From NCBI GenBank assembly GCA_946630785.1, contig CAMOZC010000006.1, forward strand, positions 1 through 34,131: a DNA stretch of 34,131 nt, in the 5' to 3' direction. Made by a program: the position numbers and the translations under genes. This document shows, one piece after another, positions 1 through 34,131 of this stretch (position 1 is its first letter; every line of letters begins with the position of its first letter). Below the pieces are notes generated by a model. The model did not search any database. It saw only the letters and a program-made list of their open reading frames with translations, and was not told the DNA's origin. This DNA is from an uncultured Clostridia bacterium. GTDB taxonomy: Bacteria > Bacillota > Clostridia > Christensenellales > UBA1242.

Positions 1-1
1 T

Positions 2-76
2 GGTACCGCCGCGGGTATCTTAATTATTGGTGGCATTGTGTTCGGTATTGTGATTGCCAAACGTCGCCGCAAATAA
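2..76 (+). CDS. 3' end of a truncated surface-protein CDS (C-terminal TM segment + KRRRK tail)
   Basis: Frame from nt 2 reads GTAAGILIIGGIVFGIVIAKRRRK*. The tail matches the C-terminus of the LRR protein ending at 6653, with near-identical DNA aaacgtcgccgcaaataatt. Confidence 0.7.
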   Translation, partial: GTAAGILIIGGIVFGIVIAKRRRK

Positions 77-93
77 TTAATCCAATAACAAAT

Positions 94-124
94 AAAAAGC
101 CCGACGTGCGCGGGCTTTTTTTTA
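94..124. terminator. Rho-independent terminator, probably bidirectional (serves the upstream + strand gene and mfd)
   Basis: AAAAAGCCCG-ACGTGCG-CGGGCTTTTTTTT hairpin with T-tract. Confidence 0.85.
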
Positions 125-2290
125 TGCGTTAATTTCGTCACGGCGGGCGCGGTTTTCGGCAGCAATTTCGGATAAGATTTGCGCAAAGGCTTCGATGCCA
201 ATTTCTTCAATGTGACCGCTTTGGTTGGCGCCCAAGACTTCGCCTGAACCGCGGATTTCCAAATCACGCATGGCGATGTTAAAGCCAGCGCCAGTTGAAT
301 AGAAATTTTTAATCGCGTTGATGCGTTCCATGGCTTCGTCGGCAATGTAATCGGCGTGTGGAAAAGTTAAGTAGGCGTAGGCTTGGGTGGTACTGCGTCC
401 CACACGTCCGCGTAATTGGTGCATTTGGGCTAAGCCTAATTTATCCGCGCCAATTACGAATAAGGTATTAGCGGTGGTTAGGTCGATACCGTTTTCCAAA
501 ATGGTGGAAGCGACAATGATATCAATTTCGTGTTCATAAACCGCGGTAATGGTGCGTTCAATTTGTGCGGTAGGCATTTGTCCGTGGACATAGCCGACTT
601 TGTCAGGGTAACGTGCGGCAATCTTGGCGGCAAAGCGCTCCATATCTTTGACTTGGTTATAAATGACAATGACTTGACCATGACGGTTGAGTTCGGCGTC
701 AATCGCGTCCCACAGTAATTCCCAACTAAATTCAGCCACTTTGGTGATAACGGGTAAACGGTCTTTGGGTGGAGTGGTAATAACCGAAATATCGCGTAGT
801 CCCATCAGTGACAAATTCAGCGTACGAGGAATCGGGGTGGCGGATAAAGTCAGTACGTCAATGTGTGGAGTTAGTTTCTTGATTTTTTCTTTGGCTTCAA
901 CACCGAAACGTTGTTCTTCGTCCAGAATCAAAAGTCCTAAGTGGTGAAAGTTTTCTTTGGTTAGTGAAAGTAATTTATGCGTACCGATAATAATGTCAAT
1001 TTTGCCGTCACGTAAATCGGCTAAAATTTGCGCTTGTTGTTTGGCGGTAATAAAGCGGTTATAAACTGCCACACGGATGCCAAATTGTTGGAAACGGGCC
1101 AGTGCGTTTTGGTAGTGTTGTACCGATAAAATTGTGGTCGGGCAAAGAATGACAACTTGGTAGCCATTCATGACTGCGGAAAAAGCTGTCCGGAACGCGA
1201 TTTCGGTTTTACCATAACCAACGTCGCCACAAACTAAGCGGTCCATTAATTTGGGGCTGGTTAAATCTGCATAAATGTCGTCCATGACTTTGGCTTGGTC
1301 TTTGGTTAATTCGTGTGGAAAACTTGCCGCAAAAGCAGCGTTGTTGTCGGCAAAAATTTCGTAAGGGGGACGTTTAAGCGCGGCACGTTGTCGGTATAAA
1401 TCACTTAGTTTGAAGGAAAGTTCTTGCAGTCGGCGCCGAACCCGTTGCTTCGCATTGGCGAAGTCTTGCCCTCCAATTTTGTGTAAACGCGTGGGCTCGC
1501 CAACGTAGTTAGATAACATGTCAACTTTGTCTTTAGCAAGGTAGACCATCGTGCCGCCGTCATACTGCAAAGCGAAGTATTCTGCGACATTACCGTCACC
1601 AAGTAAATCAAGTTGCTTCATGCCCATAAAACGACCAATTCCGTGCAAGGAGTGAACGACACATTCACCAACCAAAGGCATAATGAATTCTTTTTTGGTT
1701 TTAGTAATTAAACTGCTGACATCGGCATTCTTGCCAGGATTAGTGTCTGTTAAACTGTAAATTAATAAATCATCAATCTGACAAGATAAAGGAAAGGTGG
1801 ATGGAATGAGATTAATTAATCCCGGGAAAGCAACACCTTTTGTGATGACGAAATCGATTTTTTTACTACGTAAATAATTTTCGGCGGTTTTGGTATTACC
1901 AACAAAAATCAAAACTGTTTGATTTTTAACCGTGGCAAGTTCGTCAGCCAACAAAGATACAGCGCTGTTATAGTTGGGTAAAATTGCCGTTGGTGCAGTA
2001 ACCTTAGACCAGTCACGGTCAGGGCAGATAGTTTTTAAAATGTCTAGTGCTAAAGAAAAACTTAAGTCTGTGCCCAAATTTACCAAAGGTAATTTTTTGA
2101 CGAAAGCGCGTGTGTTGGCATCAATCAGGCGTAAATCTTCAATGGTGTCGCCATCAAACATAATGCGGACAATTTCTGTTTGTGTTGGTAAGGTTACGTC
2201 AATGATGTCACCGTGTGTCGTAACTTCGTGGTCTTTCAATGCAGTTTTAACCGCATCCATGGAAATGTTTTGTCCAACGGTTAAGGTCAT
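122..2290 (-). CDS. mfd: Transcription-repair coupling factor Mfd, compact form
   Basis: RID/CarD-like segment GECVVHSLHGIGRFMG, helicase motifs GDVGYGKTE, LDEEQRFGV, LSATPIPRTL, QLRGRVGRS, and DLEIRGSGEVLGANQSGHIEEIG. Start overlaps the pth stop (ATGA). Confidence 0.95.
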   Translation of the reverse strand: MTLTVGQNISMDAVKTALKDHEVTTHGDIIDVTLPTQTEIVRIMFDGDTIEDLRLIDANTRAFVKKLPLVNLGTDLSFSLALDILKTICPDRDWSKVTAPTAILPNYNSAVSLLADELATVKNQTVLIFVGNTKTAENYLRSKKIDFVITKGVAFPGLINLIPSTFPLSCQIDDLLIYSLTDTNPGKNADVSSLITKTKKEFIMPLVGECVVHSLHGIGRFMGMKQLDLLGDGNVAEYFALQYDGGTMVYLAKDKVDMLSNYVGEPTRLHKIGGQDFANAKQRVRRRLQELSFKLSDLYRQRAALKRPPYEIFADNNAAFAASFPHELTKDQAKVMDDIYADLTSPKLMDRLVCGDVGYGKTEIAFRTAFSAVMNGYQVVILCPTTILSVQHYQNALARFQQFGIRVAVYNRFITAKQQAQILADLRDGKIDIIIGTHKLLSLTKENFHHLGLLILDEEQRFGVEAKEKIKKLTPHIDVLTLSATPIPRTLNLSLMGLRDISVITTPPKDRLPVITKVAEFSWELLWDAIDAELNRHGQVIVIYNQVKDMERFAAKIAARYPDKVGYVHGQMPTAQIERTITAVYEHEIDIIVASTILENGIDLTTANTLFVIGADKLGLAQMHQLRGRVGRSTTQAYAYLTFPHADYIADEAMERINAIKNFYSTGAGFNIAMRDLEIRGSGEVLGANQSGHIEEIGIEAFAQILSEIAAENRARRDEINA

Positions 2291-2820
2291 TTGACACCTG
2301 CAATGACGTCATGTGCAATGGCAACAGCATCATCAATCGCGGTACTGATAGTTGGACGCACTTCGTCGGGAATTTTGGATAAAACATAATTGGCGGTATT
2401 GCCTTTAATGTCAGTGGTGGGTTTAGCACCAATTTTTATCTTTACGTAAGTCGTGGATTGTAAAAGTTCGCTGACCGATTTTAAACCATTGTGTCCGCCC
2501 GCGCTGCCACTTTTTTTTAAACGAACTGTGCCAATATCTAAATAGATGTCATCTACAAAAACAATCACTTGTTCTGCGGGAATCTTAAATTTACGGCAGA
2601 CCGCAACTACGGCTTGTCCAGATAAATTCATGTACGTTAGTGGTTTTAAGATAATAATCTTGTTGCCGTTTTCGTGGGTAGTTGCCAGCATTTGGTTACC
2701 TTTTTTAGTAAACGTTAAATCACCGGCAAAACGTTCAGCAGCCTTAAAACCAAGGTTGTGCCAAGTTTCAAAATATTTGCCTTCTGGATTACCCAAACCT
2801 ACGACCAAAAATGTTTTCAT
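2287..2820 (-). CDS. pth: Peptidyl-tRNA hydrolase
   Basis: MKTFLVVGLGNPEGKYFETWHNLGF..., GGHNGLKS. The ORF-track start at 2859 adds 13 residues; the MKTFLVVGLGNP start at 2820 fits the family. Confidence 0.93.
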   Translation of the reverse strand: MKTFLVVGLGNPEGKYFETWHNLGFKAAERFAGDLTFTKKGNQMLATTHENGNKIIILKPLTYMNLSGQAVVAVCRKFKIPAEQVIVFVDDIYLDIGTVRLKKSGSAGGHNGLKSVSELLQSTTYVKIKIGAKPTTDIKGNTANYVLSKIPDEVRPTISTAIDDAVAIAHDVIAGVK

Positions 2821-2945
2821 TACGAGAAATAAATTACCACGGAGTGAGATTTTTTTCAAGTTATTTGGTGCTAAAACAAAATTTGTTTACTAATTTAGTG
2901 GTGGGTATTGAAATTTGATAAATAAAAGTTATATATTGATATGAA

Positions 2946-3974
2946 ATGAAAAAGAAAGTATGTATTGTAAAAAAGCCGGTAGCGGAAAAAATCTATCGTT
3001 TTGATCCTGTGGGGGACCGTGAAGGAAAACCATCGCCTTATCATCACGAGTTTAAGGATGACCAAGAGTTTACTGTTAATCCGACTTTTATTAAACAGGT
3101 TGGTTGGGAAAATTGCCACGAAAATACACCAGAAGGAAAAGCGTTATGGCTTTATGTGCGTTTGTGTCAACTTTTTAAATACGATGAAGGAATCTTTTTC
3201 AGTAGTCATCGGAACCATCCTAATGATGACCCTTATCAGAGTTTTAACATCGCGGATAAAACCACGGCTAATACGTTAACAACTTGTTTTAACTTTTCGC
3301 GCATTGCCGTGAAATTATTAAATCAAATTGAAGGCGTACATGCTTTGATGATTGCGGTCGGCTTAAACCAAGGACATTTCCGTTTTGGTTATTACACAGA
3401 CCAAGTTACAGTTGATGCAGAACCTACTTCGCCACATCATCATTATAACGATATGGCACGTGTCAAATTGGGACTTGCGCCGGTTGGGTTAAATGTTCTT
3501 CATGGACAAGCATTGATGCAGGACTTAGAAAAACGTATCATACCAACCATGTTACCCAAACTTACGCCAGATTTAAAAGAACAAATCGCCTGGTTGAAAG
3601 ACGAAACTAAGTTGCCAGAGCCCGAACAAATTAAGTTGCGTCCATTGGTTGACAATTTGCGCAAAAATCAAATTGATGGTGCCACAACTTTGCAAGTTTT
3701 AATTGATTTGAATAAGCATTACGAAAAGGCACCTTATAAAATGATACGCGCTGCGGCTATTAATAATAAAAAAATAGAACCGCAATTGTTGATTCGTAAA
3801 CAAAATAATTTGGCACGCGTAGATTTGAAAACGATTGAATTGTCAAACTTGCCAGTGCCAACTTTTGACGCGGCTTTTGGACATGGTGACATGGTTTATG
3901 CAGATGATGGTGCAGAAGATTATTTGGATTTTGTGATTGGTTTATCGGCGACAAATGAATGTGAAATCAAATAA
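2946..3974 (+). CDS. Hypothetical protein, possible transglutaminase-like cysteine protease fold
   Basis: 342 aa ORF. Candidate triad TTCFNFS ... GHFRFGYYTDQVTVDAEPT (Cys-x29-His-x12-Asp). Confidence 0.6.
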   Translation: MKKKVCIVKKPVAEKIYRFDPVGDREGKPSPYHHEFKDDQEFTVNPTFIKQVGWENCHENTPEGKALWLYVRLCQLFKYDEGIFFSSHRNHPNDDPYQSFNIADKTTANTLTTCFNFSRIAVKLLNQIEGVHALMIAVGLNQGHFRFGYYTDQVTVDAEPTSPHHHYNDMARVKLGLAPVGLNVLHGQALMQDLEKRIIPTMLPKLTPDLKEQIAWLKDETKLPEPEQIKLRPLVDNLRKNQIDGATTLQVLIDLNKHYEKAPYKMIRAAAINNKKIEPQLLIRKQNNLARVDLKTIELSNLPVPTFDAAFGHGDMVYADDGAEDYLDFVIGLSATNECEIK

Positions 3975-3990
3975 AAACACACGGAAGTGT

Positions 3991-4019
3991 TGACAGCACA
4001 ACAGTACTATGTTATCTTA
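3991..4019 (+). promoter_or_regulatory. Promoter for rplJ-rplL
   Basis: TTGACA - 17 nt - TATCTT upstream of the leader (coordinates approximate). Confidence 0.6.
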
Positions 4020-4031
4020 CAGATAAGAATT

Positions 4032-4105
4032 TAATAGCCAAAGAAAGCAAGTGGCGTCAGCGTAAATCTTGCCGAGGTGAAAGATAAAATCACAAGGTGC
4101 TATTA
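4032..4105 (+). ncRNA. Ribosomal protein L10 leader
   Basis: Closing stem TAATAGC...GCTATTA enclosing the characteristic TGCCGAGGTGA segment, directly upstream of the rplJ SD. Confidence 0.8.
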
Positions 4106-4127
4106 TTTTCCTTTAAAAGGAGGTTTA

Positions 4128-4658
4128 ATGGCCGTTAAAGCAAAACAAAGTAATGCTAATTTTCAAGGCAAAATTGCAATTGTTCAAGAAATTGAAGACA
4201 AATTAAAAAATGCTAAGAGTGTTGTATTTGTTAATTATCAAGGTTTGAACACTCAAGAAGATGCTGACTTACGTCGCAAATTCCGGGAAGCAAATGTTAA
4301 TTACCATGTTTATAAAAATAACTTGGTTCGTATTGCTTTGAACAATTTAGGTATTACGGAGTTGGACGACCAATTGAACGGCACTTTGTCAATGGCATTT
4401 TCAAATGCTGATGAAGTTAGTGCCGCAAAAATTATCAAAGAAGCAAAATTCAAAGATAAAATGGCGTTCCAATTTGGTTTGATCGGCAACCAAGTCTTAT
4501 CAAAAGACGAAGTCGTTCGTTTGGCAACAATGCCAAGCAAGGAAACTTTGATCGCTCAATTAATGGGCTTGATCAACAGTGGTGCACGTGGAATTGCGAC
4601 CGTTATCAATGCGGTGCCGCGTAACTTAGTGATGGTAATTAACGCTGCAAATAAATAA
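4128..4658 (+). CDS. rplJ: 50S ribosomal protein L10
   Basis: MAVKAKQ...EDKLKNAKSVVFVNYQGLNTQEDADLRRKFREANVNYHVYKNNLVRIAL. SD AAAGGAGG precedes ATG 4128; the ORF-track start at 4077 is too early. Confidence 0.95.
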   Translation: MAVKAKQSNANFQGKIAIVQEIEDKLKNAKSVVFVNYQGLNTQEDADLRRKFREANVNYHVYKNNLVRIALNNLGITELDDQLNGTLSMAFSNADEVSAAKIIKEAKFKDKMAFQFGLIGNQVLSKDEVVRLATMPSKETLIAQLMGLINSGARGIATVINAVPRNLVMVINAANK

Positions 4659-4733
4659 GCGTTTCCATTCAAGTTCAACTGCAAAAACAAAAAAATAAAA
4701 AAATTAAAAATTAAAAGGAAAATTTAAAAAATT

Positions 4734-5114
4734 ATGAAAACTCAAGAATTAGTAGAAGAAATCGCAAAATTAACATTAACAGAAGCTGCCGATTTGGTTA
4801 AAGCTTTGGAAGAAAAATTCGGTGTTAGCGCCGCTGCAATGAGTGTCGCTGCTGCTCCAGCTGCTGGTGCTGCTGCCGCTGCTGCTGATGCTCCAGCTGC
4901 AAAAACCGATTATGAAATCTTCTTGAAAGATGCTGGTGCAAACAAAATCAACGTTATTAAAGTTGTTAAGGAAATCACTGGTTTGGGCTTGGGCGATGCT
5001 AAAGCTATCGTTGATGGCGCTCCAAAAACCATCAAGGACAAAGTTCCAGCTGAAGACGCTAAGAAATTCGAAGCTCAATTGAAAGAAGCCGGCGCTACAG
5101 TAGAATTAAAATAA
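4734..5114 (+). CDS. rplL: 50S ribosomal protein L7/L12
   Basis: [35 protein letters not shown]...[45 protein letters not shown]. Confidence 0.97.
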
Positions 5115-5140
5115 TTTTCAACTACGCTATGAAAACAGAG

Positions 5141-5167
5141 GGGCAATCCGTACGGGTTGTCCTTTTT
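5141..5167 (+). terminator. Rho-independent terminator after rplL
   Basis: GGGCAATCCG-TA-CGGGTTGTCCTTTTT hairpin. Confidence 0.75.
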
Positions 5168-5279
5168 GTTTGTCGTTAATTTTTTTGCGGTAAGAAGCAC
5201 TTGTGATTTAGTGGAGGTGGGTAGTATACTGGAAATAGTATTTGTGATAAAAGCAGGGTACTGTCTAAGGAGAAAACAT

Positions 5280-6653
5280 ATGCCTAAGAAATCACTTATT
5301 GCAGTATTAGGTGCGGTTGTGTTAATGGTGGTGGCGTCCATTGCCTTGGTGTTTACAGTTGGACCTATGGCTAGCGCGGACAGCGAAGAAATTGTACCAG
5401 TGGATACCACCAAATATTTAAATATTGATAGTAATGGTGTTTTGGGTGATGGTAGTTCGACGTGGTGTAATGCGTTTAATGCTGCAGGCAGAAAATGGAT
5501 TGAAAAGAAAAAATACCGCGTGGAAATTCCTGATACAGTAACCAGTATTGGTCGTAACGCGTTCCAGAAATGTAATGGCTTAGTGGATATTGAAATTCCT
5601 GCTACTGTGACAAAAATTGGTGCTTATGCTTTCGATGGCTGTATTAATCTAACGAGTATTGAAATTCCGTCTAGTGTGACCAGTATTGACTACGATGCAT
5701 TTGCTTGTTGTAATAATTTAATTAGTATTACCATTCCAAACAGTGTCGCAAGCCTTAGTAGTCGTATATTTAAGGGTTGCAGCGGTTTAACGAGTGTTGA
5801 TATCCCAAGCAGTGTGACAAGTATTGGTGATTACGTGTTTTCGGATTGTGGTAACTTAACCAGTGTTGAAATTCCGTCTGGCGTGACAAATATCGGCGAA
5901 TATGCGTTCAATGGCTGTAGTAGTTTAACGAGTATTGAAATTCCGTCCGGTATTACAAATATTAGTAATGGTATGTTTTCTGGCTGTATTGGATTAACGA
6001 ATCTTGAAATTCCTTCCAGTGCTACCAGAATCGGTTCTTATGCGTTTAAAGATTGCCGTGGTTTAACTGAGATAGTAATTCCTTCCGATGTCACCAGTAT
6101 TGGTGACGCTGCATTCATTGGCTGCAGTGGCTTAATGAATATAGAAGTTCCGTCTAATGTGACAAGCATTGGCGCTCTCGTATTCAAAGATTGTAGCAAT
6201 TTAATTGAAATTATTGTTCGTAATTTGGATTTAATGACTGACCAAGATTTGCAACTATATGCAGATAAATTACATTATGGTGCAAACCAAAATAAAGTTA
6301 CTTTTTACACGATGGGTGGCACTGAAGTTTCGGTACAAATGATTGACTTTGGAGAAATTGCCGAAGAACCATCGGCACCAACCAAAGAAAATGCTATCTT
6401 TTTGGGTTGGTATTTAGATGAAGCATTCACCAAGCCATATACCTTTGATACATCCGTTAAATATGACATCGACTTATACGCTAAATGGGAACAACTTCAA
6501 CCAGAAACTCCAGTGGAACAAAGCACTAGTATAAGTGTAAAAAAACAAAACAATAGCGGTTTAATTGGTGCTCTCTTCGTTTGTTCTGCTATTATGTTGA
6601 GTGCTGGTGGTGCAGCGGGATATTTTTTCATTTATAAACGTCGCCGCAAATAA
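5280..6653 (+). CDS. BspA-like leucine-rich repeat (LRR_5) surface protein with an InlB B-repeat and C-terminal TM
   Basis: N-terminal signal/TM, about ten repeats of the type IEIPSSVTSIGxxAFxGCxxLTS, then VTFYTMGGTEVS...FLGWYLDEAFTKPYTF...LYAKW, then LIGALFVCSAIMLSAGGAAGYFFIYKRRRK. SD AAGGAG before ATG 5280. Confidence 0.88.
   Translation: MPKKSLIAVLGAVVLMVVASIALVFTVGPMASADSEEIVPVDTTKYLNIDSNGVLGDGSSTWCNAFNAAGRKWIEKKKYRVEIPDTVTSIGRNAFQKCNGLVDIEIPATVTKIGAYAFDGCINLTSIEIPSSVTSIDYDAFACCNNLISITIPNSVASLSSRIFKGCSGLTSVDIPSSVTSIGDYVFSDCGNLTSVEIPSGVTNIGEYAFNGCSSLTSIEIPSGITNISNGMFSGCIGLTNLEIPSSATRIGSYAFKDCRGLTEIVIPSDVTSIGDAAFIGCSGLMNIEVPSNVTSIGALVFKDCSNLIEIIVRNLDLMTDQDLQLYADKLHYGANQNKVTFYTMGGTEVSVQMIDFGEIAEEPSAPTKENAIFLGWYLDEAFTKPYTFDTSVKYDIDLYAKWEQLQPETPVEQSTSISVKKQNNSGLIGALFVCSAIMLSAGGAAGYFFIYKRRRK
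5560..6210 (+). repeat. Tandem degenerate coding repeat (LRR_5 units, about 69 nt / 23 aa)
   Basis: Recurrent attccgtctagtgtgaccagtattggt...ttcaaaggctgtagtaatttaacgagt units. Confidence 0.8.
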
Positions 6654-6670
6654 TTGGGACAATAAAATTT

Positions 6671-6703
6671 AAAAAGCCTGGCGAAAATCCGTCGGGCTTT
6701 TTT
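6671..6703 (+). terminator. Rho-independent terminator after the LRR gene
   Basis: AAAAAGCCtg...cgGGCTTTTTT. Confidence 0.75.
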
Positions 6704-6798
6704 GATGAATTCGTAAAATAGGGCAGAATTTGGTTGTCGATTTTGGGCTTTAGTTATATAATAATTGCTATATAAAAAAGGAGAGAAAAAGATAAAAA

Positions 6799-8082
6799 AT
6801 GAAAATTGAAAAGATTGTTGCTAGTGAAATTTTAGACAGTCGTGGTAACCCGACCGTAACCGTTTGGGTTAATGGACACCAAGCCAGTGTGCCAAGTGGT
6901 GCTTCAACTGGTGAATGGGAAGCGGTAGAATTACGCGATGGTGATAAAAAACGTTTCAACGGTAAAGGCGTTTTAAAAGCTGTTGAAAATGTTAACAAAA
7001 TTATTGCGCCAGAATTTATTGGTAAAGATGTTAGCGAACAAATTAAAATTGACCGCGAAATGTGCCATTTAGACGGTACCAACAACAAAGGTAAATTAGG
7101 TGCTAACGCGATTTTGGGTGTTTCTTGTGCTTGTGCTTATGCCGCTGCTGCCGATAAAGGACAAGAACCATTTGAATATATTGCTGAACTTTATGAAGAA
7201 GTTGGCGGTAAACGTGCTCCATTACCAAAGGGTAAAGCACCAGTGGTTAATACTGTTCCAAGTTTCAACATTATTAACGGTGGTAAACACGCTGACAGTG
7301 GTATTGATTGCCAAGAATTTATGATTCAACCAATTAGCGGTAAAACTTTTGCCGACAAGGTTCGTATGGCTTCAGAAATTACGGCTGCTTTGAAAAAAAT
7401 CTTGTCAGAAAAAGGTTTGGTAACGGCTGTTGGTGACGAAGGTGGTTTCGCTCCACGTTTGGATACCGAAAGCCCAATCGCTGGTGCCATTGAATTAATC
7501 GAAGCCGCAATTGAAAAAGCTGGTTATACTCCAGTGAAAGATGTTGTTGTTGCTTTGGACGTAGCTGCTTCTGAATTCTATGATAAAGAAACTGGCCACT
7601 ATGTAATGAAAGGCGAAAAACAAGATTTGCCAAGTGGTCAATATGTTGAATACATTGCAAACTTAGTAGAAAAATTCCCAATCTTGAAATCAATTGAAGA
7701 CCCATTGGACCAAAACGACTGGGAAGGTTATGCTGCCTTAACTAAACGTATTGGTAACAGAATTACCATCGTTGGTGATGACTTCTTTGTAACTAACAAA
7801 GAACGTTTGGCAAAAGGTATCAACATGGGTGCTTGCAATGCAATTTTGATTAAATTAAACCAAATTGGTACTTTGACCGAAACTTTGGAAACCATCGCTT
7901 TGGCAAAGAATAACAACTACAAAGTTATGATTTCTCACCGCAGTGGTGAAACCAGCGATACCATCATTGCTGATTTGGCTGTTGCGACTGACGCTGAATT
8001 CATTAAATCAGGTGCTCCAGTTCGTGGTGAACGTGTTTGCAAATACAACCGTATCATGAATATTGAACGCGGTATTCGTTAA
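6799..8082 (+). CDS. eno: Enolase
   Basis: MKIEKIVASEILDSRGNPTVTV, SFNIINGGKHAD, VGDEGGFAP, IEDPLDQNDW, ISHRSGETSDTIIADLAV. SD AAGGAGAG upstream. Confidence 0.97.
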   Translation: MKIEKIVASEILDSRGNPTVTVWVNGHQASVPSGASTGEWEAVELRDGDKKRFNGKGVLKAVENVNKIIAPEFIGKDVSEQIKIDREMCHLDGTNNKGKLGANAILGVSCACAYAAAADKGQEPFEYIAELYEEVGGKRAPLPKGKAPVVNTVPSFNIINGGKHADSGIDCQEFMIQPISGKTFADKVRMASEITAALKKILSEKGLVTAVGDEGGFAPRLDTESPIAGAIELIEAAIEKAGYTPVKDVVVALDVAASEFYDKETGHYVMKGEKQDLPSGQYVEYIANLVEKFPILKSIEDPLDQNDWEGYAALTKRIGNRITIVGDDFFVTNKERLAKGINMGACNAILIKLNQIGTLTETLETIALAKNNNYKVMISHRSGETSDTIIADLAVATDAEFIKSGAPVRGERVCKYNRIMNIERGIR

Positions 8083-8103
8083 TCTGTAATTAACAACCGA
8101 AAC

Positions 8104-8133
8104 AAAAACACCGTCGACTTGGCGGTGTTTTTT
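8104..8133 (+). terminator. Rho-independent terminator after eno
   Basis: AAAAACACCGtcgacttggCGGTGTTTTTT. Confidence 0.85.
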
Positions 8134-8170
8134 ATTGGGTAGCGAACTATTCGTGTGGTAAACTATAGTG

Positions 8171-8251
8171 ATGAGAAAAAAGTTCTTTAAGTTAATTATC
8201 GAAATTATTGTCGCAATCGCTTTATTGGCTATTGTTATGAATCATAAATAA
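8171..8251 (+). CDS. 26-aa single-TM small protein
   Basis: MRKKFFKLIIEIIVAIALLAIVMNHK*. Own promoter-like TTGGGT-N18-TAAACT-N6-ATG. Confidence 0.45.
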   Translation: MRKKFFKLIIEIIVAIALLAIVMNHK

Positions 8252-8253
8252 AC

Positions 8254-8880
8254 TCATTGCACAAAGTTGGTAAAAGTCGTTTTGGCTTGTGCGGGGGCGG
8301 TGATGCCTTGTTGTTTACCAGCAGCAATACATTTTAAAAGCCATGCCATATTATTGGCGAGATGTTGCATAACTTGTGTGCCTTCGGCGTCCGCAGTTGG
8401 GGTGCCGTTTGAGTCTCGGTAAACTTGGTTCCAGTAGGTAGAAGTTATAATTGGCATTTGGTTGAAAGCAAAATATTTGTTGATAACATCCATGCTGGCC
8501 GTGGTACCGGCACGACGCGCGGTTAAAACGGCAGCCGCTGGCTTGTGACGCATGTATTGACCGCCTGCATAAAATAAACGGTCCATTGCCGATAAAATAG
8601 CACCGGTTGGATGAGCGTAATAAACGGGACTGCCAAAAACAAAGCCGTCTGCGTTTTGTACTTTTTCAAGCCAAGTATTGACACAGTCGTCTTTAAAAAC
8701 GCAAGTATGTGTACCTTTTTTGCAAGCACCACAAGCAATACAGTCATGAATGGCGGTGGTACCAATGGATAAAATTTCGGTTTCAATTCCTTGTTGATTT
8801 AGTGTGTTGGCAACAATTGTTAACGCTTGGGCAGTGCAACCGTTAGTGTGGGTACTGCCATTAAATAAAATCACTTTCAT
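8254..8880 (-). CDS. NADPH-dependent FMN reductase / iron-sulfur flavoprotein family
   Basis: MKVILFNGSTHTNGCTAQAL, CIACGACKKG, FGSPVYYAHPTGAILSAMDRLFY. Confidence 0.88.
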   Translation of the reverse strand: MKVILFNGSTHTNGCTAQALTIVANTLNQQGIETEILSIGTTAIHDCIACGACKKGTHTCVFKDDCVNTWLEKVQNADGFVFGSPVYYAHPTGAILSAMDRLFYAGGQYMRHKPAAAVLTARRAGTTASMDVINKYFAFNQMPIITSTYWNQVYRDSNGTPTADAEGTQVMQHLANNMAWLLKCIAAGKQQGITAPAQAKTTFTNFVQ

Positions 8881-8941
8881 ATTTATTCATATTAGTGATG
8901 CCGGAAGATTTTGTCAAATTCGGGATAGTTTAATTTATCAC

Positions 8942-8969
8942 TTGAAAAATCGGGGTAAAGTATTATAAT
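8942..8969 (+). promoter_or_regulatory. mscS promoter, leaderless geometry
   Basis: TTGAAA-N16-TATAAT, then 6 nt to ATG. Confidence 0.65.
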
Positions 8970-8975
8970 GGAATC

Positions 8976-10067
8976 ATGAATTGGCAATCGATTTGGGATA
9001 CTATTGTAAATTTTTTCCGCGGTAACGTTTGGAATATTGTAACGTTTATTTTGGTGCTGGTCTTTGGTATTATCGCCATTAAACTGTTTTTAAATATTAT
9101 GAAACGTATGTTCAGGCGTACGCATATGGAACCAATCGCGGTGGGTTTCATAATGGCGATTGTTAAGTTCTTGTTATATTTAGTGTTGGTCTTGGTACTG
9201 TTGGAAATCCTCGGCATCGGCATTACTTGGATTGTAACGGCTTTCAGTGCGGTTTTCTTAGCGGTAGGTTTGGCTTTACAAAACAACATCTCGAACTTGG
9301 CGAACGGCATTATTATTGTGTCCAGTGGTATGTTTAAGAAAGGTGATTATATTGCGGTTGACGGTGTTGAAGGTTCAATTGCGCAAATCAATTTTTTGTA
9401 TATCACATTGGTTACTCCCGATAATAAACGTATTACGATTCCGAATAGTAAAATTTTAAATGACATTGTGACCAATTACGACAGTAACAACACCCGTCGT
9501 GTTAATTTTGAATTTGAAGTTGCTTACGAAAACGATGTGGAGTTAGTTAAACAAACCGTGATTGAATGTATGAAAAGTAATGGTTTGGTGCGTCTGGACC
9601 CGGAACCATTTTGCCGCATGAAATCAATGGGTGATAATAACTTGTTATTTGTTGCGCGTTGCTGGTGTGACCGTGAAGATTATTGGACGGTTTATTTTGA
9701 TATTACCGAAACAGTCTTTAACGAATTTAAACGTCGTGGTATTGCGATTGCGTATAATCAATTAGAAGTTCGTCAACGCACTGATACTCCGGCCAACCCG
9801 GTGGTTGGTAAAGGTTTGCCGGCACGTGTTGAAAAGAAACGTAACAACAAACATCATTTTGATTTAGAAAATGGCGATTTAAAAGAACTGTTCCCGATTA
9901 AACGTAAAAACAACAAAAAAACGAAGACTGAAAAGGTTGCTACCGTTGTTGTCGACAAGGCGAAGGATAAACTAACTGTTGACGGCAAAGTGGCTACATT
10001 GGTTGCGGAGGTTGCGGAAAAAGAGATGCAAGAAGAACAACCTGTGGTTGATAACAATCAAAAGTAA
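8976..10067 (+). CDS. mscS: Small-conductance mechanosensitive channel, MscS family
   Basis: AVFLAVGLALQNNISNLANGIIIVSSGMFKKGDYIAVDGVEGSIAQINFLYITLVTPDNKRITIPNSKI. Highly charged C-terminal extension. Confidence 0.9.
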   Translation: MNWQSIWDTIVNFFRGNVWNIVTFILVLVFGIIAIKLFLNIMKRMFRRTHMEPIAVGFIMAIVKFLLYLVLVLVLLEILGIGITWIVTAFSAVFLAVGLALQNNISNLANGIIIVSSGMFKKGDYIAVDGVEGSIAQINFLYITLVTPDNKRITIPNSKILNDIVTNYDSNNTRRVNFEFEVAYENDVELVKQTVIECMKSNGLVRLDPEPFCRMKSMGDNNLLFVARCWCDREDYWTVYFDITETVFNEFKRRGIAIAYNQLEVRQRTDTPANPVVGKGLPARVEKKRNNKHHFDLENGDLKELFPIKRKNNKKTKTEKVATVVVDKAKDKLTVDGKVATLVAEVAEKEMQEEQPVVDNNQK

Positions 10068-10093
10068 ACTTGCGGTTTATAAATAACAGATTA

Positions 10094-10125
10094 CAGCGCG
10101 TTTCGTTGGACGGGATGCGCTTTTT
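10094..10125 (+). terminator. Terminator after mscS, overlapping the next promoter
   Basis: AGCGCGTTTCGT-TGG-ACGGGATGCGCTTTTT (GU-containing stem). Confidence 0.7.
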
Positions 10126-10135
10126 CGTCTATAAT
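10106..10135 (+). promoter_or_regulatory. Promoter of acyl-ACP thioesterase gene, leaderless geometry
   Basis: TTGGAC-N18-TATAAT, then 7 nt to ATG 10143. Confidence 0.6.
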
Positions 10136-10142
10136 TAAACCA

Positions 10143-10874
10143 ATGAAAAAATTTACCATGCAACAAGTTGTTAGTGCGGGGATGTGTGACCCCAGTGGCA
10201 GGTTGTCGCTGATCGGGGCGCTGTCATTAATTCAAGATGTTGTTACTGCCACGATGGCGGAATTAAAATTAGATGGCTTCACTGTACGTCGCGAATACAA
10301 TGCGTTAATGGTTTTTTCCAAAAACCATTTCCGTTTTTTACAATCGATTAATTGGCAAGATAAAATTAAAGTTGAATGTTTTGTTTCGTCAAAATCTCTA
10401 GCGCGCATGAATATTGATGTATGCATAAAAAAACAGAGCGAAATTGCTTTATATGCACGTACAGAGGTTTGTGCTGTCGATGCTAGTACGGCACGGATTC
10501 GTCGTTTGGATACAATGGATGCTTTTAAATGTGTGCAGATTGTACGCGCACCTTATGAGTTAGATTGGGAACCAATGGATGGCACCGGCGAGTTGGTGGA
10601 CACTGTGAAAGTGCGTACGAGCAATATTGATTATGCAGGACACACCAATAACGTCGAATATATTCGTTTGCTATTGGATACTTTTACTTTGGAAGAATGG
10701 CGCGGTATGGCACCGACCGAATTACAAGTGGCATATTTAAACCAATCGTTTTTGAGTGATGAGTTAGCAATTTACTGCTTGAATCAAACACCTGTAACAG
10801 TCAACACCCATGAACGCATTTATACGATTAAGAAAAAAGAACAAGAAATTTTGCGTTGTTTGTTGCGTTGGTAA
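10143..10874 (+). CDS. Acyl-ACP thioesterase (FatA/hot-dog fold)
   Basis: N-terminal hot-dog SLIQDVVTATMAELKLDG; C-terminal SNIDYAGHTNNVEYIRLLLDTF active-site-like motif. Confidence 0.82.
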   Translation: MKKFTMQQVVSAGMCDPSGRLSLIGALSLIQDVVTATMAELKLDGFTVRREYNALMVFSKNHFRFLQSINWQDKIKVECFVSSKSLARMNIDVCIKKQSEIALYARTEVCAVDASTARIRRLDTMDAFKCVQIVRAPYELDWEPMDGTGELVDTVKVRTSNIDYAGHTNNVEYIRLLLDTFTLEEWRGMAPTELQVAYLNQSFLSDELAIYCLNQTPVTVNTHERIYTIKKKEQEILRCLLRW

Positions 10875-10892
10875 TGAGTGAGGAGTCGACGG

Positions 10893-11966
10893 ATGAAAAT
10901 TATTCACTGCGCGGATTTGCATTTAGATAGTAAAATGGAGACGAATTTGTCTACTACTAAAGCACAAAAACGCAAGAAAGAGATTTTGAATACTTTTGAA
11001 CGCATGGTGGCATATGCTGTTAAAAACTCGGTTAATGCCATTATTATTGCAGGTGACATGTTTGATACGGACCATGTTTCCAATATGACTAAATCACGCG
11101 TTTTAAATTTGATTGAGAAAAATTCACAGATTGATTTTTTGTATTTAAGTGGCAATCATGATGAAAGTAACTTCATTCATTTGTTAGATGAAGTTCCCGC
11201 CAATTTAAAAATTTTTGGCGAAACTTGGACTACTTTTTCGTATCAACAAGTCAACGTTATTGGTGTGGTTTTAAACGAAAACAATTATTCGCTCGTTTAC
11301 GATACTCTAAATTTACCAGCTGATCAATTAAACATTGTTGTGATGCACGGGGAAGTTAGTTCTCACGCCATCAAAAACAAGAGTGAAGTGATTAACTTGA
11401 GCCTGCTGAAAAACAAAAACATTGACTATTTGGCTTTGGGACATATTCACAGTTATGCTTTACATGATTTAGACCAGCGCGGTGTTTATTGTTATGCGGG
11501 TTGTTTGGAAGGTCGTGGCTTTGATGAATGTGGCGAAAAAGGTTTTGTTCTATTAGAGATTGAAAACCGTGAAATTAAATCACAATTCGTCAATTTTGCC
11601 CAAAGACAACTGGTGGAAGTTTCGTTTGATATTACACCTTATGACGATTGGTTTAAAATTGAATCCCAGATTTTGGACAAAGTGAAAAATTTGGCGACCG
11701 AAAATTTATTGAAAATTGTTTTACGCGGTAAGTATAAAATTCAATTGGAAAAGCATTTGGGTATGTTAGAACAAAAACTGAGTCAATTCTTCTTTGTGAA
11801 AATCAAAGATGAAACAGTCTTGGATGTGACCAATGCCGATGTTGAAAACGATGTATCACTACGCGGTGAATTCATCCGTCAAGTTTTGGCAAGTAATCTG
11901 ACGCCAGGACAAAAAGAGCAGACCATCTTAATTGGGTTACGTGCTTTAACCGGGGAGGATTTATAA
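10893..11966 (+). CDS. SbcD/YhaO-like DNA repair metallophosphoesterase
   Basis: MKIIHCADLHLDSKM, IIIAGDMFDTDHV, LSGNHDE, VVMHGEV, LGHIHSY. ORF-track start at 10878 is 5 residues early; SD GAGGAG precedes 10893. Confidence 0.9.
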   Translation: MKIIHCADLHLDSKMETNLSTTKAQKRKKEILNTFERMVAYAVKNSVNAIIIAGDMFDTDHVSNMTKSRVLNLIEKNSQIDFLYLSGNHDESNFIHLLDEVPANLKIFGETWTTFSYQQVNVIGVVLNENNYSLVYDTLNLPADQLNIVVMHGEVSSHAIKNKSEVINLSLLKNKNIDYLALGHIHSYALHDLDQRGVYCYAGCLEGRGFDECGEKGFVLLEIENREIKSQFVNFAQRQLVEVSFDITPYDDWFKIESQILDKVKNLATENLLKIVLRGKYKIQLEKHLGMLEQKLSQFFFVKIKDETVLDVTNADVENDVSLRGEFIRQVLASNLTPGQKEQTILIGLRALTGEDL

Positions 11967-11967
11967 C

Positions 11968-14259
11968 GTGAAATTAATTCAGTGTCACATTGAAAACTTC
12001 GGTAAGTTAACGAATTTTGATTATCATTTTGTGGATGGATTAAACAGTATTAAAGCGGAAAACGGCTGGGGTAAAAGCACTTTTGCAACCTTTATTAAGG
12101 CTATGTTTTATGGCTTCTCCAGTAATAAACGTGATGTGGAAGAAAACGACCGTAAAAAATATGCACCATGGCAAGGTGGCAAATATGGTGGTAATTTGGT
12201 TTTTGAGGTTAACCACAAGCAGTATAAAATTGAAAGATTCTTCGGTGAAAAAAGTAAGACAGAAGATACTTTTAATTTAATTGATATGCTTTCTGGTAAA
12301 CCAAGTAAAGATTATGATGAAAGTATCGGTGTTAAGCTTTTTGGTTTAGATGAGGATGCTTTTGAGCGCAGTTCCTATATTCCGCAAAAAGTCTTGAATG
12401 CTAATCCGAATGACAGTTTAACACAAAAACTGACCAATATCATTCAAGGTACAACCGCAGATTACAATTTTGAACAAGCCAAAGCACGCCTGAAAGACCA
12501 GAAAAGGAAATTAACCACTGCGCAAAAAACGGGTCAAATTGATGAACTAGAAAGTAAGATTGAAGTGGTGTTATCCGAAATTCGTGAATTAAAAGTTGAA
12601 GAACAAAGAATTCCAGTCATTCAAAATCAAATTGCAGAACAGGAAAACGAAATTGAAAAGTTAAGTAATGAACAAAATCAGATTCAAAAACAAATTAATG
12701 CGTATGGTAAGCTACAAGAAAGACAAGCTAACCAAGCGTTGTTAAATGAGTTAAGTCGTCAGGTTACTGTCACACAAAATGAAATCCAACAAAGGCAAGC
12801 CGTTTTGAATCGCCATCAAACTACATTGGCTGAGGTCGATAGTTACTTGGCTGCTGACAAAACCATTACCGCCCGGGAAAATGAAATTCGGGGTAAAACC
12901 AGTAATGATTACGCACGTCAACGCCAACAAGTATTGACAGCGTATTTTCACGGGAATGTTCCAACGGCCGAAACCGTACAATCAATTTATAATGACGTCG
13001 TTACATACAATCATTTAAAGACACAAACACAAAACGTAGCAACACCGGTGGCTGTCGCAAAGACGCGTTTTAAAAATCGCTTGTGTCTTGGTTTGGTAAT
13101 TTTGGCTTTGATGAGTTTGTTGGTTGGTGCTTGTGTTTTTCAATTACAAATGGCTTTTGCGATTGCCGCCTTGGTGCTGGGGGGAGTTTTGTTGTTAGCA
13201 AGCGGGTTTCTTTATTTAGTTAATATGATTAACGCTAAAACCAGTTTGTCGTTAAATGTTGATTATGCACGCTTACAATCCGACCAAAATGAAATGTTGC
13301 GCTTACAAAAGAGCATTCTTGAATTCATTCACCAGTATGAGCAGAATCATAATTATCTGGCAGCCATTAACAGTATTATGGCTAATTTACAAGAATATGA
13401 AACCTTGCAAGCCCAAATGATACAGAATAGTAGTCAGGTTAATTCACTATCACAGATGTTAGTGGCAGAGAAACAACAAATCGCAAACTACTTGGCACAA
13501 TTTATCTTTGATGAGAATCATATCACCGATAGTGAAAAATTAACTACTTTAAGACAAGTTTTAATTGACTTGGATGTATTGCAAGCGCGTTTACAAAAGG
13601 AAACCCGTGAATTGGCGCAATTTAAAAAGGATAAAAATTTTGATGCCAGTGAAACACTGGTGGATGAGATTGATATCAATACGTTGCAACAAAAAGAACA
13701 AGATTTACAGAATTTGATTGATGAACAGCGTGATGCGAAAGCGCAGTTGATGGTTAGTCTTAATCAAATTCAAAATAAATTGTCAGTATTGAGTGATAAA
13801 GAAAATGAAAAAATTAATTTGGAAAATGAACGCGATGATTTAAAGCGTCAATTGTTTGCAGTGGAGGCCGCCAGTAAATTTTTACAAGTTGCCGATGAAA
13901 GTTTGTCGTCTAAATTTTTGGCACCAATGAAACAAGGGTTAACCAAATATTTAAACATGATTACTGGACGTGACTATGATAATTTGAACTTGGATACAGA
14001 TTTGAATATTACGTTTGAAGAATATGGTAAAGCTAGAAATGTTGGTCACTATAGTACTGGTTATAAAAACGCAATTGATTTAAGTCTGCGCTTTGCCTTG
14101 GTCGATGTTTTATATCGTCAAGAAAAACCATTTATTGTTCTGGACGACCCGTTTGTTAATTTGGACGACACTAAAGTTAAAAAAGCCAAACAGTTTTTAC
14201 AAAACTTGTCTCAAGAATATCAGTTGATTTATTTTGCTTGTCATGAATCAAGATGCTAA
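11968..14259 (+). CDS. YhaN/SbcC-like AAA ATPase, GTG start
   Basis: MKLIQCHIENFGKL, AENGWGKSTFATFIKAMFYG, long coiled coil with a central TM hairpin, C-terminal PFIVLDDPFVNLDDTK. SD GGGGAGG. Confidence 0.88.
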   Translation: MKLIQCHIENFGKLTNFDYHFVDGLNSIKAENGWGKSTFATFIKAMFYGFSSNKRDVEENDRKKYAPWQGGKYGGNLVFEVNHKQYKIERFFGEKSKTEDTFNLIDMLSGKPSKDYDESIGVKLFGLDEDAFERSSYIPQKVLNANPNDSLTQKLTNIIQGTTADYNFEQAKARLKDQKRKLTTAQKTGQIDELESKIEVVLSEIRELKVEEQRIPVIQNQIAEQENEIEKLSNEQNQIQKQINAYGKLQERQANQALLNELSRQVTVTQNEIQQRQAVLNRHQTTLAEVDSYLAADKTITARENEIRGKTSNDYARQRQQVLTAYFHGNVPTAETVQSIYNDVVTYNHLKTQTQNVATPVAVAKTRFKNRLCLGLVILALMSLLVGACVFQLQMAFAIAALVLGGVLLLASGFLYLVNMINAKTSLSLNVDYARLQSDQNEMLRLQKSILEFIHQYEQNHNYLAAINSIMANLQEYETLQAQMIQNSSQVNSLSQMLVAEKQQIANYLAQFIFDENHITDSEKLTTLRQVLIDLDVLQARLQKETRELAQFKKDKNFDASETLVDEIDINTLQQKEQDLQNLIDEQRDAKAQLMVSLNQIQNKLSVLSDKENEKINLENERDDLKRQLFAVEAASKFLQVADESLSSKFLAPMKQGLTKYLNMITGRDYDNLNLDTDLNITFEEYGKARNVGHYSTGYKNAIDLSLRFALVDVLYRQEKPFIVLDDPFVNLDDTKVKKAKQFLQNLSQEYQLIYFACHESRC

Positions 14260-14373
14260 ACTTTTTTGCTAAATTTGTTAAAAATGTTAGTTTTCGTGTG
14301 TTGGGTAATTTATTTTCAAAATTTTTGTGGGTATGGTATACTGAATTAGATTTAAATAAAAGGAAAACATGTT

Positions 14374-15300
14374 ATGAAAAAATCTTTGATTCTAGTTCAT
14401 GTTTTTGCTCTTCTTGCGGTGGCGGTTTATGCCGTGGTGGCGGTCGTTTTCTTTTTTAATGACAAAAACAAAGTTGGTGCGGCCGATGAAGTTTTACCCG
14501 ACGGAATTTATACGGTAACTTTTGATTCACGCGAGGGCACGGCGGTTGATTCACAGCAGGTTGCCAGTGGTAATAAAGTCAAGGAACCAAAGGCACCAAG
14601 TCGTAGCGGTTGCAACTTTTTAGGCTGGTATTCTGATGTTGCTTGCGAACAAATCTTTCATTTTGATACACCAATTACTAATAGCATTACATTGTATGCT
14701 AAGTGGGAAACAGTCTATTATACAATAACTTTTGACGTGCGTGGTGGAGCAGCAATTGCGCCTAAGACTGTTGTTAGTGGCACAAAAATCAAAGCCCCAA
14801 CTCCGGTTTGGGAAGGCTTTGAATTCATCGGTTGGTTTAGTGATGAAGACTGTACCACGCCATTTGATTTCACCAAGCCAATTGATAGTGACAAAACCTT
14901 GTATGCGAAATGGTCGCTTGAATTAAAAAAGTCAGAGGATGGTTTGTCATATATCATTGATAAATATAACGGTGACGCGGAAAATGTAGTTCTACCAGCA
15001 ACTTATAATGGTTTACCTGTAACCGCGATTGGCGCCTTTGCTTTTGAAAATTGCACGACAGTTAAATCAATTATAATTTCTGATGGTATCAAAAATATTG
15101 AAATGTGTGCTTTCTATGGTTGCAGTAACTTGACAACAATTTTGATTCCTGAAAGTGTGACAGAAATTGATGCTGCAGTATTTAGGCATTGTTCATCGTT
15201 GACGGTAATTAATTGTGTAGCAAGCAGTCAACCAGCAGGGTGGAATGCGAATTGGAATAAATATTGCAACGCAGAAGTAGTCTTCGGTTATCAGGGCTAA
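14374..15300 (+). CDS. Secreted/anchored protein with two InlB B-repeats and LRR_5 units
   Basis: N-terminal TM; YTVTFDSREGTAVDSQQVASGNKV...FLGWYSD...LYAKW twice; ITAIGAFAFENCTTVKSIIISDGIKNIEMCAFYGCSNLTTILIP. Confidence 0.82.
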   Translation: MKKSLILVHVFALLAVAVYAVVAVVFFFNDKNKVGAADEVLPDGIYTVTFDSREGTAVDSQQVASGNKVKEPKAPSRSGCNFLGWYSDVACEQIFHFDTPITNSITLYAKWETVYYTITFDVRGGAAIAPKTVVSGTKIKAPTPVWEGFEFIGWFSDEDCTTPFDFTKPIDSDKTLYAKWSLELKKSEDGLSYIIDKYNGDAENVVLPATYNGLPVTAIGAFAFENCTTVKSIIISDGIKNIEMCAFYGCSNLTTILIPESVTEIDAAVFRHCSSLTVINCVASSQPAGWNANWNKYCNAEVVFGYQG

Positions 15301-15360
15301 TTCACGTCTTGTTTTTTATGCTTGCAAAGCAAATGTGGCTGTGTTATAATTAACCACATT

Positions 15361-15435
15361 GGTCCCGTGGTCAAGAGGTTAAGACACCACCCTTTCACGG
15401 TGGTATCATGGGTTCGATTCCCATCGGGACTACCA
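15361..15435 (+). tRNA. tRNA-Glu (TTC), CCA encoded
   Basis: Acceptor GGTCCCG/CGGGACT; anticodon stem CCACC-CTTTCAC-GGTGG; T arm ATGGG-TTCGATT-CCCAT; ACCA. Confidence 0.95.
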
Positions 15436-15436
15436 A

Positions 15437-15466
15437 AAAAAACACCATCGTGGTGTTTTTTTTTTG
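15437..15466. terminator. Terminator after tRNA-Glu
   Basis: AAAAACACCATCGTGGTGTTTTTTTTTT. Confidence 0.85.
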
Positions 15467-15471
15467 AAGAA

Positions 15472-16011
15472 TTAGTATCCGTGTGGTTGAATGTGATTAT
15501 CAATTTGTAAGACTTCGCAGTTGTTGATGCGGTATTTGGTAAAATCATTGTTTTCGGGTGAGCCGTAAAAATAAACTTGGGACCACATTGCAACACCAGC
15601 ATGGGTTACAATTAATATGTTTTTGTTAGGGTAGCGTTTTAAAATGTCTTCCCAAAAAGAACGTATGCGTTTTTCAAGACAACCCAGTGTTTCAATATTG
15701 TATCTAGTTTCGTTTGGGTCGTTGAAATTAACGCCAAGTTCGCGCCAATCAGTTCGTCCCTCTAATTCGCCGTTGCCACGTTCTACTAGACGTTCATCAA
15801 TTTGGATTGGGCTGTTAAAAATAATTTGTGCGGTTTTGATAGCTCTTTTTAAAGGACTGGAAATACAGGCGTCAAATTTGATATGGGACAATTTGGTTGC
15901 AAGTTCCTGCGCTTGGAGGATACCTGTTTGGTTTAGTTCAATATCAGCTCTACCTTGAATTTTGTGAGCCAAGTTCCAATCGGTCTGTCCATGTCTGACA
16001 ACGTAAATCAT
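15472..16011 (-). CDS. Histidine phosphatase family protein (phosphoglycerate mutase-like)
   Basis: MIYVVRHGQTDWNLAHKIQGRADIELNQTG, SPLKRAIKTAQ, ERGNGELEG, VTHAGV. Confidence 0.93.
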   Translation of the reverse strand: MIYVVRHGQTDWNLAHKIQGRADIELNQTGILQAQELATKLSHIKFDACISSPLKRAIKTAQIIFNSPIQIDERLVERGNGELEGRTDWRELGVNFNDPNETRYNIETLGCLEKRIRSFWEDILKRYPNKNILIVTHAGVAMWSQVYFYGSPENNDFTKYRINNCEVLQIDNHIQPHGY

Positions 16012-16017
16012 GAGGTT

Positions 16018-16045
16018 ATTATATCAACAGAGTTTTGCTTTGCAA
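16018..16045 (-). promoter_or_regulatory. Promoter of histidine phosphatase gene, leaderless geometry
   Basis: Minus strand TTGCAA-N16-TATAAT, then 6 nt to ATG 16011. Confidence 0.55.
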
Positions 16046-16167
16046 AGTCAAATTTACTTGTTGAATTGACAATGGAAAAGTTGCATTGTTTTGCAATCTT
16101 TTATTGAATGGCAGTTAGAAATTAGTTGTTAGCATCAGCGGTTGCTTCGTTCGACTTGGTGAGCATT

Positions 16168-16428
16168 TTAAAAAGTCGGACAGCAATGCGGTGTTTGACA
16201 CGATTGAGGAGCGAACGAAAACGGGAACCCGTTGTTCGGACTGCGAAAAAGTCGGGGCGTGTAGGTGTATGGTTCAAGAAACTGACTCCCATAGTAATTG
16301 TTTCTGCTAGTTAACAAAGCATAGAGGATAAGTAAAATGGCGGTATTGTTGGCTAAGTTAATATTACATTTGCGGGTGTAACACCAAAGAGCAATTAATG
16401 CGACAATTAAATTACGATTTGAATTCAT
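16168..16428 (-). CDS. Small hypothetical membrane protein (N-terminal TM segments)
   Basis: Strong SD AAAGGAG-N5-ATG directly after the stop of the upstream CDS (16440). Overlaps an out-of-frame 56-aa ORF (16122-16292), so the true C-terminus is uncertain. Confidence 0.45.
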   Translation of the reverse strand: MNSNRNLIVALIALWCYTRKCNINLANNTAILLILYALLTSRNNYYGSQFLEPYTYTPRLFRSPNNGFPFSFAPQSCQTPHCCPTF

Positions 16429-16439
16429 GATAACTCCTT

Positions 16440-17009
16440 TTAATAAATTTTTCCGCGCGGGAAAAGTGGTTGCGTTAAGAAATTTTGGCTTTCGCTGTAT
16501 TGGTTGTTTTCGGCTCGATTAATAGGTGCATAACCATAACAAGGAATTAATAAGTCACTAACCGCGGTCACCCGAACTAAAATTTTGACGGTGGCATAAT
16601 TCAGCGTCAGCGCATCTTGGGTAACAATAGCACCGTCATAACCTAGTGCACCTTCGGCTGTGATAGTGTAAGGAAAGGCAGTTGCTTCGGGAATGTAAAG
16701 CACAACACTGATATTTTTGGTAAGGGTAGTGTAAGTTTGGAATTGCGTGTTGTTGCTGTCGGTTATGGTTACAGTTAGTGGCAAAATGACTGTTGCTGTA
16801 ACACGTGCACAATGCGTGTTATCGCCGAGTGGTGTAATGTTAATGTTTGTCATTTGCGTTTCAGTTGCGTTGGATTGAACACGGTTGACAGTTAATGGCG
16901 CCACAGCTGTGGCTGGAATCGTGCCAACGGGAATTTGTAATTGTGCGTCTTGGGTAACGACCATCGCGCTATCTAAAACGCGTGGGACAGAAACCACTAC
17001 ACGGTTCAT
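16440..17009 (-). CDS. Hypothetical protein resembling Clostridia SPOCS/DUF3794-like proteins
   Basis: ARVTATVILPLTVTITDSNNTQFQTYTTLTKNISVVLYIPEATAFPYTITAEG...LLIPCYGYAPI...PLFPRG. SD AAAGGAG before ATG. Family recalled, not searched. Confidence 0.6.
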   Translation of the reverse strand: MNRVVVSVPRVLDSAMVVTQDAQLQIPVGTIPATAVAPLTVNRVQSNATETQMTNINITPLGDNTHCARVTATVILPLTVTITDSNNTQFQTYTTLTKNISVVLYIPEATAFPYTITAEGALGYDGAIVTQDALTLNYATVKILVRVTAVSDLLIPCYGYAPINRAENNQYSESQNFLTQPLFPRGKIY

Positions 17010-17080
17010 ATTTACTTCTCCTTTTATGTGCTTTATTTATGCGGCAAATAATTTTTGTGTGAATGTTAAATAATAACCGT

Positions 17081-18145
17081 ATGAGAAAAGTATGGTGGCG
17101 CGTCGGCGTTTTGGTTTTGGTGACAGCTTTATTGGCCGGTTTTTTTGCGGGTGTCATGTGGTTGGCGGGAACGCGAGTAACAGCTTATGTCAATGCAACT
17201 GCGGTTGGTGATACTTCTGCGCGTGGTATGTGCACTATGGACGTGGCAACTGGTCGCGTTTTATTTGCACATAACGCACACCAAACCATGGGCATGGCAT
17301 CAACAACAAAAGTTGTAACGGCCTTGACAGTGTTGGAAAATTGCCAAGATTTAGATACTAAAATCCGTGTTGCCGATGCTGCCATTGGCATTGAAGGTAG
17401 CAGTATTTATTTGCAAAAAGGCGAGGAATTAACTATCCGTGAATTATTGTATGGTTTAATGTTACGTTCGGGTAATGATGCGGCAGTGGCTTTGGCGCTG
17501 GCAATCGCGCCCAGTGTTGCAGATTTTGCGACATTGATGAACCAAACCGCAGTTAAGTATGGTGCCAAAAATACACACTTTGTCAATCCACATGGCTTAG
17601 ATGACCCCGAACATTATACAACCGCTTATGATTTGGCATTGTTAAGTGCGGTGGCGTTGCGCAATCCGACTTTTGTGGAAATTTGTTCGGCTACAGAAAA
17701 ACGCATTACTGGGGTCAATATTCCACGTGTACTAATTAATAAAAATAAGCTGTTAAAAACTTTGGATGGTTGCATCGGTGTGAAAACTGGCTATACCAAA
17801 AAGACTGGTCGTTCGTTTGTCGGGGCACGTGAAGTGGATGGTCAAAAAATTGTCTGTGTGGTTTTGAACTGTGGACCCATGTTTCCAGAATCTGCGCAAC
17901 TACTGAAAGATGCGGACACACTTTATCATAATAAAGCGGTTTTAGCAGCGGAAGAAATTTTTGTTGATAAAAATGGTGTTAAAGGAGTAGCCTTGACCGA
18001 TTTTAGTTATCCATTAACGCAGGACGAACTGCAACAGTTAGAAATGATTATTGTTGAAGATACTGTGATTGTTAGATTAAATGGTGAAACCATTTACCAA
18101 GGTGCATGTGTAAATTTAGGTAATGATTTAACGCTAAACTCTTGA
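17081..18145 (+). CDS. D-alanyl-D-alanine carboxypeptidase (DacF/PBP5-like, S11)
   Basis: SxxK motif STTK, SGN, KTG (GVKTGYTKKTG). N-terminal TM. Likely start 17081 (MRKVWWRVG) rather than 17063. Confidence 0.9.
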   Translation: MRKVWWRVGVLVLVTALLAGFFAGVMWLAGTRVTAYVNATAVGDTSARGMCTMDVATGRVLFAHNAHQTMGMASTTKVVTALTVLENCQDLDTKIRVADAAIGIEGSSIYLQKGEELTIRELLYGLMLRSGNDAAVALALAIAPSVADFATLMNQTAVKYGAKNTHFVNPHGLDDPEHYTTAYDLALLSAVALRNPTFVEICSATEKRITGVNIPRVLINKNKLLKTLDGCIGVKTGYTKKTGRSFVGAREVDGQKIVCVVLNCGPMFPESAQLLKDADTLYHNKAVLAAEEIFVDKNGVKGVALTDFSYPLTQDELQQLEMIIVEDTVIVRLNGETIYQGACVNLGNDLTLNS

Positions 18146-18170
18146 AATTACCAAAAATGTATGACATAAT
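18142..18170 (+). promoter_or_regulatory. Promoter of the 18176 gene, leaderless geometry
   Basis: TTGAAA-N17-CATAAT, then 5 nt to ATG 18176. Confidence 0.55.
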
Positions 18171-18175
18171 TAAAT

Positions 18176-18793
18176 ATGTTTAAATTTAATAACAAACCGG
18201 AAAATCAAAAGAAATGCACTTTGTTGCCAGAAGATAAGGGACATAAAGTAATTAAAGTTGATTTGGTTCCCGATAAAACCCAAGGCGAAACCGCTCGTGC
18301 CATTTTGTATGTCGCGCCGAATGGTTCCGTTATTGAACATTCACACGAAAAAACCAAAAACAAAGATTCTGAAGTCTATATCGATTTGTTGGATATTGCC
18401 CGTAATGGTGTTGATAAAATGCACAGTTCTGTTGATGTTGCAGGTAGTAATTCACCTAGCGGAATGTTAACACATCGCATTGAAGACCGTTTGCAACCGC
18501 AAGTATATTTAGCCATCAAAAAAGGGCAAGATAAAAATGCCTGGCAAAGTTTGGACAAAGACGTGAAAGGCTATCTGCACGGCCTGCATTTTGGCTGTGG
18601 CTTATATGGCAATACCATTAATCTTGTTTCGAATTCATTGGGTAAAAACAAAGAATTTGTTGCAATTGATTTTGAAACCAACAAAGTCAGCTATATTGGT
18701 AGCAGTCAAGAAAAGGGTCAAGAAAGTTATCAAGAATTCACCACCTTGGACGAACTTTTGTACCCACAAAAAGACTTTGGCATGGAAAGATAA
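18176..18793 (+). CDS. Hypothetical protein
   Basis: 205-aa ORF with good coding character. No family recognised. Confidence 0.65.
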   Translation: MFKFNNKPENQKKCTLLPEDKGHKVIKVDLVPDKTQGETARAILYVAPNGSVIEHSHEKTKNKDSEVYIDLLDIARNGVDKMHSSVDVAGSNSPSGMLTHRIEDRLQPQVYLAIKKGQDKNAWQSLDKDVKGYLHGLHFGCGLYGNTINLVSNSLGKNKEFVAIDFETNKVSYIGSSQEKGQESYQEFTTLDELLYPQKDFGMER

Positions 18794-19045
18794 TTATATA
18801 TCTAAATTTTCATAATTAAATAGTGGCGAATTTAAGAATTCAGAAGCCGTCATCTGAAAACCATCAGCAATTGCAATGATGGTTTTTAAATTTACTCCTT
18901 TGGCTTTGTTTTTCATAATGCTTTTAACGGTATCATGTGAAAGGCAGGCTTCGTGTTCTAGTTTGTATTGAGTCATATTTTTAAGTTTCAATAATTCGGA
19001 AATTCTTAACGCAACGGCTTGACTAACATTAATTTGATTGTCCAT
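18794..19045 (-). CDS. Xre/Cro-family helix-turn-helix regulator
   Basis: ISELLKLKNMTQYKLEHEACLSHDTVKSIMKNKAKGVNLKTIIAIADGFQMTASEFL; SD TAGGAG. Confidence 0.9.
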   Translation of the reverse strand: MDNQINVSQAVALRISELLKLKNMTQYKLEHEACLSHDTVKSIMKNKAKGVNLKTIIAIADGFQMTASEFLNSPLFNYENLDI

Positions 19046-19058
19046 GGCTTACTCCTAT

Positions 19059-19074
19059 GGGTTATTTTTGACCC
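19059..19074. promoter_or_regulatory. Operator-like palindrome 1 (xre side)
   Basis: GGGTTA-TTTT-TGACCC. Confidence 0.6.
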
Positions 19075-19105
19075 TTCAGTGTATACTTATAATTTTTAAT
19101 TTTAG

Positions 19106-19121
19106 GGGTTAAGTTTGACTG
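19106..19121. promoter_or_regulatory. Operator-like palindrome 2 (degenerate, central)
   Basis: GGGTTA-AGTT-TGACTG. Confidence 0.4.
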
Positions 19122-19125
19122 CTGC

Positions 19126-19154
19126 TTGACAGTGAAAAATTGCGCTGATATAAT
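19126..19154 (+). promoter_or_regulatory. Consensus sigma-70-type promoter of the methyltransferase gene
   Basis: TTGACA-N17-TATAAT. Confidence 0.85.
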
Positions 19155-19182
19155 TTTTACGGGTTAAATATAACCCGTAAAA
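19155..19182. promoter_or_regulatory. Operator-like palindrome 3 (methyltransferase side, perfect 12-bp arms)
   Basis: TTTTACGGGTTA-AATA-TAACCCGTAAAA covering the predicted +1. Confidence 0.75.
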
Positions 19183-19198
19183 CAGGAAGTAGTAACAA

Positions 19199-20224
19199 AT
19201 GACAAGCAATCAAAATTTAAGGGCTGCAAGTAAAGCGAAAAACGATGAATTTTACACACAATTAGTTGATATTGAATTAGAATTAAAACATTACAAGGAA
19301 CATTTTAAAAACAAAGTTATTTTTTGTAATTGTGATGACCCTTATGAAAGTAATTTTTTCAAATACTTTGCCATGAATTTTAACTATTTAGGTTTGAAAA
19401 AATTAATTGCCACTTGTTATGATAATTCGCCAATTGTTTATACTCAGTTTTCTATATTGGGTGTAAATGAAAATAAAATCTATCCAAACGAAAATCGTCA
19501 TGCTTATAAAATTGAAATTAACGAAGTTGAAGATATGAATCATGACGGGGCAATTGATTTAAGTGATGTGCAGTTGTTATTACAAAACAAAAAGAACACT
19601 CTTGTCCACTTAAAGGGTGATGGCGATTTTCGTAGTGAAGAATGTGTTGAACTTTTAAAACAAGCCGACATCGTTGTAACTAATCCGCCATTTTCTTTGT
19701 TCCGTGAATATGTATCTCAACTCGTAGAGTATAATAAAAAATTTTTAATTATCGGCAATAAAAATGCGATTACATATAAAGAAATTTTCAAACTAATTAA
19801 AGAAAATATGTTATGGCTTGGTTATAGAAATATCAATTCGGATATGTGGTTAATAGTTCCCGGAAATTATGCTTGTGAAAAAGTAATTGATGGAAAAAGA
19901 TTAAAACATATTATGGCGTGTTGGTTTACAAATCTTGAAACGACAAAAAGACATGAAAACTTGATTTTGTATAAACACTATAATCCTGATGAGTATCCCA
20001 AATATGATAATTATGACGCCATTAATATTGATAAAACATGTGATATTCCTTGCGACTATGATGGTTGTATGGGGGTTCCAATAACATTTTTGGATAAGTA
20101 TAACCCTGACCAGTTTGAAATTCTTGGCGATAGTCGATTCCATGATGGGCAAGAATTTTCAGATGATATAAATATTCTTAATGGTAAGGCTCTTTACAGA
20201 CGACTTCTAATCCGTAGAAAATAA
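19199..20224 (+). CDS. EcoRI-family adenine-specific DNA methyltransferase
   Basis: KNDEFYTQ, VIFCNCDDPYESNFFKYF, LKGDGDFRSEEC, IVVTNPPFSLFREY (motif IV NPPF). Confidence 0.85.
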   Translation: MTSNQNLRAASKAKNDEFYTQLVDIELELKHYKEHFKNKVIFCNCDDPYESNFFKYFAMNFNYLGLKKLIATCYDNSPIVYTQFSILGVNENKIYPNENRHAYKIEINEVEDMNHDGAIDLSDVQLLLQNKKNTLVHLKGDGDFRSEECVELLKQADIVVTNPPFSLFREYVSQLVEYNKKFLIIGNKNAITYKEIFKLIKENMLWLGYRNINSDMWLIVPGNYACEKVIDGKRLKHIMACWFTNLETTKRHENLILYKHYNPDEYPKYDNYDAINIDKTCDIPCDYDGCMGVPITFLDKYNPDQFEILGDSRFHDGQEFSDDINILNGKALYRRLLIRRK

Positions 20225-20247
20225 TAAATTCTTAATAAGGAGAAAAA

Positions 20248-21357
20248 ATGGAAATTAAATTACACGAAATTTTAGTAAAAGATGTTGTTAATGGTTACAA
20301 GGATAGCCAAGAAAATGGTGTTGTTGGGTTCGGTGGGAAATTAAATATTCGTCCGGTGTATCAAAGAGAGTTCGTTTATAAAGAAAAACAACGCAATGCC
20401 GTCATTGAAACACTACGACAAAATTTCCCGCTAAATGTGATGTATTGGGCGGAAACCGATGACGGCAATTACGAATTACTAGACGGACAACAAAGAACAC
20501 TGAGTATTTGCCAATATGTGAATAATGACTATTCTATCAATAGTCGTGGCTTTGAAAATTTAACCCAAGCAGAAAAAGACCAGGTTCTCAATTACAAATT
20601 GATGGTGTATATCTGCAAGGGTAACGATAAAGAAAAATTAGACTGGTTTAAGATTATCAATATCGCTGGCGTTCAACTGAAAGAACAAGAATTGCGTAAC
20701 GCAATTTATACTGGACCATGGTTGTCGGATGCAAAACGCTATTTCAGTAAAATTGGTTGTGTGGCTTATCAAATTGGTAACAAATATGTTAATGGCGAAG
20801 TCAACCGTCAAGATTATTTAGAAACTGCATTAAGTTGGATTGCAGCAAAAGAAAATATCAAATTGGAAGATTATATGGCTAATCATCAACACGATACTCA
20901 CGCAACACCATTGTGGCAATATTTCCAAAATGTAATTAACTGGGTGGAAAGTATTTTCCCGCATTATCGCAAAGAAATGAAGGGTTTGGAGTGGGGTTTG
21001 TTGTATAATGCTTATGGTCAAAAAAACTATAACCCGCAAGAATTAGAAACAAAGATTGTTGAGCTGATGCAGGACGATGATGTTACCAAACGCAGTGGTA
21101 TTTATGAATACTTATTAAGTGGCAACGAAAAGTTTTTAAATATTCGCGCATTTACCGATAATGAAAAACGCCAAGTTTACGAACGACAACAAGGTATTTG
21201 TCCGCATTGTAAAAATGAACATCGCGAAAAAACACATTATGAAATTGAAGAAATGGAAGCCGACCACATTACGCCTTGGTGCGAAGGCGGCAAAACCGAA
21301 GTTGCAAACTGCCAAATGCTTTGCCGCGAACACAATCGAATGAAGAGTAGTAAATAA
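20248..21357 (+). CDS. DUF262 + HNH endonuclease domain protein
   Basis: N-terminal IRPVYQREFVYKEKQRNAVIETLRQNFPLNVMYW...YELLDGQQRTLSICQ (DGQQR). C-terminal CPHCKNEH...EADHITPWCEGGKTEVANCQMLCREHNRMKS. SD AAGGAG. Confidence 0.88.
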   Translation: MEIKLHEILVKDVVNGYKDSQENGVVGFGGKLNIRPVYQREFVYKEKQRNAVIETLRQNFPLNVMYWAETDDGNYELLDGQQRTLSICQYVNNDYSINSRGFENLTQAEKDQVLNYKLMVYICKGNDKEKLDWFKIINIAGVQLKEQELRNAIYTGPWLSDAKRYFSKIGCVAYQIGNKYVNGEVNRQDYLETALSWIAAKENIKLEDYMANHQHDTHATPLWQYFQNVINWVESIFPHYRKEMKGLEWGLLYNAYGQKNYNPQELETKIVELMQDDDVTKRSGIYEYLLSGNEKFLNIRAFTDNEKRQVYERQQGICPHCKNEHREKTHYEIEEMEADHITPWCEGGKTEVANCQMLCREHNRMKSSK

Positions 21358-21415
21358 TTGGTGCGACGAGCAATGCGAAGTATTGCGAAAACGCAGCCCA
21401 CGAATACAGAAAGTG

Positions 21416-21492
21416 TGGTGCGAACGAGAGGATTTGAACCTCCAAGAATGCGCTTCTGAGACGCACGCGTATGCCAGTTCCGCCACGCTCGC
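21416..21492 (-). tRNA. tRNA-Leu (CAG), short variable loop, CCA encoded
   Basis: GCGAGCG TG GCGGAACTGGCATACGC G TGCGT-CTCAGAA-GCGCA TTCTT GGAGG-TTCAAAT-CCTCT CGTTCGC ACCA (77 nt). Confidence 0.92.
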
Positions 21493-21555
21493 AAGTGGTA
21501 TAGCATAAATCATTTCGGCGTCTTTGTCAAAAGTTGCGGGTACCTGGAAAAAGGT

Positions 21556-21584
21556 TTGTCAAAAACCGTGTTTATGTGTAATTT
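21556..21584 (+). promoter_or_regulatory. smc promoter, leaderless geometry
   Basis: TTGTCA-N17-TAATTT, then 6 nt to GTG 21591. Confidence 0.5.
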
Positions 21585-21590
21585 ATAACT

Positions 21591-24173
21591 GTGGTATTAA
21601 AACGCATTATGATGAATGGCTTCAAGTCGTTCGCTGACAAAATCGAAATTGATTTTGGCAGTGGTATTACTGGAATTGTTGGACCGAATGGTTGCGGTAA
21701 GAGTAATGTTAGTGATGCGATTAAATGGGTATTAGGGGAACAAAGTTATAAAGCGGTGCGTGGTTCTTCCATGCAGGACGTTATCTTTAAGGGTACGGCA
21801 AATCGTAAAATGCAGTCGTACGCCGAAGTTGCATTGGTCTTTGATAACCGCACCCGTGTTTTTGATATTGATGAAACTGAAGTTACAATTTCACGTAAGT
21901 TGTACCGTGACGGTGAAAGCGAATATGCGTTAAACGGGCAACCGACACGTTTGAAGGATATTAACAACTTATTACATGACAGTGGTATCGACCGTGACGG
22001 TCTAACGATTATCAGTCAGGGACAAGTTGCCAACTTGGTCGCGGCTAAACCTGAAGACCGCCGTGGTATTTTTGAGGAAGCGGCGGGTATTGCAAAATTC
22101 CGTGCGCGTAAAGATGAGGCCGAACGTAAACTTGACCGTACCACGCAAGAATTGGTACGTGTTAGTGATGTCTTGGCAGAAATTGAACGTAACTTGGGTC
22201 CATTGATGAAGCAGGCGGAAAAGGCTCAAAAATATTTACAATTAAAAGAAGAATTAAAAAAATTAGAAATCAATTTATTTATTTATAAGTATGACCATGT
22301 GGCCGAAGAAAAAGCCAAAGCCCAAGCCGAAGCCGATGGCTTAGACAAAGAATTAAAACAACTACAAGCACAGTTGGAAATGATGGATCGTGCCAGCGCT
22401 AATGGCATGCAAGAGTTATCAGCCTTAGATAAAAAAGTGGCTGAATTGCGCGACCAAATTTTAGCCTTGTCTTTGGACAATCAACGTCAAAGTGGTGAGC
22501 AATTATTGTATCAAGCTACGGCGGACAGTTTGCACCAAGCCGAATTACAACGTGAACAATTACTTTCTAAAAAACAAATGATTGCGAACATTATTGATTC
22601 GGGTGAAGGTTTTAAATTCAGTGTTAAAAAATTAATCGAAGAACGTAATCGTAACAGTGCGGTAGCACGGGCGATTGTTGGTGTCGTTTCGCAAGAGTTA
22701 TCCGTACCGCCTGAATTAGAAACTGCGATTGAAATGGCTTTGGGTGCGGCGGCGCAAAACGTTATTACACATGATGAAGATGATGCGAAAGAATTAGTGC
22801 ATTTATTAGCTAGTAAGAATTTGGGACGGGCAACTTTCTTGCCAATTACGGCGGTCAAGGCACGTGACATTAAACCTGATGAACGTGCAATTTTGCGTGG
22901 TATGGGTCAGCGTGTTTTAGGTGTTGCCAGTGAGTTAGTAGAATATAAACCGGAAATCGCAGGAGTTGTTTCTAACTTACTGGGTCGCGTGATTGTGTGT
23001 GATAATCTTGATTCGGCAATTGCTTTGTCGCGTCAAGCCCACTATGCGTTTAAAGTTGTGACTTTGGACGGTGATATTATTGAACCACGCGGTAGCATTA
23101 CCGGTGGTAGCAAGAATGCCGTTACCAATACTTTGTGGCATACTAACAACTTAAAACAAATCGAAGCCAACTTGGTAGAAGTGGATAAAAACATTGCTGC
23201 TTTGCGCGAAAAGTTGAACCAATTAAAAGTTGATACGAAAGATAATCATGTCAGTGAAGCACAAACCAAATTGGAACAATTAAAAGATGAGTTGGCGAAG
23301 ACTATTGCCGAACGTGATAATTTGCATTACGCCACAGGAACATCGGTTTCGGGTCGTACGGAACTATCAGAGCAAATTAACGCTTTACAAGTAAAATACT
23401 ATTACGCAACTAATTTGTTAACCCGTATGGATGCTGAAATTGAAAACTTAAGTCAACGTATTACTGAAGAATACAATTTGAATTATAGCGCTTGTTACGA
23501 ACAACGTGACCCTGAATTTGATATTGTAGCGGCAGAACCACGTATTGAGGAACTGCGTCGTGCCATCCATCATTTGGGTAATGTTAATTTGGATGCGATT
23601 GAACAAGTTAAAGCCGACAGCGAACGTTACGAAACCTATAAAGCCCAAAGCGATGATTTGTTTGCGGCGAAACAAGATTTGGAAAAAGTTATGCGCGATT
23701 TGTCGCAACAAATGGAAAAGAATTTTAAAACCGCTTTTGAACAAATCAATAAAAACTTTGGCACAGTCTTCTCTGAGTTGTTTGGTGGTGGTACCGCTAA
23801 ATTGGTTTTGACTGATGCGGAAAATTTCTTGGAATGTGGTATTGAAATTATTGCCGAACCACCGGGAAAGAAACTTTCTTCGAACCTGTCTTTATTGTCG
23901 GGTGGTGAAAAGGCTTTGACCGCAATCGCGATTTTGTTTGCCATCTTGAAATACAAGAGTATGCCTTTCTGTTTGCTCGATGAAATTGAAGCGGCCTTGG
24001 ATGATGCGAACGTTACCCGTTTCGCCAGTTACTTGCATCACTTCTCGGGCGATACTCAGTTTATTGTAATTACCCACCGTAAGCCAACTATGGAACTGGC
24101 TGACCGCCTTTATGGTATTACCATGGAAGAAAAGGGTGTCAGCAAGATTGTCTCGGTAAAATTGGCAGAATAA
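21591..24173 (+). CDS. smc: Chromosome segregation protein SMC, short-arm form, GTG start
   Basis: GFKSFADKIEIDFGSGITGIVGPNGCGKSNVSDAIKWVLGEQS; hinge ALGAAAQNVI...GRATFLPI...DGDIIEPRGSITGGS; LSGGEKALTAIAILFAIL and LLDEIEAALDDANV. Confidence 0.95.
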   Translation: MVLKRIMMNGFKSFADKIEIDFGSGITGIVGPNGCGKSNVSDAIKWVLGEQSYKAVRGSSMQDVIFKGTANRKMQSYAEVALVFDNRTRVFDIDETEVTISRKLYRDGESEYALNGQPTRLKDINNLLHDSGIDRDGLTIISQGQVANLVAAKPEDRRGIFEEAAGIAKFRARKDEAERKLDRTTQELVRVSDVLAEIERNLGPLMKQAEKAQKYLQLKEELKKLEINLFIYKYDHVAEEKAKAQAEADGLDKELKQLQAQLEMMDRASANGMQELSALDKKVAELRDQILALSLDNQRQSGEQLLYQATADSLHQAELQREQLLSKKQMIANIIDSGEGFKFSVKKLIEERNRNSAVARAIVGVVSQELSVPPELETAIEMALGAAAQNVITHDEDDAKELVHLLASKNLGRATFLPITAVKARDIKPDERAILRGMGQRVLGVASELVEYKPEIAGVVSNLLGRVIVCDNLDSAIALSRQAHYAFKVVTLDGDIIEPRGSITGGSKNAVTNTLWHTNNLKQIEANLVEVDKNIAALREKLNQLKVDTKDNHVSEAQTKLEQLKDELAKTIAERDNLHYATGTSVSGRTELSEQINALQVKYYYATNLLTRMDAEIENLSQRITEEYNLNYSACYEQRDPEFDIVAAEPRIEELRRAIHHLGNVNLDAIEQVKADSERYETYKAQSDDLFAAKQDLEKVMRDLSQQMEKNFKTAFEQINKNFGTVFSELFGGGTAKLVLTDAENFLECGIEIIAEPPGKKLSSNLSLLSGGEKALTAIAILFAILKYKSMPFCLLDEIEAALDDANVTRFASYLHHFSGDTQFIVITHRKPTMELADRLYGITMEEKGVSKIVSVKLAE

Positions 24174-24240
24174 CTTTGATTTTACTTTTCTTGGATAAAC
24201 ACTTGCTTTTTTCGTTGTTTTGCCATATATTATATTTTAT

Positions 24241-24315
24241 CGGGGATTGGCGCAGGGGTAGCGCGCTTGTTTTGGGAGCAAGAGGCCGTGAGTTCAAATC
24301 CCACATCCCCGACCA
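24241..24315 (+). tRNA. tRNA-Pro (TGG), CCA encoded
   Basis: Acceptor CGGGGAT/ATCCCCG; anticodon stem CTTGT-TTTGGGA-GCAAG; T arm GTGAG-TTCAAAT-CCCAC; ACCA. Confidence 0.95.
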
Positions 24316-24326
24316 TTAAGGGAATT

Positions 24327-24354
24327 AAAAGTCAGCATCGTGCTGGCTTTTTTT
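24327..24354 (+). terminator. Terminator after tRNA-Pro
   Basis: AAAAGTCAGCA-TCG-TGCTGGCTTTTTTT. Confidence 0.8.
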
Positions 24355-24360
24355 ATTTTG

Positions 24361-24389
24361 TTGGATAAGAATTTGTTTTATGGTAGACT
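24361..24389 (+). promoter_or_regulatory. Promoter of the 24397 gene, leaderless geometry
   Basis: TTGGAT-N17-TAGACT, then 7 nt to ATG 24397. Confidence 0.5.
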
Positions 24390-24396
24390 TATTGTC

Positions 24397-24675
24397 ATGA
24401 ATGAAACCGATAACCAAATATCGCTAACTGGCACAACTAAAACACATCAACGAATGATTGATGATTTTAATGCGCTTTTTTCCAATGAAGATTTGTTTGC
24501 TACAATCGCGGTGGGCGATGCGGTTGATTTGCCACAAAGTAAAACCGAACCAGAAGAATTATACCATTGCAATTTACGTCAACCCGAATGGGCATATCAT
24601 ACTAAATTAACTCACATAGCCGAAGATTTTTTTCAACGTGGTTTAAAGCAAAAACAAATTGACCGTGAGATGTAA
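24397..24675 (+). CDS. Hypothetical protein (92 aa)
   Basis: MNETDNQISLTGTTKTHQRMIDDF... Internal start preferred over ORF-track start 24340 because 24340 lies inside the tRNA terminator. Confidence 0.55.
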   Translation: MNETDNQISLTGTTKTHQRMIDDFNALFSNEDLFATIAVGDAVDLPQSKTEPEELYHCNLRQPEWAYHTKLTHIAEDFFQRGLKQKQIDREM

Positions 24676-24768
24676 TTTTTCAATTTTTTGTTAAGGTTAA
24701 TTTGTGTTATCGCTTGATTTTATCAAAAAGGATAGTCAAATACTTTGGCTTTGTGTTACCATAAATTC

Positions 24769-26250
24769 ATGGAAGAGAACACCGATTTTACCAGGGATAG
24801 GGGTTGTCCAGAATTTTGGAGCGTATATAAGCGGTATGTCAAAAAACATTTGGAAATGTTAAATCAGTACATTAAATGTCCTTTTGTTGATCCAGATTTA
24901 AATAGTGAAATTTTGCAAAAAGCGCATACGATGTCTTGGAGTAGAACTTTGCCAAATGGACAAGAAATGTCATTAAAACCCAAGAAAGAAAAAGAAGAAG
25001 ATGGTTGGGTGTTAAAATGGGGGGATGATAATCGCTATGGAAGTGATATAATCGTCACCAGTTTTATTAGTTACAATTGGAAAGAAAAAAAATGTGACAT
25101 GTTTATAAAAGAAATTGAAAATACTGAAGAATTCTATCGCAATATTGGCAGTTTTACTATTTTCCCGAAACACGAGAACAGTATCAATCAAAGCAGAGGG
25201 CGTAGTCCAATTTATGATCGATTTGATTTAACATTGGAATGTATTCGTAAATATTACAATCAGCAGGAAAGTCTGTTGTCGGATGTGTTAAAAAATGACA
25301 GTAACTTTTTTCAATTATTTAACAATTTTAAGGGTTATGTAGACTTCTTTTGTTTTCAAGATTTAGTAGATGATGATTATACCCGCGTTCGTGATTTAAT
25401 GCGTGGTGGTTTCGTTAATGAAAAGTCTTTTGCATCGCCACTGCCAGAAAATGTTGCTGAATACGAACAATGGATGAATAACCAATTAAAATTTGTCAAA
25501 GAACGAACCAAAAGAATTAAGCCATTGCTTTTAATTGCCAGTGATTTTACTTATAACACGAAAGACGAGAATGGTGTACGAACGCCCTGTAAGATTCCCG
25601 ATAAAAACGGAATTTTGACTTTTATTGATCGTTACACACATGGACGTAAATGTTTGTTAGTGATTGCTAATGACCCCAATGATTATGAAGATAACGACAA
25701 TGTGGCACAGGTTTTGGGTCAAGCCTTTGCTATGACCAACCGAAAATTTGACGAAGTCAAAGTCTTAGATAATCGCACACGCGACCAAACTGAAACACTA
25801 ATTAAAAATGCCAATTTAATCTTTATGCGTGGTGGTGAAATTATTCGACAATTAGAATTTTTACAACAAATTAATTTCAAGGAATTGATTCAAACAAATC
25901 GTGGCGTGGTAATTTCTGTTTCGGCGGCATCAATGTGTTTGACGAAAACTATTTGTAATTTTCCAGAGCATGAAAAAGAATTAAATCAAAAACGTTTAAT
26001 TGACGGTCTTGGATTGGTTGATGTTAGGCTTATTCCGCATTTTGACGGCGAGAATTCGGCTTATCAAGGTTACACGGATTTTTCTAATCTGGTTCAAGAC
26101 TATATTTTACCATATAGTGATGAATATGTGATTGACGCTTTACCGAATGGTTCGTTCATTATGTATGATGGAAACGAACTGCAGTTTTTTGGCCCATACT
26201 ATCAAATTGACAAGCGTAAAATTAAACGTGGCGACAATGAAAAGTATTAG
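24769..26250 (+). CDS. Two-domain protein: N-terminal hypothetical (DUF6994-like) + C-terminal peptidase S51-like domain
   Basis: N-term IGSFTIFPKHENSINQSRGRSPIYDRFDLTLECIRKYYN...FKGYVDFFCFQDLVDDDY. C-term IFMRGGEIIRQLEFL...GVVISVSAASMCL...GLGLVDVRLIPHFD. Confidence 0.7.
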   Translation: MEENTDFTRDRGCPEFWSVYKRYVKKHLEMLNQYIKCPFVDPDLNSEILQKAHTMSWSRTLPNGQEMSLKPKKEKEEDGWVLKWGDDNRYGSDIIVTSFISYNWKEKKCDMFIKEIENTEEFYRNIGSFTIFPKHENSINQSRGRSPIYDRFDLTLECIRKYYNQQESLLSDVLKNDSNFFQLFNNFKGYVDFFCFQDLVDDDYTRVRDLMRGGFVNEKSFASPLPENVAEYEQWMNNQLKFVKERTKRIKPLLLIASDFTYNTKDENGVRTPCKIPDKNGILTFIDRYTHGRKCLLVIANDPNDYEDNDNVAQVLGQAFAMTNRKFDEVKVLDNRTRDQTETLIKNANLIFMRGGEIIRQLEFLQQINFKELIQTNRGVVISVSAASMCLTKTICNFPEHEKELNQKRLIDGLGLVDVRLIPHFDGENSAYQGYTDFSNLVQDYILPYSDEYVIDALPNGSFIMYDGNELQFFGPYYQIDKRKIKRGDNEKY

Positions 26251-26378
26251 TATTAAATTATCATTAAATAAGTTTCAATTATGCGGACTCAGGGTAACTG
26301 GGTTCGTTTTTATATATTTAGAGGACTTGAAAATGAAAGAGTTCTGTGCTACAATCATTGTCATTAAAATGGAGAAAA

Positions 26379-27029
26379 ATGATGCAAAATACTAACCCAA
26401 TGTATGTTCAAAATTGTGAAAAATTTATTCAGGAAATTGTTACGGCTGTAATTGGTAACGGTGATTTTTCAAATTATTCCCATGAAGGGATTATTGACTT
26501 TGGTGGTAAGATTGGTAATGACGTTTTGTATCATGGCATTTATGGACTGAATCATCATGATTTAGGAGTTGTTAAAAATACAAATACAATGACTAGGGTC
26601 GCTTTGTCACAAATGGTTAAACCACATACAAGTAAAGCGCTGTGTTATTTTGAATACAAGTCTTCACGATGGAATTATGAAAAACAAACCGCGTTAGAAA
26701 AAGACGAATTAAAGCATACCATTTTGGTGAAAACACCTAAGGTTTTGGCGAAAGGAAGTCGGGCAAACATTAAAGATTGTGGTGGCTTTTCGCGTGATGG
26801 CGTGGAAGGTATTTTGCGTGTAGAATATGGTAAAGGTGAAGACCCGGATTTATTCTTAGCTAATTTATTCCAAACGATTGAAAGAAGTCAACAGCACGCC
26901 AAGGAAACAATTAATCAACAAGTGGAACAATCTGGAACGGGTAAAAAATTAAGTAAATTAAATCTCATCGCTAAATTAGCCCATTTAGTTCGCAGACAAC
27001 GTACAACAGAGCAAACGCAAGAAATGTAA
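26379..27029 (+). CDS. Hypothetical protein (about 216 aa)
   Basis: Start at 26379 or 26382 behind GGAGAAAA. Promoter-like TTGAAA-N17-TACAAT upstream. Contains GKIGNDVLYHG. Confidence 0.65.
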   Translation: MMQNTNPMYVQNCEKFIQEIVTAVIGNGDFSNYSHEGIIDFGGKIGNDVLYHGIYGLNHHDLGVVKNTNTMTRVALSQMVKPHTSKALCYFEYKSSRWNYEKQTALEKDELKHTILVKTPKVLAKGSRANIKDCGGFSRDGVEGILRVEYGKGEDPDLFLANLFQTIERSQQHAKETINQQVEQSGTGKKLSKLNLIAKLAHLVRRQRTTEQTQEM

Positions 27030-27092
27030 TTTGGGTGCAAATAAATCTCTTGACTTATGTGGGTTTAAACAAAATAATTAAATGTAGGATTT

Positions 27093-29273
27093 ATGGAATT
27101 ATTAGCACCAGCGGGAGATATTAAAAGTTTTTATGCGGCAGTTTATCACGGCGCAGATGCAGTTTATTTAGGACTGCAAACTTTTAACGCGCGTATTAAG
27201 GCGGATAATTTTACCACGGAAAACATCGTTGATATTGTAAAGTTTGCTCATTTGTATGGTGTTAAAGTTTATGTCACTGTTAATATTTTAATTGGTGACG
27301 AAGAGGTTGAAGATTTCTTGGCGACTGTGCGTGCGTGTGTGCGTGCCAATGTTGATGCCTATATTATCCAAGATTTGGGTATGGCGCATTTGTTACGTGA
27401 ACATTTTCCGAACATTGTGTTGCATGCCAGCACACAAATGGGTGTGCATAATTTAAGCGGTGCAAAGGTTTTAGAACAGTTGGGCTTTAAACGCGTGGTT
27501 TTGTCGCGTGAAACTAAGTTGGCAGATATTAAATTAATTCGGGCACAAACGAAGTTGGAAATTGAATATTTTGTGCAGGGTGCCTTGTGCGTGGCGTTTT
27601 CCGGAAATTGTTATTTAAGTTCGTTAAAAAACGGCAACAGTGGTAACCGTGGAAAATGTTTGCAACTGTGCCGTTTACCTTATCAAGTTTATGCAGGAGA
27701 AAAGTTATTAGCTGAAGGTTATTATTTATCTGCCAAAGATTTGTGTCTAATGAAGCGTTTGCCGGAGTTATCTGCGGCAGGAGTTGATTCTTTAAAGATT
27801 GAAGGTCGTTTAAAACGCGCTAGTTATGTAGCGCAAGTTACCCGCAGTTATCGCCAAGCGTTAGATGATTTTAATTCGGTAAAAATTGAACAAGAGAAGC
27901 AAAAAATCAGTGCTTTATTTTCACGCGGTGAATTTAACGAACAAGCTTATTTACAAAACAATTTTAAAATCATTAATCCGCAAATTGGACACCATCAAGG
28001 ACGAAAAATTGGTACAGTGGTAGCTGTTTGCAAATTTAAAGATATTCACAAAATTACGTTACAAATCAAAGAAATGATTGGACAAAACGATGCATTGCGC
28101 TTAATTCAAGGAGAACGTCAGTTTAGCCTTGGCGTGGGTAACGTTAATGTATTAGGAAACGGATGTGTGGATATTTTTTCTAAGCAAAACATTCCTGTGG
28201 GTTGTGACGTTTATTTACTAAAAAGTGAGGCCAAGGAAAAAGTACTCAGTGATTACGTACGTTATTTAGCGGTGGATTTTTATTTTACGGGTAGGATTGG
28301 CCAACCGGCACAATTGGTCGCCAACCATGGGGATGTTTCTGTGACAGTGAATGGGACAAAGCCGTTGGAAAAAGCGCGTACGGCAGGTGCTACTGATGAA
28401 CAAGTTAAAAAACAGTTGGAAAAGTTAAATGATACTAAGTTTCGTTTGAATTATTTAGAATGCTTAATGGATAATGTTTTTTTACCTGTGGCGGAGTTAA
28501 ATGCTTTAAGGCGTGCGGCTATCAGCGCGCTGGAACAAGCGATATTGGAACAATACAATGCTCATTTACCCAAGATTATCGAAAATCATATTTATCATCA
28601 ACCTGCTATTAATGTACCGAAAAAGAATTTTTATTTAATTTCGGATGTTAAAGATTTAAATCATGTAAACCTCAATCATTTTTCGGTAATTCTGTGTCCG
28701 ACCGAGTATCATGTCGCAGCAGTTCGCCAACTTGTGTCGGCAGTGACCGAAAGCGGTGTTGATAAGACTGCCTTATATCTTAATTTGCCGACAGTGGCTA
28801 CTCAAACTGAAATGCAAATTTTGGATGAGATTTTAACGCAAATTCAAATTGGTATCGTTGCTAATAATTATGCTCATTTGCAATGGGCATCACAATATCC
28901 AACCATCGCGGGAATTGGTTTAAATGTGTATAATCGTTATACGGCAGAAACATTGCTAAAATTGGGGTGTGAAAACGTGATTTGGTCGATTGAAAAAAAT
29001 CCCGCCGCCGATTATGGCAGTGCTTTGGTAAGTGGTTATCCGGCATTGATGACGTTATGCCATTGTCCAGTGCGTGAAGTCTATGGTTCAGATTGTGCTA
29101 AATGTCGTTACCATAATGATTTAATTTATCAAGACGAAAGAAACAATCGTTATCGGTTCCGTCGCTTAAAAATTCAACATTGTTACTTTGAATTATATAG
29201 CGAAGAGCCATATCAAAAAGTTACCAATACGGGTAAAATTTACGATTTAAGGGAGTATCATGGAAAACTATGA
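27093..29273 (+). CDS. U32 family peptidase (RlhA/TrhP-like collagenase family)
   Basis: MELLAPAGDIKSFYAAVYHGADAVYLG, LHASTQMGVHNLSGAKVLEQLGFKRVVLSRE, IEYFVQGALCVAFSGNCYLSS...GNRGKCLQLCRLPY. Confidence 0.92.
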   Translation: MELLAPAGDIKSFYAAVYHGADAVYLGLQTFNARIKADNFTTENIVDIVKFAHLYGVKVYVTVNILIGDEEVEDFLATVRACVRANVDAYIIQDLGMAHLLREHFPNIVLHASTQMGVHNLSGAKVLEQLGFKRVVLSRETKLADIKLIRAQTKLEIEYFVQGALCVAFSGNCYLSSLKNGNSGNRGKCLQLCRLPYQVYAGEKLLAEGYYLSAKDLCLMKRLPELSAAGVDSLKIEGRLKRASYVAQVTRSYRQALDDFNSVKIEQEKQKISALFSRGEFNEQAYLQNNFKIINPQIGHHQGRKIGTVVAVCKFKDIHKITLQIKEMIGQNDALRLIQGERQFSLGVGNVNVLGNGCVDIFSKQNIPVGCDVYLLKSEAKEKVLSDYVRYLAVDFYFTGRIGQPAQLVANHGDVSVTVNGTKPLEKARTAGATDEQVKKQLEKLNDTKFRLNYLECLMDNVFLPVAELNALRRAAISALEQAILEQYNAHLPKIIENHIYHQPAINVPKKNFYLISDVKDLNHVNLNHFSVILCPTEYHVAAVRQLVSAVTESGVDKTALYLNLPTVATQTEMQILDEILTQIQIGIVANNYAHLQWASQYPTIAGIGLNVYNRYTAETLLKLGCENVIWSIEKNPAADYGSALVSGYPALMTLCHCPVREVYGSDCAKCRYHNDLIYQDERNNRYRFRRLKIQHCYFELYSEEPYQKVTNTGKIYDLREYHGKL

Positions 29274-30402
29274 AGTCATAATTATTGGCGCGGGTGCCAG
29301 TGGCATCATGTGCGCTTTGAATGTCAAATCTAAAACTTTGTTGGTTGAAGCCAGCGACCGCATTGGTAAAAAAATTTTGGCTACCGGTAATGGTAAATGT
29401 AATTTGACCAATAACCAGCTGAGCGTTGCTAGTTATAACACACCTTTGGTGGAAAAATATTTTTCACAATTTAACCAAAACCAGACGTTAAAATATTTTG
29501 AGAATTTAGGCATTTTCACCTATGCAGACCAATCTGGAAGAAGGTATCCATTTTCTAATAGTGCGAATACAGTTTTGGATCTTTTATTGAAAAAACTAAA
29601 TGCTAAGGACAACGTTAAAGTTGTTGTGAATAGTATGCCAATGACAATTAAGCGTTTCAACGACGGTTTTTTGGTAACGACCAAGACACAAACCTATTTT
29701 GGTCATAAATTAGTTTTAGCAACAGGTGGCAACAGTGGAACTCAATATTTAAACCAACTTAAAATTGCTTATCAACCTTTCCGTCCGAGTTTGGTGGGTT
29801 TACGTACTACCAAAAACAAAGGTTTGGCAGGAGTGCGCGTTAGCAACGTTAAAGTAACCATGAATCAATTCTCAGAGGTCGGTGAAATTTTATTTAAAGA
29901 AGACGGTATCAGTGGAATTGTGATTTTTAATTTATCGGCTTATTTAGCAAGAAATCAAATTAGTACGGGAAAAATCAGCCTGGACTTATTGACGGAAATT
30001 GAACGTGAACAGTTGTTCACAATGCTGCAAACCAGTATTCAAAACAACCCGCAGTATTTGTTGGTTGATATTTTGGAAGGATTTTTGCACAAAAGCTTGG
30101 CGAAAAACATTTTGGAAAAACTATCTTTAGACAAAACCTTGGCAGAAGATTGTACGTTAAATAACATGATTAACTTGGTAGAGAATATCAAAAATTATGT
30201 TGTCACATTTACTGGCTATGCGGATAATCAACAAGTCCACACTGGTGGAGTTGATTTAAAAGATTTGGATGATAATCTGCAACACAAGCAAGTGAAAAAT
30301 TTATACTGCTGTGGAGAGTTAGTGAATGTGGATGGTGTTTGCGGTGGCTATAATTTGCAATGGGCGTGGAGTAGTGGCAAAATTGTCGGTGATTGTCTGT
30401 AG
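29260..30402 (+). CDS. NAD(P)/FAD-dependent oxidoreductase (HI0933/YhiN family)
   Basis: YEVIIIGAGASGIMCAL, RIGKKILATGNGKCNLTN, C-term VDGVCGGYNLQWAWSSGKIVG. Overlaps the U32 gene end by 14 nt. Confidence 0.93.
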   Translation: MENYEVIIIGAGASGIMCALNVKSKTLLVEASDRIGKKILATGNGKCNLTNNQLSVASYNTPLVEKYFSQFNQNQTLKYFENLGIFTYADQSGRRYPFSNSANTVLDLLLKKLNAKDNVKVVVNSMPMTIKRFNDGFLVTTKTQTYFGHKLVLATGGNSGTQYLNQLKIAYQPFRPSLVGLRTTKNKGLAGVRVSNVKVTMNQFSEVGEILFKEDGISGIVIFNLSAYLARNQISTGKISLDLLTEIEREQLFTMLQTSIQNNPQYLLVDILEGFLHKSLAKNILEKLSLDKTLAEDCTLNNMINLVENIKNYVVTFTGYADNQQVHTGGVDLKDLDDNLQHKQVKNLYCCGELVNVDGVCGGYNLQWAWSSGKIVGDCL

Positions 30403-30418
30403 ATTATTGCTTTTAGTC

Positions 30419-30448
30419 TTGAATTTTAACCATTAATTATGGTAAGAT
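30419..30448 (+). promoter_or_regulatory. Promoter of the 30455 gene, leaderless geometry
   Basis: TTGAAT-N18-TAAGAT, then 6 nt to ATG 30455. Confidence 0.5.
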
Positions 30449-30454
30449 AACACC

Positions 30455-30970
30455 ATGAATTTTTACGAATCGGACCAATCATGCAATCTGCAAATTATTG
30501 AAAAAGTATTATCGAAAGCTTATGACCGTAAACGCGTTATCAATACTGAAAAAAATCCAACGAATGAACATGAAGGTCACTATTGGGGTAAATTAGGCGC
30601 GGACGTGGCATATTATGGTCATTGGGTTGCGGCAGATGATGAATTAAAACAGGCCGATGTTAAATATGCAAATGAAAGAATTAAATTTGTGATTAATGGT
30701 GGACAGCCTTTTGCAAATATTAATATTAAGCATGGATTGACGCCAGAAACCGAAAAATACAAAGCAATGCCAACAACTACGATTCAATTCTTTTCACCGC
30801 GTTGTGGCGATAATGGCGTTTTGACGAGAGAAAAAAACGGGTTAAAACAAATACAAATTTTTCATGCTCCTGACGAAACTGCCGATAGTGCCATTAATGA
30901 TTTCTATGATGTGATTGCTTACAGTATTGCGAAACGCTTGGCTGATATTAACCAAAGTAGACAATGTTAA
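30455..30970 (+). CDS. Hypothetical protein (171 aa), possible distant paralog of the 26379 product
   Basis: Contains GKLGADVAYYG. Full-length ORF followed by a terminator. Confidence 0.65.
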   Translation: MNFYESDQSCNLQIIEKVLSKAYDRKRVINTEKNPTNEHEGHYWGKLGADVAYYGHWVAADDELKQADVKYANERIKFVINGGQPFANINIKHGLTPETEKYKAMPTTTIQFFSPRCGDNGVLTREKNGLKQIQIFHAPDETADSAINDFYDVIAYSIAKRLADINQSRQC

Positions 30971-30984
30971 AATATATTTAATTA

Positions 30985-31021
30985 TAAAAAAGACCCGCTA
31001 CTGTTGCGGGTCTTTTTTTTT
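30985..31021. terminator. Bidirectional terminator between convergent genes
   Basis: AAAAAAGACCCGC-TACTGTT-GCGGGTCTTTTTTTTTT. Confidence 0.9.
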
Positions 31022-31028
31022 TGTTGTT

Positions 31029-31868
31029 TCACATTTTATCAATGATGGATTGACGTTTGGCGTCGTATTCTTCTTTGGTGATTAAACCTTTGTCATACAT
31101 TGATTTGATCTTTTCCAACTGAGTTTCGACATCGCTGCTTGTTGGTTTAGCTGGTTCATCATCGTCATCTTCTAAATCAATTAAACCAATATCTTTGTTT
31201 AATTTACGGCTCTTGCCTAAAATAGCATTGCGTACACGGCGTTTGCGTGAATTAGTGATAATACCATAAACAACACCAAGGTAAATGCAGGCTAACATTA
31301 AGAATGGCCATTGCGCAGCAACAAACTGCCAAGTGGATGCTGAATATGTGATTTCACCAGGTTGAATCACGATACCGCATAACAAAGCGGAAAGGTAGAA
31401 ATCCAAATAAAGAATACTGAGGTAAGCAATCGCTTGGAAGGGAATATATTTGGCTTGGTATTTGATGATAAAATTTCCGATAAAGGATGCAACGATAACT
31501 TGGAATGAAATAATTAAAGTAACGCGAACCAAGTGAATAACAGATAAATTTTCAACGTTTTGCGCACGATAAGCGTGGAAAATGATAGCAGTACAGATAA
31601 TCCATAAAATTACACAGATAGCAACAGCAACTAAGAAAACTATTGATATAATCTTATATTGCTTTTGTTCTAGATATTTGGCCCATGGTAAAACTAATAA
31701 AACACCAAATAATAATAAACCAACAATGATTGTAAATTCGATTAAAACATTGTTGACTTCTACTGCACCAGTCGTAAAAATAACGACCAAACCAATAACC
31801 AGCATAATACCGATTAGGGCAATGTTTTGTAACAACTTAAATAAATTAAATTTTTTATTTTGTTCCAT
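31029..31868 (-). CDS. Multi-TM membrane protein with C-terminal SHOCT domain
   Basis: About six hydrophobic segments; C-term ETQLEKIKSMYDKGLITKEEYDAKRQSIIDKM. SD AAAGGAG. Confidence 0.82.
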   Translation of the reverse strand: MEQNKKFNLFKLLQNIALIGIMLVIGLVVIFTTGAVEVNNVLIEFTIIVGLLLFGVLLVLPWAKYLEQKQYKIISIVFLVAVAICVILWIICTAIIFHAYRAQNVENLSVIHLVRVTLIISFQVIVASFIGNFIIKYQAKYIPFQAIAYLSILYLDFYLSALLCGIVIQPGEITYSASTWQFVAAQWPFLMLACIYLGVVYGIITNSRKRRVRNAILGKSRKLNKDIGLIDLEDDDDEPAKPTSSDVETQLEKIKSMYDKGLITKEEYDAKRQSIIDKM

Positions 31869-31957
31869 TTTTTCTCCTTTTGAATGATATATATCTATTT
31901 TAACATTTGGCTAAAAATATCGTCAAACTAAAAACACATAAAAATTTGATGTAATTA

Positions 31958-31986
31958 TTGCGCTCATTTATCGGTGGTGGTATAAT
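31958..31986 (+). promoter_or_regulatory. Promoter of the 31994 gene, leaderless geometry
   Basis: TTGCGC-N17-TATAAT, then 7 nt to ATG 31994. Confidence 0.6.
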
Positions 31987-31993
31987 TACTTTG

Positions 31994-32773
31994 ATGGATA
32001 AATTCAAAAATGCCATTAACAATTTAAAAGCAAAAATTTGTGAAAAACTTAATAAAAATGCGGAAACTACAGCAAACACAATTAATGAAGAAAATTTGGT
32101 TATTGTCAGTGATTATGCGGTGGCTCAGGGTGCACAATGTAATGAGTTAACTGGTGACGAAGTGCATGACCGCTATCATTGGATTAAGCGTGAAGAGTTG
32201 CAACCAAAATTTCATGAAACTAAAGGAGAACTGATTCCTAATTTTTATGAAAAACCGACCGGCATGATTATGGATTTTCAGGATACTTTTTATCACCGCT
32301 TAAAAGTAGAAGGTGGCTATTTAACCCATAATCATGAATATGTTTATTTCCCACAAAAGCGCGTGGAACAAGAACTGAGTGATTATTTGACCCAAGCAGC
32401 TTTGGGCAAAGTTGTTTTACCAGAAAGTGAGTTTGGTCCATTGGCATACAAGGTTAGACAGTATGGAACTGAAATTCGTAACGGTATAGATACTGCATCA
32501 TATTACTATCAAGGTCAAGCCTATTGCGTCCGTGTTGATAAACAAAATAATCAAGCACAATGGTTTTACTATCGTCCGGTTATCGCGAAGTGGGCGGGCG
32601 ACAATATTGAGTGTGAAGATGTTTTATTGGCAGACTGTTCTTTTAACCGTGATAAATTTTTAGCCGACTTAAAAGATAGTGTGGCTTTAAATCATTCGAT
32701 TCCTTTATTATACGCACGTACGCCACGACCAAACGAAAAATCCGACTTGGGTGACGACGGTTTAGAAAAGTAA
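31994..32773 (+). CDS. Hypothetical protein (259 aa)
   Basis: MDKFKNAINNLKAKICEKLNK... Internal start preferred because the ORF-track start 31958 lies in the -35 box. Confidence 0.65.
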   Translation: MDKFKNAINNLKAKICEKLNKNAETTANTINEENLVIVSDYAVAQGAQCNELTGDEVHDRYHWIKREELQPKFHETKGELIPNFYEKPTGMIMDFQDTFYHRLKVEGGYLTHNHEYVYFPQKRVEQELSDYLTQAALGKVVLPESEFGPLAYKVRQYGTEIRNGIDTASYYYQGQAYCVRVDKQNNQAQWFYYRPVIAKWAGDNIECEDVLLADCSFNRDKFLADLKDSVALNHSIPLLYARTPRPNEKSDLGDDGLEK

Positions 32774-32786
32774 GTTTGTTATTGAT

Positions 32787-32862
32787 TGGTGTCAGCGACA
32801 GGACTTGAACCTGCAGAAACTGGTTCCTAAGACCAGCGCGTATGCCATTCCGCCACGCTGAC
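32787..32862 (-). tRNA. tRNA-Leu (TAG), short variable loop, CCA encoded
   Basis: GTCAGCG TG GCGGAATGGCATACGC G CTGGT-CTTAGGA-ACCAG TTTCT GCAGG-TTCAAGT-CCTGT CGCTGAC ACCA (76 nt). Confidence 0.92.
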
Positions 32863-32916
32863 ATGCAAAGTATTATAACTGATAAATCAGGATTTGTGCA
32901 AGTCGTTCTCGTGCCA

Positions 32917-33375
32917 TTAATTAAGTTCAATTTGAATTAGATATTTGGCGTTGTTGGGAAACGTAACTTCAAAATCATGTACGGTTGCGTGCAGTAATGT
33001 TCGACAAATGTCATCCACATAGGCGCGACACTCTTCAAGGTTATTTAAAACTAAATAGTCTAACTGCTGTCTGGATGCGTCAAAATCATGTTGGTGTAAA
33101 TAATGAAAAGTATGTTGGCTGGTGTGTGTCTGTATGGCGTTTGGTATTTGTGCCGATTCGTTCAGACTTTGTGCCGTAATGGTAACGTTGGTATGGTTAG
33201 GGAGTGTTAATCTAATTTGATTCGCGTTGAGAGTAAAATTGTTGGCGATTTCTTTTTGAAATATCGCCTGCATAGTTTGCAAAATTGGACTAATTAATTG
33301 TTTTGTTTTTTTCATAAGTTTGAATAAAGTATTGACGATAAATTTAATGTTATGCGAATTTAATTTAAATCCCAA
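32917..33375 (-). CDS. Hypothetical protein; start uncertain (TTG 33375 overlapping ung, or ATG about 33315)
   Basis: 132-152 aa ORF downstream of ung on the same strand; MKKTKQLISPILQTMQAIFQ may be the true N-terminus. Confidence 0.55.
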   Translation of the reverse strand: MGFKLNSHNIKFIVNTLFKLMKKTKQLISPILQTMQAIFQKEIANNFTLNANQIRLTLPNHTNVTITAQSLNESAQIPNAIQTHTSQHTFHYLHQHDFDASRQQLDYLVLNNLEECRAYVDDICRTLLHATVHDFEVTFPNNAKYLIQIELN

Positions 33376-34028
33376 TTAATTGGCAGTTTACCATGTGCTA
33401 TTAGATAAGTGTTAGTTTGTGAAAAATGTTTACAACCGAAAAAGCCACGATAAACGGAAAGCGGCGAAGGATGCGCACATTGTAAAATTAAATGTTTGTG
33501 ACTGTCAATTAATTGCGCTTTGCTGCGAGCGTTGCCGCCCCATAAAATGAAAACGGTGTTTTTGGTGTGTTCACTAATTAATTTAATTACCGCATCGGTG
33601 AACCAAGCCCATCCGCAATTCGCGTGGGAGTTGGCTTGGTGGGCGCGTACCGTTAGTGTTGTGTTTAAAAGTAAAACTCCGCTTTGTGCCCATTTAGTTA
33701 AATCACCACAAGCGGGTTCTTGAATGTTTAAGTCACTTTGAATTTCTTTAAAAATGTTTTGCAGCGACGGCGGCAGTGGTACGCCAGGTTTAACGGAAAA
33801 ACACAGCCCGTGTGCTTGACCGGGTTCGTGATAAGGGTCTTGCCCCAAAATAACACAGCGTACTTGGTCAAGTGGTGTCATGCGGAAGCAGTTATATAAA
33901 TCGTACATGTCGGGATAAACAGTACGGGTGGCGTATTCGCGCTTTAAAAATTCACGGATTTTTAAATAACGTTCATCCGCGAATAATGGTGCTAACAACT
34001 CGTCCCAACCGCCACCTAATGGTTGCAT
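33360..34028 (-). CDS. ung: Uracil-DNA glycosylase, family 1
   Basis: CVILGQDPYHEPGQAHGLCFSV, GVLLLNTTLTV, FILWGGNARSK, CAHPSPLSVYRGFFGCKHFSQTN. Confidence 0.96.
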   Translation of the reverse strand: MQPLGGGWDELLAPLFADERYLKIREFLKREYATRTVYPDMYDLYNCFRMTPLDQVRCVILGQDPYHEPGQAHGLCFSVKPGVPLPPSLQNIFKEIQSDLNIQEPACGDLTKWAQSGVLLLNTTLTVRAHQANSHANCGWAWFTDAVIKLISEHTKNTVFILWGGNARSKAQLIDSHKHLILQCAHPSPLSVYRGFFGCKHFSQTNTYLIAHGKLPINWDLN

Positions 34029-34034
34029 GTGAGC

Positions 34035-34064
34035 AGTATATCACGAAACCACCATTCGTACCAA
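34035..34064 (-). promoter_or_regulatory. ung promoter, leaderless geometry
   Basis: Minus strand TTGGTA-N18-TATACT, then 6 nt to ATG 34028. Confidence 0.55.
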
Positions 34065-34131
34065 ATTGTCAGTAAGTTTTTTGCGGGCGGACAAATCACT
34101 GGTAGAACAGAAAGCAGTTGACTTTTTGGCT

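What the first reader, a model, noticed from the sequence alone, without database searches (positions are those of the whole stretch)
21416..21492. tRNA-Leu(CAG) with a 5-nt variable loop instead of a type II long arm
The cloverleaf accounts for every base: 7+2+17+1+17+5+17+7+ACCA = 77 nt, with variable loop TTCTT. Bacterial tRNA-Leu is normally type II with a long variable stem (E. coli tRNA-Leu CAG has about 15 nt there). The D arm (GTGGCGGAACTGGCATACGC) and A73 remain Leu-like, so the identity looks genuine.
Basis: partly seen in the sequence, partly recalled or inferred. Interest (0 to 1): 0.7.

Follow-up and report, generated by a model that had tools for sequence, protein, structure and literature searches.

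The report
Bacterial leucine tRNAs missing their arm
A lineage of gut and rumen bacteria with very small genomes reads the leucine codons CUA and CUG only with two leucine tRNAs that have lost the long side arm a standard review calls universal for this tRNA outside animal mitochondria, while its other leucine tRNAs keep the arm.

Summary
Window 21416-21492(-) is a complete tRNA-Leu(CAG) with a 5-nt variable loop, and the window holds a second such gene, tRNA-Leu(UAG) at 32787-32862(-). In the 895-kb genome the other leucine tRNAs (CAA, UAA, AAG), all serine tRNAs and tRNA-Tyr are normal type II. All tRNA genes of four genus members were enumerated: none has a type II tRNA-Leu(CAG or UAG). The two short tRNAs are therefore the only readers of CUG (and of CUA, unless inosine-34 of the AAG tRNA also reads it). 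Both are 97-100% conserved across the genus while their flanks diverge. CUA/CUG codons align with leucine as often as UUA/UUG do, so the code is unchanged. Bacterial leucine identity elements are kept. Sister genera have type II versions, so the arm was most likely lost within this lineage. Similar short tRNA-Leu genes occur across bacteria and in viral contigs, but in most genomes examined they are extra copies; Candidatus Uzinura is one other sole-reader case (UAA). A 2023 review says the arm is universal outside animal mitochondria; I found no paper describing the bacterial exception. Charging by LeuRS is inferred, not measured.

The parts
21416..21492 (-). tRNA-Leu(CAG), type I, 77 nt with encoded CCA
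   Evidence: ARAGORN, Rfam RF00005 52.7 bits, cloverleaf fold
21444..21448 (-). variable loop TTCTT (5 nt, no stem) of tRNA-Leu(CAG)
   Evidence: read directly from the sequence
21456..21458 (-). anticodon CAG
   Evidence: ARAGORN
21502..21530 (-). promoter-like TTGACA-17-TATGCT of tRNA-Leu(CAG)
   Evidence: consensus scan, 10 of 12 matches (0.8 expected by chance in the region, so the scan alone is weak); a similar site recurs upstream in genus members whose flanks otherwise diverge
   Evidence: ARAGORN, Rfam 61.8 bits, fold
32815..32819 (-). variable loop TTTCT (5 nt) of tRNA-Leu(UAG)
   Evidence: read directly from the sequence
32872..32901 (-). promoter-like TTGCAC-18-TATAAT of tRNA-Leu(UAG)
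   Evidence: read by eye from the upstream sequence printed; not scanned
21591..24173 (+). smc, divergent neighbour; the CAG gene sits beside it in the genus members where it was found
   Evidence: NCBIfam SMC_prok_B 933.7 bits; neighbourhood

Best explanation
These are two functional tRNA-Leu genes that lost the long variable arm within one lineage of uncultured gut/rumen Clostridia with reduced genomes, and that are now the only decoders of CUG (and of CUA, apart from possible inosine-34 reading by the AAG tRNA). Mechanism: the bacterial-type LeuRS recognises A73 and the elbow (A14, A15-U48, G18G19, A20a, D-loop/T-loop contacts), not the anticodon or the variable arm, so it should still charge them with leucine (inferred). 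Having no long arm, they are not expected to be substrates of SerRS. The arm was probably lost because it carries little identity information for bacterial LeuRS and because these isoacceptors serve rare codons (about 9-12% of leucine codons) in a genome under reductive evolution (inferred). Shown: genes, conservation, absence of type II CAG/UAG, leucine meaning of CUR, kept identity elements. Inferred: expression, charging, the order of events, and why only these two isoacceptors lost the arm.
For: Complete tRNA lists: in G000, G002, G005 and G006 every long tRNA is Ser x4, Tyr, or Leu CAA/UAA/AAG. Both genes are 97-100% conserved while 60-nt flanks are 52-78% identical. Codon test on LeuRS and SMC of 8-9 genus members against 10 outgroup genomes: CTG (91 codons) aligns with L in 52% of cells and 38 of 45 conserved columns; CTA (26 codons) 48%, 7 of 10; TTA 52% and TTG 55% as yardstick. 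A73, A14, A15, U48, G18G19, A20a present in both, matching the determinants listed in PMC9976931, which also reports that E. coli tRNA-Leu variants without the variable arm stay active. LeuRS is a full bacterial-type enzyme, 795 aa, with HIGH and KMSKS motifs and editing and anticodon-binding domains. Sister genera and families have type II CAG/UAG/AAG; the deepest member G003 has a type II UAG with a 12-nt arm region. U48 and A73 hold in 79 of 79 bacterial type I tRNA-Leu parsed, where neither base was fixed by the search pattern. Independent precedent for a sole type I reader: Candidatus Uzinura tRNA-Leu(UAA), 74 nt.
Against: No charging or expression data. The codon test used two proteins, and CTA alone has few conserved columns. 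U48 also follows A15 in 50 of 64 non-Leu type I tRNAs of the bacterial loci, so A15-U48 is partly a structural pairing rule, and A15 was fixed by the survey pattern. Genus genomes are 73-90% complete, so a missing type II gene cannot be excluded in any single genome, only across several.
Confidence: 0.87

Rival explanations
1. The short tRNAs mark a codon reassignment: CUR codons carry another amino acid, as CUG does in some yeasts, and a tRNA of another family was remodelled to a CAG/UAG anticodon.
For: A short variable loop plus an NAG anticodon is what a remodelled non-Leu tRNA would look like; CUR codons are rare here, a condition that favours reassignment.
Against: CTG and CTA align with leucine as often as TTA and TTG; no other residue is enriched. 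The tRNA bodies are Leu-like in the D arm, A73 and the A15-U48 pair.
Confidence: 0.03
2. The genes came from a phage or a tRNA array, where type I tRNA-Leu is common, and replaced the resident type II genes, rather than arising by arm loss in place.
Against: Neither gene lies in an array or a recognisable prophage. No viral tRNA is clearly closer than relatives' type II genes (UAG: viral 62/69 and 62/70, relatives 63/71; CAG: viral 62/71, relatives 63/69). The CAG gene's T stem, and its acceptor stem save for one G-U/G-C change, match the type II UAG of the deepest member G003.
Confidence: 0.2
3. They are accessory or degenerate genes (pseudo-tRNAs) and CUR codons are read by tRNAs missing from the draft assemblies.
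For: The genomes are 73-90% complete drafts; in most other bacteria examined the type I gene is an extra copy beside a type II one.
Against: No type II CAG/UAG in four fully enumerated genus members or in the pattern search of others; high conservation with diverging flanks and own promoter-like sites; intact stems.
Confidence: 0.05
4. Assembly or sequencing error removed the arm.
For: None found.
Against: The same 5-nt loop in separate metagenome assemblies, with natural variation inside it (TTCTT/TTTTT; TTTCT/TTTTT).
Confidence: 0.005

Closest known systems
Bacterial type II tRNA-Leu (for example E. coli tRNA-Leu CAG)
   Same: D arm pattern, A14, A15-U48, G18G19, A20a, A73, leucine anticodons, same codon meaning
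   Different: No variable stem; 5-nt variable loop; base 20b is U instead of the near-universal G
Animal mitochondrial tRNA-Leu (type I, charged by mitochondrial LeuRS)
   Same: Short variable loop; A73 and A14 kept; works like this in outline
   Different: Bacterial chromosome; full canonical D and T loops; other leucine isoacceptors in the same cell keep the arm
Type I tRNA-Leu genes in viral contigs and in bacteria such as Chryseobacterium, Bradyrhizobium, Microbulbifer and Elusimicrobia
   Same: 74-79 nt, 5-6-nt variable loop, A15-U48, A73, Leu anticodons
   Different: In the bacterial genomes examined those are extra copies beside a type II gene of the same anticodon; here they are stand-alone genes and the only isoacceptor
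Candidatus Uzinura diaspidicola tRNA-Leu(UAA)
   Same: Type I gene that is the only reader of its codon in a reduced genome
   Different: Different phylum, isoacceptor (UAA) and genome size (263 kb); presumably independent origin
Allo-tRNAs with 8/4 or 9/3 acceptor domains
   Same: Non-standard bacterial tRNAs, some with Leu anticodons
   Different: Here the acceptor/T stems are the standard 7/5 and the variable arm is short

Membership tests
Bacterial tRNA-Leu | Leucine anticodon and leucine meaning of its codons | tested here: met
   Anticodons CAG and UAG; CTG/CTA align with Leu
Bacterial tRNA-Leu | LeuRS identity elements A73, A14, A15-U48, G18G19, A20a | tested here: met
   Read from both sequences; list of elements from PMC9976931
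Bacterial tRNA-Leu | Long variable arm (type II) | tested here: not met
   5-nt loops TTCTT and TTTCT
Bacterial tRNA-Leu | Leucylation by the cell's LeuRS | not testable with these tools
   Needs an aminoacylation assay; a single LeuRS gene over the cut-off is present
Type I tRNA-Leu (as in animal mitochondria) | 4-6-nt variable loop with A73 and A14 kept | tested here: met
Type I tRNA-Leu (as in animal mitochondria) | Organellar gene | tested here: not met
   Chromosomal in a bacterium; body Leu-like and close to clostridial genes
Phage or tRNA-array type I tRNA-Leu | Extra copy inside a tRNA array or prophage | tested here: not met
   Stand-alone genes; no type II copy of the same anticodon
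Allo-tRNA | 8/4 or 9/3 acceptor/T stems | tested here: not met
   7/5

The most novel reading that the evidence does not exclude
An entire bacterial genus decodes CUR only with armless tRNA-Leu, a split leucine set (UUR and CUY type II, CUR type I) charged by one fast-evolving LeuRS whose editing motif (TTRPDT to TTCIET) and C-terminal region have co-adapted to the short tRNAs; this would show how the mitochondrial condition can begin in bacteria.
Probability: 0.25. Interest if true: 0.75.

Novelty: new variant of a known kind. Interest (0 to 1): 0.58.

Why it matters
[quoted passage not shown] Here is a bacterial genus in which two of five leucine isoacceptors have lost it and are the only readers of their codons, and a survey shows such genes scattered across bacteria and viral contigs. 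It gives a natural test of the laboratory result that E. coli LeuRS does not need the arm, and a bacterial parallel to the mitochondrial loss. Annotation that uses arm length as a Leu marker could misread such genes.

Tried and rejected
Codon reassignment of CUR: tested on LeuRS and SMC and rejected. Uniqueness in bacteria: rejected. 'Sole UAG reader' in Chryseobacterium: suggested by a pattern search but rejected when its tRNAs were enumerated; a type II UAG with a variant D arm had been missed. For that reason the genus itself was re-checked by full enumeration. Three pattern hits in the phylum sample were false positives, type II genes with GTTC in the arm. Phage BLAST hits to the two tRNAs mostly carry 7-9-nt insertions in the alignment and were not used as type I examples. 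The A15-U48 survey is weaker than it looks, because A15 was fixed by the search pattern and U48 usually follows A15. Gene order around the G003 UAG gene did not settle orthology. Nine full-text literature searches gave no earlier report of bacterial type I tRNA-Leu; subscription papers are largely not held, so this is not proof of absence.

Full report
OBSERVATION. ARAGORN places tRNA-Leu(cag) at 21416-21492(-) and a second tRNA-Leu(tag) at 32787-32862(-). Rfam RF00005 matches both over its full length, 52.7 and 61.8 bits against a cut-off of 29. The minimum-energy folds are cloverleaves with no variable stem (shuffled controls fold nearly as well, so folding alone is weak support). The variable loops are TTCTT and TTTCT.

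GENOME CONTEXT. The window is contig 6 of an 895-kb draft (68 contigs, 89% complete) with 40 tRNA matches. All were typed: the other leucine tRNAs are CAA (87 nt), UAA (87 nt) and AAG (85 nt), all type II; Ser (GGA, UGA, CGA, GCU) and Tyr are type II. Matching contig lengths place the genus among rumen and cecum metagenome genomes labelled 'Clostridia bacterium' (Tb.RUG.236; RGIG7181), plus one labelled Prevotella sp. that seems misnamed.

CONSERVATION IN THE GENUS. Type I CAG and/or UAG genes occur in 8 of the 10 genus genomes. The tRNAs are 97-100% identical while 60-nt flanks are 52-78% identical. The CAG gene lies beside the start of smc and has TTGACA-17-TATGCT upstream. Variation inside the loops (TTCTT/TTTTT and TTTCT/TTTTT) rules out one shared assembly error.

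SOLE READERS. Pattern searches found no type II CAG/UAG in the genus members with these genes. Because a pattern can miss variant D arms, as it did in Chryseobacterium, all tRNA matches of G002, G005 and G006 were listed and every long one typed: Ser x4, Tyr, Leu CAA, UAA, AAG only. With G000 that makes four drafts of 88-90% completeness with the same set. CUG cannot be read by the remaining tRNAs; CUA might also be read by AAG if A34 becomes inosine (established wobble rules).

CODON MEANING. In LeuRS and SMC of 8-9 genus members aligned to ten genomes of other genera and families, CTG codons fall on leucine in 52% of cells and in 38 of 45 columns conserved at 70% or more; CTA 48% and 7 of 10; TTA 52%, TTG 55%. 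CUR is leucine. CUR makes up 12% of leucine codons in window genes and 9% in the two test proteins.

IDENTITY. The identity review PMC9976931 lists for E. coli tRNA-Leu: A73, the A15-U48 trans-Levitt pair, G18G19, A20a and D/T-loop contacts; it reports that variants without anticodon and variable arms stay active, and that sequence-specific reading of the long arm is unique to archaea. Both window tRNAs keep all these bases. The one consistent departure is base 20b, U instead of G: in the survey type II genes are G in 50 of 51 parsed, bacterial type I genes G/U/A/C 44/23/10/2. This is suggestive only, since sampled lineages are uneven.

LEURS. One LeuRS passes the family cut-off, 795 aa, full length, with HIGH and KMSKS motifs and editing domain. 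It aligns end to end with bacterial LeuRS structures, the Thermus (1h3n/2byt) and E. coli (4aq7) entries among the hits. It is 43-49% identical to relatives outside the genus and has 51 alignment positions fixed differently from at least nine of ten outgroup genomes, among them the editing motif TTRPDT changed to TTCIET, and small deletions near the C terminus. Whether any of this is compensation for the short tRNAs cannot be told from these data.

ORIGIN. Sister genera and families carry type II versions. G003, the deepest genome assigned to the genus (SMC 61% identical), has a type II UAG tRNA with a 12-nt arm region. Its T stem matches the window's CAG tRNA, its acceptor stem differs by one G-U/G-C change, and its anticodon arm resembles the window's UAG tRNA. 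Arm loss within the lineage is therefore the simplest reading; acquisition from a phage is not excluded, because type I tRNA-Leu is common in viral contigs, but no viral tRNA is clearly closer than clostridial ones.

ELSEWHERE. In a 399-genome sample of this phylum only the window genus had a true hit with the pattern used. In most of the 14 genomes examined the type I gene stands beside a type II gene of the same anticodon; in Chryseobacterium daecheongense it sits in an array of at least 14 tRNAs. Candidatus Uzinura diaspidicola (complete, 263 kb) is a separate case where the only tRNA-Leu(UAA) is type I.

VERDICT. A real, conserved and functional-looking exception to a stated rule, best explained by loss of an arm that bacterial LeuRS does not need, in the isoacceptors of rare codons in a reduced genome. 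Charging remains to be shown.

Noticed in passing
window 21591-24173(+): SMC is only 860 aa (about 1,200 in sister genera) and about 854-863 aa in most of the genus: both ATPase ends and the hinge are present, so the coiled-coil arms are shortened by roughly 340 residues.
   Followed up: partly
window 122-2290(-): Mfd is 722 aa and scores below the family cut-off, matching profile positions 208-820 of 907; the N-terminal part is missing.
   Followed up: no
L040:1492-3879(-): LeuRS editing-site motif TTRPDT is TTCIET in this genus, an unusual change at a conserved proofreading motif.
   Followed up: partly
window 19199-21357(+): EcoRI-type adenine methyltransferase followed by a GmrSD_N plus HNH protein, ending about 60 bases beyond the 3' end of tRNA-Leu(CAG); the downstream flank is not conserved in the genus.
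   Followed up: partly
L454 (G419:C4:88869-90624): Chryseobacterium daecheongense tRNA array of at least 14 genes that includes a type I tRNA-Leu(UAG); similar type I genes appear in many Chryseobacterium and Epilithonimonas genomes.
   Followed up: partly
L265-L344 (viral contigs): Type I tRNA-Leu genes are common in viral contigs: 92 parsed, mostly UAG, variable loop 5-6 nt; no description found in the papers searched.
   Followed up: partly
L144 (JAMPCO010000037.1): Record titled Prevotella sp. NALB_7821b_27 carries this genus's tRNA-Leu(CAG) and matches genus member G001 contig 30 in length; the name looks wrong.
   Followed up: no
window 5157-6653(+) and 14374-15300(+): Two predicted secreted proteins with leucine-rich repeats that look, by eye, like the BspA kind; the first ends in a likely membrane anchor. 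Not searched.
   Followed up: no

Follow-up and report, generated by a model that had tools for sequence, protein, structure and literature searches.

Two leucine tRNA genes without a long variable arm

The window, i.e. the whole stretch of 34,131 nucleotides analysed here, is contig C6 of assembly G000 (895 kb, 68 contigs, 37.5% GC, 89% complete). It carries two leucine tRNA genes 11 kb apart (Table 1): ARAGORN predicts a tRNA-Leu(UAG) of 76 nt and a tRNA-Leu(CAG) of 77 nt, both including an encoded CCA, and both lie above the gathering score of the Rfam tRNA family RF00005 (61.8 bits, E 3e-11, and 52.7 bits, E 1e-8, respectively). The UAG gene reads GTCAGCG-TG-GCGGAATGGCATACGC-G-CTGGT-CTTAGGA-ACCAG-TTTCT-GCAGG-TTCAAGT-CCTGT-CGCTGAC-A-CCA. 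The initial annotation had described it as a 76-nt tRNA-Leu(UAG) with a 5-nt TTTCT loop between ACCAG and GCAGG; ARAGORN, Rfam and direct reading of the sequence agree with this description. In both genes the acceptor, anticodon and T stems have the usual 7/5/5 lengths, and the cloverleaf arms are recovered in minimum-energy folds. Taking a variable loop of 4-5 nt in a standard cloverleaf as type I, and a variable arm of more than 10 nt with a stem as type II, both are type I and neither is type II, the loop being 5 nt long in all copies of the genus.

Table 1. Features of the two leucine tRNA loci, in window coordinates.
Feature	Position	Strand	Basis
tRNA-Leu(UAG), type I	32787..32862	-	ARAGORN, Rfam RF00005, genus conservation
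5-nt variable loop TTTCT of the UAG tRNA	32815..32819	-	direct sequence reading
Sigma-70-type promoter (TGCACA/TTGCAC, 17-18 nt, TATAAT), 9 nt upstream of the UAG tRNA	32872..32900	-	
tRNA-Leu(CAG), type I	21416..21492	-	ARAGORN, Rfam, genus conservation
5-nt variable loop TTCTT of the CAG tRNA	21444..21448	-	direct sequence reading
Promoter TTGACA-17-TATGCT, 9 nt upstream of the CAG tRNA	21502..21530	-	

Both genes stand alone, each with a promoter of its own, and lie near smc and a uracil-DNA glycosylase gene, which is not the context of a phage or a tRNA array, and their neighbourhood is syntenic across members of the genus. An EcoRI-type methyltransferase and an HNH restriction enzyme adjoin the CAG tRNA (window 19199-21357). 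The segment at about 18.1-21.4 kb of the window has no match at the same place in three other genomes (G008, G009 and G004). A homologue of the methyltransferase adjoins the tRNA-Leu(AAG) gene of another genome, G013.

Conservation and the leucine tRNA set of the genome

Copies of the UAG gene are nearly invariant across the genus, and the tRNA sequence holds while the flanking DNA is diverged or unrelated. In G008, a C6-G67 pair of the acceptor stem has changed to U6-A67, which is a compensatory change. Despite the diverged flanks, other genus copies of the UAG gene carry a -10 box similarly far upstream, and other copies of the CAG gene retain both TTGACA and a -10 box. The armless UAG and CAG genes constitute a real and conserved exception in two isoacceptors and are probably functional.

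An inventory by ARAGORN over nearly all of the assembly yields five leucine tRNAs, i.e. type II tRNAs with the anticodons AAG (85 nt), CAA (87 nt) and UAA (87 nt) and the two type I tRNAs of the window. The conversion is thus partial, affecting two of five leucine isoacceptors, the CUR-type readers only; serine and tyrosine tRNAs of the same genome keep the long arm. The initial annotation had read the shared short loop of two isoacceptors as a trait fixed in the lineage rather than as one degenerate gene, and the genus-wide 5-nt loops bear this out. Since all genus members that yielded these genes have the short loops, and since the other three leucine genes measure 85-87 nt, a chance deletion does not explain them. 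The broader proposal of the initial annotation, a lineage-wide conversion of tRNA-Leu from type II to type I, holds for UAG and CAG within the genus and fails as a general statement, AAG, CAA and UAA being type II.

By the reckoning of the initial annotation, type II leucine tRNAs elsewhere in the genome that serve these codons would count against its reading. In the assembly (89% complete, nearly all of it read), no CUA/CUG-type leucine tRNA other than the armless pair was found, and a type II CUR-reading leucine tRNA was seen in none of the nine genus genomes with the type I form. Such a gene could lie in the portion missing from the window's assembly. For CUG the assembly shows no type II isoacceptor; CUA could in principle be decoded by inosine-34 on the type II AAG tRNA.

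Distribution among relatives

The host lineage consists of small-genome Clostridia-like gut bacteria. With a pattern that captures leucine tRNAs of either type, type I UAG and/or CAG genes were found beside type II AAG genes in nine of the ten genomes labelled as the window's genus (g1), the window's own included. The remaining family and order genomes among the matches listed have long arms. A survey of variable loops across the clade had been proposed at the outset; a type I-specific pattern run over 310 family genomes returns the nine g1 genomes and one genome of the sister genus g5 (G013), and no others. The trait is therefore lineage-wide in a narrow sense, comprising these nine g1 genomes and one sister-genus genome.

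The UAG tRNA of G004 (MAG "Clostridia bacterium RGIG7181", water buffalo cecum) is identical to that of the window. G013 has a type I UAG gene only, which differs by 2 nt from a g1 copy. The possibility that G013 is contaminated with sequence from a genus member was rejected, because its flanks and proteins are unrelated or distant. The tenth genome labelled as g1, G003, has a type II UAG gene; its genus label looks doubtful (RpoB 63-74%, LeuRS 40% identity).

On a wider scale, 3 of 392 genomes match in a scan of the class: the window's genome and two with phage-like tRNA arrays. A scan of GTDB contigs relied on a pattern that left out the T-loop; the matches listed are therefore mostly type II genes whose arm contains GTTC, and they give no estimate of frequency. 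Single type I leucine tRNAs were seen in two other bacterial MAGs, one beside sugar-metabolism genes (L299, 883-955) and one beside chromosomal-type genes (L206, 3923-3999); these are possibly independent cellular cases.

Genetic code and identity elements

In alignments to relatives, CUA and CUG fall on leucine at 59% (124 sites) and 61% (127 sites), respectively, comparable to UUA (63%) and UUG (64%), and the next residues after leucine at CUA/CUG sites are Ile, Val, Met and Phe. The most frequent aligned residue is the standard one for 61 of 61 codons. Judged from these alignments, the genetic code is unchanged and CUA and CUG specify leucine. With a leucine anticodon and codons that align with leucine, the UAG and CAG genes both qualify as tRNA-Leu in this respect. 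CUA and CUG together account for about 8% of leucine codons. At CGA and CGG sites of the assembly, 8-9.5% align with leucine, compared to 3.4% for CGC, in small numbers.

Leucine identity in bacteria depends on A73, A15-U48, G18G19, A20a and U8-A14 (PMC9976931). Read against this set, both type I genes keep all of these elements. Armless variants of E. coli tRNA-Leu are still leucylated, and the known bacterial LeuRS enzymes are independent of the variable arm (PMC9976931).

Among the distinct leucine tRNAs collected here, the bracketed G of the D-loop GGNA(G)ACGC is present in 138 of 144 type II and in 5 of 33 type I sequences (Fisher p about 1e-21, not corrected for kinship). The change in the D-loop goes together with the loss of the arm, and it may compensate in the tRNA core for the absent arm.

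Proposed origin of the armless genes

Based on this dataset, we consider it likely that the window encodes functional leucine tRNAs decoding CUA and CUG, that the arm of the UAG tRNA was lost in an ancestor of g1 and g5, and that both tRNAs are charged by LeuRS. In that ancestor, the UAG gene would have lost its long variable arm while the D-loop changed from GGCAGACGC to GGCATACGC. In g1 the CAG gene shares this armless form, which would have arisen through either duplication or parallel change. The elements that bacterial LeuRS reads, namely A73, the core contacts A15-U48 and U8-A14, G18G19 and A20a, are all kept, which may be why the arm could be dispensed with. With CUR codons so rare among leucine codons, the UAG and CAG tRNAs were probably under weak selection at that point. 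The analysis shows the structure, conservation and promoters of the genes, the code and the identity elements; we infer the charging by LeuRS, the order of events and the reason for fixation.

A rather unlikely variant of this history is a lineage caught in the middle of dismantling its type II tRNA-Leu, in which the CUR readers would have become armless first, a swap of LeuRS would have followed, and the form would have been selected, e.g. by escape from nucleases that cut variable arms, an escape that phages seem to have made repeatedly.

Such selection may also be considered by itself: arm loss could shield tRNAs, in these bacteria as in phages, against toxins or defence nucleases whose cleavage site on type II tRNAs is the variable arm. 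Septu and retron-Eco7 cut tRNA-Tyr in the variable loop, and the tRNA-Tyr of phage T5, whose loop is distinctive, is resistant (PMC13096335); armless leucine tRNAs are moreover present in phage tRNA arrays. However, three leucine tRNAs, all serine tRNAs and the tyrosine tRNA of the genome retain the arm, as do Ser and Tyr in the phage arrays, and no known nuclease that cuts the arm of tRNA-Leu was found in this analysis. We regard this explanation as unlikely.

The presence of armless genes in phages may alternatively suggest a horizontal origin of the type I genes from a phage tRNA array. Type I tRNA-Leu genes occur in many phages, and the tRNA-Leu(UAG) of a Vibrio phage shares the GGCATACGC D-arm and likewise has a loop of 5 nt. 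The Vibrio phages VspSw_1, PG07 and SJ1 encode tRNA-Leu(UAG) and tRNA-Leu(UAA) of 77 nt, and the T5-like Salmonella phage HMD-P2 has an armless, type I tRNA-Leu(UAA) of 77 nt. The Vibrio UAA gene matches hundreds of Salmonella and Escherichia phage records, with equal length among the matches listed; in T5 itself, tRNA-Leu(UAG) is type II (85 nt). Phage-like tandem arrays in two genomes of the class Clostridia (L429 and L430 in G405 and G479) have type I leucine tRNAs throughout, with type II Ser and Tyr. However, with loop and anticodon left aside, the UAG gene of the window is nearer to the cellular type II leucine tRNAs of its family (0.81-0.85) than to phage type I genes (0.75-0.76). The genes of the window are single, vertically conserved and under their own promoters, and 0 matches were obtained among 72,556 plasmid records. 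A phage source thus appears improbable.

Leucyl-tRNA synthetase

The initial annotation had proposed co-evolution with LeuRS; under such a scenario, the enzyme would have changed to accept armless tRNAs. A full-length LeuRS match lies at C13:12411-14780 of the assembly (L318), and its catalytic, editing, anticodon-binding and C-terminal parts align to T. thermophilus LeuRS. The g1 enzyme keeps its domains and still has type II tRNAs to charge; a few residues are deleted from its anticodon-binding domain. The valyl-tRNA synthetase (ValRS; G000:C14:2965-5115, L075) has 716 aa in the genus and is short in g5 and G003 too, whereas in several further genera of the same family it measures about 860-890 aa.

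By RpoB identities, which here stand in place of a multi-gene species tree for the kinship of genera, the nearest relatives of g1 are g5 (75%) and G003 (63-74%, two pieces), all others being at 58% or less. In the LeuRS phylogeny, g1 nests with G040, G017, G046, G049 and G023 (60-63%), and g5 and G003 fall elsewhere, the LeuRS of g5 being about 37% identical to that of g1. A single LeuRS clade is rejected (AU test, p-AU 1.3e-5). Because the kinship by RpoB and by LeuRS is in conflict and the single clade is rejected, LeuRS was probably replaced horizontally in g1 after the split from g5.

The apparent replacement and the small deletion are what co-evolution would have in its favour. However, G013 has a near-identical armless UAG tRNA together with a LeuRS of another lineage, and therefore the loss of the arm did not need the g1 enzyme. 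As three type II tRNAs are still in use and bacterial LeuRS does not need the arm (PMC9976931), we judge co-evolution to be very unlikely.

Reassignment of CUA/CUG to another amino acid read by the type I tRNAs is hardly credible: the type I form is indeed restricted to CUR readers, and in yeast mitochondria a non-leucine tRNA(UAG) took over CUN (PMC7609411), but two codon-alignment tests reject it, both codons aligning with leucine, and the leucine identity elements are intact.

Comparison with known systems

To our knowledge, the long extra arm of leucine tRNAs has been thought universal outside animal mitochondria. Text searches of the literature, with subscription papers outside their coverage, returned no report of a type I tRNA-Leu in a cellular bacterial genome. 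What is new is the armless tRNA-Leu as a cellular tRNA, contrary to a 2023 review; armless genes are already common in phages. The genes of the window look like a natural bacterial exception to the long-armed tRNA-Leu, and a natural case would place the arm-independence that E. coli LeuRS shows in the test tube in an evolutionary setting whose order of events can be dated. Annotation tools that expect a long leucine arm may mislabel such genes, and the armless form, common in phage tRNA arrays, could bear on the evasion of defence there.

Compared to bacterial type II tRNA-Leu, the genes of the window share the leucine-type D and T arms, NAG anticodons and the encoded CCA, and with E. coli tRNA1-Leu and the type II tRNAs of the family they share A73, A14, A15-U48, G18G19 and A20a. 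They differ in the loop of 5 nt, where the type II arm has 11-16 nt, and in the D-loop, GGCATACGC in place of GGCAGACGC.

The animal mitochondrial tRNAs-Leu (UUR and CUN) are also armless and are charged by LeuRS via A73 and A14 (PMC9976931). They are organellar and structurally relaxed, and all leucine tRNAs are affected, whereas the case described here is bacterial, with a well-paired cloverleaf and only two of five tRNAs concerned.

The phage type I tRNA-Leu genes (Vibrio Pogseptimavirus, T5-like Salmonella phages, Clostridia arrays) share the 5-nt loop, the leucine D-arm and often the same GGCATACGC D-loop. They supplement a host set, whereas the genes of the window are the only CUR-type leucine tRNAs found in their host and are more cellular-like. 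Yeast mitochondrial tRNA-Thr(UAG) and other CUN-reassigning tRNAs likewise have a UAG anticodon on a type I tRNA; in contrast to these, the genes of the window go with an unchanged code, have no His or Thr ancestry and possess a normal anticodon loop of 7 nt.
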